A DNA stretch of 62,995 bases, from the NCBI GenBank assembly GCA_947630795.1, contig CANRJC010000012.1, positions 1-62,995 on the forward strand, read 5' to 3'. How positions within the stretch are numbered: position 1 is the first letter of the stretch; each line of letters opens with the position of its first letter. Positions 1 to 62,995 of the stretch are shown here, in pieces. The notes under the pieces are model-generated. The model worked only from the letters and a program-made list of their open reading frames with translations. It was not told the origin of the DNA and did no database searches. Position numbers and translations under genes: made by a program. The DNA is from an uncultured Phascolarctobacterium sp. (lineage in GTDB: Bacteria > Bacillota > Negativicutes > Acidaminococcales > Acidaminococcaceae).

Positions 1-495
1 AACGTTTGAACAGAGAGATCAGACGGCGCACGAGGGTAGTCGGCTGTTTCCCGGATGGCAACTCCGCACTGATGTTATTTTGCGCAAGGTTGCGTTATGT
101 TGCCGGTACGCAATGGGGAAATAAAAAGTATATGAACACGAAACACTTAGATGTCGCTGAATAAGGTATGGATATAAATCAGAGATCTTTTTCTACCAGA
201 GAACAAAAAATTTGCGCATAAATCTTGACACTACCGTTCTTCACAAAGAAATCATCACATTCAAAACTGCTTGCTTTCTAACGAGTGATGCACTTTTTCC
301 ATAGTGACTTCTCACTGAAAGATTTGTCTTTACTATCCTTGCCCATCAGCGAAAAATAACAGGTTCCGATCCCTCGTCTTCGGAGAAGCAGAGCCTGTTT
401 TGTCTGAAAAATTTATGAGCATCGATCTGCAACTATTACAAAAGGGCTTCCCGCATAACGGGAAGCCCTTTGCAGTCTTGTAAGACTCGGAAAAC
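1..495. other. Left-edge region without a confident gene
   Basis: Positions 2-127 are open on the plus strand (about 41 codons, ending TAA at 125-127). This could be the 3' tail of a gene that begins outside the window, but I do not recognise the peptide. From about 128 to 430 the sequence is AT-rich, with no ORF that has a ribosome binding site. A 9-bp stem (arms near 358-366 and 396-404, closing AACAGG with CCTGTT) followed by TTTTGTC could end plus-strand transcription. The mmd operon terminator at 440-471 is listed separately. Confidence 0.4.
440..471 (-). terminator. Rho-independent terminator of the decarboxylase operon
   Basis: A near-perfect inverted repeat (GGGCTTCCCG / CGGGAAGCCC) flanked by A and T runs lies 25 bases downstream of the mmdB stop codon on the minus strand. 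The minus-strand RNA ends the stem in CCCUUUUG. Confidence 0.85.
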
Positions 496-1629
496 TTATT
501 TTGCTACAGGACCGATCATTGCCAGCATGGTACCTGCTGCAACGGCGGTACCGATAACGCCTGCTACGTTGGGGCCCATAGCGTGCATCAGCAGGAAGTT
601 GGCAGGGTTAGCTTTCTGACCAACTACTTGAGATACACGGGCAGCCATAGGCACTGCGGATACGCCGGCAGAACCGATCAACGGGTTGGTAGCGCCGCCG
701 TCAACGAGGCACATCAGCTTGCCGAAGATTACACCGGCAGCGGTGCCGCCGATGAAGGCAACCAGACCGAGAATTACGATCAAGATGGTCTGATAGGTCA
801 GGAACCGATCAGCAGACATGGTCAAGCCGGTACCGGTAGCCAGCATGATGGTAACGGTGTTCATCAAAGCGTTTTGTGCGGTATCGCTCAAGCGATCCAA
901 GCAGCCGGCTTCTCTGAACAGGTTACCCAGCATCAGCATACCAATCAATGCAGTTACGGAAGGCAACAGCAAGGAGATAACGATGGTGCTCATCAGCGGG
1001 AATGCAACTTTCTCGAAGTGAGAAACGGGACGCAACTGCTTCATAACGATCTTACGATCAGCTTCGGTGGTGAACAGCTTCATGATAGGAGGCTGGATCA
1101 GAGGAACCAAAGACATGTAAGAGTATGCGGCAACGGCGATAGCGCCCAACAGCTGAGGAGCCATCTTGGCAGCCAGATAAATGGAGGTGGGGCCGTCAGC
1201 ACCGCCGATGATGCCGATAGCGGCAGCTTCCTGCACGGTGAAGCCCAGCATCATAGCGCCTAAGAGGGCTACGAAAACGCCGGCCTGAGCGGCAGCGCCC
1301 AGCAACAAGGTCTTAGGATTGGCCAGCAGGGGACCGAAGTCGGTCATGGCGCCAACGCCCAAGAAGATGAGGGGCGGGAACACCTCGTGGTTGATGCCGT
1401 ACATGATTACGGACATAACGCCGGGGGCCTCAAAGCCGTTCTTGGGGATGTTAGCCAAGATGCAGCCGAAGGCGATAGGGGAAAGCAGCAAGGGCTCGAA
1501 GCCTTTGCCGATAGCCATATAGAGCAGGATCAAAGCTACCAGGATCATGATGCAGTGACCACTGGTCAAGGCGGCGAAGCCGGAATCTGTCCATATGGAA
1601 GCGATAGCAACTATAAATGCCTCAAACAT
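496..1629 (-). CDS. mmdB: Methylmalonyl-CoA decarboxylase beta subunit (Na+-translocating)
   Basis: This is the integral-membrane subunit that decarboxylates carboxybiotin and couples the reaction to Na+ export. The protein is 377 aa, usual for the OadB/MmdB/GcdB family, and is almost entirely hydrophobic segments. The signature GGADGPTSI is at residues 142-150; its Asp is the family's essential Na+/proton site. A second conserved loop, [14 protein letters not shown], is near the C terminus and carries the conserved serine. The ATG follows GGGAGG. It is the last gene of the decarboxylase cluster, after the A, D and C subunit genes. The beta subunit alone cannot tell methylmalonyl- from oxaloacetate- or glutaconyl-CoA decarboxylase; the mutase, epimerase and MmdA neighbours decide it. 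Confidence 0.95.
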
Positions 1630-1719
1630 TTAATATCCTCCCATTGTTTAGTTTTGCGGCCGGACGAGCCGGCCGCCTTGGCCCGTTTGCTATCAAGTGT
1701 GGCCGCAGCCACAACTCGA

Positions 1720-2082
1720 TTACATAACGATCATAACGTCGCCGGTGTTAACAGTGGAGCCTGCGCTTACGCGAACGTCGGATACGGTGCCGTCAGCCGG
1801 AGCCATGATCTCGTTCTGCATCTTCATTGCCTCAAGGATCATCAGAACGTCGCCGGCCTTAACAGCGTCGCCGGCTTTAACGTTAACAGACAGAACCTTG
1901 CCGGGCATAGGAGCGGAAACAACATTGGCACCTGCGGGAGCCGGAGCAGCCTTCGGAGCCGGAGCGGGAGCTGGAGCAGCTTTCGGGGCAGCAGCTTTCG
2001 GGGCAGCAGCGGTAACGCCGGCCTCGGCAACTTCTACTTCATATGCGGTACCATTAACGGTGATAGTGTACAGTTTAGCCAT
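1720..2082 (-). CDS. mmdC: Biotin carboxyl carrier subunit (gamma) of methylmalonyl-CoA decarboxylase
   Basis: This mobile biotin carrier moves CO2 from the carboxyltransferase MmdA to the membrane subunit MmdB. The 120-aa protein has a short N-terminal segment, a flexible Ala/Pro/Lys linker (about residues 28-52) built of near-repeats, and a C-terminal biotinyl domain. The motif EAMKM places the biotinylated lysine at residue 87, about 33 residues from the C terminus as is typical. The ATG is preceded by AAGGAGGG. It lies 52 bases downstream of the delta subunit gene and 90 bases upstream of mmdB, so co-transcription is likely. Confidence 0.95.
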   Translation of the reverse strand: MAKLYTITVNGTAYEVEVAEAGVTAAAPKAAAPKAAPAPAPAPKAAPAPAGANVVSAPMPGKVLSVNVKAGDAVKAGDVLMILEAMKMQNEIMAPADGTVSDVRVSAGSTVNTGDVMIVM

Positions 2083-2134
2083 TAGAATGACCCTCCTTAA
2101 AATTTTTCGTTGGATTTACAAGTTAGACTTTGTT

Positions 2135-2497
2135 TTAGAAGCACTCTTTGCGAACAGAGATAGCTTCGGCGCGAGCATTCATGGTCCAGCTGTTCTTCAG
2201 GTCTACCCGACGAACAAAAGCGATCTGCTCGGAAGAAACTCCGCAAGCTGCTACGGCAGCGGCGATAACGGCGATGATTTCGTTGTTATCCTGAGCTGCT
2301 GCAGGATCTGCAACCGGAGCAGCAGGTGCTGCTGCGGGAGCAGGAGCGGCTACCGGCTTAGACTTTTTTTTTGTGGGATCCACGTATTGCAACAGAGTCA
2401 TCAGTACGCCCAAAGCGATCAGGACGCCGAACACGATGCTCATGTTGATGATCGCGATCAAGAAGGGGTTTTCGGTAACAGGACCCATTATTTTCAC
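2135..2497 (-). CDS. mmdD: Decarboxylase delta subunit, OadG/MmdD family membrane anchor
   Basis: A 120-aa protein with one N-terminal transmembrane segment (about residues 11-35), an Ala/Pro-rich linker and a small conserved C-terminal domain ending close to the chain terminus. In the family this subunit holds the soluble carboxyltransferase to the membrane pump and aids assembly. Start ATG after GAGGTG. It sits between mmdA and mmdC. No separate epsilon subunit gene (about 55 aa in Veillonella and Propionigenium) is visible in the cluster, so this complex would be A-B-C-D only unless epsilon lies elsewhere. Confidence 0.88.
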   Translation of the reverse strand: MKIMGPVTENPFLIAIINMSIVFGVLIALGVLMTLLQYVDPTKKKSKPVAAPAPAAAPAAPVADPAAAQDNNEIIAVIAAAVAACGVSSEQIAFVRRVDLKNSWTMNARAEAISVRKECF

Positions 2498-2537
2498 CTC
2501 AACTTTTCAATAAATTTATGCAACTGCTGACAGCGTC

Positions 2538-4064
2538 TTACAGAGGAATGTTGCCGTGGCGTTTTGCCGGACGGGTCTCGCGTTTGCTTTCCAGCATTTG
2601 CAGAGCGTTGATGATAACGGGCCGAGAATCCTTAGGTTGAATAACGATATCAACCATGCCGCGCATTGCAGCGATGTAAGGAGTTGCGAAGGTGTCGATG
2701 TACTCCTTGGTCTTTTGCTCAACATCGGGATCTTTCTTGAAGATGATGTTAGCAGCGCCGGCAGGGCCCATAACTGCGATCTCGGCGGTAGGCCATGCGA
2801 TGACCTGATCGGCGCCCAGATCCTGAGAGCACATTGCCAGATAGGAGCCGCCGTAAGCCTTACGGGTAACCAGGGTTACCTTGGGCACGGTTGCTTCGGA
2901 GTAAGCATACAACATCTTGGCGCCGTGACGGATGATGCCGCCGTACTCTTGGTTAGTGCCGGGCAGGAAGCCGGGAACGTCGACCAAGTTCAACAGAGGA
3001 ATGTTGAAGGCGTCGCAGAAGCGGATGAAACGGGAGCTCTTGTCGGAAGCGTTGATGTCCAGGCAGCCGGCCATAACTTTAGGCTGGTTGGCGATGATAC
3101 CAACGGTCTGGCCGTCCATACGGGCGAAGCAGGTGATAATATTCTTTGCCCAGTATTTCTGGTTTTCATAGTACTCGCCGTTATCTACGATAGCTTTGAT
3201 TACATCATACATATCGTAGGACTGGTTGGAGTTGTCGGGCAGCAAGGTGTTGAGGGACTCCTCGGTACGCTGAGGATCGTCGCCGGTCTCAACGATGGGA
3301 GCGCCTTCCATGTTGTTGGAGGGCAGGAAGGACAGCAGATAACGGATCTGTTTCAGGCAGTCCTCGTCGTCCTCTGCGGCAAAGTGAGCAACACCGGATA
3401 CGCTGTTGTGGGTCATAGCGCCGCCCAACTGCTCTTGGGTAACTTCCTCGCCGGTTACAGACTTAACAACAGCCGGGCCGGTGATGAACATCTTGGAAGT
3501 GTTCTTTACCATGTAGATGAAGTCGGTCAGAGCAGGGCTGTAAACAGCGCCGCCGGCAGACGGACCCATGATAGCGGAGATCTGAGGAATAACGCCGGAA
3601 GCGATGGTGTTCTCAAAGAAGATCTTGCCATAGCCTGCCAGAGCGTCGATGGCTTCTTGGATACGAGCGCCGCCGGAGTCGTTCAGGCCAACCAGCGGAG
3701 CACCCATCTTCAGGGCCAGCTTCTGGACCTTAACGATCTTGGCTGCATGCATTTCGCCGAGGGAGCCGCCTTCAACGGTAAAGTCCTGAGCGAACACATA
3801 AACAAGCCTGCCGTCGATGGTGCCGTAACCGGTGGTCACGCCCTCACCGGGCAGTTCTTTCTTCTCTTGTCCGAAGTTGGTGCAACGATGACGAACGAAA
3901 CGATCCAACTCTACGAAGGAGCCTTCGTCCAGCAAAGCTGCGATACGCTCACGGGCGGTCATTTTGCCGGATTCATGCTGTTTAGCAATCCGTTTCTCGC
4001 CGCCTGCAGCCAGAATTACTTCGGACTTTTTGAGCATTTTCTCAATCTTTTCCTGAGTAGACAA
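2538..4064 (-). CDS. mmdA: Methylmalonyl-CoA decarboxylase alpha subunit (carboxyltransferase)
   Basis: It transfers the carboxyl group of (S)-methylmalonyl-CoA to biotin on MmdC, giving propionyl-CoA. The protein is 508 aa, the length of MmdA/PccB-type carboxyltransferases. The two crotonase-fold halves are visible: GGARIQE near 131 and [16 protein letters not shown] near 167 (CoA and oxyanion site), then a second half with [11 protein letters not shown] near 402. The start is a TTG at 4064-4062, six bases after GGAGGTG; no better in-frame ATG lies upstream. A 129-base gap with a hairpin separates it from the epimerase gene. Propionyl-CoA carboxylase beta is the alternative, but no biotin carboxylase gene is present while MmdB and MmdD are. 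Confidence 0.93.
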
Positions 4065-4109
4065 ATCTTACACCTCCATCATTATTTGGAAGAACAATTT
4101 ATTTTACAG

Positions 4110-4142
4110 CTGCCAGACTGTATCACCTGTACAGCCCGGCAG
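4110..4142 (-). other. Stem-loop in the mce-mmdA intergenic RNA
   Basis: CTGCC...CTGTA pairs with TACAG...GGCAG around a 7-base loop, with no U-tract after it. It lies between the epimerase stop and the mmdA ribosome binding site. It may be an mRNA processing or stabilising hairpin that sets the level of the decarboxylase relative to the mutase; function is inferred. Confidence 0.5.
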
Positions 4143-4193
4143 CATGTAACCCTTAGGTACGACCTGAGCCTTATAAGCTCTCTTTAAGAGATC

Positions 4194-4610
4194 TTATTTG
4201 GCAGGAGCGCACAGCTCAAGCAGGATGCCGGCAGATTTCGGATGAACAAAAGCGATATCCATATGGCCGGCGCCGCCACGAGGAGCTTTGTCGATCATTC
4301 TAACGCCGGCAGCGATGCAGTCAGCGATAGCAGCTTTGATGTCGTCAACGCGCAGAGCGATGTGCTGGATGCCGGGGCCGTTCTTGGCAATGTATTTGCC
4401 GATAGGTCCGTCGTTGTTCTCGGTGATGTCCACTAACAGCTCGAGCAGAGTCTCGCCACAGGGAATGAATACGGTGGCAACGCCTTGCTCTTTAACTTCC
4501 TCGCGGTTAGTTACCTGCAAGCCAAGAACCTCGGTGTAAATTTTGGTAGCGGCGTCCAGATCGGCGCATGCGATACCAACGTGGTCAACACAGATAGTCT
4601 TGAAAGCCAT
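4194..4610 (-). CDS. mce: Methylmalonyl-CoA epimerase
   Basis: It interconverts (R)- and (S)-methylmalonyl-CoA, linking the mutase product to the decarboxylase substrate. The 138-aa protein is one vicinal-oxygen-chelate (glyoxalase-fold) protein with the expected metal-ligand context: His near residue 10 (DHVGIAC), GIQHIALRVDD near 84-94 and a C-terminal ILLELC segment with the last acidic ligand. Start ATG after AGGAGG. It lies 35 bases downstream of meaB in the same orientation. Confidence 0.93.
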   Translation of the reverse strand: MAFKTICVDHVGIACADLDAATKIYTEVLGLQVTNREEVKEQGVATVFIPCGETLLELLVDITENNDGPIGKYIAKNGPGIQHIALRVDDIKAAIADCIAAGVRMIDKAPRGGAGHMDIAFVHPKSAGILLELCAPAK

Positions 4611-4645
4611 GATAAGTACCTCCTGAAAAATTTTTTTGGTGGTTT

Positions 4646-5584
4646 TTATTTCAAAACGTTACCAACTATTTTATCAACGACAGAATAGGGCTCGATCTCT
4701 CTGGTCTGCAGTTTCCTAACGGTCTCTTCAAACTCGGGAGTCTCCACCACGTTCTTGTCGATGTACCGGTTGACCCGGTCATTGAGCATAGCCGTTACTT
4801 CGTTCTTAATGCGAGCCCTGCGGATCTCGGCCAGACGGCCGGATTCGATCAAATAGTTCTTATGGGCTTCGATGGAATCGATAACAGCTTCTATACCTAT
4901 ACCCTTGCTGGCAATGGTCCTGTTGATGGGAGGACGCCAAGCAACCCGCTCGGGGTTTAATTCCAACATCATTTCGATCTCGATGTTAAGCTTATCGGTG
5001 CCCTCACGGTCGGCCTTGTTGATCGTGAACAGGTCGCCGATTTCCAGTATGCCGGCTTTGATAGCTTGGATGTCATCGCCCATGCCGGGGATAACAACTA
5101 CCATAGAGGTGTCTGCAGTCTTGACGATGTCTACCTCCGACTGGCCTACACCGACAGTCTCTACGATGATGACGTCCATGCCGAATGCATCCATCAATTT
5201 TACAGCATCGCCGGTCTTCTGAGAGAGTCCGCCCAAGCTGCCGCGGGTAGCCATGGAGCGCACGAAGATGCCTTCATCGCTCATCAAGTCCATCATCCTG
5301 ATACGGTCGCCCAAAATGGCGCCGCCGGAATATGGGCTGGTTGGGTCAATAGCCACGATGCCCACGGTCTTGCCGCGTTTCCGATATTCTTTAGCCAATC
5401 CATCCGTAAGAGTGCTCTTGCCGGCGCCGGGAGGCCCGGTGATGCCAAGCACGTAGGCATTGCCGGTATGGGGATAAATCTCTGTCATGATCTTGACAGC
5501 GTCATCATACTCGTTCTCCACTGCCGTAATGGCCTTCGAGAGAGCCAACCGGGAATGGTTGAGTAATCTTTCAACTATTTCCAA
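4646..5584 (-). CDS. meaB: Methylmalonyl-CoA mutase-associated G protein chaperone MeaB (ArgK family)
   Basis: This GTPase loads and protects the adenosylcobalamin cofactor of methylmalonyl-CoA mutase. The 312-aa protein carries the P-loop GPPGAGKST (about 50-58), the base-II region DPTSPYSGGAILGDR, the switch motif VETVGVGQSE and a guanine-specificity NKAD. The start is a TTG at 5584-5582 behind a weak AAGGCGGTG; the first in-frame ATG would cut into conserved sequence. It lies between the mutase small-subunit gene and the epimerase gene. The older name ArgK (arginine/ornithine transport kinase) is a historical misannotation of this family. Confidence 0.95.
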   Translation of the reverse strand: MEIVERLLNHSRLALSKAITAVENEYDDAVKIMTEIYPHTGNAYVLGITGPPGAGKSTLTDGLAKEYRKRGKTVGIVAIDPTSPYSGGAILGDRIRMMDLMSDEGIFVRSMATRGSLGGLSQKTGDAVKLMDAFGMDVIIVETVGVGQSEVDIVKTADTSMVVVIPGMGDDIQAIKAGILEIGDLFTINKADREGTDKLNIEIEMMLELNPERVAWRPPINRTIASKGIGIEAVIDSIEAHKNYLIESGRLAEIRRARIKNEVTAMLNDRVNRYIDKNVVETPEFEETVRKLQTREIEPYSVVDKIVGNVLK

Positions 5585-5673
5585 TATTCACACCGCCTTG
5601 TTACGCTAGTGGATATCTTAAGGGCAAGCCGGGACAAGCCCGGCTTGCTTTAGGTTACGAGAGAATAGGTTAG

Positions 5674-6066
5674 TTAAGCTTTAACGTTCTCGTTGATGAA
5701 TTTAACGATGTCGCTGGTAGGAGTGCCGGGAGTGAATACTTCCTTGATGCCGGCAGCCTTCAGGCCGGGGATATCAGCTGCAGGGATAACGCCGCCGCCG
5801 ATAACCAGTACGTCGGTCAGGCCCTTCTCTTTCAGCAACTCTACTACCTTCGGGAAGAGGGTGTTGTGAGCGCCGCTCAACAGGGACAGAGCAACAACGT
5901 TAACGTCGTCTTGCAGAGCTGCTTCGGCGATCTGCTCGGGAGTCAGGCGAATGCCGGTATAGATAACTTCGAAGCCGGCGTCGCGCAGAGCACGAGCAAC
6001 AACCTTCGCGCCGCGGTCATGGCCGTCCAGGCCCGGTTTAGCAACTAATACTCTAATATTTGCCAT
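5674..6066 (-). CDS. mcmB: Methylmalonyl-CoA mutase, small B12-binding subunit
   Basis: A 130-aa stand-alone cobalamin-binding domain corresponding to the C-terminal domain of single-chain mutases. The hallmark DxHxxG is at residues 14-19 ([10 protein letters not shown]), with His16 the predicted lower ligand to cobalt. SLLSG near 62-66 and [10 protein letters not shown] near 90-99 line the nucleotide tail pocket. Start ATG after GGAGGTAACG. It is 37 bases downstream of the large-subunit gene, so the enzyme is a split alpha/beta mutase as in several Firmicutes and archaea. Confidence 0.94.
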
Positions 6067-6103
6067 TATCGTTACCTCCGTGTTACTGTGTTATATCCGC
6101 AAA

Positions 6104-7753
6104 TTAGAGAGTGGTGTGAGCCTGATACTCGCCAAATACCTTTCTCAGTACGCCGCAGATCTCGCCTTCGGTAGCGTAAACGCGAACGCAGTCCAGAATA
6201 TAAGGCATCAGGTTCTCATTCTCATCGGCAGCAGCCTTCTCCAGAGCAGCCAAATTAGCTTTAACAGCGTCATTGTCGCGTTTAGCTCTCAGCTCTTTCA
6301 GTCTAGCAGCTTGCTCTACGCCTACGGAAGCGTCTACCCGCAGCAGGTTCTTCGGGGGCTCTTCTTCCTGGGTGAACTTGTTAACGCCGACGATGATGCG
6401 GTTGCCCTTCTCAACGTCCATCTGCCACTTGTAAGCGGAATCCTGGATCTCTCTCTGGATGTAGCCCTTGTGGATAGCTTCGGGAGCACCGCCCAGTTCG
6501 TCGATCTTCTCGATGTAAGCCCAGCACTCTTTTTCGATCTTGTCGGTAAGAGCCTCTACATAGTAGGAGCCGCCCAGCGGATCGACGGTGTCAGCCAAAC
6601 CGGATTCGTAAGCAACGATCTGCTGAGTACGCAGCGCGATGGTAACGGACTCGGTGGTCGGAAGAGCCAGAGCTTCGTCTTTGGAGTTGGTGTGCAGGGA
6701 CTGAGTGCCGCCCATAACGGCTGCGGCAGTCTGCAGAGCTACACGAACGATATTGTTGTTGGGCTGCTGAGCGGTCAGCATGGAGCCGGCAGTCTGGGTA
6801 TGAACGCGCAGCATCATGGATTTGGGTTTCTTGGCGCCAAAACGCTCTTTCATAACTTTAGCCCATACACGACGGGAAGCACGGAACTTGGCAACTTCTT
6901 CCAATACATTGTTGTGAGCATTCCAGAAGAAGGACAGACGGCCTGCGAAAGCGTCAACGTCCATGCCGGCTTTGATGGCGGCTTCTACATAAGCGATGCC
7001 GTCGGCGATGGTGAAGGCTATCTCCTGAGCAGCAGTAGAACCGGCCTCACGGATGTGGTAACCGGAGATGGAGATGGTGTTCCATTGAGGAACGTTCTTG
7101 GAGCAATACTCGAAGATGTTGGTGATCAACCTCATAGAGGGTTTGGGCGGGAAGATGTAGGTGCCGCGGGCAGCGTACTCTTTCAGGATATCGTTCTGAA
7201 TGGTGCCGCGCAGCTTGTCGGGGGTAACGCCCTGTTTCTCGGCAACTGCAATGTACATGGCCAGCAGTACGGAAGCGGGAGCGTTGATGGTCATAGAGGT
7301 GGAAACTTTGTCCAGAGGAATCTGGTCAAAAAGGATCTCCATGTCGGCCAAGGAGTCAATAGCAACGCCTACTTTACCAACTTCGCCCTCTGCCATCGGA
7401 TCGTCGGAGTCGTAGCCGATCTGGGTGGGCAGGTCGAAAGCGCAGGAGAGGCCGCTGCCGCCGTTAGCCAGCAGGTAACGATAGCGCTCATTGGATGCCT
7501 TGGCAGTGGAGAAACCAGCGTACATACGCATGGTCCAGAAACGGCCGCGGTACATGGTGGGCTGTACGCCACGGGTGAAAGGATACTCACCGGGGAAGCC
7601 CAGTTTGGTCACATAGTCGAAGTCCTCGCCCAGATCCAACGGGGTATACAGGCGATTGGGCTCCAGGTTAGCACGTTCGGGGGCTTTAGCAAGTTTAGCT
7701 TCTACACCAGCGTTAAACTTATCTAACCCTGCTTTGATGTCTTCAAATGCCAT
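6104..7753 (-). CDS. mcmA: Methylmalonyl-CoA mutase, large catalytic subunit
   Basis: It catalyses succinyl-CoA to (R)-methylmalonyl-CoA with adenosylcobalamin. From the chosen ATG (7753) the protein is 549 aa, the length of the catalytic TIM-barrel domain without the B12 domain, which is the next gene. Substrate-site motifs are clear: [24 protein letters not shown] and GYHIREAG. I chose 7753 because AAGGAGG sits seven bases upstream; an upstream in-frame ATG at 7807 would add 18 unconserved residues and has no ribosome binding site. The downstream order is small subunit, meaB, mce. Confidence 0.95.
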
Positions 7754-7784
7754 TCTCAAATCCTCCTTAAAAATTTTGTCGGCA

Positions 7785-7910
7785 TATCTTGGATTGGACG
7801 GATCCAAGATAGAAGTGAGAGTCCCGTCTTGCGACGGTCTATGACAAAGCCATGAGGCCTTGTGGCGTGATATTCAAGGCAGGATGCCCGGCCCTCGAGC
7901 AGGGCATCCT
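7785..7910 (-). other. Intergenic hairpins between the CoA-transferase and mutase genes
   Basis: Two inverted repeats lie in the 202-base gap. One, at 7881-7910, pairs GGATGCCC with GGGCATCC just after the CoA-transferase stop and has no U-tract. The other, at about 7785-7809, pairs ATCTTGGAT with ATCCAAGAT near the mutase ribosome binding site. They may separate or stabilise the two mRNA segments. I see no cobalamin-riboswitch box here. Confidence 0.4.
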
Positions 7911-7955
7911 CACCTCATATTTGACCTCTAAGGTCGGCTCCCTGATACTAGTGCC

Positions 7956-9482
7956 TTATTCCAAGCCTTCCATGCTGCCGGTCTTTTCCAGCTGCTCATA
8001 GCACTTGAAAGCCTCGGAGAGGATATGCGGAGTCTGGCTATTGCCGCAGGCTTCGCAGGCTCTCTTGAAGTAGTTCTTCAACCAAGGCTGATATTTGGGG
8101 TTGGCGATCTGGTCGATGATGATAGGAGCTTTTTCCTTCGGGGACAGGCCACGCAGGTCGGCTACGCCGCGTTCGGAAACGATAACATCAACGTCCAAAG
8201 TGGCATGATCGATATGGCTGCAGAACGGAACTACAGAGGAAATCTTGCCGCCCTTAGCCAAAGAGTTGGTGAAGAATACTGTCAAGTAGCCGTTACGGGC
8301 AAAGTCGCCGGAGCCGCCTACACCGTTCATCAACTTAGTGCCTACTACATGAGTGGAATTAACGTTGCCATAGATATCCACTTCGATAGCAGTGTTCATA
8401 GCGATAACGCCGATACGACGAGCAACCTCGGGGCTGTTGGAGATTTCCTGCGGACGGAGCAGCAGATAGGGTTTGTACTTCTCTACATTCGCATAGAATT
8501 TCTTCTGGCACTCGGGGGACGGGGTCAATGCAGTGCCGGAGGCAACACGCAACTTGCCGGCGTCGATGAGGTCGAACATACCGTCTTGGATAACTTCGGT
8601 GTAAACGGTGAGGTCGGTGAAGTCGGAATTAACCAAGCCGTTGATAACTGCATTGGCCACGGAGCCTACGCCGCTCTGCAGAGGCAACAAGTTCTTCGGC
8701 AGACGGCCTTCTTTTACTTCGTTCTTCAGGAAGGCCACCAAGTTGGCGCCCATGTGCTTAGCATCCTCGTCGATCTCGCCCAAAGGACGAACTTTATCGG
8801 TGATGTCGCAGGGAACTACAGCTACTACCTTGCTCAGTTCGCAGGGGATGTAGGTGGTGCCGATGCGGTCTTCGGGTTTCTCAACGGGAATGGGCTTCCG
8901 GTTGGGAGGATCCAGAGGAACATAAGAGTCATGCATGCCTTCCAATTCTACAGGTTGGGTAACATTGACTTCGATGATGACCTTCTTGGCACCCTGTACA
9001 TAAGAGGAACTGTTGCCCATAGATGTCGTGGGGATGATACCGATCTGGCCGTTGCCCAGATCGATGATCTTGCAGGCCTCAACAATAGCAACATCTACGC
9101 CTCTGCGGTTGGCCATAAAGCCGTACCGAACCATCTGAGCCATATGGGACAGATGGATGTCGGCGTATTTAACTTTGCCGGCGTTGATGGCTTTACGCAT
9201 AGTGCCGTTGGTCTGATAGGGCAGACGGCGGTCGATGACACCGGCCTGCACCATTGCGTCGTCGATCTCGGGACCAACGGAAGCGCCGGTCCAAATGTTA
9301 ACCTTGAAAGGAGTCTTCTTGCCTTTTTCTGCCAAAGCCAGAGGCACTGCCTTGGGGTAACCGGACGGAGTAAAACCGGAAACACCGACATTATCGCCGT
9401 CTTTGACAAATTCCGCAGCGGCTTCGGCGGTGGTGACCAGACCGGCTACTGCATCGCAAATGCGATCTTTGATGTCAATCAT
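7956..9482 (-). CDS. scpC: Propionyl-CoA:succinate CoA-transferase (acetyl-CoA hydrolase/transferase family)
   Basis: It moves CoA from propionyl-CoA to succinate, releasing propionate and regenerating succinyl-CoA, so no ATP is spent on activation. The 508-aa protein has the two-domain class I CoA-transferase layout. The predicted catalytic glutamate is E296 in YTEVIQDG, GVGSVANAV is at about 271-279, and a GGSGDFARNG loop is near 392-401. Start ATG after AAGGAGGAAGG. Acetate or 4-hydroxybutyrate CoA-transferase are family alternatives; the adjoining mutase and decarboxylase genes make succinate/propionate the likely pair. Confidence 0.88.
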   Translation of the reverse strand: MIDIKDRICDAVAGLVTTAEAAAEFVKDGDNVGVSGFTPSGYPKAVPLALAEKGKKTPFKVNIWTGASVGPEIDDAMVQAGVIDRRLPYQTNGTMRKAINAGKVKYADIHLSHMAQMVRYGFMANRRGVDVAIVEACKIIDLGNGQIGIIPTTSMGNSSSYVQGAKKVIIEVNVTQPVELEGMHDSYVPLDPPNRKPIPVEKPEDRIGTTYIPCELSKVVAVVPCDITDKVRPLGEIDEDAKHMGANLVAFLKNEVKEGRLPKNLLPLQSGVGSVANAVINGLVNSDFTDLTVYTEVIQDGMFDLIDAGKLRVASGTALTPSPECQKKFYANVEKYKPYLLLRPQEISNSPEVARRIGVIAMNTAIEVDIYGNVNSTHVVGTKLMNGVGGSGDFARNGYLTVFFTNSLAKGGKISSVVPFCSHIDHATLDVDVIVSERGVADLRGLSPKEKAPIIIDQIANPKYQPWLKNYFKRACEACGNSQTPHILSEAFKCYEQLEKTGSMEGLE

Positions 9483-9787
9483 GTTAACCTTCCTCCTTAA
9501 AAATAGGTATTGTAATGATATGGGATACTGGACATAAAACTCATCGCCGACTCACAGGAGAGCCGAAGAAGAGATTTTATCTGCGCGCGGGCCCCGCACT
9601 TTTACACGGAGCAAGACCGTGATCGGCCTCGGTACATTTCATTCTACGCGACCTCTTTTAAGTCCTGCCGCAAACTCGACAGTTGCGCACTCATACCCAG
9701 GTCACACTCCATCGCCCTCATTATACCACAAACCGTAAAATATTTCACACACTTTTCAGAAATTTTTTATTTTCGGCACCGAGCTTT
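9483..9787 (-). promoter_or_regulatory. Promoter and about 230-nt leader of the CoA-transferase/mutase cluster
   Basis: On the minus strand an extended -10 (TGG TATAAT, TATAAT at 9725-9720) lacks a good -35. Transcription from it would leave an untranslated leader of roughly 230 bases before the ATG at 9482. I see no gene in the gap and no recognised riboswitch; in particular no B12 box. There is also no clear terminator after the hydrogenase gene that ends at 9788, so some read-through is possible. Confidence 0.5.
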
Positions 9788-11512
9788 TTAACGACGTTGC
9801 GCCTGATAAGTGGTGTGGAGCAAATGGTGAGCTTTTTCTCCGAGAGGTTCGCCCAAAAATTCTTTGTAAAGAGCGATGATATCCGGGTTCTCGTGGCTCT
9901 TGCGAATGATGCTGGCCTCATCGCAACCGAAGAGAGCTTCACGCCGCAGCCTGCGCACGGAAGCATCTACCGGTACCGGCTGGCCGCCCCCGCCGATACA
10001 ACCGCCGGGGCAAGCCATCACTTCGATGAAATGGTAGTCTGCCTCTCCCGCTTTTATCCTCTCCAACATTTTTTTCGCCGCCGCCAAGGTGTGGACTACG
10101 GCGATCTTCACTTCCGTGCCGACTATATTCAGCGTTGCTTCGCGAGTTTCTTCCATGCCCCGCACTTCGTGATATTCTACTTTTGGCAGGCTCTGCCCGG
10201 CTACTACATCGGCCACGGTGCGCAGCGCTGCTTCCATAACGCCGCCGGTAGTTCCGAAGATGACTCCGGCGCCGGTGCCGTAGCCTAAAGGACTGTCGAA
10301 GTCTGCCTCAGCCAAAGCAGCAAAATCGATACCTGCGGAGCGTATCATCCTACCCAGTTCCCTGGTAGTAATGACGATATCCACGTCTCTATAGCCGCTG
10401 TCGCACAATTGCGGCCGAGCTGCCTCGGCCTTCTTGGCGGTGCAGGGCATCACGGATACGGAGACTATCTTGGCGGGATCGATCCCCGCTTTTTGGGCAA
10501 AATAAGTTTTGGCGATGGCACCGAACATGCCCTGAGGAGATTTGGCGGTGGAAAGATGAGGCAAGAGCTCAGGATATTTCAACTCGATCATGTTCACCCA
10601 GCCGGGACTGCAACTGGTGATCATGGGCAACACGCCGCCGTTTTGCAGACGGTGCAGGAATTCGTGGCCTTCCTCCATGATGGTGAGGTCTGCGGAAAAA
10701 TCGGTGTCGAAAACTTTATCGAAACCTAACTGCTTCAAAGCTGCCACCATCTTGCCGGTAACTACACTGCCGCTGGGAAGAGCCAATTCTTCGCCTAAAG
10801 CCACCCGCACTGAAGGCGCGGTCTGGACGATAACGAATTTATCGGGATCTGATAGAGCGTCCCACACTTTATCGGTGTCGTCTTTTTCCACGATGGCAGC
10901 GGTAGGGCACACGGTAGAGCACTGACCGCACAATGAGCAGGCAGCCTGCCCCAAGCCCAAGCCGAAAGCAGGAGTTACTATAGTGTTAAAGCCACGACGA
11001 GCGAAACTGTAGACATCCATGCCTTGCACGTCACGGCACATGCGGATGCAACGGCCGCAGAGGACGCACTTTTCCTGATCCCTCACCAAAGACGGATTGC
11101 TGTCGTCTATGGCGTGAGATTTTTTCTCGCCGCCTTCAAAACGCAACTTCCGCACGCCCAGGTCGGCAGCGATCTTCTGCAACTCGCAGTCGCCGCTCTT
11201 TTGGCAGCAGAGACAATCTTTGGGATGATTGGTCAAAAGCAGTTCCACCACCGTGCGGCGGGCTTCCCGTACTTTGGCGGTGTTGGTCTTCACCACCATG
11301 CCCTCGGCTACGGGATACACGCAGGCCGCAGCCAAGCCCCTGCTGCCGCTGGCCTCCACCATGCAGAGACGACAGGCACCTTCGGGGCGAAGCTCCGGAT
11401 GATAGCATAAAGTGGGGATGTAGATGCCGGCCTGACGGGCCGCTTCCAATATACTGGTTCCGGCCGGAGCCTGCACAGGTTGGCCGTTGATCGTCAAATT
11501 TATCGTGGTCAT
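9788..11512 (-). CDS. hndD: [FeFe] hydrogenase catalytic subunit, HndD/HydA type
   Basis: A 574-aa cytoplasmic hydrogenase of the NAD-linked multimeric type. N-terminal [2Fe-2S] ferredoxin domain (Cys 36, 47, 50, 64), His-Cys3 [4Fe-4S] segment at 96-109, and two [4Fe-4S] motifs at 149-159 and 192-202. The H-cluster domain has TSCSPGW (299-305), MPCTAKK (355-361) and EVMACPGGCIGGGG (497-510), followed by the small C-terminal domain. The first motif has Ser where many enzymes have a second Cys. ATG after GGAGG. It is last in an hndA-B-C-D-like order, implying a complex that exchanges electrons between H2, NAD(H) and probably ferredoxin; bifurcation is inferred. The maturases HydE, HydF and HydG are not in the window. 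Confidence 0.95.
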   Translation of the reverse strand: MTTINLTINGQPVQAPAGTSILEAARQAGIYIPTLCYHPELRPEGACRLCMVEASGSRGLAAACVYPVAEGMVVKTNTAKVREARRTVVELLLTNHPKDCLCCQKSGDCELQKIAADLGVRKLRFEGGEKKSHAIDDSNPSLVRDQEKCVLCGRCIRMCRDVQGMDVYSFARRGFNTIVTPAFGLGLGQAACSLCGQCSTVCPTAAIVEKDDTDKVWDALSDPDKFVIVQTAPSVRVALGEELALPSGSVVTGKMVAALKQLGFDKVFDTDFSADLTIMEEGHEFLHRLQNGGVLPMITSCSPGWVNMIELKYPELLPHLSTAKSPQGMFGAIAKTYFAQKAGIDPAKIVSVSVMPCTAKKAEAARPQLCDSGYRDVDIVITTRELGRMIRSAGIDFAALAEADFDSPLGYGTGAGVIFGTTGGVMEAALRTVADVVAGQSLPKVEYHEVRGMEETREATLNIVGTEVKIAVVHTLAAAKKMLERIKAGEADYHFIEVMACPGGCIGGGGQPVPVDASVRRLRREALFGCDEASIIRKSHENPDIIALYKEFLGEPLGEKAHHLLHTTYQAQRR

Positions 11513-11527
11513 CTTGCTCGCTCCTCC

Positions 11528-13318
11528 TTAACCTTTGGTGATAGCCTTGAACGGACAGCCGGCCATGCAGGCTCCGCACTTGATGCACTTAGACTGGTCT
11601 ATGACATGCTTTTGCTTCACCGCGCCGCTGATGGCCTGCACCGGACAATTGCGAGCGCACTTGGTGCAGCCTTTGCAATCGTCGCCGATGATGTAGCTGA
11701 GCATCTTCTCACAGGCACCGGCAGGACAGCGTTTATTTTTGATGTGTTCTTCGTATTCGTGGCGGAAGTAGCGCAGAGTGCTGAGCACCGGGTTGGGTGC
11801 GCTCTGGCCCAGACCGCAGAGAGCTGTGGCCTTGATATTTTCCGCCAGAGACTCCAACAATTCTATGTCTCCTTCTCTGCCCTCTCCTTCGGTGATGCGG
11901 GTGAGTATCTCCAACATCCGCTTGGTGCCCTCCCGGCAAGGAGTGCATTTGCCGCAGGATTCGCTTTGAGTGAAGGTGAGGAAGAACTTGGCCACGTCCA
12001 CCATGCAGGTGTCTTCATCCATCACCACCAAGCCGCCGCTGCCCATCATGGCGCCGGCGGCGATGAGAGAATCGTAGTCCACCGGCAGATCCAGCATACT
12101 CTCCGGCAAACAGCCGCCGGAAGGACCGCCGATCTGCACGGCTTTGAATTTTTTTCCGTTGGTGATGCCGCCGCCGATATCGTAAATGATCTCCCTCATG
12201 GTGATGCCCATAGGCACTTCCGCCAGGCCGGTGTTGTTGATCTTGCCGGTAAGGGCGAACACCTTCGTCCCTTTGGATTTTTCCGTCCCGAATCGACTGT
12301 ACCATTCGGCGCCGTTGTTGATGATCTGGGCCACATTGGCGAAAGTTTCTACATTATTTATATTGGTAGGCTTGCCCCACAGGCCCGATACCGCCGGGAA
12401 GGGAGGCCGAGGCCGAGGCATGCCCCGCTTGCCCTCGATGGAGGCCATAAGAGCTGTCTCTTCGCCGCACACGAAAGCGCCGGCTCCCTCTTTGATATGG
12501 ATAGTGAAATCGAAACCGCTGCCGAAAATGTTCCTACCCAAAAGCCCGGCCTCTTCCGCTTGAGCTATGGCTACCCGCAGCCGTTTGATGGCCAGAGGAT
12601 ATTCAGCCCGCACATAGATGTAGCCTTCGTCGGCACCGATGGCGTAGCCGCAGATAGCCATGCCTTCCAACACCCGATGAGGATCGCCCTCCAGCACGCT
12701 GCGATCCATAAAAGCGCCGGGGTCGCCTTCATCGGCGTTGCAGATAACGTATTTTTTATCGCTGACGGACGCTTTGGCAAACTGCCACTTCAAGCCCGTA
12801 GGGAAGCCGCCACCGCCCCGGCCCCGCAGCCCAGACTTTTTTACTTCTTCCACTACCTGCTCGGGGCTCATTTGGGTGAGGGCCTTGCCCAAAGCTTCGT
12901 AACCGCCCACGGCGATGTACTCTCCTACGTTTTCCGGGTCGATCTCGCCGCAGTTGGCCAGCACGATGCGGTGCTGCTTTTTGTAGAAACCGATCTCATC
13001 GTAATTGGGCACCTGTTCCTGAGTAAGAGGCTCTCGGTAGAGCAGGCGCTCCACGATGCGTCCCTTATACAGATGCTGTTCTACTATCTCCTTCACATCG
13101 TCGGCCGTTACCCGGCAGTAAAAAGTGCCCTCGGGATAGACGATGACCAGAGGCCCGTGCTCGCAGAAGCCGTGACAGCCGGTCTCCACCAGCATCACTT
13201 CGTCCTGCAGTTTATATTCTTCCAGATAGCGAGCGAAAGCGTCCCGCACTTTTTGCGAGCCGCTGGATTTGCATGCTGTGCCGCCGCAGACTAAAACGTG
13301 GGCTCTGATATGCTGCAT
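11528..13318 (-). CDS. hndC: NuoF-like NAD(H)-binding hydrogenase subunit, HndC/HydB type
   Basis: A 596-aa flavoprotein subunit. The N-terminal thioredoxin-like [2Fe-2S] domain (Cys in GGTACKSS and TGCHGFC) is followed by a NuoF core: GRGGGGFPTGLKW and CNADEGDPGAFMDR (FMN/NAD site), and ESCGKCTPCREG for the N3-type [4Fe-4S] cluster. The C terminus adds two ferredoxin [4Fe-4S] motifs (CKGCTKCARNCP and CIKCGACMAGCP). This extended form is typical of HndC/HydB of bifurcating hydrogenases rather than of complex I. ATG follows GGAGGAAGATC. It lies 15 bases upstream of the catalytic subunit gene. Confidence 0.95.
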   Translation of the reverse strand: MQHIRAHVLVCGGTACKSSGSQKVRDAFARYLEEYKLQDEVMLVETGCHGFCEHGPLVIVYPEGTFYCRVTADDVKEIVEQHLYKGRIVERLLYREPLTQEQVPNYDEIGFYKKQHRIVLANCGEIDPENVGEYIAVGGYEALGKALTQMSPEQVVEEVKKSGLRGRGGGGFPTGLKWQFAKASVSDKKYVICNADEGDPGAFMDRSVLEGDPHRVLEGMAICGYAIGADEGYIYVRAEYPLAIKRLRVAIAQAEEAGLLGRNIFGSGFDFTIHIKEGAGAFVCGEETALMASIEGKRGMPRPRPPFPAVSGLWGKPTNINNVETFANVAQIINNGAEWYSRFGTEKSKGTKVFALTGKINNTGLAEVPMGITMREIIYDIGGGITNGKKFKAVQIGGPSGGCLPESMLDLPVDYDSLIAAGAMMGSGGLVVMDEDTCMVDVAKFFLTFTQSESCGKCTPCREGTKRMLEILTRITEGEGREGDIELLESLAENIKATALCGLGQSAPNPVLSTLRYFRHEYEEHIKNKRCPAGACEKMLSYIIGDDCKGCTKCARNCPVQAISGAVKQKHVIDQSKCIKCGACMAGCPFKAITKG

Positions 13319-13353
13319 GATCTTCCTCCGTCGTAAAATTTTTCGGCTGAGCT

Positions 13354-13722
13354 TTATTTGTTTTCTATTTTCCCTACCACCATTTCTTCCACGATGTTAC
13401 CGTTGACCACGTGGTTGGCGATGATCTTGCTCACGTCTTCGGGCTTCACATTGCCGTAAGTGATGCGGGCCTCTCCAGGCCGCAGCACATCCAAAAGCAC
13501 TTCTTTATCGCACATGCCGATGCAACCGGTCTGCTGCACCTGTACATCGGTGAGGTGACGTCGGGCCAGTTCGTCCAGCACCGCGGCCATCACTTCTCTG
13601 GCCCCGGCGGCGATGCCGCAAGTGCCCATGCCGATGATGATCTTGGTGCCGCTCTCCTTCCTCAATTTCAGATCGCTCTTCAATTTATCCCTCAATGCGT
13701 GAAGATCGGCCAAACTTTTCAT
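13354..13722 (-). CDS. hndB: Thioredoxin-like [2Fe-2S] subunit, HndB type
   Basis: A 122-aa ferredoxin-like protein with GTCGIAAGA near residue 32 and TGCIGMCDKE near 66, the cysteine pattern of the small thioredoxin-fold [2Fe-2S] subunit of NADP/NAD-reducing hydrogenases. I take ATG 13722 as the start: it overlaps the stop of the upstream ATPase gene by four bases (ATGA), and an upstream in-frame start would add 20 residues read inside that gene. Likely role: electron relay next to HndC. Confidence 0.87.
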   Translation of the reverse strand: MKSLADLHALRDKLKSDLKLRKESGTKIIIGMGTCGIAAGAREVMAAVLDELARRHLTDVQVQQTGCIGMCDKEVLLDVLRPGEARITYGNVKPEDVSKIIANHVVNGNIVEEMVVGKIENK

Positions 13723-14276
13723 ATTGCTCTCCCTTCCTCTTTTACTCGTTCTATTTCCTGTTGTAAGTAGGTCCTTACCCAAGCAGCCAACTCAGGATGG
13801 GAAAAGTCGCAGGCTTCTCCCAATTCTTCCCGAATGCTGCGGCTGTCGAAAACGAAGTCGCCCCGGCTCCCTTTATAGCTGAAAAGCACATCCGTCGCAG
13901 GGGCCCCGGCCAAAAGAACGGCGATACTGCCGGCCACATCACCTAAGGGCGGGCAGTCGATGTTGTCTCGACGAAAGGAAGCCGTCACTTCCGTTCCCTT
14001 GCCCGGCCGGGAAGTGATGTCCAAGCGGCCGCCGCACTGTTGAGCCGCCATATCCACGAGGGGTATGCCCATGCCCACTTTACGGGTGGTGCGGGTGGTG
14101 ACGAATGGGTCCCGCACTTTTTCCAAAAAGCTCTGCTCCATGCCCCTGCCGTTGTCGGCGATGCGAAAGACCAAAAAGCCCTCTTCGTTTTCCGCCACTT
14201 CGATACGGATCAGCGTAGCCTGAGCGGCCACGGCATTTTGCGCCAGATCCAGAATGTTCAGCGCCAACTCGCCCAT
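13719..14276 (-). CDS. GHKL-type ATP-binding protein embedded in the hydrogenase operon
   Basis: A 185-aa protein with the histidine-kinase-like ATPase fold: N-box with Asn14 in DLAQNAVAAQ, G1 box DNGRGM (41-46) and G2 box VGMGIPLVDMAAQ (67-79). There is no dimerisation/phospho-acceptor His domain and no sensor domain; a C-terminal tail of about 65 residues is of unknown function. It starts one base after the hndA-like stop codon and overlaps hndB by four bases, so it is translationally coupled to the hydrogenase subunits. It could be a protein kinase or anti-sigma-type switch, or an accessory factor; the partner is unknown. Confidence 0.85.
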   Translation of the reverse strand: MGELALNILDLAQNAVAAQATLIRIEVAENEEGFLVFRIADNGRGMEQSFLEKVRDPFVTTRTTRKVGMGIPLVDMAAQQCGGRLDITSRPGKGTEVTASFRRDNIDCPPLGDVAGSIAVLLAGAPATDVLFSYKGSRGDFVFDSRSIREELGEACDFSHPELAAWVRTYLQQEIERVKEEGRAI

Positions 14277-14762
14277 TTAACGGTAACCGGCCAAAATGGT
14301 CTTGATCTTTTCCGGCGTCAGACGGCCGTGAGTGTCCTGATTGATCTGCATCACCGGGGCCAAACCGCAGGCACCGATACAAGCCACCGTTTCCAAAGTG
14401 AAGCGCAGGTCTTTAGTAGTCTGCCCCGCTTTTATCCCCAGTTCTTTTTCCAACGCCTGCAAGACGCTCTTGCCTCCCCGCACGTGACAGGCAGTGCCCT
14501 GACAGGCTCTGATGATGTTGCGCCCCCGAGGATCCAGATGGAAGAGGGAGTAGAAGGTGACCACACCGTAGATCTCGGCGATGGGCACTCCGGTCCTCTC
14601 CGCCACATATTCCAGGGCTTCCCGGGGCAAATAATTGTAGAGGTTCTGCACCTCTTGCAAAATAGGGATCAAGGTGCCCTTCTTGCCTTCATATTCGGCT
14701 AGGATGGCATCCACCTGTTCCCGTTTCTCGAAGCAAACTCCTTCCGTTTCTTTCCGGCTCAT
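14277..14762 (-). CDS. hndA: NuoE-like [2Fe-2S] subunit, HndA/HydC type
   Basis: A 161-aa thioredoxin-fold ferredoxin equivalent to the 24-kDa subunit of complex I and to HydC. The four cluster cysteines are in CQGTACHV and in VACIGACGLAPVMQIN. The preceding YNYLPREALEYVAERTGVP helix region is conserved. I chose ATG 14762, preceded by GAGGAGG; an upstream ATG at 14810 would add 16 residues without support. It is the first structural gene of the hydrogenase set, 121 bases after the PHP gene. Confidence 0.93.
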   Translation of the reverse strand: MSRKETEGVCFEKREQVDAILAEYEGKKGTLIPILQEVQNLYNYLPREALEYVAERTGVPIAEIYGVVTFYSLFHLDPRGRNIIRACQGTACHVRGGKSVLQALEKELGIKAGQTTKDLRFTLETVACIGACGLAPVMQINQDTHGRLTPEKIKTILAGYR

Positions 14763-14883
14763 ACTTCCTCCTCGGCTCAACGGCTGCAAATGCAGCCTGA
14801 TCATAGTCATGCGGATATTATTGTCCTGTAACGATGAACTTCTTCCGTGTGTCGAGCTGACATTCGCTTTTCATAGAAGACAA

Positions 14884-15654
14884 TCACAGCGGCACCGCAA
14901 AGTGCCCGGGCCGGCAACTGCGGCCATCTTCTCCCGCCAAAGCCTTGCGCAGTTCTGTAACGGTCAGTTCTTCTACCGTCAAAAGATTTTTCGGTCCTTC
15001 CACGAAGTCGTAGATATTGTGGGCGTCGCTGTCGCTGATGTAGGGCAGGCCACCGGCCAAACGACGCAAGAGAGCATCATCCTGCTTTTTTTGCCGCCAC
15101 CCCGCCGCCGACAATTCTGCCGCCGCCAGCCCCATAGCGGGGTCGATGAAGCCCAACTGACCTACCAAACTATAGCTGGGCCGATCGATATGGGCAGCCA
15201 AAGCCAGCCCGCCCAATTCATTCGCTTTGGCCACGATGGCCTCGGCACCGAGATCCAAAGGAGCATGGAGCAAACGCTCTTCTTCATAAAGAAATTCGTC
15301 TTCTTCATCCACCGCATATTGAGGGCCGAATACTTCCGGTCTATTCTTCAGGCCGCTCATGTGACCGTCTACGAAACTCTGCCACCTGCGCAACTGTTTC
15401 AAAGTGTCGAAGAGGACAACGATGTGGGCTTCTTCCGCCGACTCCGCTTCCATCCCCGGGAAGACATGCACGTCATAACGTTCCGCCGCCCGCAGGGCTG
15501 CCAGCACGTTGCCGCCGGCGTTGTGGTCGGTGATGGCTACGGCTCCGATACCGTATTCCGCCGCCCGCAACACGATGTGATGAGGAGTCATCTCCACCTC
15601 AGCACAGGGCGACAACAATGTATGAACGTGAAAGTCGGCCAAGACCGTCTTCAT
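14884..15654 (-). CDS. PHP-domain phosphoesterase
   Basis: A 256-aa PHP-family protein. Metal-ligand motifs are at the N terminus (DFHVHTLLSP, about 7-16), ITDHNAGGN near 41, ALAAHIDRPSY near 150, and SDSDAH near 215. PHP proteins hydrolyse phosphate esters (TrpH/YciV, histidinol phosphatase, polymerase-associated domains). Located directly after a DRTGG gene (three bases apart) and before the NuoE-like gene. In this context it is a candidate phosphatase of a regulatory circuit, but that is inference; the substrate is not deducible. Confidence 0.85.
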   Translation of the reverse strand: MKTVLADFHVHTLLSPCAEVEMTPHHIVLRAAEYGIGAVAITDHNAGGNVLAALRAAERYDVHVFPGMEAESAEEAHIVVLFDTLKQLRRWQSFVDGHMSGLKNRPEVFGPQYAVDEEDEFLYEEERLLHAPLDLGAEAIVAKANELGGLALAAHIDRPSYSLVGQLGFIDPAMGLAAAELSAAGWRQKKQDDALLRRLAGGLPYISDSDAHNIYDFVEGPKNLLTVEELTVTELRKALAGEDGRSCRPGHFAVPL

Positions 15655-15657
15655 ACC

Positions 15658-16005
15658 TCAGTCCCTCAGGCCCAGTGCGTACAGCTTCCCTGCCGCCGCA
15701 AAAGCACTGAGAGGCGTGGTGAAGACTGCCACGTCATTGGCTGCAGCCCGCTCCAAAGTGTCGGGAGCGGGCTTGGCCCCTCCCGCTACGATAACGGCGG
15801 CCAACCCGATAAGAGCAGCCACCGCCGCCACGTTCTGATGGCCCTGCATAGTGACCCACACTTGCCCCGGCCGAGCCTGCCCCATCACATTGCTGAGCAG
15901 ATCGGAGACATAGCCCCCCGCGACCTCTGCGGTGAGCTCCTCGGCCTTAAGGCCGGGGGTGACCAAAGTCAGCTCCAATTTTTTCGTAAGTTCTTTGACT
16001 TGCAT
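15658..16005 (-). CDS. DRTGG-domain protein 1
   Basis: A 115-aa protein that looks like a single DRTGG domain, the ligand-binding fold also found in the N-terminal half of HPr kinase-like and phosphotransacetylase-associated proteins. Visible features: a conserved LSNVMG segment near 37-42 preceded by GGYVSDL, a TMQGHQNVAAVA stretch and a C-terminal VFTTPLSAF. It is paired with a second DRTGG protein at 17971-18333. No catalytic residues are evident; a sensory or adaptor role in the hydrogenase locus is inferred. Confidence 0.75.
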   Translation of the reverse strand: MQVKELTKKLELTLVTPGLKAEELTAEVAGGYVSDLLSNVMGQARPGQVWVTMQGHQNVAAVAALIGLAAVIVAGGAKPAPDTLERAAANDVAVFTTPLSAFAAAGKLYALGLRD

Positions 16006-16135
16006 CTTTTCCTCGCCTGCGTAATTTTTCCGCCGCTCTTTTTATCGTGTATCTCCCGCTCATTTTGTTTTGCGTTCGATCTCTCTCATCTTGTTTCTTT
16101 TTTATTTCACTTATTCATGCAAGAGGTTGCCCCGC

Positions 16136-17488
16136 CTACCTCTCCTCTTTCGGTTTTTCCGGCTCATGCGAGATCGGTATCTGCCTGGCCAGCTCCAGCA
16201 TCCCCTGAGCCAGCCTGTGCACCGAAGAGCGCAATTTGAAGATGCAGTCGATCTCGTGGGCTTTGCCCTGCACGATGTCCTCCGCCAAACCCTGACAGCT
16301 GGGAGCGCCGCAGGCGCCGCAGTCCAGCCCCGGCAGAGAAGAGAGCACCTCTTCCATCCGCTCGAATTTTTTCATGGCGGTGACGATGTCGTCGTCCAAC
16401 TGCATCATGGGCCGAGGCACCAAAGGCTTCACATGATCTTTAGAAGAAGGAAAATCTTTCAGAGTCATGCTGCGAGCCATGGCCTTTTCTCGATCTGCAG
16501 GTTCTTTTTGCCGCAAAAGGCGAATACGACCTCTTAAATTGCTTTCGGCCACGAATTTATTTTGAGCAGCCAAGATACCGCCGATGCAGCCGCCCTGACA
16601 GGCACTGCATTCCACGTAATCCAATTGCGGCACTTTATTCATGGAGATCTGCTCCAACATATCATATACGTCGTCGATACCGTGGACCGCCAGACCGTGG
16701 CTGATGCCTGCGCTCAAGAGCTCGCCGCCGTAGGCTCCCCAGGCCAGACCGTAGGAAGAACCGGTGCTCACCTTGATCTCTTCGTCTTCGCCCAAATGTT
16801 TCAACAAAAGGCCGTAGATCTCCGAAAGGCTGAAGGACCCGGTGAGCTGCGTGTCTCGCACATCCACCGATTGATGGATGTTGGTGTTTTTGGAAGGGCA
16901 GGGAGAAATGGCCCAAACGCCAATCTTTTCCGGCGCCAGTCTTAAACGCTGGGCTGCTTCTTTTTTCACATAGATGGCCGCCGCTTCCGTGGGAGCCAAA
17001 ATGGGCACCACTTGCTTGATCAGTTCGGGGAATTTCACCTGAATGAGCCGCAACACAGCCGGGCAGGTGTTGGAGATGAGGGGCTTGCGTCCGCCCCGAT
17101 AATTTTTTACGTAGTCTTCGATCTCCAAAGCGATATATTCCGAAGCCAAAGACACGTCGAAGATCTCGTCGAAGCCCAAATAGCGCAATCCCTGCCAGAT
17201 GGTGGGACGGGCCACCTTCTCCGGAAATTGAGCATAAAGAGAAGGAGCGGGCAAAACGATGTTATATTCATGATCTTGCAGACGGTCCAAACTTTCCGTG
17301 ACGACGCTATAAGCATGATAGGGACAGCGAGCCGCACAGGCCCCGCAATCCACACAGCGGTCGCCGATGATCTCGGCCTTACCGTTGCGCACCCGAATGG
17401 CCTCCGTGGGGCACACCTTCACGCAGGCCACGCAGCCCTGGCACTTTTCCCTTTGTAAAGTTACCGAATGAAAAAATTCCACGGCCAC
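16136..17488 (-). CDS. Divergent [FeFe]-hydrogenase-like Fe-S protein, putative sensor (HsfB-like)
   Basis: 450 aa from a GTG start (17488) that lies nine bases after AGAGGAGA. Two N-terminal [4Fe-4S] motifs (CQGCVACVKVCP, 16-27; CVDCGACAARCP, 45-56) precede a hydrogenase H-domain. Its first H-cluster motif is NTCPAV (140-145) instead of TSCCPxW, the second is SPCPSKN (195-201) instead of MPCxxKK with Glu missing, and the third keeps ECSACQGGCIGG (293-304). A C-terminal DCGACGAPSCQGLAEDIV (389-406) adds another [4Fe-4S] site. Cluster-binding cysteines are largely kept but proton-relay positions are altered, as in sensory hydrogenases. No PAS or kinase domain is fused, but a GHKL protein is encoded just upstream. 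Confidence 0.85.
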   Translation of the reverse strand: MAVEFFHSVTLQREKCQGCVACVKVCPTEAIRVRNGKAEIIGDRCVDCGACAARCPYHAYSVVTESLDRLQDHEYNIVLPAPSLYAQFPEKVARPTIWQGLRYLGFDEIFDVSLASEYIALEIEDYVKNYRGGRKPLISNTCPAVLRLIQVKFPELIKQVVPILAPTEAAAIYVKKEAAQRLRLAPEKIGVWAISPCPSKNTNIHQSVDVRDTQLTGSFSLSEIYGLLLKHLGEDEEIKVSTGSSYGLAWGAYGGELLSAGISHGLAVHGIDDVYDMLEQISMNKVPQLDYVECSACQGGCIGGILAAQNKFVAESNLRGRIRLLRQKEPADREKAMARSMTLKDFPSSKDHVKPLVPRPMMQLDDDIVTAMKKFERMEEVLSSLPGLDCGACGAPSCQGLAEDIVQGKAHEIDCIFKLRSSVHRLAQGMLELARQIPISHEPEKPKEER

Positions 17489-17536
17489 GGTCGCAAGTCT
17501 CCTCTGCCTAGGGCCCAAGTGAGGGACCGAAGGTAT

Positions 17537-17974
17537 TTACAGATCTTCGCTGCGGTGGCAGAAGCGCATGGTGATCACCGTGCCCTTCCCCACTGTCGAT
17601 TCGATGTTGAATTCATCGGAACATTTCATCATGTTGGGCAGCCCCATGCCGGCGCCGAAGCCCATCTGTCTGGCGTATTCGGGAGCGGTGGAGAAACCTT
17701 CCTGCAGAGCCGCTTGGATATCGGGAATGCCCTTGCCTTCGTCGCTGACGGTGATGAGGGTGGACTCGCCGGAGACCTCTGCCGTCACCGTTCCTCCTCC
17801 CGCGTGGATGATCACGTTCAATTCCGCTTCGTAGGTGCCTATAGCCACCCGCCGCACTACATCGGGAGGCACCCCCAAACGCTGCAGGGCCTTTTTTACT
17901 TTTGCGGACGCTTCTCCAGCTCTGTCGAAATCGTCTCCGGGACAATAATAGCTGAGCTTAAGAGTATCGGTCAT
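17537..17974 (-). CDS. RsbW-like GHKL ATP-binding protein
   Basis: A 145-aa protein resembling anti-sigma-factor serine kinases (RsbW/SpoIIAB). N-box with Glu50 and Asn53 in YEAELNVIIHAG, G1 box DEGKGI (78-83), G2 box GFGAGMGLPNM (105-115). It overlaps the DRTGG gene upstream by four bases (ATGA) and precedes the hydrogenase-like sensor gene, so the three are a co-translated unit. A kinase or switch role controlled by the sensor is inferred; no sigma factor or STAS antagonist is encoded nearby. Confidence 0.85.
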   Translation of the reverse strand: MTDTLKLSYYCPGDDFDRAGEASAKVKKALQRLGVPPDVVRRVAIGTYEAELNVIIHAGGGTVTAEVSGESTLITVSDEGKGIPDIQAALQEGFSTAPEYARQMGFGAGMGLPNMMKCSDEFNIESTVGKGTVITMRFCHRSEDL

Positions 17975-18333
17975 GGTGCCCTACCTTTATCGCAACTGGG
18001 GAGCCCCGCTTCGTCAAGCAAACGGCAGACATCTTCCAAAGGCAAAGGCGTGGCCAAAAGAGGCAGGCCCCAAGACTCTGCTTCTTCGGTGACGGAAGCC
18101 TTGGGCAATTTGTCTTCCACAAAAACTACGGCGCATAACTCAGTCATGTTGGCGGTGCGTATCACCTGCACGTTGGTGAGACCGGTGCAGAGGATGGTCT
18201 GGCGTTTGCCCCGAGCCAAGACCTTGCTCATCATATTGCTGCCGAAGCAGGTGGCTACCTCCTTCGTATCCAACCAGCGCTCGCCGCACAGCACTCTGGC
18301 GCCGAGCAGCTGCTGCACCTGTCGCAACTTCAT
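17971..18333 (-). CDS. DRTGG-domain protein 2
   Basis: A 120-aa protein, probably one DRTGG domain, with the conserved FGSNMMSKVLA segment (about 30-40), then TILCTGLTN and AVVFVEDKLP. It is the promoter-proximal gene of the hydrogenase locus. The ATG is preceded by GGAAGGAGACGGCC. The domain often sits beside CBS or kinase domains, where it is thought to bind nucleotides; that is family knowledge and is not shown here. Confidence 0.75.
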   Translation of the reverse strand: MKLRQVQQLLGARVLCGERWLDTKEVATCFGSNMMSKVLARGKRQTILCTGLTNVQVIRTANMTELCAVVFVEDKLPKASVTEEAESWGLPLLATPLPLEDVCRLLDEAGLPSCDKGRAP

Positions 18334-18405
18334 GGCCGTCTCCTTCCGTGACCTCGATTCTTCCCCGTGTTCGGCAGACTTTAAATCGAAAGATTTTCAC
18401 TTATT

Positions 18406-18434
18406 ATTGTACACTGTTGCTCTAATAATGTAAA
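18406..18434 (-). promoter_or_regulatory. Sigma-A-type promoter of the hydrogenase regulatory/structural locus
   Basis: Minus strand TTTACA (18434-18429), a 17-base spacer, TACAAT (18411-18406), about 70 bases upstream of the first DRTGG gene. No later promoter of this quality was found before the structural genes, so the ten genes may form one long transcript. Confidence 0.6.
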
Positions 18435-18462
18435 CCAAAATTTCCCCGCTCCGCTGTCCGAA

Positions 18463-19824
18463 CTAAGGGCGCCGGCCCTCGTCTATCTTGCGGGCCAACA
18501 GCACGGAAAAGCCCAGCAGCCAAAAGAGCAGGCCCATGCGGGGATTGAAGCAGACATGATCCGTGAGGCCTCCCACGGCCAGCCCCGCCGCCGCCAGCAA
18601 GTACCCTTCGCCCGCAGCCTTTATCCATAGAGCAGAACCGTAACGGACCAAGCGGTAAGCATTATAGACGAAGTTGCCCCACACCGCGAGAAAAACTGCC
18701 AAGCCGTGCCACCCCAATTCCGCCAGCACGTTGAGAAAAATATTGTGGCAGTGATACATGATGACACCGGTATCGGCAAGATAGTAGTTGTATTCTGGAT
18801 AGACATAACGAAAACCGCACCAGCCCACGCCGAAAGGATGGTCTTCGATGATCCACAGAGTAGAGCGCAGGTAGGCCTTCCGCAAAGCTATGGATGTATC
18901 TTCGCTGCCGACGAGAGAAAGCAGTCGCTGCCACACTTCGTCGCCGCCGACAAAAAGCGCCAAGACCAAAAGCACCCCGCAGGGCAGAACGGCCCGACGG
19001 TCGAAGCAACCGCAAAAAATGATCAGCACTGCCAGCAAAGCCAACCAGTTGCCGCGAGAATAGGTGAAGAGCAAACAGGCTGAAGCCAAAAGTCCGCAAC
19101 ATCCCGCCGCCAGCCGCGGCAGTCTATCCTTATATAAATGAAAGAAAGCCGCGCTGTAAGCGATGACCGCCACCAGATAGCCGGCCAAAATGTTGGGATT
19201 TTCCCAGGTGGAGAACACTCTTTGTGTCAGCCCGGGAAAAGCGGCGGGGTCGACCCACACGGCGGCGGTATCAAGACCGGTGCTCCTCTGCCCCAAACCC
19301 AAAAGGCTCACCAAACAGGAGACTGCCAAAAATACGAGCAATAATTGCAAAGGCCGCGGCAGCGAGAAAAATTTATTGCGATAAAAGGCGGGCACCGAAC
19401 AAAGCAGCGGGACCAGCTCCGACATGGCAGCTTCATCGTCGGGGGAGGCTCCTCGCTCCCTGCGGTCCAAACCGAAAAGGGAGGGCCGCCGCCAGCCGTA
19501 GCGGAGCAGCACGAAGACGAAGGCAGCATACTGCCCCACGGTGAAAAAGAAGTGGAGAGCGCTGCCCTTGGGGTCTCGCGACAAAGTTATGCTGAAAAGG
19601 GCTACGGCCAAAATAGCGTAGAGAGCCCCTTGCTCCCACTTGCGCAGCACCGGTGAAGGCCGCTCTTTTTTATGACCGGCCGCCAAAAGGGCAGCAAAAA
19701 AGGCAGCAGTCAAAGAGAGGCAGACTGCTGCCTGGCTCAACGGCAGCACCGCCGCCGTCAGCAAAAGCAGAAAGTACACGTAGGGCTCAACTGCCTGAGC
19801 CCACTTGCGGAGCTTTGCCTTCAT
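18463..19824 (-). CDS. O-antigen ligase/polymerase-type membrane protein (Wzy_C family)
   Basis: A 453-aa polytopic membrane protein with about ten hydrophobic segments. A central extracytoplasmic loop carries SRGNWLA and a Wzy_C-like region with HCHNIFLNVLAELGWHG (near 382-398), the usual signature of O-antigen ligases and polymerases. These enzymes join surface polysaccharide or glycan units at the outer face of the inner membrane. A diderm Firmicute (Negativicutes) with lipopolysaccharide would fit. No glycosyltransferase genes surround it, so the substrate is unknown. A WaaL-type ligase versus a Wzy polymerase cannot be told apart here. Confidence 0.8.
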   Translation of the reverse strand: MKAKLRKWAQAVEPYVYFLLLLTAAVLPLSQAAVCLSLTAAFFAALLAAGHKKERPSPVLRKWEQGALYAILAVALFSITLSRDPKGSALHFFFTVGQYAAFVFVLLRYGWRRPSLFGLDRRERGASPDDEAAMSELVPLLCSVPAFYRNKFFSLPRPLQLLLVFLAVSCLVSLLGLGQRSTGLDTAAVWVDPAAFPGLTQRVFSTWENPNILAGYLVAVIAYSAAFFHLYKDRLPRLAAGCCGLLASACLLFTYSRGNWLALLAVLIIFCGCFDRRAVLPCGVLLVLALFVGGDEVWQRLLSLVGSEDTSIALRKAYLRSTLWIIEDHPFGVGWCGFRYVYPEYNYYLADTGVIMYHCHNIFLNVLAELGWHGLAVFLAVWGNFVYNAYRLVRYGSALWIKAAGEGYLLAAAGLAVGGLTDHVCFNPRMGLLFWLLGFSVLLARKIDEGRRP

Positions 19825-19901
19825 CGTCCCGTTGTCCTTTCCCCGTTATCGTATTCTTATTATATGGTGGAGCGACGGCTCTGCCCTTCGCTTCCTTTGC
19901 T

Positions 19902-21197
19902 TCAACTTTTTTCTTGCAGCCCCAACCTTTTGAAACTGCCGATGAGATAGAGACTGCCGCACACGCACACCACGCCCTCGGGGCCGCTCGTTTTTTCGGC
20001 CGCCTCATAGGCGGCGGCGAGATCCTCTGCTGCCGCGGCATTGGGTCCGATAAGTTCGGCCAAAACTTCTGCCGTTGCGGCCCTGCTGCTTTCATCCGCC
20101 CGCACGGTAAAAACTTTGTCCTGCGGCCGAATGAGGGCGGCGATCACGCCCGCCATGTCTTTATCGGCCATCATGCCTAAAACGAAGGTGCGTTGCTGCC
20201 CGGGGTAAAATTTGTCCAAGGCTCGGCGCAAGGTCTGAGCTCCCTCCAAATTGTGGGCCCCGTCCAAGATCACATCGGGCCGTGAAGCTATTCTTTCCAA
20301 ACGGCCGGGCCAGCGGGCGGCGGCACAGCCCGCATGGAGCGCTTCTTCCGTGATGCGCCCGTCTTTTTTCCCCAGCAGCCTTGCTGCCACGATGGCCAAA
20401 GAAGCATTCACTATCTGGTGCTCTCCCGGCAGAGAAAGTTCGTAAGAAGAAACATAGTTGGTGCCGGCGCGCAAAGTGAAGCGCTGCCCCGCCATAGAGC
20501 TTTCCTCTTCTTCGCCTCGAAAAGCTTTGCCGTATAGATAGCAGGGGGCACCCTTCAAAGCGGCGGTGGCTGCGATCATGCCCAGAGCTTCATCCCCCGC
20601 CGCCGCTGTCACCACCGGCACCCCTTCTTTGATGATGCCGGCTTTTTGCATGGCGATGTGGGCCAAGTCGGGGCCGCAGCGATCCATGTGATCGTGCTGC
20701 ACGTTGGTGATGACGCTGACCAGAGGAGTGATGACATTGGTGGAATCCCAAAGGCCCCCCAGCCCCACTTCTATCACTGCGTAATCCGTTTCTTTACGGG
20801 CGAACCAAAGGAAGGCGGCGGCAGTCAAGATCTCGAACTGAGTGGGCTGCTCGCTCCTGCCTTGAGCGGTGATCTTCTCGGCGGCAGCTTTCACTTCGCT
20901 CAACATGGCGGCAAAGTCGGCATCGCTTATGTCTTCGCCGTCGATATTCATTCTTTCGTTGTATCTCACCAAATGGGGCGAAGTGAACTTCCCCGTCTTC
21001 AGTCCCGCAGCTTGTAAAATGGCGGCGATGATGCCGGCCACCGAACCCTTGCCGTTGGTGCCGGCGATATGCACCGTCCGCAAATTTTTTTGGGGCTCGC
21101 CCAATTCTTTCAGCAAAGTTTCGATCCGTTCCAGTCCCAGATGGATGCCGAACTTGCCTAGGCTATCCAAATAGGCGAGGCTCTCTTTATAATCCAT
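19902..21197 (-). CDS. folC: Bifunctional dihydrofolate/folylpolyglutamate synthase
   Basis: It adds glutamate to dihydropteroate or folates with ATP. The 431-aa protein has the Mur-ligase-like P-loop GTNGKGSV (about 46-53), the HLVRYNERMNIDG region, EVGLGGLWDSTNV and the C-terminal domain signature LDGAHNLEGAQ. The ribosome binding site is weak. It follows valS by 154 bases, an order common in Firmicutes. Confidence 0.93.
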   Translation of the reverse strand: MDYKESLAYLDSLGKFGIHLGLERIETLLKELGEPQKNLRTVHIAGTNGKGSVAGIIAAILQAAGLKTGKFTSPHLVRYNERMNIDGEDISDADFAAMLSEVKAAAEKITAQGRSEQPTQFEILTAAAFLWFARKETDYAVIEVGLGGLWDSTNVITPLVSVITNVQHDHMDRCGPDLAHIAMQKAGIIKEGVPVVTAAAGDEALGMIAATAALKGAPCYLYGKAFRGEEEESSMAGQRFTLRAGTNYVSSYELSLPGEHQIVNASLAIVAARLLGKKDGRITEEALHAGCAAARWPGRLERIASRPDVILDGAHNLEGAQTLRRALDKFYPGQQRTFVLGMMADKDMAGVIAALIRPQDKVFTVRADESSRAATAEVLAELIGPNAAAAEDLAAAYEAAEKTSGPEGVVCVCGSLYLIGSFKRLGLQEKS

Positions 21198-21351
21198 GCT
21201 CTTTCAACTGTCCTTGCCCGCTCCCGCAATTTTTGCGAGAGTCGAAGGGCCCGAGGCTCGGGCCTTTTCTGCTGAGGAAATTTTTCTTGCGCTTCGTGAA
21301 GCGCCGAGTTTTTTACGACAGATGATCTATCGATCGCGAAGATCTTTCGAC

Positions 21352-24006
21352 TTACAATGTTTTCAAATAGGCCAGCCGCTCCGTGAGGGCGCTCTTTCTG
21401 CCGTTCAGTTCCGCAGCCTTGGCTTCTTCCTTGGCGATGATCTCCGCCGGTGCCTTGGCCAAAAAGCCCTGACTGTGCAGCTTGCCTTCCACCCTAGCCA
21501 ATTCTTTCTCTAAGCCGGCCAGTTCTTTTTCCAGACGCTGTCCTTCTTTTTCCACATCGATGAGCCCGGCCAAGGGAAGGAACACTTGGATGTCTTTGGT
21601 CACGGCGGTCATGGCGTTGGCGGGCTTGGCCCCGTCTTCCGGCAAGATCGTCAGTTCGCCGATGTTCCCCAGCAGGTGGATGTAGGCAGCGTTGGCCTCA
21701 ACTCCTGCCAACAATTTTTTGCTCACTAAAAGGGTGGCAGGCACCTGACGGCTAGGCACTGCCCCAACTTCCGCCCGCATGTTGCGGATGCCCTTGATAG
21801 CCTCCATCAATGCGGTCATCAGTTCTTCGGCTTCCGAATCGACGGCGGCGGCATCAACCCGAGGCCACGGAGAAACTATGATAGCCTTGGCCTTGTGAGG
21901 CAGGCATTGATAGATCTCTTCCGTAATGAAAGGCATGAAGGGATGCAGTAACTGCATGGCGCCCGTGAGAACATGGGCCAGCACGTGCTGGGCCCGAGCC
22001 CGGGCTGCCTCCCCCGCACGGCCGTACAGCCGAGGCTTGGCCAGTTCTATGTACCAATCGCAGATCTCGCCCCAAATGAAATCGTAGATGAGGCGGCCCG
22101 CTTCGCCCAATTCGAATTTGTCCAAAAGCTGAGTCACTTCTTCTACGGTGCGCTGCAGCCTGCTCATTATCCAACGGTCCGCCAGTTCCGGCTCCGCCAA
22201 TTCGGCCTTTTCGTCGTAGCCTTCCATGTTCATCAAAGCGAAACGGGAAGCGTTCCAGATCTTATTGGCGAAATTGCGGGTGGCCTCCACTCTTTCCCAA
22301 TGGAAGCGCATGTCGTTGCCGGGTGTGTTGCCGGTGATGAGCATGAAGCGAAGAGTGTCCGCCCCGTATTTATCGATCACTTCCAAAGGATCGATGCCGT
22401 TTTTCAACGACTTGGACATCTTGCGGCCTAAAGAGTCGCGGAGCAAACCGTGGATGAAAACTTTATAAAAGGGCACTTCCTTCATGAATTCCATGCCCAT
22501 CAGCAACATGCGGGCCACCCAGAAGAAAATGATGTCGTAGCCGGTCACCAGCACGGAGGTGGGATAGAATTGTTTTAAAAGAGGAGTTTTATCGGGCCAG
22601 CCCATAGTGGAGAAAGGCCACAGGGCGCTGCTGAACCAAGTGTCGAGAGCGTCTTCGTCCTGATGGATGTGAGTGCTGCCACACTTGGGGCAAACCGTAA
22701 GATCGGTGCGAGATGCGCTCATCTCGCCGCAGTCGTCGCAATACCACACGGGTATGCGGTGGCCCCACCAGATCTGGCGGGAGATGCACCAATCGCGAAT
22801 GTTGCTCATCCAATTAGTGTAAGTTTTCACGAAACGATCGGGAACGAATTGGGTGCGGCCGTCTTCCACGCAGTCCACCGCCGCTTTCACCAATGGCTCC
22901 ATCTTCACGAACCATTGAGAGGAGACCAAAGGCTCCACTACGCAGCCGCAGCGCTGGCAGTGGCCCACCGCATGAGCGTGCTCTTCGATCTTCACCAAAT
23001 AACCCTGCTCTGTGAAATCGGCCACGATCTTTTCCCGGCACTCTTCCCGAGTGAGGCCGGCGTAGCTGCCTGCCTCGGCGGTCATCTTGCCGTCCATGCC
23101 GATGACCACCACGTTCTCCAATTTGTGCCGCAGCCCCATCTCGTAGTCGTTGGGGTCGTGAGCGGGAGTGATCTTCACGGCGCCGGTGCCGAATTCCAGA
23201 TCAACGTAGCTGTCGGCGATGACGGGGATAGTCTTGCCGGTGAGAGGCAGCACTAACTGCCGGCCCACCAAGTGACCGTAACGTTTATCTGCCGGGTTCA
23301 CCGCCACGGCGGTGTCGCCCAGCATGGTCTCGGGCCGAGTGGTAGCGATAGTCAGGTATCGATCTTTTTCGCCCACAAGAGGATAGCGGATGTACCACAG
23401 GTGTCCTGGGTCGTCTTTATGCTCCACTTCTATATCGGAAAGAGCGGTGTTGCAGTTGACGCACCAATTGGTGATGCGGGTGCCCTTATAGATGAGCCCC
23501 TGTTCGAAGAGAGAGCAGAAAACTTCCCGCACCGCACGAGAGCAACCTTCATCCATGGTGAAGCGCTTCCGCTCCCAGTCGCAGGACACGCCCAGCCTCT
23601 TCAATTGCTCGATGATGCGGTCGCCGTACTGCTCTTTCCAAGCCCACACTCTTTTCAAAAATTCTTCCCTGCCCAGATCGTAGCGGCTCTTGCCTTCTTC
23701 TTTTTTCAAAACTTCTTCTACTTTGATCTGGGTGGCCAAGCCCGCATGGTCGTAGCCGGGCAGCCACAGTGTGTTGTCACCCTTCAGGCGATGATAACGG
23801 ATAAGGATATCCTGCAGTGTATTGTCCAAAGCGTGGCCCATGTGCAATTGGCCGGTGATGTTGGGGGGAGGGATGACGATGCAGAAGGGCTGCTTGTCCG
23901 GCTCCGGCTCCGCATGAAAGAGGCCCTCTTCCTCCCAATATTTGTACCATTTCGCTTCTACCGCCGCCGGGTCGTAAACTTTGGGGATGTTATGCTGTTC
24001 GCTCAT
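21352..24006 (-). CDS. valS: Valyl-tRNA synthetase
   Basis: It charges tRNA-Val and edits mischarged threonine. From ATG 24006 (preceded by GGGAGG) the protein is 884 aa, normal for ValS. The class I signatures are present: PPNITGQLHMGH (HIGH) near residue 44 and GRKMSKS near 527. The editing domain between them, the anticodon domain and the C-terminal coiled-coil arm (Glu/Lys/Leu-rich, about 815-884) are all recognisable. An upstream in-frame ATG at 24129 lies inside the T-box leader and is rejected. Expression is controlled by that T-box. Confidence 0.97.
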   Translation of the reverse strand: MSEQHNIPKVYDPAAVEAKWYKYWEEEGLFHAEPEPDKQPFCIVIPPPNITGQLHMGHALDNTLQDILIRYHRLKGDNTLWLPGYDHAGLATQIKVEEVLKKEEGKSRYDLGREEFLKRVWAWKEQYGDRIIEQLKRLGVSCDWERKRFTMDEGCSRAVREVFCSLFEQGLIYKGTRITNWCVNCNTALSDIEVEHKDDPGHLWYIRYPLVGEKDRYLTIATTRPETMLGDTAVAVNPADKRYGHLVGRQLVLPLTGKTIPVIADSYVDLEFGTGAVKITPAHDPNDYEMGLRHKLENVVVIGMDGKMTAEAGSYAGLTREECREKIVADFTEQGYLVKIEEHAHAVGHCQRCGCVVEPLVSSQWFVKMEPLVKAAVDCVEDGRTQFVPDRFVKTYTNWMSNIRDWCISRQIWWGHRIPVWYCDDCGEMSASRTDLTVCPKCGSTHIHQDEDALDTWFSSALWPFSTMGWPDKTPLLKQFYPTSVLVTGYDIIFFWVARMLLMGMEFMKEVPFYKVFIHGLLRDSLGRKMSKSLKNGIDPLEVIDKYGADTLRFMLITGNTPGNDMRFHWERVEATRNFANKIWNASRFALMNMEGYDEKAELAEPELADRWIMSRLQRTVEEVTQLLDKFELGEAGRLIYDFIWGEICDWYIELAKPRLYGRAGEAARARAQHVLAHVLTGAMQLLHPFMPFITEEIYQCLPHKAKAIIVSPWPRVDAAAVDSEAEELMTALMEAIKGIRNMRAEVGAVPSRQVPATLLVSKKLLAGVEANAAYIHLLGNIGELTILPEDGAKPANAMTAVTKDIQVFLPLAGLIDVEKEGQRLEKELAGLEKELARVEGKLHSQGFLAKAPAEIIAKEEAKAAELNGRKSALTERLAYLKTL

Positions 24007-24049
24007 GTTCTTTCCTCCCGAGAACTTTTTTCTTCTTTGCGCCGTGGGC

Positions 24050-24345
24050 CCTGGCCAATAAAAAAGCCCTGCTATCCTAACAGGATAACAGGACGTGCTC
24101 TTTAAAGCCGCGGTACCACCTATCTTCACCGCACGAAATATTTTTGCGGTGCTCTTCTTCGGCCTAACGCGCCGCCTTCGTCTCTGCCTACTTGCCCGCC
24201 GGGCCGTTTCGGCAGAGAGGCTCCCGGACTACGGCTCCTTTTTCGGCACACCGGCTCGCACCTGCCGCCAGCTCTCTTGCTGCTTTTGCAAAAGAAGCTC
24301 TTCCGTTCCTCGCCTTTATTGCTTTGCGATTGCATCAACAGCTAA
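24050..24345 (-). promoter_or_regulatory. T-box riboswitch leader of valS
   Basis: The minus-strand RNA has the invariant antiterminator element AGGTGGTACCGCGG (about 24121-24108). Upstream are Stem I-like elements (AGAGAG...GGTG, about 24278-24255) and a specifier-region sequence with adjacent GTA and GTC triplets (24232-24227), both valine codons. It would let uncharged tRNA-Val switch on valS. I cannot tell from reading alone which triplet is the specifier. Confidence 0.88.
24059..24092 (-). terminator. T-box attenuator terminator
   Basis: The minus-strand stem pairs CCTGTTATCC with GGATAGCAGG and runs straight into a T6 tract. It lies directly after the AGGTGGTACCGCGG antiterminator element, as expected for transcriptional T-box control of valS. 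Confidence 0.88.
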
Positions 24346-24425
24346 TATATTAGCATCTTCCCCCGCCGCTGTCAATATTTATTTGCGAAGATAAAGAGCG
24401 CCGCTCGACTCTGCCCGTCTTTTTT

Positions 24426-25118
24426 TCACAGCACCCGATAAAGTTTGAAATCCATGGTGTCGCAGGAGACCAATTTATAGACGATGCCCCGCCGCTCTCC
24501 CTGAAAGGCAGAGCAGGTCCCGCCGCTGTGGATGTGACCGAAGATACAGCAGGCCACGCCGTATTTTTCTAAAAGTTGCGTAAAAATATTTTCGTCGTTT
24601 TCATCATATAGCGGAGGATAGTGAAGGGCTGCGATGAGAGGCTGCTCTCCTCTTCTCTTGGCCGCCGCCAAAGAAAGCTCCAGCCTGATCCCCTCCCGAG
24701 CGTAGATCTTGGCATCTTCTTCGGTGAAACCTTCCGCCGAAGGCAGCAGCCAGCCCCGAGTGCCGCCCACCCAAGCACCGCCCAAGTCGATGCAGGTGTT
24801 TTGCAAAAAATCGAAGCGGCCGCCATAAAGGCTCTGCATTTTCGCTAAAGAGCTCCACCAATAATCGTGGTTGCCCCGCAGCAGCACCTTGCGTCCGGGC
24901 AGGGCAGCGATCCGCTCCAAGTCGCCGGCCGCATCCCGCAGGTTTATGGCCCAGGAGAGGTCGCCGCACAGCAGCACAGCATCTTCGGTCTTCACTTGCT
25001 CCTGCCAATTTGCCGTTATCTTTTCCCAATGGCCCCGCCACTGTTCGCCGAACAGTTCCATGGGCTTGACAGGAGGCTGCCCCGACAGATGCAGGTCGCC
25101 GATGGCGTAGATGTGCAT
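24426..25118 (-). CDS. Calcineurin-like metallophosphoesterase
   Basis: A 230-aa phosphoesterase with all metal motifs in order: AIGDLHLSG (6-14), LLCGDLSW (near 48-55), LRGNHDYWW (near 79-87) and the C-terminal FGHIHSGG (near 196). Probably cytoplasmic, as no signal peptide is seen. It belongs to the predicted phosphohydrolase group; the substrate is unknown. The start ATG is preceded by AAAGGAG. It lies upstream of the valS T-box in the same direction, and divergent from ttcA. Confidence 0.88.
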   Translation of the reverse strand: MHIYAIGDLHLSGQPPVKPMELFGEQWRGHWEKITANWQEQVKTEDAVLLCGDLSWAINLRDAAGDLERIAALPGRKVLLRGNHDYWWSSLAKMQSLYGGRFDFLQNTCIDLGGAWVGGTRGWLLPSAEGFTEEDAKIYAREGIRLELSLAAAKRRGEQPLIAALHYPPLYDENDENIFTQLLEKYGVACCIFGHIHSGGTCSAFQGERRGIVYKLVSCDTMDFKLYRVL

Positions 25119-25222
25119 GGCGCTTCTCCTTTCGTAATTTTTCCTTTTAATTATAACACTTGCCCGGAAAAAGGAAAAGGCGAGAAGAGAGAGGCAGTCC
25201 TCTTCTCCCTCAAGGCAGAGGC

Positions 25223-25251
25223 TGTCATCTCCTTTCCTCCTGTGCTATAAT
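25223..25251 (+). promoter_or_regulatory. Extended -10 promoter of the ttcA-like gene
   Basis: TGC TATAAT (TATAAT at 25246-25251) with a poor -35 (TGTCAT, 17-base spacer), 36 bases upstream of the ATG at 25288. Confidence 0.6.
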
Positions 25252-25287
25252 AAGCACAAAAGAGCAAGTACGAAAAGGAGAAAAGGG

Positions 25288-26082
25288 ATGGAGCAAAAAG
25301 AAAAAAAGGGGGAGCGCAACAAAGTCATCGCCCGAGCTTTGGGAAAATTGTGGCGCACATGTATCGAATTCGATCTTTTATGTCCGAATGATAGGGTGCT
25401 CATCGGCCTCAGCGGCGGCAAAGACAGCCTGCTCCTCACTTTGCTGCTGGCCGAAGCAAAAAAGTATGCGCCTTTTTCCTTTGACTTAGGCTGCATCAGC
25501 GTAGACCCGGGCTTCGGGCCCGGCTTTCCCCGAGACGAATTGCAAAAGTTTGCCTTTTCTCTGGGGCTGCCCATCTATTTCGAACACATCAATGTGCCTC
25601 AACTGGCGAGAGAAGCCACTCCTTGTTACAGTTGCGCCTACTTTCGCCGCGCGGCTATAGATCGCCGGGCTAAAGAAGAAGGCTACGGCAAGATCGCCTA
25701 CGCTCATCATCTGGACGACGCAGTGGAAACTTTTTACATGAATTTAGTGACCAGCGGTCAACTCAGCACTTTTTTGCCCGCCACCTATCTTTCCCGCAGC
25801 GGCCTCACAGTCATCCGCCCCCTGCTCTACTTTCGCGAAGAAGAGGTGCGGACCATAGGCCGCCGTTTAAAACTGGCGCCCCTCAAGAGCCCCTGTCCTT
25901 ACGACGGAACTACGGGGCGGCAGCAGGCCAAAGAAGAACTGGCCCGAATGGCTGCTGTCTATCCCGATCTCTTTTCGCATTTGGCGGCAGCTTTAAGAAG
26001 CGGCAAAGAACAACTGTGGCCGCCCAAGCTGTCAAAAGATGAATTGGCGGCAAAATTTCATAACTTTTGGCACAAGAGCTGA
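25288..26082 (+). CDS. ttcA: PP-loop tRNA thiolase, TtcA family
   Basis: A 264-aa N-type ATP pyrophosphatase. The PP-loop SGGKDS is at about 49-54, a CYSCAYFRR motif near 113-121 provides the CxxC cysteines that hold a [4Fe-4S] cluster in TtcA-type enzymes, and AYAHHLDDAVET lies near 139. A second conserved cysteine lies in LKSPCPYDG. These enzymes make 2-thiocytidine (position 32) or related thiolated tRNA bases. The start follows AAAAGGAG. Single plus-strand gene in a minus-strand neighbourhood, with its own promoter and terminator. The TtcA2 or TtuA-like subgroup cannot be excluded. Confidence 0.87.
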   Translation: MEQKEKKGERNKVIARALGKLWRTCIEFDLLCPNDRVLIGLSGGKDSLLLTLLLAEAKKYAPFSFDLGCISVDPGFGPGFPRDELQKFAFSLGLPIYFEHINVPQLAREATPCYSCAYFRRAAIDRRAKEEGYGKIAYAHHLDDAVETFYMNLVTSGQLSTFLPATYLSRSGLTVIRPLLYFREEEVRTIGRRLKLAPLKSPCPYDGTTGRQQAKEELARMAAVYPDLFSHLAAALRSGKEQLWPPKLSKDELAAKFHNFWHKS

Positions 26083-26384
26083 AGAGAAAAGGGCACGCTT
26101 AAAATTCTTCGCTCCCAACTGTTGCAGCTGCTGTCAAAATGTCGGGACTTTTTCCTTCGGACGAAGCGATAAGATATCCCGTTCTTTTTGCCGAGCCGCA
26201 AAGCTGCTTTTCTTGAAAATATTTTTTCGTTTCCACCGGCACCGCTATGGGAAAGTTCAAAAGAAAAAAACTGAGCGGAAAATTTCCTGTGCCCAAAAAA
26301 TGATCATCGAAGAGATGAACTGAGCGGCTTTTTGCTGTCTGTTTTATATTTTCACCGCCCGCACGAGAAGCGTCTTCAACACAC
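26083..26384. other. Intergenic stretch after ttcA with no supported gene
   Basis: An AT-richer region of about 300 bases. The overlapping short ORFs on both strands have no ribosome binding site or recognisable protein signature. It ends in the shared terminator at 26385-26420. Confidence 0.5.
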
Positions 26385-26420
26385 AAAGGTCCCTGTCCAT
26401 TCGGACAGGGACCTTTCTTT
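26385..26420. terminator. Convergent terminator between ttcA and purL
   Basis: A perfect 11-bp inverted repeat (GGTCCCTGTCC / GGACAGGGACC) with a 4-base loop. It is followed by TTTCTTTG on the plus strand and by TTTGTGT on the minus strand, so it probably serves both converging genes. Confidence 0.85.
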
Positions 26421-26516
26421 GTCGTATTTTTGCTGCGCCCTTTTCAAAAAAGCTTATGTTCACAGCTATCGTATGGTGCTCATCAACTTTTTCCAAAACT
26501 ATTTTGCCCTCGCACC

Positions 26517-29500
26517 TTATTTAAAATACTTCACGCCGGCGGCGAAGAGCTTCTGATCTTTTTGCCCCGGCACATTGAGGAAAAGCCCCGGTGCATAGCG
26601 CTCGCTGTGGCCCATCTTCCCCAAAATGCGACCGTCGGGGCTGGTGATGCCCTCGATGGCGTAAAGAGAACCGTTGGGATTGTAGGGGCTCTCCATGGTG
26701 GGCTTGCCCGAGGGGTCCACATATTGTGTAGCCACCTGACCCGCTGCGAACAACTCTTCGATCGTTTTTTGCGGCGCATAGAATCGTCCCTCTCCATGGC
26801 TCACGGCGATGACGTGCTCTTCACCGGGTTCACACAGCGCCAGCCACGGCGATCTTGTCGACACCACACGGGTGGTCACCATTTGCGAAACGTGGCGGCC
26901 TATGGTGTTATAAGTTAGAGTGGGCGACTCGCTCGTCAGCTCCGAGATGCGGCCGGTGGGCACCAGCCCCAATTTGATCAATGCCTGAAAGCCGTTGCAG
27001 ATGCCCAGCATCAAACCGTCTCTTTGCTCCAACAGCTCGCCGATGGCCTCTTTGATGCAGCCGTTGCGCAACATGGTGGCGATGAACTTACCGCTGCCGT
27101 CGGGCTCGTCGCCGGCGCTGAAGCCGCCGGGCAGCATCACGATCTGGGCTTCTTTGATGGCCGCAGCTATCTTCGCCACCGAGTCTTCGATGGCCGCGGG
27201 AGTCAAGTTGCGCACCACGAAGGTCTCGGCCTTCGCCCCGGCTGCTTCGAAAGCGGCGGCGCTGTCGTATTCGCAGTTGATGCCGGGGAAGACGGGTATG
27301 AAGACTCTGGGCTTGGCGATGACAGGATAGGCCGCTCTCTTTTTCTCCTCGCTGCCGCTTATGGGCTTCTCTATATCGGCGGGCTCGGGCACCGCTGCCG
27401 TTTTCGCCGGGAAAATTTTTTCCAAAGGAGCCGTGTAAGCCTTCTCTATTTCTTTTAAAGGAAGGCGCAGACCGCTCACTTCGATCGCAGGCTCGGCCGT
27501 AACTTCGCCGAGGACCGTGTAAGCAGCCTCGGCAAAATATTTTTCGCCGCCGGCTCTCACTTCTACGATGAGGCTGCCCGGCCGCAAGACGAACAAGTCT
27601 TTGCCGTTCATTGCCGCTGTGTCGAAGGCAAAGCCCAAGCCGTTGCCCAAGCACATCCTGCTCACTTGTGCAGCCACACCGCCTGCTTTCACTGCGCCTG
27701 CTGCTGCCACCATATGAGCAGCCGCAGCCGAACGCAAAGCCGTCAAATTTTTCTTGAAAACTTCAAAGTCGGGCATCTGATATTTATCTATCGGCACCGA
27801 AAGCAAAAATACTTTCTCTCCGGCTTTTTTAAATTCGGGGCTGACTGCTTCTCTGCCATCCATGGCCGCTACGGCAAAAGCGGCCAGCGTCGGAGGCACG
27901 GTGAGCTCCATAAAGGTGCCGCTCATAGAGTCCTTGCCGCCGATGGCCGCCAAGCCTAAAGCATCCAACGTTTTATATGCACCCAACAAGGCGCCGCAGG
28001 GGAGGCCCCAAGTGAGCTCATCGTGCACGTGAGGGAAGTATTCTTGCAAGCTCAGCCGCAATTTTTTATAGTCGGCACCGCAGGCACAGGCCCTGGCTAC
28101 TGCCGTCATCACCGCATAGACAGCACCGTGAAAAGGACTGGCACAGGCAACGAAGGGATCGTAACCGCAGGCCATGACGCTGGCGGCATCGGTGTGTCCC
28201 TCGAGCACGGGGAAGCGGCCCACCATACCTTCTGCCGGTGTAAGTTGCCGAGCACCGCCGAAGGGCAACAACACCGTGCCTCGACCGATGGTGCTGTCGA
28301 AACGTTCTGCCAGACCTTTTTGCGAGGCCACGTTGAGGCGGCTCAAATTTTTCAACCATGCCTGCCGCAGCTCATTTTCTTCGGCGACTTCTTCGCTCAA
28401 CTGTCCCCAGATGTCTCCTTCGCTTGCTTTTATTTTTGCCGCGGCATGCTGGGGCACGCCGTTGGTGTCCAAAAAAGAGCGGGCGATATCGACGATCTTG
28501 TCGCCTCGCCAAGTCATCACTAAGCGCGGCTCTTTCGTTACTGTCGCCACTACCGTGGCCTCCAAATTTTCTGCGTCTGCAGCAGCCACAAAGGCTTCTT
28601 TATCGGCGGCGGCGATCACCACCGCCATTCTCTCCTGCGATTCGGAGATGGCCAACTCTGTGCCGTCCAGTCCTTCGTATTTTTTCGGCACCTTATCCAA
28701 TTCGATATAAACACCGTCGGTGAGCTCGCCGATGGCCACGGACACGCCGCCGGCGCCGAAGTCGTTGCAGCGTTTGATCATCGGCGCGACTTTTGCGTTG
28801 CGGAAGAGCCGCTGCAATTTTCTCTCCGTGGGAGGATTGCCTTTTTGTACTTCTGCCCCGCAGGTGAGCAGGCTGTCCAACGTGTGTTCTTTGGAAGAAC
28901 CGGTGGCGCCGCCGCAGCCGTCACGGCCGGTGCGGCCGCCCAACAAAACGACAAGATCGCCGGGGGCAGGAGTTTGGCGCCGCACAAAAGTGCGAGGCAC
29001 CGCCCCCACTACCGCTCCTATCTCCATCCTTTTGGCCACGAAGCGAGGATGATAATATTCTTCCACTTGACCCGTGGCCAGACCGATCTGATTGCCGTAA
29101 GAAGAATAACCTTGAGCGGCGCCGATGGTCAGCTTTCGTTGAGGTAATTTCCCCGCTAAAGTTTCGCTCACCGGTGTGCGGGGGTCGGCACAGCCTGTAA
29201 GACGCAGAGCCTGATAGACATAAGCCCTGCCCGAAAGAGGATCGCGGATGGCACCGCCGAGACAAGTGGCAGCACCGCCGAAGGGTTCGATCTCGGTGGG
29301 ATGATTGTGAGTCTCGTTTTTAAATTGCAGCAGCCATTCTTCCGTCTTGCCGTCCACTTCGATAGGCACCACAACAGAGCAGGCGTTGATCTCTTCCGAT
29401 TGGTCCAAATCGGGCAGTTTGCCTTCTTGGCGCAGCTTCTTCATCCCCAGCACCGCCATGTCCATCAAAGTGACGGGGCGGCTGCTGTCGGGGCCGTAAA

Positions 29501-30287
29501 CTTCTGCTCTGTCTGCCTGATAAAGGGCGTAAGCTTCTTTGATGGGAGCAGCATAGGGACCCTCTTCGATCTCCACTTTATCCAAATGAGTCGTAAAGGT
29601 GGTGTGGCGGCAATGGTCGGACCAATAAGTGTCCAGCACTCTTATCTCCGTCAGGCTGGGGTCTCGCCCTTCTTCTTTGAAATATTTTTGACACCAAAGC
29701 AGATCTTTTAAGCTCATAGCCAAGCCCAAAGAGCTGCGCAAATTTTCGGCCTCGCTTCCTGTCATCTCCCTGAAACCTTTAAGTCTCTCGATAGCCGCAG
29801 GCTCCGGAAGTTCCGCCGCCAAAGTCGCGGGCTTTTTCAATTCTGCTTCTCTCGCTTCCACCGGGTTGATGCAATAAGCCTTGATCTTGGTCAGCTCTTC
29901 TTCTCCCAGTTCCCCTTCCAAAATATAAACTTTGGCCGCCGCCAAAAGAGGCCGCTCCTTTTGAGTGATCAGCTGGATGCCGGCTGCCGCGAAATCTTCC
30001 CTCTGATCGTATTGCCCCGGCAGCAACTCTACGGCGAATACGGCGCAGCCTAAAGGCAAAGGCAGTTCTTCCCGATAGACGATATCCACCGGCGGTTCGC
30101 TGAGCACCAAGGTCACGGCCCTTTCGAATTCTTCGTCGCTCAACCCGCTCACATCGTAGCGGTTGACAAGCCGCAGCCCCGTTAAAGCGGTGATGCCTAA
30201 ATTTTCTCGCAAGTCGGCCAACAGGCCCTGCGCTTCTACCGCAAAGTCCGTCTTTTTTTCTACATAGACCCGCCTGATCTTCTCCAT
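26517..30287 (-). CDS. purL: Phosphoribosylformylglycinamidine synthase, single-chain PurL
   Basis: Fourth step of purine synthesis: FGAR + glutamine + ATP to FGAM. The 1256-aa protein contains the N-terminal PurS-like part, the linker, two AIRS/PurM-like ATPase halves (HNHPTEIEPFGGAATCLGG; GGKDSMSGTF) and a C-terminal class I glutamine amidotransferase. The nucleophile is the Cys of LGICNGFQAL, with the catalytic His in VSHGEGRF. The clade with this shortened single chain is found in Firmicutes and Bacteroidetes. ATG after AGGAGG. It is separated by 76 bases, including a hairpin (about 30336-30358), from the upstream secreted-protein gene. Confidence 0.96.
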   Translation of the reverse strand: MEKIRRVYVEKKTDFAVEAQGLLADLRENLGITALTGLRLVNRYDVSGLSDEEFERAVTLVLSEPPVDIVYREELPLPLGCAVFAVELLPGQYDQREDFAAAGIQLITQKERPLLAAAKVYILEGELGEEELTKIKAYCINPVEAREAELKKPATLAAELPEPAAIERLKGFREMTGSEAENLRSSLGLAMSLKDLLWCQKYFKEEGRDPSLTEIRVLDTYWSDHCRHTTFTTHLDKVEIEEGPYAAPIKEAYALYQADRAEVYGPDSSRPVTLMDMAVLGMKKLRQEGKLPDLDQSEEINACSVVVPIEVDGKTEEWLLQFKNETHNHPTEIEPFGGAATCLGGAIRDPLSGRAYVYQALRLTGCADPRTPVSETLAGKLPQRKLTIGAAQGYSSYGNQIGLATGQVEEYYHPRFVAKRMEIGAVVGAVPRTFVRRQTPAPGDLVVLLGGRTGRDGCGGATGSSKEHTLDSLLTCGAEVQKGNPPTERKLQRLFRNAKVAPMIKRCNDFGAGGVSVAIGELTDGVYIELDKVPKKYEGLDGTELAISESQERMAVVIAAADKEAFVAAADAENLEATVVATVTKEPRLVMTWRGDKIVDIARSFLDTNGVPQHAAAKIKASEGDIWGQLSEEVAEENELRQAWLKNLSRLNVASQKGLAERFDSTIGRGTVLLPFGGARQLTPAEGMVGRFPVLEGHTDAASVMACGYDPFVACASPFHGAVYAVMTAVARACACGADYKKLRLSLQEYFPHVHDELTWGLPCGALLGAYKTLDALGLAAIGGKDSMSGTFMELTVPPTLAAFAVAAMDGREAVSPEFKKAGEKVFLLSVPIDKYQMPDFEVFKKNLTALRSAAAAHMVAAAGAVKAGGVAAQVSRMCLGNGLGFAFDTAAMNGKDLFVLRPGSLIVEVRAGGEKYFAEAAYTVLGEVTAEPAIEVSGLRLPLKEIEKAYTAPLEKIFPAKTAAVPEPADIEKPISGSEEKKRAAYPVIAKPRVFIPVFPGINCEYDSAAAFEAAGAKAETFVVRNLTPAAIEDSVAKIAAAIKEAQIVMLPGGFSAGDEPDGSGKFIATMLRNGCIKEAIGELLEQRDGLMLGICNGFQALIKLGLVPTGRISELTSESPTLTYNTIGRHVSQMVTTRVVSTRSPWLALCEPGEEHVIAVSHGEGRFYAPQKTIEELFAAGQVATQYVDPSGKPTMESPYNPNGSLYAIEGITSPDGRILGKMGHSERYAPGLFLNVPGQKDQKLFAAGVKYFK

Positions 30288-30363
30288 TTCGGAGCCTCCT
30301 GTTTTGATTTTTTATTTAATGCGAAAGCGGCTGCGAGTTTTCCTCGCAGCCTTTAAAATTTTT

Positions 30364-30936
30364 TCACTCTTCGCCGATGATGGGACGGCCCTCCATGGTG
30401 TTCACCAGTTTGGACAGAGCCCACTTGACGGTCTCTTGAGGTTTATCGTAATTGCCCAAGTCCCTTACTCGATCTTCCCTCAGTTTTTTGGTGAGGAATT
30501 TACCATCTTTCACACGATAAACGAATAGATCGGCCCGGCAGCACACCCGCACATAGGGACCGTCGTCGAAGCCGATGCTGTAGATCATGTTCTCGCTCAT
30601 ATCGTAAATGCGAGCCAACACCACCACGTCGCTTTCAGCCGCAGCGGCTATCTTCGCCATAGTATCGGCGGTCACTTTTTTGCTTGCGGCTACTGCCTCC
30701 GAGGCAGCCTTTTGGGCCGCTCCGTCTTCTTTGATCTTATAATAGGGGAAGTGATAGGCCCACTTCACTACGCTGCGCCATTGGCTGTACACCGAGCCGT
30801 CCACGGCCCCGCTGTGATCCAATACTGCGAAGGACACCGGCCGCTCGGGAAAAGCAGCCTGCCCCGCAGCGGGAGCACCGCAGCAAAAGCTCACGACCAA
30901 TGCTGCCAAAAAGAAGAAACGCAAAATTTTTTTCAT
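30364..30936 (-). CDS. Secreted hypothetical protein
   Basis: A 190-aa protein of unknown function with a clear Sec signal peptide (MKKILRFFFLAALVVSF, likely cleavage around residue 24-27 near AGQA/AF). There is no good lipobox. The mature part has a helical Ala/Lys-rich middle (about 75-95) and an alternating beta region with DGPYVRVCCRADLFVY. I chose ATG 30936 (after GAGGTGAGG) over the upstream 30945. It lies 18 bases after deoB, so it rides in the nucleoside-salvage operon, but nothing ties it to that pathway. Confidence 0.75.
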   Translation of the reverse strand: MKKILRFFFLAALVVSFCCGAPAAGQAAFPERPVSFAVLDHSGAVDGSVYSQWRSVVKWAYHFPYYKIKEDGAAQKAASEAVAASKKVTADTMAKIAAAAESDVVVLARIYDMSENMIYSIGFDDGPYVRVCCRADLFVYRVKDGKFLTKKLREDRVRDLGNYDKPQETVKWALSKLVNTMEGRPIIGEE

Positions 30937-30954
30937 AATCCTCACCTCGTCTTT

Positions 30955-32172
30955 TTACAGATCCACGGCTCTGCCGCTGAAGAGGGGCTCGGTGCCCAAA
31001 TAAGCCGCCACGGTAGCACCCATGTCAGCGAAAGTAGTCAGAGGCCGCCGAGGCCCCGGCTCCACCGCATCCCCGAAGAAAAGCACCGGCACCCGCTCCC
31101 GAGTGTGATCTGTTCCCGTCCAAGTGGGATCGTTGCCGTGATCGGCCGTGATTAAGCCCAGATCCAAAGGACGGAAACACCCGGTAATCTCGTTTAAACG
31201 CCAATCGAAATATTCCAACGCTTCCCCGTAGCCTCTAACATTTCTGCGATGGCCAAAGGAAGAATCGAAGTCCACGAAATTACTGAAGACCAATGCGCCT
31301 TCAGGCGCTTCCCGTACGGCCTCGACGGTGGCGTCGATGAGAGCCTCCAAATTGCCCGCCGCATAGTGGCGGCTGATTCCCCGATGCGCGAAGATATCGG
31401 CTATTTTTCCCACAGCGTACACCTGCTGCCCATTGGCCACGACTTTGTCCAGCAAAGTTTGCTGAGGAGCGGCCACTGCGTAATCGTGGCGGTTACCGGT
31501 GCGCACGAAGTCCGTCGGGTCGGACCCGATGAAGGGGCGGGCGATCACGCGGGCGATGTTGTAAGGCCGCACCAGTTCAAAGGCGATTTTACACAACTCA
31601 TAGAGCCGCTCTAAGCCGAAAGAACTTTCGTGGGCCGCGATCTGCAACACGCTGTCCGCAGAAGTGTAGACGATGGGCTTGCCGCTGCGCATGTGCTCGA
31701 TGCCCAACTCTTTTATTATCTCTGTGCCGGAGGCGTGACACTCTCCCAGCACCCCCCGCAGTCTTCCTCTCTTGATGAGAGCGTTGATCACTTCAGAAGG
31801 GAAACAATGGGGGACGTTGGGGAAATAACCCCAATCGAAATCCACCGGCACACCCGCCAGTTCCCAATGCCCGGAAAGAGTATCTTTGCCCCGAGAAACT
31901 TCTTCGGCGTAAGTATAGGCTCCATAGCGAGCCTCGCCGCCCAGATCGGCCGGCAACGGACAGCCTCTGGCCGCCGCTGCCGCTTCTGCCAGCCCCAGTC
32001 TTGCCAGATTGGGAAGATAGAGAGGTTTGCTGCGGCCTGCTTCATCTCGACGATGAGCCGCAAAATATTCGCAAATATGTCCCAAAGTATCGCTGCCTGC
32101 GTCGTGAAAAGCTTCCGCATCTTTTGCGCTGCCGATCCCGAAGGAGTCCATCAATAAGATCACAGCCCGCAT
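30955..32172 (-). CDS. deoB: Phosphopentomutase
   Basis: It interconverts (deoxy)ribose-1-phosphate and -5-phosphate in nucleoside salvage. The 405-aa alkaline-phosphatase-fold enzyme starts with LLMDSFGIGSAKDA, a metal-binding Asp motif. It carries the phospho-acceptor region YTSADSVLQIAAHE near 170 and the C-terminal metal site TADHGNDPTWTGTDHTRE. It overlaps the end of udp by 13 bases, so the two are translationally coupled. Role in series: uridine phosphorylase makes ribose-1-P, DeoB isomerises it. Confidence 0.96.
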   Translation of the reverse strand: MRAVILLMDSFGIGSAKDAEAFHDAGSDTLGHICEYFAAHRRDEAGRSKPLYLPNLARLGLAEAAAAARGCPLPADLGGEARYGAYTYAEEVSRGKDTLSGHWELAGVPVDFDWGYFPNVPHCFPSEVINALIKRGRLRGVLGECHASGTEIIKELGIEHMRSGKPIVYTSADSVLQIAAHESSFGLERLYELCKIAFELVRPYNIARVIARPFIGSDPTDFVRTGNRHDYAVAAPQQTLLDKVVANGQQVYAVGKIADIFAHRGISRHYAAGNLEALIDATVEAVREAPEGALVFSNFVDFDSSFGHRRNVRGYGEALEYFDWRLNEITGCFRPLDLGLITADHGNDPTWTGTDHTRERVPVLFFGDAVEPGPRRPLTTFADMGATVAAYLGTEPLFSGRAVDL

Positions 32173-32981
32173 AAAACATCAGCCTCCTTTTGCAGCTTCA
32201 AAACTGCGCCCCGCACCGTCGCTTCTTGAAGATGCAGAGCTTTTTGATATACGGCTCCGGCATTCACGCCTTCGCCGCTAAGGCGCTGAGCCACTACGCC
32301 GCACACAGCTCCCGCCTTCAGGCCCAATGCCTGGGCAGTCACAAAAAGAGCGGCGGTCTCCATCTCGTAATTCAGCACGCCCAGCTGCTGCCATTCCGCC
32401 ATGCTTTCGCGAAAAGCTTTGCGCACGTAACCGGTGAAGCTGTCGTAGCGCTCCTGCCCCGGCCAAAAAGTGTCGCTGGAAGCGGAGATGCCCACGTGAT
32501 AGGGAGCGCCGCAAGCTTCGGCCGCGGCGATCAACGCCTCAGTCACCGTAAAGCTGGCCACCGCCGGAAAAGCTAAAGGAGCGTAATGCCTGCCGGTGCC
32601 GTCCAAACGGACCGCCGCCTTGTTGATGATGATATCCCCTAGCTTTATGCCCGGTTGAATGGCTCCGGTGGTGCCCACTCTGATCAGATAGCGGACGCCG
32701 GCCCGCGCCAGTTCCTCCAGACAAATGGCCACACTGGGCCCGCCCATGCCGGTGGAGCAAACCAGCACTTCGACGCCGCCTATCTGGCATAGATAAGAAG
32801 TGTATTCCCGGTGCACGGCCAATTTTCTGACGTCGCCGCCGCTATCTCCCAAAGCTTCGGCCAAAGGCTCTGCTCGCCCCGGGTCTCCCGGCAGCACCGC
32901 CACCGTAGCCCCTTCCAGTTCCGCAGGACTGAAGCCTACGTGATATAGCACTTCGTCCGCCGCCGCATAATTGCGTTTCAT
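32160..32981 (-). CDS. udp: Uridine phosphorylase (PNP/UDP family)
   Basis: A 273-aa nucleoside phosphorylase. Phosphate-site PGDPGRAEPLA (31-41), the VCSTGMGGPSVAI motif, and SDTFWPGQERYDSFTG (near 169-184) are characteristic of uridine rather than purine phosphorylases, as is NYEMETAALF for ribose binding. It has no Shine-Dalgarno sequence; its ATG is six bases after the stop of the LUD gene, suggesting reinitiation. It is followed by the overlapping deoB. Confidence 0.92.
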   Translation of the reverse strand: MKRNYAAADEVLYHVGFSPAELEGATVAVLPGDPGRAEPLAEALGDSGGDVRKLAVHREYTSYLCQIGGVEVLVCSTGMGGPSVAICLEELARAGVRYLIRVGTTGAIQPGIKLGDIIINKAAVRLDGTGRHYAPLAFPAVASFTVTEALIAAAEACGAPYHVGISASSDTFWPGQERYDSFTGYVRKAFRESMAEWQQLGVLNYEMETAALFVTAQALGLKAGAVCGVVAQRLSGEGVNAGAVYQKALHLQEATVRGAVLKLQKEADVLCGL

Positions 32982-32987
32982 GATGAT

Positions 32988-33635
32988 CTAAAAGCCCAAG
33001 TCTTCGCCTACCAGCACCACCACGATATGTCCGTGGTTGTTGCGGCGGGTGATGACGAATTGATTGCAGATGCTTTCCGGCAAATTGCAGTTCATGCACA
33101 GGCCTGTCTTGCAACAGGGCGTGGGGAGAGGAGCGAAACGCTGTACGTTGATGGTAGCCGCTACCTGCCGCGCCCGTTTGATTGCGCTGTCCAAGTCCTT
33201 GGTCACCTTGTTGATGCCGGCGATGAGAAGCACCTGTCGCGGCCCGTAGATGAGAGCGGCGCAGCGGTTGCCGTTGCCGTCGATATTCACCAACTGTCCG
33301 TCTTCGCTGATGGCGTTGGAGCTCATCAAAAAAGTATCGCACAAAAGAGCCCGGCGCATCAGCTCTGCTCTTTCTTCCGGCGTTTGGGCCTTTTCCCGAT
33401 CGATGGTGCGATATTTTTCCTTGACCGCAGCCAAAAGACCGATCTCGTCAATGGTGACGCTGCCGCCCCAAGCAACTGTATGATCTGCGGGGATCAATTT
33501 CAGCGCTTTGGCCAGCGCCGCCTCCTTATCGGGCACATAGTAGGCTGTGAAGCCTCTCTTTTGCAAATTGGCCACCACCGTGGCTCCGTACAGATCGTTG
33601 CGTTTTTGCACTACCTTGCGCATAGCTTCGTTCAT
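32988..33635 (-). CDS. LUD-domain protein (lactate utilisation-like, DUF162)
   Basis: A 215-aa LUD/LutC-type protein. AWGGSVTIDEIGL is near 55-67 and SSNAISEDGQLVNIDGNGNR near 104-123, both hallmark segments. The C terminus carries a cysteine cluster (PCCKTGLCMNC and later SICNQ) that could hold an Fe-S cluster. LutA and LutB partners are absent, so a lactate role is not supported; stand-alone family members are common in anaerobes and are uncharacterised. ATG after GGGAGG. Confidence 0.85.
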   Translation of the reverse strand: MNEAMRKVVQKRNDLYGATVVANLQKRGFTAYYVPDKEAALAKALKLIPADHTVAWGGSVTIDEIGLLAAVKEKYRTIDREKAQTPEERAELMRRALLCDTFLMSSNAISEDGQLVNIDGNGNRCAALIYGPRQVLLIAGINKVTKDLDSAIKRARQVAATINVQRFAPLPTPCCKTGLCMNCNLPESICNQFVITRRNNHGHIVVVLVGEDLGF

Positions 33636-33648
33636 GATGCCGCCTCCC

Positions 33649-34230
<582 letters not shown>

Positions 34231-34271
34231 TTATTTTTCGCTTTTGTGATCTTAAAAAATTTTTGTTGCCG

Positions 34272-35282
34272 TCAACTGTATTGGTGCTGCCTCAGTCGGT
34301 TCATGATACGAGTCATATCTTCGGGCAAGGGCGCTGTGAATTCCAGCAATTTTCCCGTGACCGGATGATAAAAGCCGAGCTTTGCGGCATGCAGGGCCTG
34401 ACCTTTGATGTTGAAGCCGGTCTTCAGAGGACTGTATTTGGGATCTCCCACCAGCGGATGTCCCAAATATTCCATGTGTACTCTGATCTGATGAGTGCGG
34501 CCCGTCTCTAAACTGCATTGCACCACGGTGTATCTTCCGAAACGCTCCAAAACTTTGTAATGAGTGACGGCCCTGCGGCCCCCCTCCTGCACCACCGCCA
34601 TCTTTTTTCTGTCGGTCTTGGAGCGGGCGATGAGGGTCTCGATGCAGCCCTCATCTTCTTTCACATTGCCCCGCACGATGGCGATGTAAAGGCGGCGGCA
34701 GAGCTTACTTTGGATCTGTCTGCTCAACGACAGGTGTGCCTTATCGTTTTTAGCACACACCAAAAGACCGGAAGTATCTTTATCCAGTCGATGAACGATG
34801 CCGGGGCGGATGACCCCGTTGATCCCCGAAAGATTGGTGCAATGATAAAGCAGGGCGTTGACCAAGGTGCCGGTGAAGTTGCCGGCGGCTGGATGAGTAA
34901 CCATGCCCCGGTCTTTATTCACTACTATCACGTCGTCGTCTTCATAGACGATATTTAAAGGAATATTTTCCGGCTCTGCTTTTAACGGCTGAGGAGCCGG
35001 CAACTTTACGCTCACTTTATCGCCGAGCCGTAAACGATAATTTGCTCGCAACACTTTACCGTCGTCCCGCTTCACTCTGCCCTCGTCTAATAATTTTTGC
35101 ACGTGAGAGCGAGTAAGCGCCAAGAGTTCGGCCAGCGCCACATCAGAGCGCTGCCCTGCTTTTTTTTCGTCTATGCTCACAACAAGCACGCTCTCTGCGG
35201 CGACGTCGAGTTCTGCCGTTTCTTCTTGCTCTAATTCTTCTTCTCTTTCTTCTCTCGGTATTCCTGCCGATAGAGGCCCCAT
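34272..35282 (-). CDS. rluD: RluD-family 23S rRNA pseudouridine synthase
   Basis: A 336-aa RluA-family enzyme: an S4 RNA-binding domain (about 50-110), then the catalytic signature GIVHRLDKDTSGLLV with the nucleophilic Asp, and YLGHPLVGDPKY near the C terminus. The start is uncertain. ATG 35282 has GGAG upstream and adds an acidic N-terminal tail, overlapping lspA by 52 bases; a GTG nearer the S4 domain is possible. Longer in-frame extension upstream lies within lspA and is rejected. Confidence 0.92.
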   Translation of the reverse strand: MGPLSAGIPREEREEELEQEETAELDVAAESVLVVSIDEKKAGQRSDVALAELLALTRSHVQKLLDEGRVKRDDGKVLRANYRLRLGDKVSVKLPAPQPLKAEPENIPLNIVYEDDDVIVVNKDRGMVTHPAAGNFTGTLVNALLYHCTNLSGINGVIRPGIVHRLDKDTSGLLVCAKNDKAHLSLSRQIQSKLCRRLYIAIVRGNVKEDEGCIETLIARSKTDRKKMAVVQEGGRRAVTHYKVLERFGRYTVVQCSLETGRTHQIRVHMEYLGHPLVGDPKYSPLKTGFNIKGQALHAAKLGFYHPVTGKLLEFTAPLPEDMTRIMNRLRQHQYS

Positions 35283-35701
35283 ATTATCGCTCCCACACCA
35301 ACGCAGATAGCCATGTCCGCTATATTGAAGACCGGCCAGATGCGAAAGTCCAAAAAATCTATCACTGCTCCCTGCCGAAAGCGATCGATGCAATTTCCTA
35401 CGGCCCCGCCGATGAAGAGGCCAGCGCCGAGACACCGCAGGCGATCGCCTTCCAGAAAAAAGCGACGCTCGACCCACACTAAGACCAAAGCCACAAGGGC
35501 CACCGCCAAAAAAAGCCAACGGTTGCCTTCTAAAATACCAAAGGCCGCCCCGGCGTTCAACACATAGGTGATGTGAAAAATATTTTCCGCCACCGGCAGG
35601 CTCTCTCCCACAGCAAAGTGGCCGGCGATATAAAATTTTACGGCTTGATCAGCCGCTAAAACGGCCAGAGCGATATAGATCACATTCATAGCTTTAAACA
35701 C
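35231..35701 (-). CDS. lspA: Lipoprotein signal peptidase II
   Basis: A 156-aa inner-membrane aspartyl protease with four transmembrane segments. The catalytic aspartates lie in GNCIDRFRQGAVIDFLDF and PVFNIADMAI; the N-terminal AADQAVKFY and NAGAAFGIL motifs are also conserved. It processes prolipoproteins after Lgt. Starts are weak: GTG 35701 or ATG 35689, neither with a strong ribosome binding site. Its 3' end overlaps the proposed rluD start. Confidence 0.94.
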   Translation of the reverse strand: MFKAMNVIYIALAVLAADQAVKFYIAGHFAVGESLPVAENIFHITYVLNAGAAFGILEGNRWLFLAVALVALVLVWVERRFFLEGDRLRCLGAGLFIGGAVGNCIDRFRQGAVIDFLDFRIWPVFNIADMAICVGVGAIIWGLYRQEYREKKEKKN

Positions 35702-35764
35702 AAAGCCCCCGCCCGAGACGCCGCAACGATGCAGCAGGCCCGAGGGGGGACAGTTACATTTCTC

Positions 35765-36904
35765 TCAATATAAAATCTTATTGGCGATGACTAAACGCTG
35801 GATCTGATTGGTGCCTTCGTAGATCTGCATGATCTTGGCATCGCGCATCATCTTCTCCACAGGATACTCTTTGCTGTAACCGTAGCCGCCCATCACTTGG
35901 ATGGCATCGGTGGTCACTTCCATGGCCACATCTGAAGCATAGCACTTGGCCATGGCCGCTTCCTTGGCGAAGTCTTTGCCTTCGTCCCGCAGGCAGCAGG
36001 CTTTGTAGACCAAGAGCCGGGCAGCATCCACCTTCATGGCCATGTCGGCTATCATGCCCTGCACCAATTGGAAGCTGGCGATAGGCTGATCGAACTGTCT
36101 TCTTTCCTTTGCGTATTTTGTAGCGCAGTCCAGCGCTGCCTGAGCGATGCCCACGGCGATGGCCCCCACGAAGGGACGAGCGCTGTCCAAAGTTTTCATG
36201 GCGATGCGGAAGCCTTCTCCCTCTCTGCCCACTCTGTTAGCCTCGGGCACCACCACGTCCTGTAACACCAGTTCACAGGTGTTGGAGGGACGGATGCCCA
36301 TCTTGTCTTCCTTTTTGCCGACAGAAAGACCCGGCGTGCCTTTGGGAACGATGAAGCAGGTGAGGCCGCGGATGCCGCCGCTCTTGCGAACATTTGCCAA
36401 GATCAGATAGATATCGGCGATGCCGCCGTTGGTGATGAACATTTTGGTGCCGTTCAAAGTGTAAGTGCCGGCCTCTTTATCTTTCACCGCTTTGGTAGCC
36501 ACGCCGCCTGCATCGCTGCCGGCTCCGGGCTCGGTGAGAGCAAAGGCAGCCATTCCGCCGTTGTTAACTACCTCGGCCCAGATTTGTTTCTGCTCATCGG
36601 TGCCTGCTATCATCACCGGCAGAGTGGCCAAACTGTTGGCGGCGATAGAAGTGGCCACACCGGCGCAACCCTTGCCCAATTCTTCGTAGATAGCGGCGAT
36701 GGACACACTGTCCAGCCCCATGCCGTCCAATTCTTCCGGCACCATCACGTTCAACAGGCCCATCTCGGCTGCCAAGGGCACCAATTCGTCCCGCATGTGA
36801 TTCTCTTTATCCATTTGGGCGGCGTAAGGAGTGATCTCCTTAGCCACGAATTCCCTCACCAATTGCTGCAATTCCAGTTGCTCTTCGTTAAGCGCAAAAT
36901 CCAT
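35765..36904 (-). CDS. Acyl-CoA dehydrogenase (short-chain/butyryl-CoA type)
   Basis: A 379-aa FAD enzyme. FALTEPGAGSDAGG (near 125-138) and FITNGGIADIYLI form the FAD/acyl site; QVMGGYGYSKEYPVEKMMRDAKI and YEGTNQIQR near the C terminus carry the catalytic Glu position of short-chain members (IYEGT). It desaturates acyl-CoA at C2-C3, passing electrons to an electron-transfer flavoprotein. No etfA/etfB or other beta-oxidation gene is adjacent, only a PaaI-type thioesterase upstream. Physiological substrate unresolved. Confidence 0.92.
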   Translation of the reverse strand: MDFALNEEQLELQQLVREFVAKEITPYAAQMDKENHMRDELVPLAAEMGLLNVMVPEELDGMGLDSVSIAAIYEELGKGCAGVATSIAANSLATLPVMIAGTDEQKQIWAEVVNNGGMAAFALTEPGAGSDAGGVATKAVKDKEAGTYTLNGTKMFITNGGIADIYLILANVRKSGGIRGLTCFIVPKGTPGLSVGKKEDKMGIRPSNTCELVLQDVVVPEANRVGREGEGFRIAMKTLDSARPFVGAIAVGIAQAALDCATKYAKERRQFDQPIASFQLVQGMIADMAMKVDAARLLVYKACCLRDEGKDFAKEAAMAKCYASDVAMEVTTDAIQVMGGYGYSKEYPVEKMMRDAKIMQIYEGTNQIQRLVIANKILY

Positions 36905-36964
36905 GATTGCCTCCTTATCGCTTGCGAAAAATACTTAAAAAGGCGCTCCCTTAAGCTGAGAACG

Positions 36965-37399
36965 CTACCATTTACGGGGCACACCCTCCAAACTGCCCGT
37001 CACCAGCAGCGTGGCCAAATAAGCGGCCAAAGTCTTGCCGTCCTCGTCGATGACTTCACCTTCTGTCACCACGGTGGTGTGGCCGTGGTGCCGCACTCGG
37101 GCGCGGGCTCGGATAACTGCCGGGACAAAACCGCCGTGAAGAAAATCCATGTTGAGGCTGTGGGGCACAGTCTGCGATCCGCACGTCGCTGCAGCCAGCA
37201 CCGCACAAAAATCGGCCAGCAACAAATAACGAGCTCGTCCCGCAGCTTCCGCCCACGGCCCTTGCTTTTTCGCCGGCTCTGCCTGGCTGACGGCGGCGTT
37301 GCCGCAGTTCAACTCTTCGATTACCACCCTCTGCTGCCGCAGTGGCAGGTCCCGCTCGATGAGGGAGAGCAAGTGAGCTCGAAGCTCCCGACTTTCCAT
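36965..37399 (-). CDS. PaaI-like hotdog-fold thioesterase
   Basis: A 144-aa hotdog protein. ARYLLLADFCAVLAAATCG (helix and active-site region, about 55-73), TVPHSLNMDFLHGG (near 77-90) and a C-terminal V-EGEVIDEDGKTLA match the pattern of PaaI-family acyl-CoA thioesterases. It lies 60 bases upstream of the acyl-CoA dehydrogenase, so a shared acyl-CoA is plausible. The conserved HGG is replaced by ARYLLLA at the first position, so activity is not certain. Confidence 0.72.
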   Translation of the reverse strand: MESRELRAHLLSLIERDLPLRQQRVVIEELNCGNAAVSQAEPAKKQGPWAEAAGRARYLLLADFCAVLAAATCGSQTVPHSLNMDFLHGGFVPAVIRARARVRHHGHTTVVTEGEVIDEDGKTLAAYLATLLVTGSLEGVPRKW

Positions 37400-37520
37400 C
37401 CTGTCTCTCCCTTCCCGCGGTTTTTAAAAAAATCTGAGGAAAAACACCGAAGGCAACGGCCTTCTTTCTTTTTCGACCGCTTTTTCATTTTAGCATATTT
37501 GCCAAAGAGGGACAAGTTTT

Positions 37521-38198
37521 TTATATCCGCGGCGCCTTGGGGCCGTTAGCCAATTCGAGAAAAGTTTCCAGATAACCGTAAAAAAGCCGGGGGAAGGCAA
37601 AGTGCAGATCCGTCAGTTCGTTAAAAGGCGCGGGGAGCGCGGCCTTCTCCTCCGCCTTCAAGAGTGCCCAGCACCGTTCCATTTCTTTTTGCCCCGCAGC
37701 TTCTCGCCAACGGCCGGTCAGGCTCCTCAAAGCAGCAAAACCTTGCGACAAAGCTTCATCAAAGTTCAGCAAGCCTTCTGCCCCCAGTTTGTAAAAATGC
37801 ATGATGAGCATGCCCTCCGCAAGGGTGATGTCCTGCGTTTCTTTCGCCTCGGCTCCTTCTTCTTGCGCCGTGAGCAAACAAAGAATATCGGCGGCCAAGG
37901 CCATGAGCAGACGAGGCTGCCGATGTTCGGCGGCCAGCAGTTCACGGTAAAGCTCTGCGGACTTGCGGCAATCCGTGCCTCCGCTGACGATGGCGGCCAC
38001 AAGAGCGAACTGGGTGAAAAGCACTCCCGTATTTCTGTAATTGTCGCTGCAAGAACGACCGCAGCACACAGCCAAAGCTTTCAAAGTTTTTTTGCACTGT
38101 CTGAGTGTCTTTTCTTTATTCGCACCAGGTCTTTCGCTCAAACGGTAGAAGTAAAGGATCAGTGTGCTCTCCGCAACGGAGAAGGGCTTGCCTGCCAT
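37521..38198 (-). CDS. Hypothetical protein with an internal duplication
   Basis: A 225-aa helical protein of unknown function. Residues 8-22 (VAESTLILYFYRLSE) and 126-140 (LAEGMLIMHFYKLGA) align, and so do 30-43 and 148-161, all with the same offset of 118 residues and no gap. This points to two related helical modules. The first module is Cys-rich (residues 35, 45, 46, 50). No signal peptide or transmembrane segment. The ATG is preceded by GGAAAGGAAACGAAG. It sits between the thioesterase and glmM, in the same direction. Confidence 0.65.
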   Translation of the reverse strand: MAGKPFSVAESTLILYFYRLSERPGANKEKTLRQCKKTLKALAVCCGRSCSDNYRNTGVLFTQFALVAAIVSGGTDCRKSAELYRELLAAEHRQPRLLMALAADILCLLTAQEEGAEAKETQDITLAEGMLIMHFYKLGAEGLLNFDEALSQGFAALRSLTGRWREAAGQKEMERCWALLKAEEKAALPAPFNELTDLHFAFPRLFYGYLETFLELANGPKAPRI

Positions 38199-38294
38199 CT
38201 TCGTTTCCTTTCCCGCCTGCTGTCTTTTGCGGCGCTTCTTTTCAGTAAAACGTTTTGCCCGAAGGACGTTTTCGCTCCCGCCCTTTGAAAATTT

Positions 38295-39638
38295 TTATTG
38301 CAGTTCTTTGGCGGCTACTTCACCGATGGCTGCGGCTATCTGCTCCAATCGTACCTGATCCGGTCCTTCTGCCATGATCCGCAGCAAAGGCTCCGTTCCC
38401 GAAGCCCGCACCAAAATGCGGCCGTCTTCGCCCAATTCGTTTTTATATTTTTCCGTGACCTGAGCCAAAGCGGCGTTGCTCTCCCAGCCGTTTTTATTTT
38501 TCACCCGCACGTTCATCAAAACTTGAGGGAATTTTTCCATGGCCCCGGCCAGTTCCGAAAGAGGTCTGTTGTTTCTCACCATAGCGCATAACAATTGCAC
38601 CGCAGTCAAAATACCGTCGCCGGTCTTGGCATAGCGGCCGAAGATGATGTGGCCGCTCTGCTCGCCGCCCAAAGAATAACCGTGTCTGGTCATCTCTTCT
38701 AAAACATAGCGGTCGCCTACCTTGGTGACGCAGGTCTTCCCCCCTAAAGCGCGGATGGCCTTATGCAGGCCCAAATTGCTCATCACCGTCACCACCAGCA
38801 TCTTGTCCGCCAGCTGTTTTTTCTTCAGCAATTCTTTTGCGCAGATCAACATGATCTGATCGCCGTCCAGCGGTGTCCCGTTTTCGTCCACGGCCAAGCA
38901 ACGATCGGCATCGCCGTCGTTGGCTATGCCCACGTGGGCGCCCACTTCCGTCACTTTGCGGCATAAAGCTTCCAAATGGGTGGAGCCGCAGCCGTCATTG
39001 ATGTTGCTGCCGTTGGGCTCGTTGAAAATAGTGACTGTTTCTGCGCCCAAGTTCCTCAAAATAACGGGAGCGATCTCGCTGTTGGCGCCGTTGGAGCAGT
39101 CTATGACCACTTTCAGTCCGTTTAATTTGGTAGGGGCAGTGCTCAAAATATGCTTTACATAGACTCCGACCAGATCACCGGTGTCGTGAAAGATCTGCCC
39201 TACGCTGCTGCCCCTCGCCGCATGCGCGTAGTCGATGGGACGCGAAACTATCTCCGCTATCTCGTCTTCTACCGCATCCGGCAATTTATGACCGGAATGG
39301 GAGAAGAACTTGATGCCGTTATCTTCAAACGGATTATGAGAAGCGCTTATCACCACACCTGCGTTGGCCTGCACCTTTTCTGTGAGATACGACACTGCCG
39401 GCGTGGGCATCACCCCCAGTAGCAGGACATCGCCGCCCGCCGAACAGATGCCCGCGGCCAAAGCGCTTTCCAACATTTGGCCGCTACGGCGGGTGTCCCG
39501 TCCCACGATGAGCTTGGGCGCCGCTCCCTCTCTGCTGAAATATCTGGTGGCGGCGTAACCCAATTTAAAAGCCAGGCTGGGCGTCAGCTCCACGTTGGCT
39601 ATCCCTCTTACTCCGTCTGTTCCGAATAAACGCGCCAT
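38295..39638 (-). CDS. glmM: Phosphoglucosamine mutase
   Basis: It converts glucosamine-6-P to glucosamine-1-P for peptidoglycan and LPS precursors. The 447-aa protein begins ARLFGTDGVRG, has the phosphoserine loop ISASHNPFEDNGIK (about 99-112), the metal loop DGDADR and the C-terminal phosphate loop RASGTEPLLRIM. ATG 39638 follows GGGAGG; a longer in-frame reading to 39785 overlaps the next gene and is rejected. It belongs to the cdaA-cdaR-glmM group, in which c-di-AMP synthesis and GlmM are known to be linked physically in other Firmicutes. Confidence 0.97.
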   Translation of the reverse strand: MARLFGTDGVRGIANVELTPSLAFKLGYAATRYFSREGAAPKLIVGRDTRRSGQMLESALAAGICSAGGDVLLLGVMPTPAVSYLTEKVQANAGVVISASHNPFEDNGIKFFSHSGHKLPDAVEDEIAEIVSRPIDYAHAARGSSVGQIFHDTGDLVGVYVKHILSTAPTKLNGLKVVIDCSNGANSEIAPVILRNLGAETVTIFNEPNGSNINDGCGSTHLEALCRKVTEVGAHVGIANDGDADRCLAVDENGTPLDGDQIMLICAKELLKKKQLADKMLVVTVMSNLGLHKAIRALGGKTCVTKVGDRYVLEEMTRHGYSLGGEQSGHIIFGRYAKTGDGILTAVQLLCAMVRNNRPLSELAGAMEKFPQVLMNVRVKNKNGWESNAALAQVTEKYKNELGEDGRILVRASGTEPLLRIMAEGPDQVRLEQIAAAIGEVAAKELQ

Positions 39639-39658
39639 CTTCCCTATCCTCCCGTTTT

Positions 39659-41260
39659 CTATAAAGGCGGTGCAAATCTGCTCATGAGGGCTCGGGCCGC
39701 CCGGTAGCCGTCCAAAGCTGCGGACATGATGCCGCCGGCATAGCCCGCTCCTTCCCCGCAGGGATAGAGCAGATCGCAGTTGCAACTCACATAATTTTCT
39801 TTGTTTCTCAAAAGACGCAGCGGCGCCGAAGTGCGGCTCTCCACTCCCGTCAGCAGAGCTCCTCCGTCGGCGAAGCCCGCCACTTTTTTATCGAAGGCCG
39901 CCACCGCTTCTCTGATGCTGTTTATGACGAAGGCCGGCAGCGCCCTCTCCAACTCCGCCGCCTTCAGCCCCGGCCGATAACTGCCGGGCACCGCCCCTTG
40001 CAGAGAAGGCGCCGTCCCCTTCAGAAAAGTGTCCAAGTTTTGGGCCGGAGCGCGATAATTTCCGCCTCCCAGCCGAAAAGCCGTTTCTTCCCAGTATCTT
40101 TGAAAAGCTACGCCGCCCATGGCGCCGGCGGGAAAGTCCCGTGGCCCTACGTTGACGACTAAGGCGCTGTTGGCCACGCCGCTGTCGCGGGCAAAATCGC
40201 TCATGCCGTTTACCGCCACGCCTCCTCTTTCGGAAGCGGCGGCCACCACGCAACCGCCGGGACACATGCAGAAACTGTAGCAGGTGCGGCCTTCGACCCC
40301 GTGATGCACCAGCTGATAGGCAGCGGCGCCCAAAAGCGGATGACCGGCAAAACCGCCGTATTGAGCCCTGTCGATCAAGTCCTGAGGATGCTCTATCCTA
40401 AGACCTACGGCGAAGGGCTTCATCTCCATGGCTATCTGCCGCCGAGCTAAGGCCGCATATGTATCGCGGGCGCTGTGGCCGCAGGCCAGCAGCACGGCGC
40501 CGGCGGCCACTTTCTGTCCGTCGGCCAGCACCAGACCGGTGAGCTTACCGTTATCGACCAGAAAGTCTTTCACTTTGGTCTGATAGCGGACCTGTCCCCC
40601 CAGCTCTTTGATGCGGCGGATGAGGCCGCCAACCATGAGACGTAATTTATCGGTGCCTACATGAGGCCTGTATTCGTAAAGGATGTTTGCGGGAGCACCT
40701 GCCGCCACCAGCGTGCGGGCGATGGCCGAAAGAGCGGGGTCGTCCACGCGAGTGGTCAATTTGCCGTCGCTGAAAGTGCCGGCTCCTCCGGCGCCGAATT
40801 GAGCGTTGCTTTCGGGGTCGAGATCGCCGTCCTGCCAAAATTTTTCTACTGACTTCACTCGTTGGGCCAGAGCCTGCCCCCGCTCCAAAATAAGCGGAGC
40901 ATAACCGTGTTCAGCTAGTTCCAAGGCTCCCAAAAGGCCGGCGGGGCCGGCCCCGATCACGATCACCGGACCCTTAAGAGGAAGCTTGCCTAAAACGAGC
41001 TGCTCTTCAACGGGCTCATGATATAAAGAAACATCTCTTTTATTCAAAAAGCGCCGCGGAAAATTTTTTCCCGCATCGATTTTAGCCAACACCTGATAGT
41101 TGAGACAGATATTTTCTTTTTTGCGGGCATCCACCGCCCGTCGAAGGACGGCTTCGATGCTCAGCTCATCGGGACCGAGTCCCAATTTTTTGGCTGCGGC
41201 CTCCCTCAGTTCTCGAGGCTGCCGCAAGTCGATTTTAATATTGCTTATCTTCAGTTTCAT
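39659..41260 (-). CDS. FAD-dependent dehydrogenase (COG2509 family)
   Basis: A 533-aa flavoprotein. Residues 1-80 form a small N-terminal domain, then the dinucleotide-binding VIGAGPAGLLGALELAE (near 102-118), FSDGKLTTRV, a central FAD domain with LACGHSARDTY, CMCPGGCVVAA (near 335) and a C-terminal GEGAGYAGGIMSAALDG. This widespread family is uncharacterised, and is annotated as NAD(P)/FAD-dependent oxidoreductase. It overlaps cdaR by four bases and is followed 20 bases later by glmM, so it is inserted inside the cda-glmM operon. Confidence 0.88.
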   Translation of the reverse strand: MKLKISNIKIDLRQPRELREAAAKKLGLGPDELSIEAVLRRAVDARKKENICLNYQVLAKIDAGKNFPRRFLNKRDVSLYHEPVEEQLVLGKLPLKGPVIVIGAGPAGLLGALELAEHGYAPLILERGQALAQRVKSVEKFWQDGDLDPESNAQFGAGGAGTFSDGKLTTRVDDPALSAIARTLVAAGAPANILYEYRPHVGTDKLRLMVGGLIRRIKELGGQVRYQTKVKDFLVDNGKLTGLVLADGQKVAAGAVLLACGHSARDTYAALARRQIAMEMKPFAVGLRIEHPQDLIDRAQYGGFAGHPLLGAAAYQLVHHGVEGRTCYSFCMCPGGCVVAAASERGGVAVNGMSDFARDSGVANSALVVNVGPRDFPAGAMGGVAFQRYWEETAFRLGGGNYRAPAQNLDTFLKGTAPSLQGAVPGSYRPGLKAAELERALPAFVINSIREAVAAFDKKVAGFADGGALLTGVESRTSAPLRLLRNKENYVSCNCDLLYPCGEGAGYAGGIMSAALDGYRAARALMSRFAPPL

Positions 41261-42210
41261 CGATCGCTTTTTTCCACTGTCAGGCGTACCCGCACCTGTT
41301 TGGTGCGGCAGAAAGACTTAGGCGGCAACTCCAGCTCTGCGTAGACCGTCGAACTTTTGCGCAGACCGGAAATATCCACAGCTTTGGTCTTCACGCCGGT
41401 GAGCCCGTTCAAGATCGAAGGAGGAGCCGTCAGTCGCACGGCGACGGGATCGAGCTCCGTCCTCACCAGCTTGAGATCCGCCGCCAATTGGCCGCCGATG
41501 CTCAGCTCCACCGGCAGATCCACCGTCAACAGCTGCCGCACCATGGTCCCTTCCACCATGATGTCGGCCGGCATGATCCTGAGCCCGGCCACTTCCTTGC
41601 CTTCTTCATCCAAAGCGGCCAATTTGCTTTCCGTCGCAAAACTGCCTTCTCTGCCCGTTATATCGACGGTGGCCGCCAATGCAGTCACTTGATCCAGTCG
41701 ATGAGATGGACCGAAAATCATCGCTTCCGCAGGCGTCGGCTTCACATTGCTCAAAGTGTAGTCCGCTTCGCTTTTGCCTATTTGATGAACTTCCACCGGC
41801 ACCGTCTTCTGACTCACAGTATCGAGATAGACCGTTACGGTCTCGGGCCTGACGGCCACTACCTCCCCCTCGTCGTAGAGGGCCCGCACCGGCAAAATTT
41901 GTCGTCCGGAGGTCGCCCCTTTGAAATCGACGAAAACGTTCAGATGCTCTTCTACTCCCTGATCCAAGCGGTCTCTGTTGCCCCGCACCCGCACCTGCAC
42001 TTTGTCGGGCGCGTTGTAGATCATCATCTCGTTGGGCACGTTCACGTGCAAGAGGCGAGCTTCCAGCGTGCGCTCGGTGATGGGGTTCTGCTCCACCATC
42101 ACATAGATCCAAAAGCCTATGGCCAATAGCAGGCAGACGAGCTTGGCGGTCAGGTTCTCTCTGCTGAAGAACTTGTCTGCGATCTTTTGCAAAATTTTTT
42201 CTGCGCTCAT
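41257..42210 (-). CDS. cdaR: CdaR, YbbR-domain regulator of diadenylate cyclase
   Basis: A 317-aa protein with one N-terminal transmembrane helix (about 20-38) and four extracytoplasmic YbbR repeats (about 45-310). In Firmicutes CdaR binds and tunes CdaA from the outer face. The ATG at 42210 overlaps the cdaA stop (ATGA), preceded by GGGAGAGAAAAGA. Upstream in-frame residues lie in cdaA. Confidence 0.88.
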   Translation of the reverse strand: MSAEKILQKIADKFFSRENLTAKLVCLLLAIGFWIYVMVEQNPITERTLEARLLHVNVPNEMMIYNAPDKVQVRVRGNRDRLDQGVEEHLNVFVDFKGATSGRQILPVRALYDEGEVVAVRPETVTVYLDTVSQKTVPVEVHQIGKSEADYTLSNVKPTPAEAMIFGPSHRLDQVTALAATVDITGREGSFATESKLAALDEEGKEVAGLRIMPADIMVEGTMVRQLLTVDLPVELSIGGQLAADLKLVRTELDPVAVRLTAPPSILNGLTGVKTKAVDISGLRKSSTVYAELELPPKSFCRTKQVRVRLTVEKSDR

Positions 42211-43043
42211 TCTTTTCTCTCCCGCCCCTCCTGCCACTTACGCCGCCATTGGCTCCAGATATCTTCGTTGTGAGTGACCAGATCCTGCTGCAAGATGCGG
42301 CGGGCATCTTCCCTCGTCAAAAAACGCAGCAGCTCGCCGTTTCGGGCCAAGCTGATGGTGCCGTTCTCCTCGCTCACTACCAGCACCACTGCGTCGCTTT
42401 GTTCGGAAACGCCGAGGGCGGCCCGATGCCTGGTGCCCAACTCTTGGCTGAGATTGCGGTTCTCTGTTAAAGGCAAAAGACAGCAGGCGGCAACGATCCT
42501 ATTGCCCCTGATCACCACGGCCCCGTCGTGCAGAGGCGTGTCTTTCACGAAAATATTTTGCAAAAGCCCGCTGGAGACCAAGCCGTCGATGGCCACGCCG
42601 GTCTCGATGCGGTCTTCAAGACCGCTGAGCCTTTCGAAGACCAACAGCGCTCCTACTTTGTCTCTGCTGAAGACCCTCACCGCATCGCTCACGCCGTTCA
42701 GCATTTCTTCCAATTCTGTTTCGGTGAGCTTGGTGCGGCTGCCGAAGATGGGCCAGCGGCCTATCCTCTCCAAAGCGCGGCGCAGCTCGGGCTGAAAGAC
42801 GATGGGCAGCGCCACCATCAGCATGGCGGTGGATTTGTCCAACAGCCAACTGATGACGTGCAGGTTCAGTAATTTGCAGATGGCCGTGAAGACGAGCAGC
42901 AACAGCACGCCCTTGGTGAGAGTGCCCGCTCTGGTATTTTTCAGCATCAAATATATGCGGTATAAGAAGTAGGCCACCACCAGGATGTCGATCACATCCC
43001 ACACGTTGAGAGTAGCCCACAGCCCCTGTATGGATACTAACAA
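42207..43043 (-). CDS. cdaA: Diadenylate cyclase CdaA (c-di-AMP synthase)
   Basis: It makes c-di-AMP from two ATP. The 278-aa protein has three N-terminal transmembrane helices (about 10-85) and a DAC domain with DGAVVIRGNRI (near 172-182) and RHRAALGVSEQSDA (near 204-217), the ATP-binding and catalytic motifs. First gene of cdaA-cdaR-COG2509-glmM. A promoter element lies about 125 bases upstream. c-di-AMP controls osmolyte and K+ balance and wall metabolism in relatives; no effector protein is obvious in this window. Confidence 0.96.
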   Translation of the reverse strand: MLVSIQGLWATLNVWDVIDILVVAYFLYRIYLMLKNTRAGTLTKGVLLLLVFTAICKLLNLHVISWLLDKSTAMLMVALPIVFQPELRRALERIGRWPIFGSRTKLTETELEEMLNGVSDAVRVFSRDKVGALLVFERLSGLEDRIETGVAIDGLVSSGLLQNIFVKDTPLHDGAVVIRGNRIVAACCLLPLTENRNLSQELGTRHRAALGVSEQSDAVVLVVSEENGTISLARNGELLRFLTREDARRILQQDLVTHNEDIWSQWRRKWQEGRERKE

Positions 43044-43167
43044 GATATCACCTGCCCGTTTAAAACTCTCGCTGAAGTTTTTTGCCGCCGCCGGAGGCGA
43101 AAGTCTCCGCGATTTTTTTCTTGCGCGATTTTTTCTTGAAGTTTTTTACGCACACTCTATCATTTTA

Positions 43168-43176
43168 ATTATAACA
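43168..43176 (-). promoter_or_regulatory. Extended -10 promoter upstream of cdaA
   Basis: TGT TATAAT on the minus strand (TATAAT at 43173-43168), immediately after the argH terminator's T-tract. No convincing -35, which fits an extended -10 element. Confidence 0.55.
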
Positions 43177-43226
43177 CAAAAAAACCGAAACCACAGCAGC
43201 GACAGTCGCGCCGGAATGGTTTCGGT
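43177..43226 (-). terminator. Terminator of the arginine operon
   Basis: On the minus strand ACCGAAACCA pairs with TGGTTTCGGT around a 23-base loop that itself holds a GCGAC/GTCGC inner stem. A T7 tract follows. It lies 42 bases after the argH stop. Confidence 0.88.
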
Positions 43227-43267
43227 AAATTTTTTGTTTTCTTTTCTTAAGGCTCGGCCTTCAAAGT

Positions 43268-44680
43268 TTAAAGCTTGGCCTTTAAAAGCTCCAGCTGTTC
43301 GCGCTGAGCGGCCAGCGCCTCTGTTCCCAGCCGCAGCTGCTTCGCCGTTTCTTCGGGAGCGGGGCCGCCGTAGCACCGCCTTGCTTCAACGCAACGAACG
43401 GGCGCGAGGCACTCCAGCAGATCTTTTTCGAAAAGCGGCGAAAAGTTTTTGTATTCCGCCAAAGTCAATTGAGGAAGATATTTTCCATTTTCGATGGCAT
43501 AAGCCACGCACTGTCCCACTGCTCTGTGAGCTTCGCGGAAAGGCAGGCCCTTGCGCACCAAATAGTCGGCCAAGTCGGTGGCGTTGGAAAAATCTTTGCT
43601 CACCGCCTCCGCCATCGTCTCTTTCTTCACTTTCAAAGTGAGGAGCATGTCTCTGTACACCGTCAAAGTGAAGCGCAGAGTGTCCACCGTGTCGAAGAAG
43701 CCCTCTTTATCTTCCTGCAGGTCTTTATTGTAAGCGAGGGGCAGGCCCTTCACCGTGGTCAAAAGACCCAAGAGATGGCCGAAGACACGGCCGCTTTTTC
43801 CCCGCACCAACTCGGCGATGTCCGGGTTCTTCTTTTGCGGCATCATGGACGAACCGGTGGCAAAGGCATCGTCCAATTCGATATAGCCGAATTCTTGCGA
43901 GCTCCACAGGCACACTTCTTCCGAAAGGCGGCTCAAGTGCAGCATCAAGAGAGAAGCGAAACTCATGAATTCGATGATGTAATCTCTGTCGCTCACCGCA
44001 TCGAGGGAATTGCCGTAAACTTGGCCGAAGTTGAGCTCTTCGGCCACGAAGAAGCGGTCGATGGGAAAAGTCGTTCCTGCCAGAGCGCCGGCCCCCAGAG
44101 GCATAATGTCCGCCCCCTGCCACACGCCCATGAGACGGCGAAAATCTCGCTGCAGCATATTGAAATAAGCCAGCAGATGATGAGCGAAAGTGATGGGCTG
44201 CGCCCGCTGCAGGTGGGTGTAGCCGGGCATGACGGTGTCGGTGTGCTGCCCTGCCGTAAAAAGCAGCGCCTCTTCTAATTTCAAAAGAAGCTCGCCCAAC
44301 TCCGCCACGATCTTTTTCGCGTACATATGAGTGTCCAGCGCCACCTGATCGTTACGGCTGCGGGCAGTGTGGAGCCGCTCCCCCGCTGCGCCGATCTTTT
44401 TTGTCAGAGCAGCTTCGATATTCATGTGGATATCTTCCAATTCCGCGGAAAATTCGAACTTCCCCGCCTCGATCTCCGCCAATATCTCTTGCAATCCCCG
44501 CATGATGGCGGCGGCATCGTTTTCCGAGATGATGCCCTGCCTAGCCAGCATGGCGGCGTGAGCCATGCTGCCTCTGATATCTTCCCGATAGAGCCGTTTA
44601 TCAAAACCAATGGACGCATTGAATGCGTCCACTGCTTCGTCGGTAGATTTGGAAAATCTGCCGCCCCATAATTTAGCCAT
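43268..44680 (-). CDS. argH: Argininosuccinate lyase
   Basis: Last step of arginine synthesis: argininosuccinate to arginine + fumarate. The 470-aa protein starts LWGGRFSKSTDEAVDAFNAS. TARSRNDQVALD (near 109-120) and GSSMMPQKKNPDIAELVRG (near 278-296) are the fumarase/ASL superfamily signatures with the catalytic Ser loop. The ATG overlaps the argG stop codon by one base (TAATG), so translation is coupled. Confidence 0.97.
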   Translation of the reverse strand: MAKLWGGRFSKSTDEAVDAFNASIGFDKRLYREDIRGSMAHAAMLARQGIISENDAAAIMRGLQEILAEIEAGKFEFSAELEDIHMNIEAALTKKIGAAGERLHTARSRNDQVALDTHMYAKKIVAELGELLLKLEEALLFTAGQHTDTVMPGYTHLQRAQPITFAHHLLAYFNMLQRDFRRLMGVWQGADIMPLGAGALAGTTFPIDRFFVAEELNFGQVYGNSLDAVSDRDYIIEFMSFASLLMLHLSRLSEEVCLWSSQEFGYIELDDAFATGSSMMPQKKNPDIAELVRGKSGRVFGHLLGLLTTVKGLPLAYNKDLQEDKEGFFDTVDTLRFTLTVYRDMLLTLKVKKETMAEAVSKDFSNATDLADYLVRKGLPFREAHRAVGQCVAYAIENGKYLPQLTLAEYKNFSPLFEKDLLECLAPVRCVEARRCYGGPAPEETAKQLRLGTEALAAQREQLELLKAKL

Positions 44681-45900
44681 TATTTCAGGTTTCCTTTCCG
44701 CATCAAAGCCCGCACTTTGAGGGGCAGGCCGAAGAGATTGATGAAGCCGGTGGCGTCCGCCTGATTGTATACCGCATCTTCGCCGAAAGTCACATACTCT
44801 TGGCTGTAGAGAGAATAAGGAGACTTGACGCCGGCGCTGATGATGTTGCCTTTGTACAATTTCAAACGAACGGTGCCGGTCACGGTCTTTTGGGTCTCAT
44901 CCACAAAAGCATCCAGCGCCTCCCTAAGCGGCGAGAACCACATGCCGTCGTACACCAGCTCGCTGTAGCGAATGCCCACCATTTGTTTGAAGCTTTGCGT
45001 TGCTCTGTCCAAGGTGAGATTTTCCAATTCGTTGTGAGCGTAGTAGATGATGGCGCCGGCTGGATTTTCGTAAACGCCTCTGGACTTCATGCCCACCAAG
45101 CGATCTTCTACCATGTCGGTGATGCCTACGGCGTTGCGGATGCCGATCTCATTTAGTTTTTCCACCAGAGCCGCAGGGCTGAGGGCCTCGCCGTTCACCT
45201 TCACCGGCACGCCCTGAGCAAATTCCAGTTCCACATATTCTTTGGCATCGGGAGCTTTCTCGGGGATGTTGGTGACGATGAACAGTTCGTCTTTGGGAGC
45301 GTTCCACGGGTCTTCCAGGTCGGAGCCCTCGTGAGAGAGATGCCACATGTTCCTATCCATAGAATAATCGTGATCGTGAGACACGGGGACGGGGATGTTG
45401 TGAGCGGCGGCGTAATCTATCTCTTCGTCGCGAGACTTGAGGGTCCATTCCCGCCAAGGAGCGATGATGGCCAGGTCGGGAGCCAGAGCTTTCACGCTCA
45501 ATTCAAAGCGCACCTGATCGTTGCCCTTGCCGGTAGCACCGTGAGCCACGGCGTCGGCCCCTTCCTTCAGGGCCACTTCCACCAATTTTTTGGCGATGAG
45601 AGGACGGGCGAAAGAAGTGCCCAGCAGATATTTTTTCTCGTATACGGCACCGGCCTTCACCGTCGGCCACACATAATCTTTGATGAACTCTTCTTTCAGA
45701 TCGAAGATGTAGCACTTGCTGGCGCCGGACTTCAACGCTTTATCGTACACCGGATCCAGTTCATCGCCCTGCCCCAAGTCGGCGGTAACGGCGATGACTT
45801 CGCAATCGTTGTAATTTTCTTTCAGCCAAGGGATGATGATGGAAGTATCCAGGCCTCCGGAATAGGCCAGCACGACTTTTTTGATGTCCTCTTTTTTCAT
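44680..45900 (-). CDS. argG: Argininosuccinate synthase
   Basis: It condenses citrulline and aspartate with ATP. The 406-aa protein has the N-type PP-loop AYSGGLDTS (13-21), [13 protein letters not shown] (near 120-132) and the C-terminal KLYKGNI segment. It lies 129 bases downstream of argF, the longest gap in the operon, and overlaps argH at its end. Confidence 0.97.
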
Positions 45901-46029
45901 AGCTTAAGATGCCTCCTCTGTTTTTTTACAGCTTCAAATTTTTTTCGAACGCCACCTAACGCTCAGTCTTCTGCGGCGGTGAGAAATTTTTTCTTCCCCG
46001 TCGAAAAATATTTCACCCTTTGCAAAAAG

Positions 46030-46971
46030 CTAGAGGGTTTGATCGCTCATCAAGAGGGCCATGACGGCCTTTTGCACGTGGAGCCTGTTCTCCGCTTCGT
46101 CGAAGACCACAGAGTGAGGTCCTTCTATCACGCTGTCTGTGATCTCTTCGCCTCTGTGGGCCGGTAAACAGTGGAGGACGATGCACTCCGGTCTGGCCAT
46201 GTTCAACAGCTCTTCGTTCACCTGATAGGTGTGAAGGGCAGCGAAGCGCTGCTCTCTTTCGGCTTCTTCACCCATGCTGGTCCACACATCGGTGTAGAGC
46301 ACATCGGCCCCTTTGGCGGCCTTGAACATATCTTCTTCTACGCTGACGGTGCAGCCGGTGTGAGACGCATCTTCTTGGGCCCGGGCCAAAATATCCGGCC
46401 GGGGCTGATACCCTTTGGGAGAAGCGCACACCATGTTCATGCCCACTTTGGCGCAGGCGTACATCAAGGAATGAGCCATATTGTTGCCGTCGCCGATGAA
46501 GACCAATTTGCGCCCTTTCAGCACTTCCAGCTTCTCTTGGATGGTGAAGATATCGGCCAGCGCCTGACAGGGATGGAGAAGATCGGTAAGACCGTTGATG
46601 ACGGGCACCGTGGCGTAACGAGCCAGCTCCAGCACGCTTTCGTGAGAAAAGGTGCGGATCATGATGCCGTCTACGAAACGGGACAGCACTCTGGCCGTAT
46701 CCTTCACCGGCTCGCCTCTGCCTATCTGGCTCACCGCATCGTTCAAATAGATGGCCTGCCCTCCCAATTGGTGAAAACCCACTTCGAAAGAGACCCGCGT
46801 GCGGGTGGAGGCTTTAGAGAAGATCATGGCCAAGCTTTTACCGGCCAAAAAACGATGGGGCTGCCCGGCCTTCTGCATCCGTTTCAATTTTTTCGCCACA
46901 TCCAAAATGGTGGCTACCTCGCCCACGCTGAGGTCGTGGATGGAGATCAAGTCTTTATTTCTTAAGCCCAT
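46030..46971 (-). CDS. argF: Ornithine carbamoyltransferase
   Basis: It makes citrulline from ornithine and carbamoyl phosphate. The 313-aa protein has SKASTRTRVSFEVG (near 53-66) for carbamoyl-phosphate binding and HCLPAHRGEEIT near 270 for ornithine. Catabolic ArcB is the alternative, but arcA and arcC are absent and the gene lies inside the biosynthetic operon. ATG after AAAGGACGGAGC. Confidence 0.96.
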   Translation of the reverse strand: MGLRNKDLISIHDLSVGEVATILDVAKKLKRMQKAGQPHRFLAGKSLAMIFSKASTRTRVSFEVGFHQLGGQAIYLNDAVSQIGRGEPVKDTARVLSRFVDGIMIRTFSHESVLELARYATVPVINGLTDLLHPCQALADIFTIQEKLEVLKGRKLVFIGDGNNMAHSLMYACAKVGMNMVCASPKGYQPRPDILARAQEDASHTGCTVSVEEDMFKAAKGADVLYTDVWTSMGEEAEREQRFAALHTYQVNEELLNMARPECIVLHCLPAHRGEEITDSVIEGPHSVVFDEAENRLHVQKAVMALLMSDQTL

Positions 46972-46986
46972 ACAGCTCCGTCCTTT

Positions 46987-48177
46987 CTAAAAAACGGCCA
47001 AGGCCCGCTCCAAAGCGGCGCACACTGCGTCGATCTCCTCTTTGGAAACGATGAGGGGCGGCACCAAACGGATAACGTTGCCGGCAGTGCAATTGACGAT
47101 GACGTGATCTTTCAGGCAGCTTTCAACTATCGCTTTGCCAGGCTTATAGAGCTCCAGGCCCAAAAGCAGGCCCTTGCCCCGCACTTCTTTCACTTTTTCG
47201 GGGAACTTCGCGGCTGTTTCTTGCAGGCGTTTCTTAAAATAAGCGCCCTGCTCTGCTGCTCTCTCCACCAAATTCTCCGCCTTCACGGCGGTGAGGGCGG
47301 CACAAGCGGCCGCACAGGCCAAGGCATTGCCGCCGAAGGTGCTGCCGTGATCTCCGGGTTGGAAGACGTGAGCGAACTTTTCTTTCACGGCGAAGCCGCC
47401 CATGGGAAAGCCTCCGCCGATGCCTTTGGCAAAGGTGAGGACATCCGGCTCTGTTCCCGTCTGCATATAGGCGAACCAACTGCCGATACGGCCCACGCCG
47501 GTCTGGATCTCGTCCATGAGCAACAGGGCATCGTACTTATCGCAGAGAGCCCTTACTTTTTTAAAATAGTCGGGGGCGGGCACGTGGACGCCGCCTTCTC
47601 CCTGCACCGGTTCCAAAAGAACGCCACACACGTTTTCATCCATAGCAGCTTCCAAAGCTTCGATGTCATCATAAGGCACGAAAACATGGCCCGGCGGCAG
47701 AGGGCCGTAGCCCACGCGATAGTAATCGTGGCCGGTAGCGGCCAGCGTGTCGAAGGTCCGGCCGTGGAAAGAATGGTCGGCGCTGATGATCTTGAATTTG
47801 GCGGGATCCTTGCTCACCCCTAAGCGGCGGGCCAGTTTCATAGCTCCTTCGTTGGCCTCGGCGCCGCTGTTAGCGAGGAAGACCCTGTCCATGCCGCTGA
47901 CCTCGGCGATGATCTTCACCGCCTTGGCTTGGATCTCCGTATAGTAGAGATTGCTGCAATGCATCAACTTTGCCGCCTGCTCGGCGATGGCCCGGCTCAG
48001 CACGGGATGGCCGTAGCCCAAGCAGTTGACGGCGATGCCGGCCAAAAAATCTATATATTCTTCACCGTCGGCATCGTAAACTTTGCAGCCTTTGCCGTGA
48101 TCCAGCACTATAGGATAGCGGCCGAAGACCGGCAGATAGTACCGCTCGCTTTGTTCTATAACTTTATCCGCTTTCAC
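46987..48177 (-). CDS. argD: Acetylornithine aminotransferase
   Basis: PLP-dependent class III aminotransferase, 396 aa. SGAEANEGAMKLAR (near 103-116), the LLMDEIQTGVGRIG metal/PLP Asp segment, and the Schiff-base lysine in TFAKGIGGGFPMGG. It converts N-acetylglutamate semialdehyde to N-acetylornithine. The start is a GTG at 48177 preceded by GGGGGAAAGAG. It is 15 bases upstream of argF. Confidence 0.95.
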   Translation of the reverse strand: MKADKVIEQSERYYLPVFGRYPIVLDHGKGCKVYDADGEEYIDFLAGIAVNCLGYGHPVLSRAIAEQAAKLMHCSNLYYTEIQAKAVKIIAEVSGMDRVFLANSGAEANEGAMKLARRLGVSKDPAKFKIISADHSFHGRTFDTLAATGHDYYRVGYGPLPPGHVFVPYDDIEALEAAMDENVCGVLLEPVQGEGGVHVPAPDYFKKVRALCDKYDALLLMDEIQTGVGRIGSWFAYMQTGTEPDVLTFAKGIGGGFPMGGFAVKEKFAHVFQPGDHGSTFGGNALACAAACAALTAVKAENLVERAAEQGAYFKKRLQETAAKFPEKVKEVRGKGLLLGLELYKPGKAIVESCLKDHVIVNCTAGNVIRLVPPLIVSKEEIDAVCAALERALAVF

Positions 48178-48212
48178 TGCTCTCTTTCCCCCTCATGCGG
48201 CAGCAGTCGCTC

Positions 48213-49103
48213 TTACAGCCCTTTCACGACTTCGGTGCCTACTCCTTCATCGCTGAAGATCTCCATCAAGATGGTGTGTTCGGCCCGGCCGTCGATGATG
48301 TGGGTCTTTTTGGCACCGCCGCTGAGAGCGGTGATGCAGGCCCGCACCTTCGGGATCATACCGCCGTCGATCTTGCCGCGGATGATCAATTCTTGGGCTT
48401 TTTCAAAAGATAGGGTGGAGATAAAACTGCTCTCGTCCCGATAATCGCTGTAGATGCCCTTCACATCGGTGAGCACCAGCAATTTTTCCGCCTTCAAAGC
48501 GCCGGCGATCTCTCCGGCCACGGAATCGGCGTTGATGTTATAAGTCTCGCCGCTCTGGCCCACGCCGGTGGGGGCGATGACGGGGATGTAGCCGTTGTCC
48601 AGCAATACGTTGATAAGATGAGTGTTGATGCTTTCCACATCGCCTACGTAGCCGATATCCACCAGATTCACTTCGCCGTTCTCATAAACATCGGCCAAAT
48701 GTTTTTTGGCCTTGGTCAGACAGGCATCCTTGCCGTTAAGGCCCACGGCCCTGCCGCCCATCATGTTCAGCCGGGCTACCAAGTCGGTGTTGATCTTGCC
48801 CACGAGAGCCATCTCCGCGATGCCTACCGATTCCGCATCGGTCACCCTAAGGCCGGAGACGAATTCGCTCTTCTTCCCTGCCTGCCGCAACATGGCGGTG
48901 ATCTCGGGGCCGCCGCCGTGAACTACCACCGGCCGCATGCCCGCTTTTTGCAAAAAGACGATATCTCCCAGCACCTTATTTTTGATCTCATCGTTGAGCA
49001 TGGCGTTGCCGCCGTATTTCACCACGATGGTCTTGTTTTTGAAATCGTACAGATAGGGCAACGCCTCCATCAAAGTGGCGATGCTTTTATCGGTCATCAA
49101 CAT
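48213..49103 (-). CDS. argB: Acetylglutamate kinase
   Basis: A 296-aa amino-acid kinase: VVKYGGNAM (near 28-36), VVHGGGPEI (61-69), FVSGLRVTDAES and INADSVAGEIAGALKAEKLL. It phosphorylates N-acetylglutamate and is usually the arginine feedback point in organisms with the cyclic ArgJ pathway. The N-terminal extended helix seen in arginine-sensitive NAGKs (residues 1-25) is present. ATG 49103 after GGAGGG. Confidence 0.96.
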   Translation of the reverse strand: MLMTDKSIATLMEALPYLYDFKNKTIVVKYGGNAMLNDEIKNKVLGDIVFLQKAGMRPVVVHGGGPEITAMLRQAGKKSEFVSGLRVTDAESVGIAEMALVGKINTDLVARLNMMGGRAVGLNGKDACLTKAKKHLADVYENGEVNLVDIGYVGDVESINTHLINVLLDNGYIPVIAPTGVGQSGETYNINADSVAGEIAGALKAEKLLVLTDVKGIYSDYRDESSFISTLSFEKAQELIIRGKIDGGMIPKVRACITALSGGAKKTHIIDGRAEHTILMEIFSDEGVGTEVVKGL

Positions 49104-49124
49104 TGTCTTAGCCCTCCGCTTCTT

Positions 49125-50330
49125 TTAAGTGTGATATTCACCGTTGATCTTTACATATTCGTAAGACAGGTCGCAGGTCCACACCGTGGCCGCTTCGTGT
49201 CCCACCGCCAGATCGACGGTCATGGCGATCTCCCGTCGGCTCATGGTGGGCGCCAATTTTTCCAAAGGCACATTGCAGTTCAGCCCGGCCTCCACAAGAC
49301 GGATGCCGCCGATCTCGAGGTTCACTTTATCGGCTGCCATCTCGGCTCCGCTGTAGCCAGCGGCGCAGACGATGCGGCCCCAGTTGGGGTCCTGCCCGAA
49401 GAAAGCCGTCTTGACCAGAGGAGATTTGGCGATGGCCATAGCTGCCAGTTTGGCGTCGGCTTTGGTGGCTGCTCCCACCACGTGCACTTCCAAAAATTTA
49501 GTGGCCCCTTCTCCGTCTTTGGCGATCATTTTGGCCAAGTCTTGGGCACAGGCGGTCAAAAGTCGCAAAAAGGCGGCATAATCGGGGTGCTCGGTGCTGT
49601 CTATCGATGGATTGCCTGCGGCTCCGTTGGCCAGCACGATCATGGTATCGTTGGTGGAGGTATCGCCGTCTACCACCACCATGTTGAAGCTGGAGTCCGC
49701 AGCCTCCTTCACGGCCTTTTGCAAAACGGCGGGAGCCACCGCCGCATCGGTAGTGAAAAAGGTGAGCATGGTGGCCATGTTGGGATGGATCATCCCCGCC
49801 CCTTTGGCGATGCCGGCGCAGATGATCTCTTTGCCGCCGATAACGGTCTTATAGGCGCTGCGCTTGATAAAAGTATCGGTGGTCTGGATGGCCTTGGCAC
49901 AGTCTTCCCCGCCCTCTTTGCTCAAAGCGGCGACAGCGGCGGCCAGACCCTCCTTTAATTTTTCCATAGGCATGAACTGCCCGATGACGCCGGTAGAGCA
50001 AACGAAAGCTTCCGTCGGCTCTATGCCCAGCAGTTTCGCTCCTTCCGCCTGCATAGCCTTGGCATCTTCCAGTCCTCTCACGCCGGTGCAGGCATTGGCG
50101 CAGCCGCTGTTCACCAAAATGGCCCGGGCCCTGCCGCCTTTAGCCACTTCTCTGCTCACCAGCACGGGAGCGGCGCACATCTTGTTTTGCGTAAAAACGG
50201 CGCCGCAAGAAGCCAGCCGCTGACTGAAGATGACAGCTAAGTCATGATTGCCGCTGCTCTTGAGCCCCGCTTTGACTCCGGCGGCAACAAAGCTCCGAGG
50301 TGCCGTTACCCAGCCCTCTGTTTTTTCCAT
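49125..50330 (-). CDS. argJ: Bifunctional ornithine acetyltransferase/N-acetylglutamate synthase
   Basis: A 401-aa ArgJ that recycles the acetyl group from N-acetylornithine to glutamate. The autocleavage site is visible in KGAGMIHPNMATMLTFFTTD: the Thr of ATML becomes the N-terminal nucleophile of the beta chain. A complete N-terminal half suggests the bifunctional form, consistent with no argA or argE in the operon. ATG after AAAAGGAGG. Confidence 0.95.
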   Translation of the reverse strand: MEKTEGWVTAPRSFVAAGVKAGLKSSGNHDLAVIFSQRLASCGAVFTQNKMCAAPVLVSREVAKGGRARAILVNSGCANACTGVRGLEDAKAMQAEGAKLLGIEPTEAFVCSTGVIGQFMPMEKLKEGLAAAVAALSKEGGEDCAKAIQTTDTFIKRSAYKTVIGGKEIICAGIAKGAGMIHPNMATMLTFFTTDAAVAPAVLQKAVKEAADSSFNMVVVDGDTSTNDTMIVLANGAAGNPSIDSTEHPDYAAFLRLLTACAQDLAKMIAKDGEGATKFLEVHVVGAATKADAKLAAMAIAKSPLVKTAFFGQDPNWGRIVCAAGYSGAEMAADKVNLEIGGIRLVEAGLNCNVPLEKLAPTMSRREIAMTVDLAVGHEAATVWTCDLSYEYVKINGEYHT

Positions 50331-50384
50331 AGATCATGCCTCCTTTTGCTCTTTGGCAGACACAAGAAAGCTTTGGACGAAAGA

Positions 50385-51419
50385 TCAGGGATAAACGGGC
50401 AAGTGTCTTAGCCCGGCAGTCTCGTCGATGCCGAACATCACATTCATGTTCTGCACTGCCTGCCCGGCCGCGCCCTTCACCAAATTATCCAAACAACTCA
50501 TCACGATGACTCGCCCCGTGCGAGGATCTATTTGCCAACCGATATCCACATAATTGGAAGCCCGTACATTTTTTAATTCGGGCACTTCGCCCTGCGGCCG
50601 CACTTTGATGAAAAATTCTTTGCCGTACATAGCGTCGAAGGCAGCGGCGATCTCTTTTGCCTTCACTCCTTCTTTCAACATGGCGTAGCAAGTGGCGTAG
50701 ATGCCCCGATCTGCCGGCAAAAGATGGGGAGTGAATTGAATGATCACCGGCTCGCCGGCGCATTCGCTGTAAATTTGTTCTATCTCCGGGGTGTGACGAT
50801 GAGTGGTCACACCGTAAGCCTTGATGCTTTCGTTGACGCTGCAGTAGAGGCTGCCGAGTTTCAAAGAACGGCCGGCCCCCGTGGTGCCGCTTTTAGCGTC
50901 CACCACTATCCCTTTGGTCGCGATGAGCCCGGCCTTCAAAAGGGGAGCCAAAGCCAAAATGCTGCAGGTGGTGTAGCAGCCGGGATTGGCGACCAGCTCC
51001 GTCTTTTTCACTTGCTCTCGATAGAGCTCCGTCAGACCGTAAACAGCTTTTGCCTCGGGGTCCAGGTGCTCTGTCTTGTACCATTTTTCGAAGACCTTGG
51101 GGTCTTTGAAGCGGTAATCGCCGCCCAAGTCCACTATCTTCACGCCGCTGCCTCGCAACAGCTTGCCGATCTTCATGGCGTGTCCGTGAGGGAGGGCGAT
51201 GAAAATGACGTCGCTGTCGGCAGCGATGGCCTCCAGCTCCCGCATAGACTCCAATTCTTTCTCCACTCTGCCGCTCAGATGAGGGTAAAGAGAAGCGATA
51301 TTCTCTCCCGTGCTGCTTTCGGAAGTGATGTGGGCCAGCTCCGCCTCCGGATGTTCTGTCAAAAGCCGCAACAATTCCGCTCCGGCATAACCGGTAGCGC
51401 CGATGACACTGACTCTCAT
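50385..51419 (-). CDS. argC: N-acetyl-gamma-glutamyl-phosphate reductase
   Basis: A 344-aa NADPH-dependent reductase. N-terminal GATGYAGAELLRLL Rossmann motif (6-19), catalytic Cys in NPGCYTTCSILAL (near 146), HRHTPEIEQ near 205. First gene of argCJBDFGH. ATG 51419 is preceded by an ideal AAGGAGG; an upstream in-frame start at 51479 is rejected. Confidence 0.96.
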   Translation of the reverse strand: MRVSVIGATGYAGAELLRLLTEHPEAELAHITSESSTGENIASLYPHLSGRVEKELESMRELEAIAADSDVIFIALPHGHAMKIGKLLRGSGVKIVDLGGDYRFKDPKVFEKWYKTEHLDPEAKAVYGLTELYREQVKKTELVANPGCYTTCSILALAPLLKAGLIATKGIVVDAKSGTTGAGRSLKLGSLYCSVNESIKAYGVTTHRHTPEIEQIYSECAGEPVIIQFTPHLLPADRGIYATCYAMLKEGVKAKEIAAAFDAMYGKEFFIKVRPQGEVPELKNVRASNYVDIGWQIDPRTGRVIVMSCLDNLVKGAAGQAVQNMNVMFGIDETAGLRHLPVYP

Positions 51420-51527
51420 ACTTTTCCTCCTTCCGAAACAGCCGGCGGTCTTTTGCATAAAACCTCTAAAAACCTGCATAAATAAAAATTTTGCGGCTCA
51501 AAGGCCACCCTGCCGTTTTATGTTATG

Positions 51528-51556
51528 AATATACTACGCACAGCTGGATTTTGCAA
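51528..51556 (-). promoter_or_regulatory. Promoter of the argCJBDFGH operon
   Basis: Minus strand TTGCAA (51556-51551), a 17-base spacer, TATATT (51533-51528). It gives an mRNA leader of about 100 bases before argC. No full ARG box is recognisable; ATTCATA overlapping and just after the -10 matches only one half-site. Confidence 0.7.
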
Positions 51557-51587
51557 GACTTTTTTTCGCTTCGCTTTTGTTTATATT

Positions 51588-51616
51588 TTGCAATTAGCGG
51601 CCCTTGCTGGTAAAAT
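51588..51616 (+). promoter_or_regulatory. Promoter of the transglycosylase gene
   Basis: Plus strand TTGCAA (51588-51593), a 17-base spacer, TAAAAT (51611-51616). It is back-to-back with the arg promoter, the two -35 boxes being 31 bases apart. Confidence 0.65.
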
Positions 51617-51642
51617 ATAAAGAGACGAAGGAGGCCCTGCGA

Positions 51643-52476
51643 ATGCTCAAGACTCTCATCCTCACTTTGCTGATCTTCTCCGGCCTGGTGGCCTACGATA
51701 CCTACGACAAAAAGTCTCCCCCTCCGCCGCCTCGCGCTATAGAGACGCAAGAGCAAAAGCAAGAGACCCGACCCGCAGGCAGCGTGGTCAAGAGCGTCAT
51801 CTTGGCTCTTTTGCCGGAGCGGGAGCAGTGGCCCGAGCCTGTGCAAAAATTCTATACTGCTTTCAATTTGGCGGAAGTAATCGGTCCCATCCGCGCCAAT
51901 CCCAACTGGACTCCTCTTGCCGACATGGCGCCCCTTTTGCCTTCGGCGCTGGTGGCCATCGAAGATCACGATTTTTACCGACACGGCGCTCTCGACTTCA
52001 GCAGTATGGTGCGAGCGGCCGTCGCCAACATCATGGCGGGACAAGTGGTGGAAGGAGGCAGCACCATCACTCAGCAGCTGGTGAAAAATATTTTTCTTTC
52101 GCCGGAGCAGACGGCAGAGCGTAAAGTTTACGAAGCGATCCTCAGTTTGAAATTGGAAGAAGAATACAGCAAGGACGAGATCCTCGAACTTTACCTGAAC
52201 ACCGCTTACTTCGGGGCCGGAGCCAACGGCATCAAACAGGCCGCCGCCGTTTTTTTCGCTAAGCAGCCCAAAGACCTGACCTTGGGCGAGTGCGCCGCCG
52301 TCGCCGCTCTTCCTTACGCTCCTTCTGCTCTCAATCCGCTGGAATATCCCGAAGACTGCCGCCGTCGTCAGCGTTTGGTGCTGAAGGCTATGGCCGCCTA
52401 CGGCTTCATCACTGCCGAAGAAAGACAGGCTGCAGCCAAAGATCGCATCCCTTTGACCAACAGCCGCACTCTTTAG
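51643..52476 (+). CDS. mtgA: Monofunctional peptidoglycan transglycosylase (GT51)
   Basis: A 277-aa protein with one N-terminal transmembrane anchor (about 2-16) and a GT51 domain. The catalytic Glu lies in AIEDHDFYRHG (near 105-115), GGSTITQQLVKNIFLS follows near 139-154, and the second Glu region is in KDEILELYLNTAYFG. It polymerises lipid II into glycan strands on the outer face of the inner membrane. There is no transpeptidase domain. ATG 51643 follows GGAGG and lies downstream of the promoter; the upstream in-frame ATG at 51604 overlaps the promoter. A truncated class A PBP is the alternative, but the ending looks natural and a terminator follows. Confidence 0.88.
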   Translation: MLKTLILTLLIFSGLVAYDTYDKKSPPPPPRAIETQEQKQETRPAGSVVKSVILALLPEREQWPEPVQKFYTAFNLAEVIGPIRANPNWTPLADMAPLLPSALVAIEDHDFYRHGALDFSSMVRAAVANIMAGQVVEGGSTITQQLVKNIFLSPEQTAERKVYEAILSLKLEEEYSKDEILELYLNTAYFGAGANGIKQAAAVFFAKQPKDLTLGECAAVAALPYAPSALNPLEYPEDCRRRQRLVLKAMAAYGFITAEERQAAAKDRIPLTNSRTL

Positions 52477-52514
52477 GGGCGAGCTCTCGCCTTTTTCTTC
52501 CTATAAAAAATTAC

Positions 52515-52548
52515 GGCTCCCGCAGCTGCGGGAGCCTTTGCTTTTTAT
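52515..52548 (+). terminator. Terminator after the transglycosylase gene
   Basis: A perfect 11-bp palindromic stem (GGCTCCCGCAG / CTGCGGGAGCC) followed by TTTGCTTTTTATTT on the plus strand. An A-run before it could make it work for the converging gene as well. Confidence 0.85.
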
Positions 52549-52571
52549 TTTTCGGCGAAGAGCTGCGCCTT

Positions 52572-53501
52572 CTATCTTTCTTTGCGCACCTGATAATTTT
52601 TGCCGTCGGTCACCACTGTCAGGCAACCGTGCTCGCGAGTGTTGTACACTGTGGCACCGATGTGCTGCAAGCGTCCCACTGTTTTTGGGTTGGGATGATG
52701 ATATTTTTGAAAGTCGCCGCAGCTGATGAGGGCGTAGCGGGGCTTCACCTTAGCGATAAAAGGATAGTAAGACGAATTGCGGCTGCCGTGATGCCCCACC
52801 TTCAGCACGTCGCAGTGCAGCTCTTCAAGGCTGAGCCGTTGGGCCAAGGCCGCTTCTGCCGGCGCCTCCGCATCCCCGGTGAAAAGCATGGTGAAGTCGC
52901 CGTAGTGCAGCTTCATCACCAAGCCGGTGTTGTTGATATTTTTGAGCTCTTTTTTACTGAGAGAGCCGGTGAGGAAGCTGCCGGGCGAAAAGATCTCCAA
53001 ATAATAACCGGGGCCCAGCTCGACTCTGCTGCCCGCCTCTAGGCGGCCGCCTTTGGCGTAGCCGTAGTCGCCTCTGTCTAAAATTTGCCGCAGTTTCACG
53101 CTGGTCTTCTTCTTGATCTTTTCGTTCACGCCGCCGTTGTCGTAGACGCGGCTCACTTTGTAGCGAGGCAGAAAATTCAAAATGTTCCCCATGTGGTCGC
53201 TGTGGTGATGGGTGATGAAAACTTTTTCTACCCGCTGCACCTGCCGTTCGGCCAAGCGATCTTGCAAAATTTGCCAAGCAGAGCGATCCCCTACGTCGAT
53301 CATCGCATTTTTGCCGCCTTGCTGCAACAAGATGGCATCGCCGTGGCCCACGTCCAGCAGGGTGATGGTGAGCTGCCCGCCCGGGGCAGCAGCTCGACCT
53401 TGGGGAGAAGGAGCGATCTCATCTGCGAGACCGCTCCCGAAGAAGAGGCCAAGCAGCAAGAGCAGCGCCCCCGCCCATTTAAAAATTTTCTTCATCGTCA
53501 T
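52572..53501 (-). CDS. Secreted ComEC-like MBL-fold hydrolase
   Basis: A 309-aa protein with an N-terminal signal peptide or anchor (about 1-22) and a metallo-beta-lactamase domain: HGDAILLQ near 52, the THHHSDHMGN metal site near 94-103, FTGDAEAPAE near 210, KVGHHGSRNSSYYPF near 237. This is the architecture of the hydrolase domain of ComEC detached from its channel. Family members are proposed extracellular nucleases or phosphodiesterases. Start taken at ATG 53501; ATG 53495 is also possible. No competence genes are near. Confidence 0.85.
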   Translation of the reverse strand: MTMKKIFKWAGALLLLLGLFFGSGLADEIAPSPQGRAAAPGGQLTITLLDVGHGDAILLQQGGKNAMIDVGDRSAWQILQDRLAERQVQRVEKVFITHHHSDHMGNILNFLPRYKVSRVYDNGGVNEKIKKKTSVKLRQILDRGDYGYAKGGRLEAGSRVELGPGYYLEIFSPGSFLTGSLSKKELKNINNTGLVMKLHYGDFTMLFTGDAEAPAEAALAQRLSLEELHCDVLKVGHHGSRNSSYYPFIAKVKPRYALISCGDFQKYHHPNPKTVGRLQHIGATVYNTREHGCLTVVTDGKNYQVRKER

Positions 53502-53594
53502 TCTCGCCTTTCGCTTATGCTTCATCCGCCCTACATCTTCATCTTTTCGCAGCAGGCGGCGACGGATCGATCTTTTATCTTTTTACGTCGAGCC

Positions 53595-55058
53595 TCAGCG
53601 TCCCAGTTCCCGCTTGATGATCTTTTTGTAGGCTTCCACACCCGGCTGATCGTAGGCATCCACATCGGCCAGTTCTCCTTCGTAGGCGATGCTCAGCATC
53701 AAAAAACAGAGCAATAGCCCCAAGCAGTATTCGTCCCGCCGCGCCAAAGTATACACGGCGCTGAAACGGCCGTCGTTATCCAAAGCTTCTCGGTTGGCGA
53801 AAAGAGCCGCTTCTAAAGCTTCGTTCAAGTTCAGCCCTGCGTATTTGGCGATGTCCGGCAGTTCGGGGAAGGGAGCCCCCAGCACCGCCTCCGCTAAGCT
53901 GTCTTTTATTTGCAAAAATTGGATCACTTTATTGCGGCGCCCGTCTTGATGCTGCTGAGTTTGCGCGTGCATATCGGTGCTGCCCACCGCCGCTATGGGA
54001 GTGCGGCCGTAGAACACCTGCCGCCCTTCTCTGTCGCAACGCTTGCCCAGCGATTCTGCCAAAAGCTGCACGTACCACTCGCCTACGGCCTTCAAACATT
54101 GGCCGTAGCCCATGAACACTTCGATGTCGCAGCCATGAGCGCAGCCGGCCGCATATTTCAAACAGGCGTTCAACAAGGCAGGGTTGCGCCGCCAGTCTTT
54201 TGTTTTACAGGCGGCGTCCATGTCCCGAGCGCCTCGCAAAAGAGCTTCGATGTCGCAGCCTATGACTGCCGCCGTCACCAGGCCCGGAGCATGGAAAACG
54301 GAGAAGCGGCCGCCCACCCCTTCTTTTATGTCGAAGGTGCGCCAGCCTTTGAGGGCCGCCAAGCGGGCCAAAGGCGACGCTGCCTCCTCCCTCAGATCGG
54401 TGACTGCTGTCACCTCTGCATCGATCTGCGGTTCGGCGCTTAATTTTTCAAAAAGATAGCTGAAAGCGGTGAGAGTCTCCAAAGTGCCGCCCGATTTGGA
54501 GATGGGCACCAAGAGCAGGCGGAAGCGCTCGCCTTTCAGTTCGGCGCCGACAGTGCGTTTTGCCAGAGCTTTGATCTCTCTCAGTAAAAGTTCGTTTGGC
54601 AAAGCGCCTAAATTATTGCCGCCGAAAAAAATATATGGTCTCCCTCCTCTTTCTTTTAAGGAAAGACTGTTCCACCCTTCGCCGCAGAAAAGATTGAAGA
54701 GCACTTTGTTGCCGAGATAGGAGCCCCCCACTCCCAAAAAAACGACTCCGTCCACCGAGCGAAGGCAATGAGCCCCCAAGTCGCAAAGAGCTGCGATAGA
54801 GGCGGGAGTATTGGGCCCCGCCTCGCAGATATAAGGCAAACGAGTGAATAACACCGGCTCATCCGTTCCGTCTTTCGACTTGTGGGCTTTGGCGCGGCCT
54901 GTGGCCCGCAGCGCAGCCACTGCGGCGGCCGCAGCCTCGGCCTTGGGAGCCAAAGCTTCCACTTCATCTTCCGTCAGACGGCCCTTGCCGAACATGGTGC
55001 CGTAATCGAAGGCGAAGCTGTCGCCTACTTTTATGCATTTTTCGGCAGCTGTTCTCAT
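53595..55058 (-). CDS. pgi: Glucose-6-phosphate isomerase
   Basis: A 487-aa glycolytic/gluconeogenic isomerase. GVGGSYLGNKVLF (near 109-121), ISKSGGTLETLTAF (near 178-191), the GEWYVQLLAESLGK catalytic Glu region, GSTDMHAQTQQ with the ring-opening His, and DQPGVEAYKK with the catalytic Lys at the C terminus. The sequence is divergent from the common Bacillus form (ESLGKR instead of ESEGK). Own promoter upstream; convergent with the MBL hydrolase only in spacing, both on the minus strand. Confidence 0.94.
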   Translation of the reverse strand: MRTAAEKCIKVGDSFAFDYGTMFGKGRLTEDEVEALAPKAEAAAAAVAALRATGRAKAHKSKDGTDEPVLFTRLPYICEAGPNTPASIAALCDLGAHCLRSVDGVVFLGVGGSYLGNKVLFNLFCGEGWNSLSLKERGGRPYIFFGGNNLGALPNELLLREIKALAKRTVGAELKGERFRLLLVPISKSGGTLETLTAFSYLFEKLSAEPQIDAEVTAVTDLREEAASPLARLAALKGWRTFDIKEGVGGRFSVFHAPGLVTAAVIGCDIEALLRGARDMDAACKTKDWRRNPALLNACLKYAAGCAHGCDIEVFMGYGQCLKAVGEWYVQLLAESLGKRCDREGRQVFYGRTPIAAVGSTDMHAQTQQHQDGRRNKVIQFLQIKDSLAEAVLGAPFPELPDIAKYAGLNLNEALEAALFANREALDNDGRFSAVYTLARRDEYCLGLLLCFLMLSIAYEGELADVDAYDQPGVEAYKKIIKRELGR

Positions 55059-55093
55059 CTCTCATTCCCCCTGTTTCTCTTTATCTGAAACAA

Positions 55094-55123
55094 ATTATAG
55101 CATATGCCCTTTTGCCCTGTCCA
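55094..55123 (-). promoter_or_regulatory. Promoter of pgi
   Basis: Minus strand TGGACA (55123-55118), an 18-base spacer ending in TGC (extended -10), TATAAT (55099-55094), about 35 bases upstream of the pgi ATG. Confidence 0.7.
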
Positions 55124-55160
55124 CTTTTGCCGCAGGAGACAGCTTTGCGACCAGGGCAAC

Positions 55161-55198
55161 AAAAAAAGACCGCCCGCAAAATTTGCAGACGGTCTTTA
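55161..55198 (-). terminator. Terminator of the tRNA operon
   Basis: Minus strand stem AAAGACCG...CTGCAA pairing with TTGCGGGCGGTCTTT and ending in T7, directly after the tRNA-Lys gene. Confidence 0.85.
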
Positions 55199-55205
55199 AA
55201 ATTTC

Positions 55206-55281
55206 TGGTGATGCATCCGCGACTCGAACGCGGGACACCCTGATTAAAAGTCAGGTGCTCTACCGACTGAGCTAATGCACC
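55206..55281 (-). tRNA. tRNA-Lys (UUU)
   Basis: 76 bases including encoded CCA. The anticodon loop reads CTTTTAA with anticodon TTT; T-arm GTTCGAGTC and D-arm AGCTCAGTCGGTAGAGC are normal. Acceptor GGTGCAT pairs with ATGCATC (one G-U pair). Confidence 0.95.
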
Positions 55282-55282
55282 A

Positions 55283-55358
55283 TGGCTGGGGCGGCTGGAC
55301 TCGAACCAACGCATGCAGGAGTCAAAGTCCTGTGCCTTACCGACTTGGCGACGCCCCA
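55283..55358 (-). tRNA. tRNA-Gln (UUG)
   Basis: 76 bases including encoded CCA. Anticodon TTG in loop CTTTGAC; acceptor TGGGGCG pairs with CGCCCCA, discriminator G. Only one base separates it from tRNA-Lys. Confidence 0.95.
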
Positions 55359-55374
55359 AGGAGGGAAAGTGTGT

Positions 55375-55451
55375 TGGGGTGACTGGTGGGAGTCGAACCC
55401 ACGCGTAACGGAGCCACAATCCGCCGTGTTAACCACTTCACCACAGCCACC
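55375..55451 (-). tRNA. tRNA-His (GUG)
   Basis: 77 bases including the extra G at -1 (pairs with discriminator C) and encoded CCA. Anticodon GTG in loop TTGTGGC. First gene of the His-Gln-Lys tRNA transcript. Confidence 0.95.
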
Positions 55452-55488
55452 GCGTACCGCCAAGCCCACCAGGTCGGCGACAGATAGC

Positions 55489-55517
55489 ATTATACTATAT
55501 GCACCTGCCCGCGTCAA
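55489..55517 (-). promoter_or_regulatory. Promoter of the tRNA-His-Gln-Lys operon
   Basis: Minus strand TTGACG (55517-55512), a 17-base spacer, TATAAT (55494-55489): a near-consensus promoter, as expected for stable RNA, about 37 bases before tRNA-His. Confidence 0.85.
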
Positions 55518-55555
55518 GGGTTTTTCCTATTATTTTGCGGACGCGAGAGCCGTAT

Positions 55556-55993
55556 TTATTCGTCGCCGGCCAAAGAGCGGTGGGCGAGGCCCACCCCCAG
55601 TTCATCTAGATTCAACACACCCACGGCCATATAGACCGCCACGCAGAGATGTTCCCCCGCCCGGGCCAGACCTATCTTGCCGCCTACGTTGAAGCCCACG
55701 GCCTTGTTCTTCACCTGCTCCAAAGCTTCGTGAGCGGCGCCGGCTACTGCGCCGGCACCTACGTGGCTGTCGGTCACCAAGCCCTGCCGGGTGGCGGCCA
55801 CCACTGCCCGCTCCACTATCTTCACCACGGAAGTGATGAATTCGCCGCCGAAGTCCACCGCCGTAGAGCGGATGCCTTTTTGGGCCAGCGTCTCTTTGAG
55901 AGCATTTTCTTCTCCCCGCGAGCCGGTGAGAGCCATGCCGAGAGCTGCTCTGCCTATCTCGATGCTTTTATAAGTCCTTACGTCCTGTTGCAA
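55556..55993 (-). CDS. HutP-family RNA-binding antiterminator-like protein
   Basis: A 145-aa protein matching the HutP family: a helical region with VKIVERAVVAATRQGLV (near 56-72), then HVGAGAVAGAAHEALEQV, a core beta region HLCVAVYMAVGVLN and a closing LGVGLAHR like the GVGINH end of Bacillus HutP. HutP binds UAG-rich mRNA with Mg2+ and L-histidine to prevent termination. Here the gene starts with TTG at 55993, its ribosome binding site (GGAG) overlapping the symporter stop; six bases separate the two genes. No hut genes are present, so the ligand and RNA target are unknown. Confidence 0.8.
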   Translation of the reverse strand: MQQDVRTYKSIEIGRAALGMALTGSRGEENALKETLAQKGIRSTAVDFGGEFITSVVKIVERAVVAATRQGLVTDSHVGAGAVAGAAHEALEQVKNKAVGFNVGGKIGLARAGEHLCVAVYMAVGVLNLDELGVGLAHRSLAGDE

Positions 55994-55999
55994 AACGTT

Positions 56000-57415
56000 T
56001 CACTCCTGCTCGTCGCTTCTCAGTTCCACCTCTTTGATCTTTTCCTTATCCAGCACAGCCACCGCCAGGAACACGGCCACGCAGACGAGCCATTCGAAAT
56101 AAATCACGTGCTGCAGAACGTGAAGAGCCGGCACGAACTCCCAGATGACGATGCACAAAAGCCCCGCCACCGTGGTCCAAAAGGCGCTGCTGCGCCGGCA
56201 AAGACCGGGAGCGAAAACGGTGAAGAAGAAAACGCAGGTCAAAGCGGTGGTCATAGAGAGACCGGCCACCATAGTCTTGACGATGCCCACGGCATTGAAA
56301 GCGAACCACAGGGTCAAAAGACCGATGACGAAAACGGAGAGCCTGTTGACTTTCACGAATTTGCTGTCTGTCACCTGCGGATCTATGAAACGTTTATATA
56401 CATCTTGACTGAAGAGGGTGCCCGCCCCCAGCAAAATGGTGCAGGCGGTAGACACGTCCGCCGCCCACAATGCAGCCAAGGTCACGCCGGAAGTGAGAGG
56501 ATCCAAACTCATGACGATCTTGGGCAGAGCCATGGTCGCCGCGATATCGGGGAAGCTCACTTTAGAACACAGGCCCAAGAGGGCGCTCAAAAAACCTACG
56601 GGGAACATCAAAAGACCGCCGAGGACGAACCCGTTGCGGGCGGTCTTGGCATCTTTCGCCCCGCAGGCGATCTGCACCGGTCCTTGAGCTGTGATGGCCT
56701 GAGTGATCATGACGATGAACCAGCCGATGATGATGGCCAAAGGCACGCCGCCGAAGGGGTCCATCAAAACGTCTGCCTTAGGCAGCTTGGCCACCAGCGC
56801 ATCCATACCGCCGATGTTGCTGACGGCCATGATGCAGCTGAAAAGGATGCCGCCGTAGATCAAGAGGACGCTGACCACGTTGGCTAAGCCGGAAGACCAG
56901 AGGCCGCCTATAAGGGTGATGCCGATGAAGACCACGGCGCTGGTCAGCATGCCGCCTTGAAAACTGAATACGTTGGGAAGCAGAGAAGAAAGGATGGCGC
57001 CTCCCGCCAGATATTGCAGAGAGGTGATGACGCACATGATGATGATGAGACCGACGGCGCACACCAATCTGCCCTTGGTGTCGTAGTAATATTCGAAAAA
57101 TTCCGGGATAGTGGAAACCTTCATGGCCCGCAGTTTGCCGGCAGCGAAGAGGCCCATCACCACTGCCCCCGCGGCCCAGGCACCGTTGTACCAGCCTGCG
57201 GCCATGCCTACGTTGAAAGCGTTCTCCGCCACGCCTACGGTGGAGGCGGCGCCTACGGCCAAGCCGGTGATGTTCACCGCTATGAGCCAGCTGCCCAGTT
57301 TGCGTCCTGCGAAGAGATATTCCGTGGAACCTCTGTCGGCTCTGTGCTTCACCCAAAAACTGATGGCAAAGAGCAGACAGATGTATAAGATGACGATCAC
57401 CAATTGAACGGACAT
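56000..57415 (-). CDS. Sodium:solute symporter (SSS family)
   Basis: A 471-aa polytopic membrane protein with about 12-13 transmembrane helices. AVNITGLAVGAASTVGVAE (near 49-67) matches the SSS Na+-site helix, with further conserved GMAAGWYNGAWAAGAV and GGLWSSGLANV. These carriers import amino acids, sugars, carboxylates or vitamins with Na+, which fits an organism that makes a Na+ gradient by decarboxylation. The substrate is not deducible from sequence; the co-encoded HutP-like protein hints at an amino acid. ATG after AAGGAAGG. Confidence 0.92.
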   Translation of the reverse strand: MSVQLVIVILYICLLFAISFWVKHRADRGSTEYLFAGRKLGSWLIAVNITGLAVGAASTVGVAENAFNVGMAAGWYNGAWAAGAVVMGLFAAGKLRAMKVSTIPEFFEYYYDTKGRLVCAVGLIIIMCVITSLQYLAGGAILSSLLPNVFSFQGGMLTSAVVFIGITLIGGLWSSGLANVVSVLLIYGGILFSCIMAVSNIGGMDALVAKLPKADVLMDPFGGVPLAIIIGWFIVMITQAITAQGPVQIACGAKDAKTARNGFVLGGLLMFPVGFLSALLGLCSKVSFPDIAATMALPKIVMSLDPLTSGVTLAALWAADVSTACTILLGAGTLFSQDVYKRFIDPQVTDSKFVKVNRLSVFVIGLLTLWFAFNAVGIVKTMVAGLSMTTALTCVFFFTVFAPGLCRRSSAFWTTVAGLLCIVIWEFVPALHVLQHVIYFEWLVCVAVFLAVAVLDKEKIKEVELRSDEQE

Positions 57416-57478
57416 AAAAACACTACCTTCCTTCCATACTGCGATGCGGAGCCGCAGCCGGCGGCCGCAACTATGTAG

Positions 57479-57484
57479 ATTATA
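57479..57484 (-). promoter_or_regulatory. -10 element of the symporter-hutP operon
   Basis: TATAAT on the minus strand at 57484-57479 in an AT-rich stretch; -35 weak. The predicted leader of about 55 bases is GC-rich, can fold into short stems, and contains two UAG triplets. Confidence 0.5.
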
Positions 57485-57918
57485 TCAATTTTATTTAGAT
57501 AATTAAAGGCCTTGTGAAAATAATCTTGCTTCATTTTCAGCTTTGCTCTTTAAGCCCGACGTCTTTCATTTTTGCTCCCAGCTCTGAGCGCCTTCACTAT
57601 TTTGAAAAAATATTTTTTTCTTCACTCGCGGCCTTGCCGGCTCTGCTTTTTTATTTTCCTCGTTAAATTTAACTTTGACTGTTTCAAATTCAGTTTTTAT
57701 TTTTCGACATAGGCCTTGAGAGCCTTTTTTCATTTTGTCCTCGACTTTTCGGAGTCGACTTTTGCAAAATATGTCCGTATTTTTCGCTATAGCCTTGAGA
57801 GAGCGTCGAACTTTTCTCAAACTTTTCGCCCTCTGCTGCCCTTAAAGAGGATTTTCCCGCCCCTTGTCGAATGTTAAAAGTTAGGTCGAAAGGCCCTTTT
57901 GAGAAAGGAGGCAACGTC
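57485..57918. repeat. AT-rich intergenic region with paired direct and inverted repeats
   Basis: A 430-base gap between divergent genes. Two imperfect direct repeats of about 25 bases, 57698-57723 and 57778-57804 (each TATTTTTCG, then CTATAG/CATAGG, then CCTTGAGAG), are 80 bases apart. Between them is an inverted repeat, TCGACT/AGTCGA (57741-57759). Short ORFs here lack ribosome binding sites. The end holds the AAAGGAGG of the TSCPD gene. Confidence 0.55.
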
Positions 57919-58161
57919 ATGAACGTTACATATAACACCCAAGGCACCTGCGCCAAGCAGATCACTTTCGAATTGACAGACGGCAAGCTTCACAATGTGA
58001 AGTTTTTGGGCGGCTGCCCCGGCAATTTAAAAGCCATCGGCAAACTCATCGAAGGCCAAGACGCCGCCGCCGTGGCCAAGTTGCTGGCCGGCACCGATTG
58101 CGGCGGCCGCGGCACCAGCTGTTCGGATCAACTGTCCAAGGCCATCTTGGCCAATCTGTAA
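57919..58161 (+). CDS. Small TSCPD-domain protein (TIGR03905-like)
   Basis: An 80-aa protein: N-terminal TYNTQGTCAKQITFEL, a middle FLGGCPGNLKAIGKL and the signature CGGRGTSCSDQL with closely spaced cysteines (residues 12, 35, 58 and 64). The TSCPD domain also occurs at the end of ribonucleotide reductases, where it is thought to bind metal. Start ATG 57919 seven bases after AAAGGAGG; earlier in-frame codons lack a site. It lies 36 bases upstream of corA in one transcription unit. Function unknown. Confidence 0.85.
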   Translation: MNVTYNTQGTCAKQITFELTDGKLHNVKFLGGCPGNLKAIGKLIEGQDAAAVAKLLAGTDCGGRGTSCSDQLSKAILANL

Positions 58162-58197
58162 AAGAGCCGTCCGGCACGGACGAAGGGAGGGAAGGCT

Positions 58198-59148
58198 ATG
58201 TACAGCATCTATAAAAGCGGCGCCGACGGGCTGGAAGAATTAGAGCTTGCGCAGCTGGAAAAAGGTTGCTGGCTGGATCTCACCGCCCCCGATGAGGAAG
58301 AATTGAAGGAAGTGGCAGCTGCCACCGGCCTGCAGATGGACTTTCTCACCGCCGCTCTGGACGAAGAAGAGAAATCGCGTATCGAAGTGGAAGACGATGC
58401 CATCCTCTTTGTAGTGGACATACCCTTCCTCCGTTCCAATAAGGATTACGATACCCTGCCTTTGGGCATCATCCTCAGCGAAGAGCACATCGTCACCGTT
58501 TGCTTGGAGACCAATGGGGTCACGGCGGATTTCAGCGCTCACACCGAAAAAGCTTTTTCTACCGCCAAAAAGACCCGTTTCCTGCTGCAGATCCTCTATC
58601 GCTCTGCGGCCCTCTATTTGAAATACATCCGCATCATCATCCGCCGCACCGACCAATTGGAGCGGCACCTGCGCCAGAGCATGGAGAATTCGGAGCTTTT
58701 CAACCTTTTGGATTTGCAAAAGTCTCTCACTTATTTCTCCACTTCTCTTCGCTCCAATTCCGTAGTGTTGGAAAGGCTCACCCGTCTGCGCAGCCAAACG
58801 AGCGCTCAGCGCCATTTAAAAGTTTACGAAGAAGACGAAGACCTGTTGGAAGACGTGATCATCGAATACAAACAGTGCTTGGAGATGGTGGAGATGTATT
58901 CTCACATCCTCAACAGCATGATGGAAGTTTTCGCCAGCATCATCAGCAACACCCTGAACTTGGTGATGAAATTTTTGGCCTCCGTCACCATCCTCTTGGC
59001 CATCCCCACTTTGATCAGCGGCCTGTGGGGCATGAACGTGCCCGTGCCCTTCGCCCAGCTGGACTTCGGCTTTTATTGCGTCCTCCTCTTGGCTTTTTGC
59101 ATCACCGGCGTCGTAGGCTGGTTCCTCTGGAAAAAGCGGATGTTTTAA
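58198..59148 (+). CDS. corA: CorA-family Mg2+/divalent cation transporter
   Basis: A 316-aa transporter with a large cytoplasmic N-terminal alpha/beta domain (1-235), a long stalk helix, and two C-terminal transmembrane helices (about 255-275 and 287-307). The GMN selectivity motif is at the end of the first helix (LWGMNVPVP). ATG after AGGGAGGG. Confidence 0.95.
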   Translation: MYSIYKSGADGLEELELAQLEKGCWLDLTAPDEEELKEVAAATGLQMDFLTAALDEEEKSRIEVEDDAILFVVDIPFLRSNKDYDTLPLGIILSEEHIVTVCLETNGVTADFSAHTEKAFSTAKKTRFLLQILYRSAALYLKYIRIIIRRTDQLERHLRQSMENSELFNLLDLQKSLTYFSTSLRSNSVVLERLTRLRSQTSAQRHLKVYEEDEDLLEDVIIEYKQCLEMVEMYSHILNSMMEVFASIISNTLNLVMKFLASVTILLAIPTLISGLWGMNVPVPFAQLDFGFYCVLLLAFCITGVVGWFLWKKRMF

Positions 59149-59158
59149 GGGTTCGATT

Positions 59159-59389
59159 GTGAGCAAAGTTATCGAAGAAAAATTGTTGGCCGGCTTCATT
59201 TTCGGCGACAATGACAACGACGAATATATCTATCTGCCCGGCGGCGAAGTGGGCGCCGCTTCTCCCTGCTGTGTGTTGGAAAGAAAAGGGAGCGTTGAAG
59301 ACGTGCCCTTAAGTGCTGCGGCCTATTTGGTGGGTCGTCTCTCTCTCCGCCCCTGCCGCCATCCTCTTTTGGGCAGCAGATCGTATTAA
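59159..59389 (+). CDS. Possible small hypothetical protein after corA
   Basis: A 76-aa ORF starting with GTG at 59159, seven bases after AAGGG and ten bases after corA, ending just before a terminator. The first 50 residues are acidic (GDNDNDEYIYLPGGE), while the last 20 are Arg/Leu-rich and unlike them, so a frameshift or chance reading at the 3' end is possible. No family recognised. Confidence 0.4.
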   Translation: MSKVIEEKLLAGFIFGDNDNDEYIYLPGGEVGAASPCCVLERKGSVEDVPLSAAAYLVGRLSLRPCRHPLLGSRSY

Positions 59390-59421
59390 AGGCCAGGCTG
59401 GAATTTTCAAAACAAAAATAA

Positions 59422-59468
59422 AAGCCGGCTCTGCCGATCTCGGATCGACAGAGCCTTTGCTTTTTTCG
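59422..59468 (+). terminator. Terminator of the TSCPD-corA unit
   Basis: GGCTCTGCCGATC pairs imperfectly with GATCGACAGAGCC and is followed by TTTGCTTTTTTCG on the plus strand. It may also serve the converging regulator gene. Confidence 0.75.
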
Positions 59469-59473
59469 TCTTT

Positions 59474-61366
59474 TTATTTTTGTGCGGCTTCAGAGCTCTT
59501 CAGGCCTTTTTCGCTGAGACCGTACTTGCGCATGTAGCGGTAGAGGGTCACTCTGCTCACCATCAGGCTCTCCGCCAATTTGGTGATGTTGCCGCCGGAG
59601 CCCTTCCATGCTTCGATGAAAGCTTCTTTGTCGTGCTTCCACGCATGCTGAGCATTTTTGTCTTGGGGCAGCACCAAGTCTTCGGCATCGATGAGGGCGC
59701 TGTGGCTGTGGAAGCAGGCTTTTTCGATGACTCCTTGCAATTGTTTCACGTTGCCCGGCCAACGGCACTGCTCGAGAGCTTCCGTGGCCGCCGCCGTCAA
59801 GCGTTTTTGTCCCGTGTTGTATTGAGCCCCCAATTCTGCCAGCATGTGCTGGGCGATGACGGGGATATCCCCGGGCCGCTCCCGCAGAGGCGGCACCTGC
59901 AGCACCGAAGAGGCCAGCAGGCCGTAAAGTTTTTCCGGGAAGAGGCCTTTGGCAGTGAGCCGACGTAAATTGGAATCGCAGGCTGCTAAAATGCGCACAT
60001 CATAGCGGCGAGGCTGCCCGGCTTCGTCCGTCAGTTGACCGGTAAGAGCGGCTGCCAATTTTTCACACAGCGCCTTGGGCAACTTCTCCACTTCATCCAA
60101 AAAGAGAGTGCCTCCCTGAGCCAGCTCCAATTTGCCCAGCAGCGGTTCTTTCCCCTGCGGCCGGCCGAAGAGCTCTTCTTCCAATTCTTCTTCGGACTGG
60201 CGGCAACATTGCAGCGTGATCAAAGGTCCTGCGGAGCGGGTGCTGGCCTGATGGATGCCGTGGGCCAGCCGCTGCTTGCCCGTGCCCGGCTCTCCCTGGA
60301 TCAGCACGTTGCCGCTGCTGCGGGCCAAGCGGCCCGCTCTGCTTTGCATGAAGAGGAATTCTTTGCTCTCACCCACCATGCTGTATAAACTGTAGCGACT
60401 GTTGTAGCCCCGAGCATGGGCGATGGTAGTCTTCAGATCGTCTACGGACATGCTGATCACCAAAGCGCTGTCCAACCGTCCCACCATAGCGAGAGGCACC
60501 GCCGTGGTGATGTCTTCAAAGGTGCGGTCCGCAGCTATCCACGTGGCTTCCTGTCTATACACCGGCTTGCCTGCCAGCGCCTGGGCGATGGGCAGTTTGT
60601 CATAATTCAAAAAAGTTTCCCTTAAATCTGCCCCTTCCGCCAGCCTTTGTCTGCCGCGGCTGTTGGCCAGCCTGACGCTGCCTCCCGCTCCCACTTGATA
60701 GAAGCTCATGGGCAGCTGCTCCAAAAGCACTTCGTTCATGCAACGCTGTTCTTCGGCCAAAAGAAATTTTTCCAAAGCATACTTCCAGCTCAAAAGCAGG
60801 CCCTGCCATAATTCGTAAGGCCCCTCTCCCAGCACATAGAGAGAGAGGACATAGCACAGCTGCCCCTGCCAGCGCACGGGCACGGCCAAGTTATCGCCTC
60901 TGTGCAGGGGGCGGCACCACAGTTCCGGACCGAAGAGCAACACCGGCTCTTCGTGCTCCAAGCACAGGCTGACGGCGGTAGTGCCCACATCTTTTTCGGT
61001 TAGCCTAAAGCCCGTCAAATTTTCCCACGGACCGAAACCTTCCCGGGGAGCGTGATCTTTCAAAACATGACCGTCTTTATCGATGAGCAGCAAACTGCGG
61101 CAAGCTTCCGCCAAAGGAGGACAACACTCGCTCACGAGGCCGTCCAAATAGTTCAGCACCGAGCTGCTCTTGGTTTGAATATCTTTTAAGGCCGCCGGCT
61201 CCAAGCGCCGCAACCGGGGCAGCGCTTCGTTGGGGATCTGCGCCTTTTTGCAGCGAAGCCAAGAAGCAGCCACCCAGGGATGGACATTGCTGTTTGGATC
61301 GCCGCTTTCCATAAAACGCTGATAGTATTGCTCCAGCTTCTCTCTGTTGCGTCTTTCCCTGTACAT
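59474..61366 (-). CDS. AcoR/DhaR-like transcription regulator with a degenerate AAA+ domain
   Basis: 630 aa in the order: N-terminal GAF-like sensor (about 60-205), a second PAS-like segment (212-310), an AAA+ domain (330-545) and a Fis-type helix-turn-helix (592-613). Walker A GEPGTGK (358-364) and Walker B LFLDEVEKL (421-429) remain. The sigma-54 contact motif GAFTGA is absent, with GRPQGKEPLLG in its place (401-411). The usual arginine-finger region FRxDLxxRL reads FPEKLYGLL (476-484). It therefore probably does not drive sigma-54 open-complex formation and may act with sigma-A, as DhaR does. ATG after AAGGAGCGG. Confidence 0.85.
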   Translation of the reverse strand: MYRERRNREKLEQYYQRFMESGDPNSNVHPWVAASWLRCKKAQIPNEALPRLRRLEPAALKDIQTKSSSVLNYLDGLVSECCPPLAEACRSLLLIDKDGHVLKDHAPREGFGPWENLTGFRLTEKDVGTTAVSLCLEHEEPVLLFGPELWCRPLHRGDNLAVPVRWQGQLCYVLSLYVLGEGPYELWQGLLLSWKYALEKFLLAEEQRCMNEVLLEQLPMSFYQVGAGGSVRLANSRGRQRLAEGADLRETFLNYDKLPIAQALAGKPVYRQEATWIAADRTFEDITTAVPLAMVGRLDSALVISMSVDDLKTTIAHARGYNSRYSLYSMVGESKEFLFMQSRAGRLARSSGNVLIQGEPGTGKQRLAHGIHQASTRSAGPLITLQCCRQSEEELEEELFGRPQGKEPLLGKLELAQGGTLFLDEVEKLPKALCEKLAAALTGQLTDEAGQPRRYDVRILAACDSNLRRLTAKGLFPEKLYGLLASSVLQVPPLRERPGDIPVIAQHMLAELGAQYNTGQKRLTAAATEALEQCRWPGNVKQLQGVIEKACFHSHSALIDAEDLVLPQDKNAQHAWKHDKEAFIEAWKGSGGNITKLAESLMVSRVTLYRYMRKYGLSEKGLKSSEAAQK

Positions 61367-61387
61367 GATCCGCTCCTTGCCGCTCTC

Positions 61388-62080
61388 TTACTTGGGCTGA
61401 CCGTTGGCGACCAGCACCCTTCTTGCCCCCCAGTAACGCGGTTTCCAATAAACATCGTTGAGACTGCTCAGCATTACTCCCTTGCTGGTAGATACGTGCC
61501 AAAACTTTTTGCCTCCGGCCGCTATGCCCACGTGAGAGGCCCCTTCTTCATAAGTAGTGAAGAAGACCAAGTCTCCGGGCTTCAGCTGCCGCTGAGTAAC
61601 GAACACTCCCTCTTGAGCCTGAGCATCCGCCAAGCGGGGCAGCGCCGCCTTGTGCTGTTTAAAAACGTATTGCACATAGCCAGAACAGTCGAAAGCTTTC
61701 ACCGTGGTGCCGCCGAATTTGTAGGGGACGCCTTTGAGCTTGGCGGCGGTAGCTGCGACGTCGCCGCCCTTCACTCCTTTGATCCCCCCTTTTTGCGCGA
61801 AGGCCTGCCAAGTGAGGCTGCTGTAAGTTTTATCGTCCAGCTCGCCCGAAGCCTTCAGCTTATAGTCTTTCTGAAAACGTTTCAAAGCGGCGGCGCAACC
61901 GGCAGTGAGCAAATTCTCTGCCTTTCCCTTTTGATAGCCCAGCACGATCAATTTTTCCTGAGCCACCTTCACCTTCCAGTCTTTGTCTCCCTGCTTGAAG
62001 GTTTTGGCCTGAGCCGTCAAGGGCAACAGGACCGGCAACAGCAGCAGGAAGAAAATGAGGAAGCGGCGCAGCTTGGCCAT
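61388..62080 (-). CDS. Secreted NlpC/P60 peptidoglycan hydrolase with PG-binding domain
   Basis: A 230-aa exported cell-wall endopeptidase. Signal peptide 1-25 (ending TAQA), a peptidoglycan-binding helical domain (about 28-90; GDKDWKVKVAQEKLIVLGY), then an NlpC/P60 domain with the catalytic Cys in FDCSGYV (near 130), His in SHVGIAAG (near 182) and a third polar residue in FWHVSTSKG. It cleaves stem-peptide bonds during growth or division. Promoter and a WalR-type repeat lie upstream, and it precedes the regulator gene by 21 bases. Confidence 0.93.
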   Translation of the reverse strand: MAKLRRFLIFFLLLLPVLLPLTAQAKTFKQGDKDWKVKVAQEKLIVLGYQKGKAENLLTAGCAAALKRFQKDYKLKASGELDDKTYSSLTWQAFAQKGGIKGVKGGDVAATAAKLKGVPYKFGGTTVKAFDCSGYVQYVFKQHKAALPRLADAQAQEGVFVTQRQLKPGDLVFFTTYEEGASHVGIAAGGKKFWHVSTSKGVMLSSLNDVYWKPRYWGARRVLVANGQPK

Positions 62081-62217
62081 GGCCCTCAGTCCTTTCTCCG
62101 CAAAGGGAAAAGTTGCGTCCGCAAAAGGCTCGCGTAAAACTTTTTTGCGGAATTTTTTCTTCCCTTGCCTTTTTAATAGACGGCGATGAATTTAACTTTT
62201 ATAAAATTCTCACTGCT

Positions 62218-62245
62218 ATTATACTAAATTCTTCTTCCTTTGCAA
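62218..62245 (-). promoter_or_regulatory. Promoter of the NlpC/P60 gene
   Basis: Minus strand TTGCAA (62245-62240), a 16-base spacer, TATAAT (62223-62218), with a leader of about 130 bases before the ATG at 62080. Confidence 0.7.
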
Positions 62246-62254
62246 GGCCGAAAT

Positions 62255-62271
62255 TGTAAACATTTTGTAAC
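62255..62271 (+). promoter_or_regulatory. WalR (YycF)-type operator
   Basis: TGTAAA, five bases, TGTAAC on the plus strand: a full match to the WalR consensus TGTWAH-N5-TGTWAH. It ends ten bases upstream of the -35 box of the cell-wall hydrolase promoter, a place suited to activation. Binding is inferred; walRK is not in the window. Confidence 0.6.
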
Positions 62272-62280
62272 CTATGACAC

Positions 62281-62489
62281 AGCTCTTTGCTAGATCGTAA
62301 ACTTTCTTTTTCTCCCTCTGGCCTTTATTATTTATCATTACGCCCCTTCCCGTAAAATTTTTTTGCGAAAAATTAAATCTTCCTCTCGGCGGGACCTGCC
62401 TTTGAAACTTAGCCTGTGCTCTTTATGCTTCTTGCTGCGACAAAAAAGCCCGGGCGTCCGTAATATGGCGGCCGGGGAAGAAAAGCAAA
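62281..62489. other. Intergenic stretch with no supported gene
   Basis: About 200 bases between the hydrolase control region and the tRNA-Arg terminator. Short ORFs only, none with a ribosome binding site. Nothing further recognised. Confidence 0.5.
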
Positions 62490-62516
62490 AGAAAAAGGCA
62501 GTCCCACGGACTGCCC
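62490..62516 (-). terminator. Terminator of tRNA-Arg
   Basis: Minus strand GGCAGTCC pairs with GGACTGCC around a 3-base loop, followed by TTTTTC, eight bases after the tRNA 3' end. Confidence 0.85.
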
Positions 62517-62524
62517 TGATCGCT

Positions 62525-62601
62525 TGGTGGCCCCAGCAGGATTCGAACCTGCGACCTTTTGATTCGTAGTCAAACGCTCTATCCAGCTGAGCTATGGGGT
62601 C
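62525..62601 (-). tRNA. tRNA-Arg (ACG)
   Basis: 77 bases with encoded CCA. Anticodon ACG in loop ACTACGAAT; D-arm AGCTCAGCTGGATAGAGC and T-arm GGTTCGAATCC are normal. The acceptor stem GACCCCA/TGGGGCC has an A-C mismatch at pair 2:71. The ACG anticodon would need TadA editing to inosine. Confidence 0.93.
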
Positions 62602-62622
62602 GTGCCTTTCGGCAACATGCTT

Positions 62623-62651
62623 ATTATAGCGGATAGCTTTTGCCTTGTCAA
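62623..62651 (-). promoter_or_regulatory. Consensus promoter of tRNA-Arg
   Basis: Minus strand TTGACA (62651-62646), a 17-base spacer, TATAAT (62628-62623): a perfect sigma-A consensus, 21 bases before the tRNA 5' end. Confidence 0.9.
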
Positions 62652-62727
62652 CAGTTTTCCAAAGATTTTGCCGGCGCCTGACAGTGTCAAGTAATCGTTG
62701 GCAAAATTCTCCGGCAAAATATCAAAG

Positions 62728-62958
62728 TCAGAACCCTACAAAGGGCAAAGCATTATTACTCATCCCCGGCAGGGTGAGATGCCCCTGTCGAGGATATTCG
62801 TAACCTTTGCCGACCTTGTCTCCTATCTGGAAACTGCTCAAGATCGTCCCTTCATCCCCTTCTCTTTCATCTATCTCTATTTCTCTGAGCACTATCTCCC
62901 GATCTTCTGTCAACTCTCCCAGAAGCCCGCTGGCCTTCATCGCCAACAGGCTGCACAT
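62728..62958 (-). CDS. Possible small hypothetical protein at the right edge
   Basis: A 76-aa ORF, ATG at 62958, with an acidic middle (VLREIEIDEREGDEG) and a hydrophobic, Gly-rich end. An AGGAAAGG lies about ten bases upstream. Base composition is more AT-rich than the neighbouring genes and I recognise no family. It could equally be the remnant of a longer gene or a chance ORF. Confidence 0.35.
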   Translation of the reverse strand: MCSLLAMKASGLLGELTEDREIVLREIEIDEREGDEGTILSSFQIGDKVGKGYEYPRQGHLTLPGMSNNALPFVGF

Positions 62959-62995
62959 ACTGTTGCATCCTTTCCTGCTCCAGCTGGTTTGGTTA

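Follow-up and report, generated by a model that had tools for sequence, protein, structure and literature searches.

The gene at 16136–17488 on the minus strand of the window (the whole 62,995-nucleotide stretch of uncultured Phascolarctobacterium DNA that was analyzed) encodes a hydrogenase-like protein, HydS, with altered H-cluster motifs, and the locus raises the question of whether this protein is a decayed hydrogenase, a metabolic enzyme, or a sensor, and with which proteins it acts. The open reading frame has a GTG start at 17488, with TTG at 17518 as an alternative, and specifies 450 residues. Its motifs, SNTCPAV / SPCPSKN / ECSACQGGCIGG, agree with those given in the preliminary description (NTCPAV, SPCPSKN, and ECSACQGGCIGG). 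The Pfam domains comprise two Fer4 domains, with two N-terminal [4Fe-4S] motifs, the Fe_hyd_lg_C domain (PF02906, 95 bits), and a C-terminal FeS domain (PF04060, 46.5 bits), which is the cluster domain previously described as retained and has exactly the spacing Cx2Cx4Cx16C (C390, C393, C398, and C415). The AF2 model has a pLDDT of 91, and its best matches in the PDB are without exception [FeFe] hydrogenases.

The cluster-ligand cysteines had been said largely to survive; they do survive, but the qualifier understates the result, as every one is kept. These are the H-cluster ligands C142, C197, C297, and C301, all eight of the N-terminal Fe-S cysteines, and the four of the C-terminal domain. 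The full set of 16 is intact in HydS and invariant across 91 homologues, and therefore the altered motifs do not reflect chance or decay; a decayed hydrogenase was rejected on this ground. The deviations are confined to second-sphere residues. In an alignment with group A enzymes, including the HydA of the same operon, T141 occupies the site of the proton-relay Cys299 of CpI, which is not a cluster ligand, and M353, M497, and E361 are replaced by S195, S295, and N203, whereas K358 is kept as K200. The earlier assignments of Thr for one of the paired cysteines, Ser for Met, and Asn for Glu are thus borne out at T141, S195, and N203. The M353 site is Ser or Thr in 86 of the 91 homologues and none has Cys at the C299 site, where Thr is found in six, all from the family to which the window belongs or from Phascolarctobacterium (Acidaminococcaceae), and Ala mostly elsewhere. 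Thr at the Cys299 site is the sole altered trait of HydS that is particular to its family.

HydS is a group D (M2e) [FeFe] hydrogenase, a group whose type enzyme is TamHydS and whose members have since 2020 been described as putative H2 sensors. In a maximum-likelihood tree of 69 sequences and 349 columns (IQ-TREE PMSF), built without TamHydS and TmHydS themselves and with group labels set by NCBIfam curated models, PAS content, and published residues, the group D clade of 24 rows that includes HydS has support of 100/100 and is separate from groups A and B. Groups C and D are joined with 99/98 support, so that the phylogenetic check named in the preliminary description puts HydS beside the putative-sensory group C and not among the catalytic A and B enzymes. 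The curated models for groups A and B are failed by wide margins (TIGR02512, 105 bits versus a cut-off of 406; TIGR04105, 122 versus 450), and with the tree these scores rule out a catalytic enzyme of either group. The PAS-bearing group C (M2f) was also rejected, as HydS lies outside that clade and a Pfam search gave no match to a PAS domain. The absence of PAS had been pointed out before as a departure from classical HydS. Loss of the proton-relay Cys, replacement of Met by Ser, and lack of PAS are, however, published traits of group D (PMC8163306), and the altered motifs and missing PAS of HydS are therefore the norm for its group and no anomaly.

TamHydS, from Thermoanaerobacter mathranii (PMC8163306, PMC10407848, PMC13104023), has the same domain order and 16 cluster cysteines, the same replacement of M353 by Ser, loss of Cys299, and lack of PAS. 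It catalyzes H2 evolution and oxidation (PMC8163306), although its published activity is very low, and its slow H2 turnover uses an alternative proton path through E252 and E289 (PMC10407848). Both glutamates are kept in HydS, as E256 and E293, and equivalents of D378/D403, R30/R32, and E392/D393 are likewise all present. The differences are at Ala137 (Thr141 in HydS), at the proposed outer proton-path sites S249 and D265 (Tyr253 and His269), which vary in other group D members too, and at the M497 site, which is Ser in HydS versus Leu. In this comparison, TamHydS was represented by a Thermoanaerobacterium homologue with about 44% identity to HydS, in which 17 of 20 published TamHydS positions match, allowing single-residue shifts and with selected anchor positions. 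The group C enzyme of Thermotoga maritima, TmHydS, shares the two Fer4 domains, the H-domain, and the C-terminal [4Fe-4S] cluster; group C proteins, however, have a PAS domain and differ in their pocket residues, and HydS has neither feature.

The source genome encodes HydE, HydF, and HydG above cut-off (516, 556, and 926 bits), and therefore an H-cluster can be made in it. It also has a group B hydrogenase on another contig. A second HydA-like protein, on contig C2 (L194:6486–8144, minus strand), forms a long branch beside group A and has a truncated and altered third motif (VMNCPALCQSAPQS); its gene adjoins an open reading frame for a glutamate-synthase-small-subunit-like oxidoreductase (7973–9823), and a protein of this kind is also present in a genome of the same genus, G001.

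In the window, hydS is the third of ten genes on the same strand that extend from 18333 to 9788 with spacings of −4 to 130 bp, as follows.

17971–18333, minus strand: DRTGG1, DRTGG-domain protein, 120 residues (Pfam DRTGG, 24.4 bits, just below the cut-off of 25.2)
17537–17974, minus strand: HATPa, SpoIIAB/RsbW-like GHKL ATPase, 145 residues (Pfam HATPase_c/HATPase_c_2)
16136–17488, minus strand: HydS, group D (M2e) [FeFe] hydrogenase, putative H2 sensor, 450 residues (PF02906, 95 bits; Fer4 x2; FeS)
15658–16005, minus strand: DRTGG2, second DRTGG-domain protein, 115 residues (Pfam DRTGG, 27.5 bits; conserved downstream of HydS)
14884–15654, minus strand: PHP-domain phosphoesterase, 256 residues (Pfam PHP, 34 bits)
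14277–14810, minus strand: HydC/NuoE-like [2Fe-2S] subunit of bifurcating hydrogenase (PF01257, 191 bits)
13719–14276, minus strand: HATPb, second HATPase-only protein, 185 residues (PF02518, 60 bits; no HisKA)
13354–13719, minus strand: [2Fe-2S] thioredoxin-like ferredoxin (fdxn_Clost, 45.7 bits, below cut-off; conserved in the operon)
11528–13318, minus strand: HydB/NuoF-like FMN subunit (Complex1_51K, 169 bits)
9788–11512, minus strand: HydA, catalytic group A6 NADH-dependent [FeFe] hydrogenase (NF040763, 898 bits versus a cut-off of 765)

HydA has the canonical motifs TSCSPGW / MPCTAKK / MACPGGCIGGGG. The AF2 model of DRTGG1 (pLDDT 94) matches the DRTGG structure 2ioj in Foldseek (E 1e-6), and also the CBS-DRTGG region of a regulated pyrophosphatase and HPr kinase/phosphatase. 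Its gene overlaps that of HATPa by 4 bp. The best solved relative of HATPa is SpoIIAB (1til, profile match, E 8e-12), followed by RsbW, although its score against the SpoIIAB model is 56 bits with a cut-off of 135. It shares with these proteins the GHKL fold, the kinase boxes with the N-box Glu/Asn and catalytic Glu, and the G boxes, and its ATP boxes (E49, N53, D78-x-G-x-G, and GFGAGMGLPN) are conserved at 97–100%; it differs from them in the GFGAGMGLPN box, in the linkage to a hydrogenase, and in that no STAS antagonist or sigma factor is encoded among the module proteins. In the PHP protein, which is closest among solved structures to EndoQ and PHP phosphoesterases, the metal-site residues D7, H9, H11, D43, H44, E69, and H77 are conserved at 100% and H155, D210, and H212 at 96–98%.

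TamHydS is likewise encoded upstream of HydABC and beside a histidine kinase-like ATPase. An "AraC" gene beside it was considered as a transcription factor and set aside, as the Thermoanaerobacterium counterpart is DRTGG2 with a weak PucR-like match; the gene may have been misannotated as AraC.

The arrangement in the window is one instance of a near-invariant block, DRTGG1-HATPase-HydS-DRTGG2-PHP, that usually lies beside HydABC and is reported here as a new pattern. The loci surveyed were from named genomes (Bacillota, Thermodesulfobacteriota, and one Armatimonadota metagenome-assembled genome) and their relatives. Of 84 loci with enough flanking sequence, 83 have HATPa upstream of HydS and 80 have DRTGG1 there, two of the four exceptions (L043 and L053) having DRTGG1 fused to HATPa; DRTGG2 and PHP are downstream in 67 of 74. 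Among 199 Bacillota genomes, 68 encode a group D HydS, with a score of 250 bits or more, and 73 the HATPa family, which is present in 67 of the genomes with HydS versus 6 of the 131 without it (Fisher p ~1e-44, the genomes not being fully independent). In this sample, 66 HydS-HATPa pairs are 17–147 bp apart. The four neighbors are kept so consistently with HydS that they are very likely its signaling machinery, with HATPa the likely direct partner. Rex, a repressor considered as part of the module, was dropped because its gene is near only 13 of 91 HydS loci.

Several loci depart from the common plan. Group D hydS is split into two open reading frames in an otherwise intact module in L175, L176, and L188 (genomes G149, G061, and G399), possibly through pseudogene formation or frameshifts. 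Four group D copies, L162–L165 (genomes G078, G249, and G224), have no adjoining HATPa, and three of them (L162, L163, and L165) are beside a second, divergent HydABC set in which HydB scores ~770 versus ~1080 bits. Genome G047 encodes two hydrogenase-like fusions that group with each other beside group C, on a long branch: a 797-residue protein with an H-cluster domain, FeS, GGDEF, and EAL domains (L152:2428–4818), which keeps all four H-cluster cysteines (ITQPCP / LSPCIGK / LNCRRGC) and is a candidate H2-sensing cyclic-di-GMP enzyme, and a 637-residue protein fused to a methyl-accepting chemotaxis domain (L153:1019–2929).

DRTGG1 and HATPa form a single open reading frame in L168, L169, L171, L172, L179, L188–L191, L043, and L053, and the occurrence of such fusions in several lineages suggests that the two proteins act together. 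In a second group of loci, HydS is missing and HATPa carries an N-terminal CBS pair (L157–L160, L181, L183, L186, and L187; Pfam ~99–110 bits, that of L187 being identified by a purpose-built CBS profile). One of these (L157) otherwise has the same operon, with full HydABC down to HydA, and genomes G445 and G362 each have both kinds of locus, one with HydS and one with CBS. CBS and HydS occur together in L173, L177, L178, and L185. HATPa is fused to CBS in 8 of 11 HydS-less loci versus 4 of 113 HydS-linked loci, some loci having been chosen by the length of the reading frame; the 199-genome sample alone gives 4 of 7 versus 1 of 66, the latter figure resting on reading-frame length and examination of the long frames. 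Independence of the fusions was judged by family labels alone (f62, f88, f105, f137, f145, and f159). The other three HydS-less loci (L155, L156, and L161) have no CBS; these and L157 have a gene for a Rex-type repressor, a redox sensor, nearby. The CBS-DRTGG region of the Clostridium perfringens pyrophosphatase (3l2b and 3l31), which the DRTGG1 model matches, brings together domains that in the loci described here are separate or differently fused, with CBS joining the module when HydS is absent and no pyrophosphatase in the operon. The module is before or beside an RnfC-like gene in L158, L173, L185, and L187 (Pfam-confirmed in L158 only). Given this swap of CBS for HydS on the same ATPase, HydS acts as though it were an interchangeable input device of a regulatory ATPase.

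A regulatory role for HydS is thus supported by gene context and by sensor swapping, and HydS is probably an H2 sensor. We consider it reasonably probable that it reads H2 and signals through HATPa, DRTGG1, DRTGG2, and PHP onto HydABC. Most likely, HydS would bind and slowly process H2 at its complete H-cluster, and the resulting change of state would be passed to the adjacent HATPa, working with DRTGG1; HATPa, through or with DRTGG2 and PHP, would then change how active the downstream-encoded HydABC is or how strongly it is expressed. Where a CBS pair is fused to this ATPase, as in some other bacteria, that pair would replace or join HydS as the input, and the output would fall on HydABC or Rnf. 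Linkage and fusions report functional association and not chemistry, and it is from the combined evidence of family membership, intact ligands, maturation genes, near-universal linkage, fusions, and CBS substitution, all of which were observed directly, that we infer H2 as the signal, contact between HydS and HATPa, and the direction of regulation. H2 induces a change in secondary structure in TamHydS but does not reduce the C-terminal cluster of that enzyme (PMC13104023). The latter and the real, if slow, catalysis by TamHydS count against the sensing model, as do the HydS paralogues without HATPa, the absence of STAS and sigma genes from the module, and the lack of any HydS-HATPa fusion among the loci examined. 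In the earlier phrase "a sensor or electron relay rather than a turnover enzyme," the sensor fits the gene context and swapping, the electron relay has no specific support, and the contrast with turnover does not hold, as group D enzymes do turn over H2, if slowly.

Two other roles for HydS, with neighbors that serve something else, are unlikely: slow metabolic or scavenging H2 turnover, and electron transfer as an auxiliary subunit of HydABC. HydS does share an operon with HydABC in the window, has a full cluster set, and resembles an enzyme that catalyzes H2 evolution and oxidation (PMC8163306), but the published activity of that enzyme is very low (PMC10407848), some loci with the block have no HydABC in the 10 kb downstream (L048, L059, L064, and L065) or have HydABC divergent from it (L062, L076, L100, L101, and L107), and CBS on the HATPase makes no sense as a replacement for an electron-transfer subunit. 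The conserved linkage could also reflect complex assembly and not signaling. In such an assembly or repair system for the HydABC and Rnf flavo-Fe-S complexes, the HATPase and DRTGG proteins would be ATP-dependent chaperones, and HydS would report on or supply low-potential electrons; proximity of the module to HydABC or Rnf and HATPase-only proteins without a phosphoacceptor are in keeping with this. Modules away from both complexes (L159, L160, and L048), and the regulatory nature of CBS and DRTGG domains, with the likeness of the DRTGG1 model to the CBS-DRTGG region of a regulated pyrophosphatase, make it quite improbable.

Classical two-component sensing, from HydS to a histidine kinase to a response regulator, has a basis in earlier accounts of a neighboring histidine/serine kinase (PMC3561251) or histidine kinase-like ATPase (PMC8163306). 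The preliminary description, too, held that the kinase is a separate gene; ATPase genes are indeed separate, but their products are HATPase-only and have no histidine phosphoacceptor domain, and the one encoded next to HydS is nearest to SpoIIAB/RsbW. No HisKA/DHp domain, which both HATPases lack, and no response-regulator receiver was matched in any of the ten operon proteins, and this mechanism is highly improbable.

A 2012 remark put a kinase between sensory hydrogenases and the bifurcating ones downstream of them, and the upstream position and neighboring kinase-like ATPase have been noted before (PMC8163306, PMC3561251). Clostridium thermocellum, a laboratory clostridium, also has a group D HydS, Cthe_0335 (PMC3561251). 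According to the newest paper found (PMC13104023, April 2026), the partners of TamHydS are still to be identified. A pattern of DRTGG, PHP, or CBS with HydS was not found in the freely readable literature searched, and a prior description is possible; DRTGG together with hydrogenase returned one unrelated paper, and under the terms searched, Morra 2022 gave no mention of M2e, group D, or gene clusters.

The conserved block names partners for HydS, namely HATPa, DRTGG1, DRTGG2, and PHP, the fusions indicate which proteins of the module probably act together, and the CBS swap indicates where the sensor plugs in. More tentatively, and with slightly more doubt than belief, we suggest that HydS and a nucleotide-reading CBS pair may be two interchangeable inputs of a widespread, previously undescribed DRTGG-HATPase-DRTGG-PHP module that tunes HydABC and Rnf in anaerobes through Ser/Thr kinase or ATP-switch chemistry in place of two-component signaling. 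With partners named, H2 sensing by group D HydS can be tested directly in fermenting anaerobes, those of gut and rumen among them, in which control of H2 shapes fermentation.
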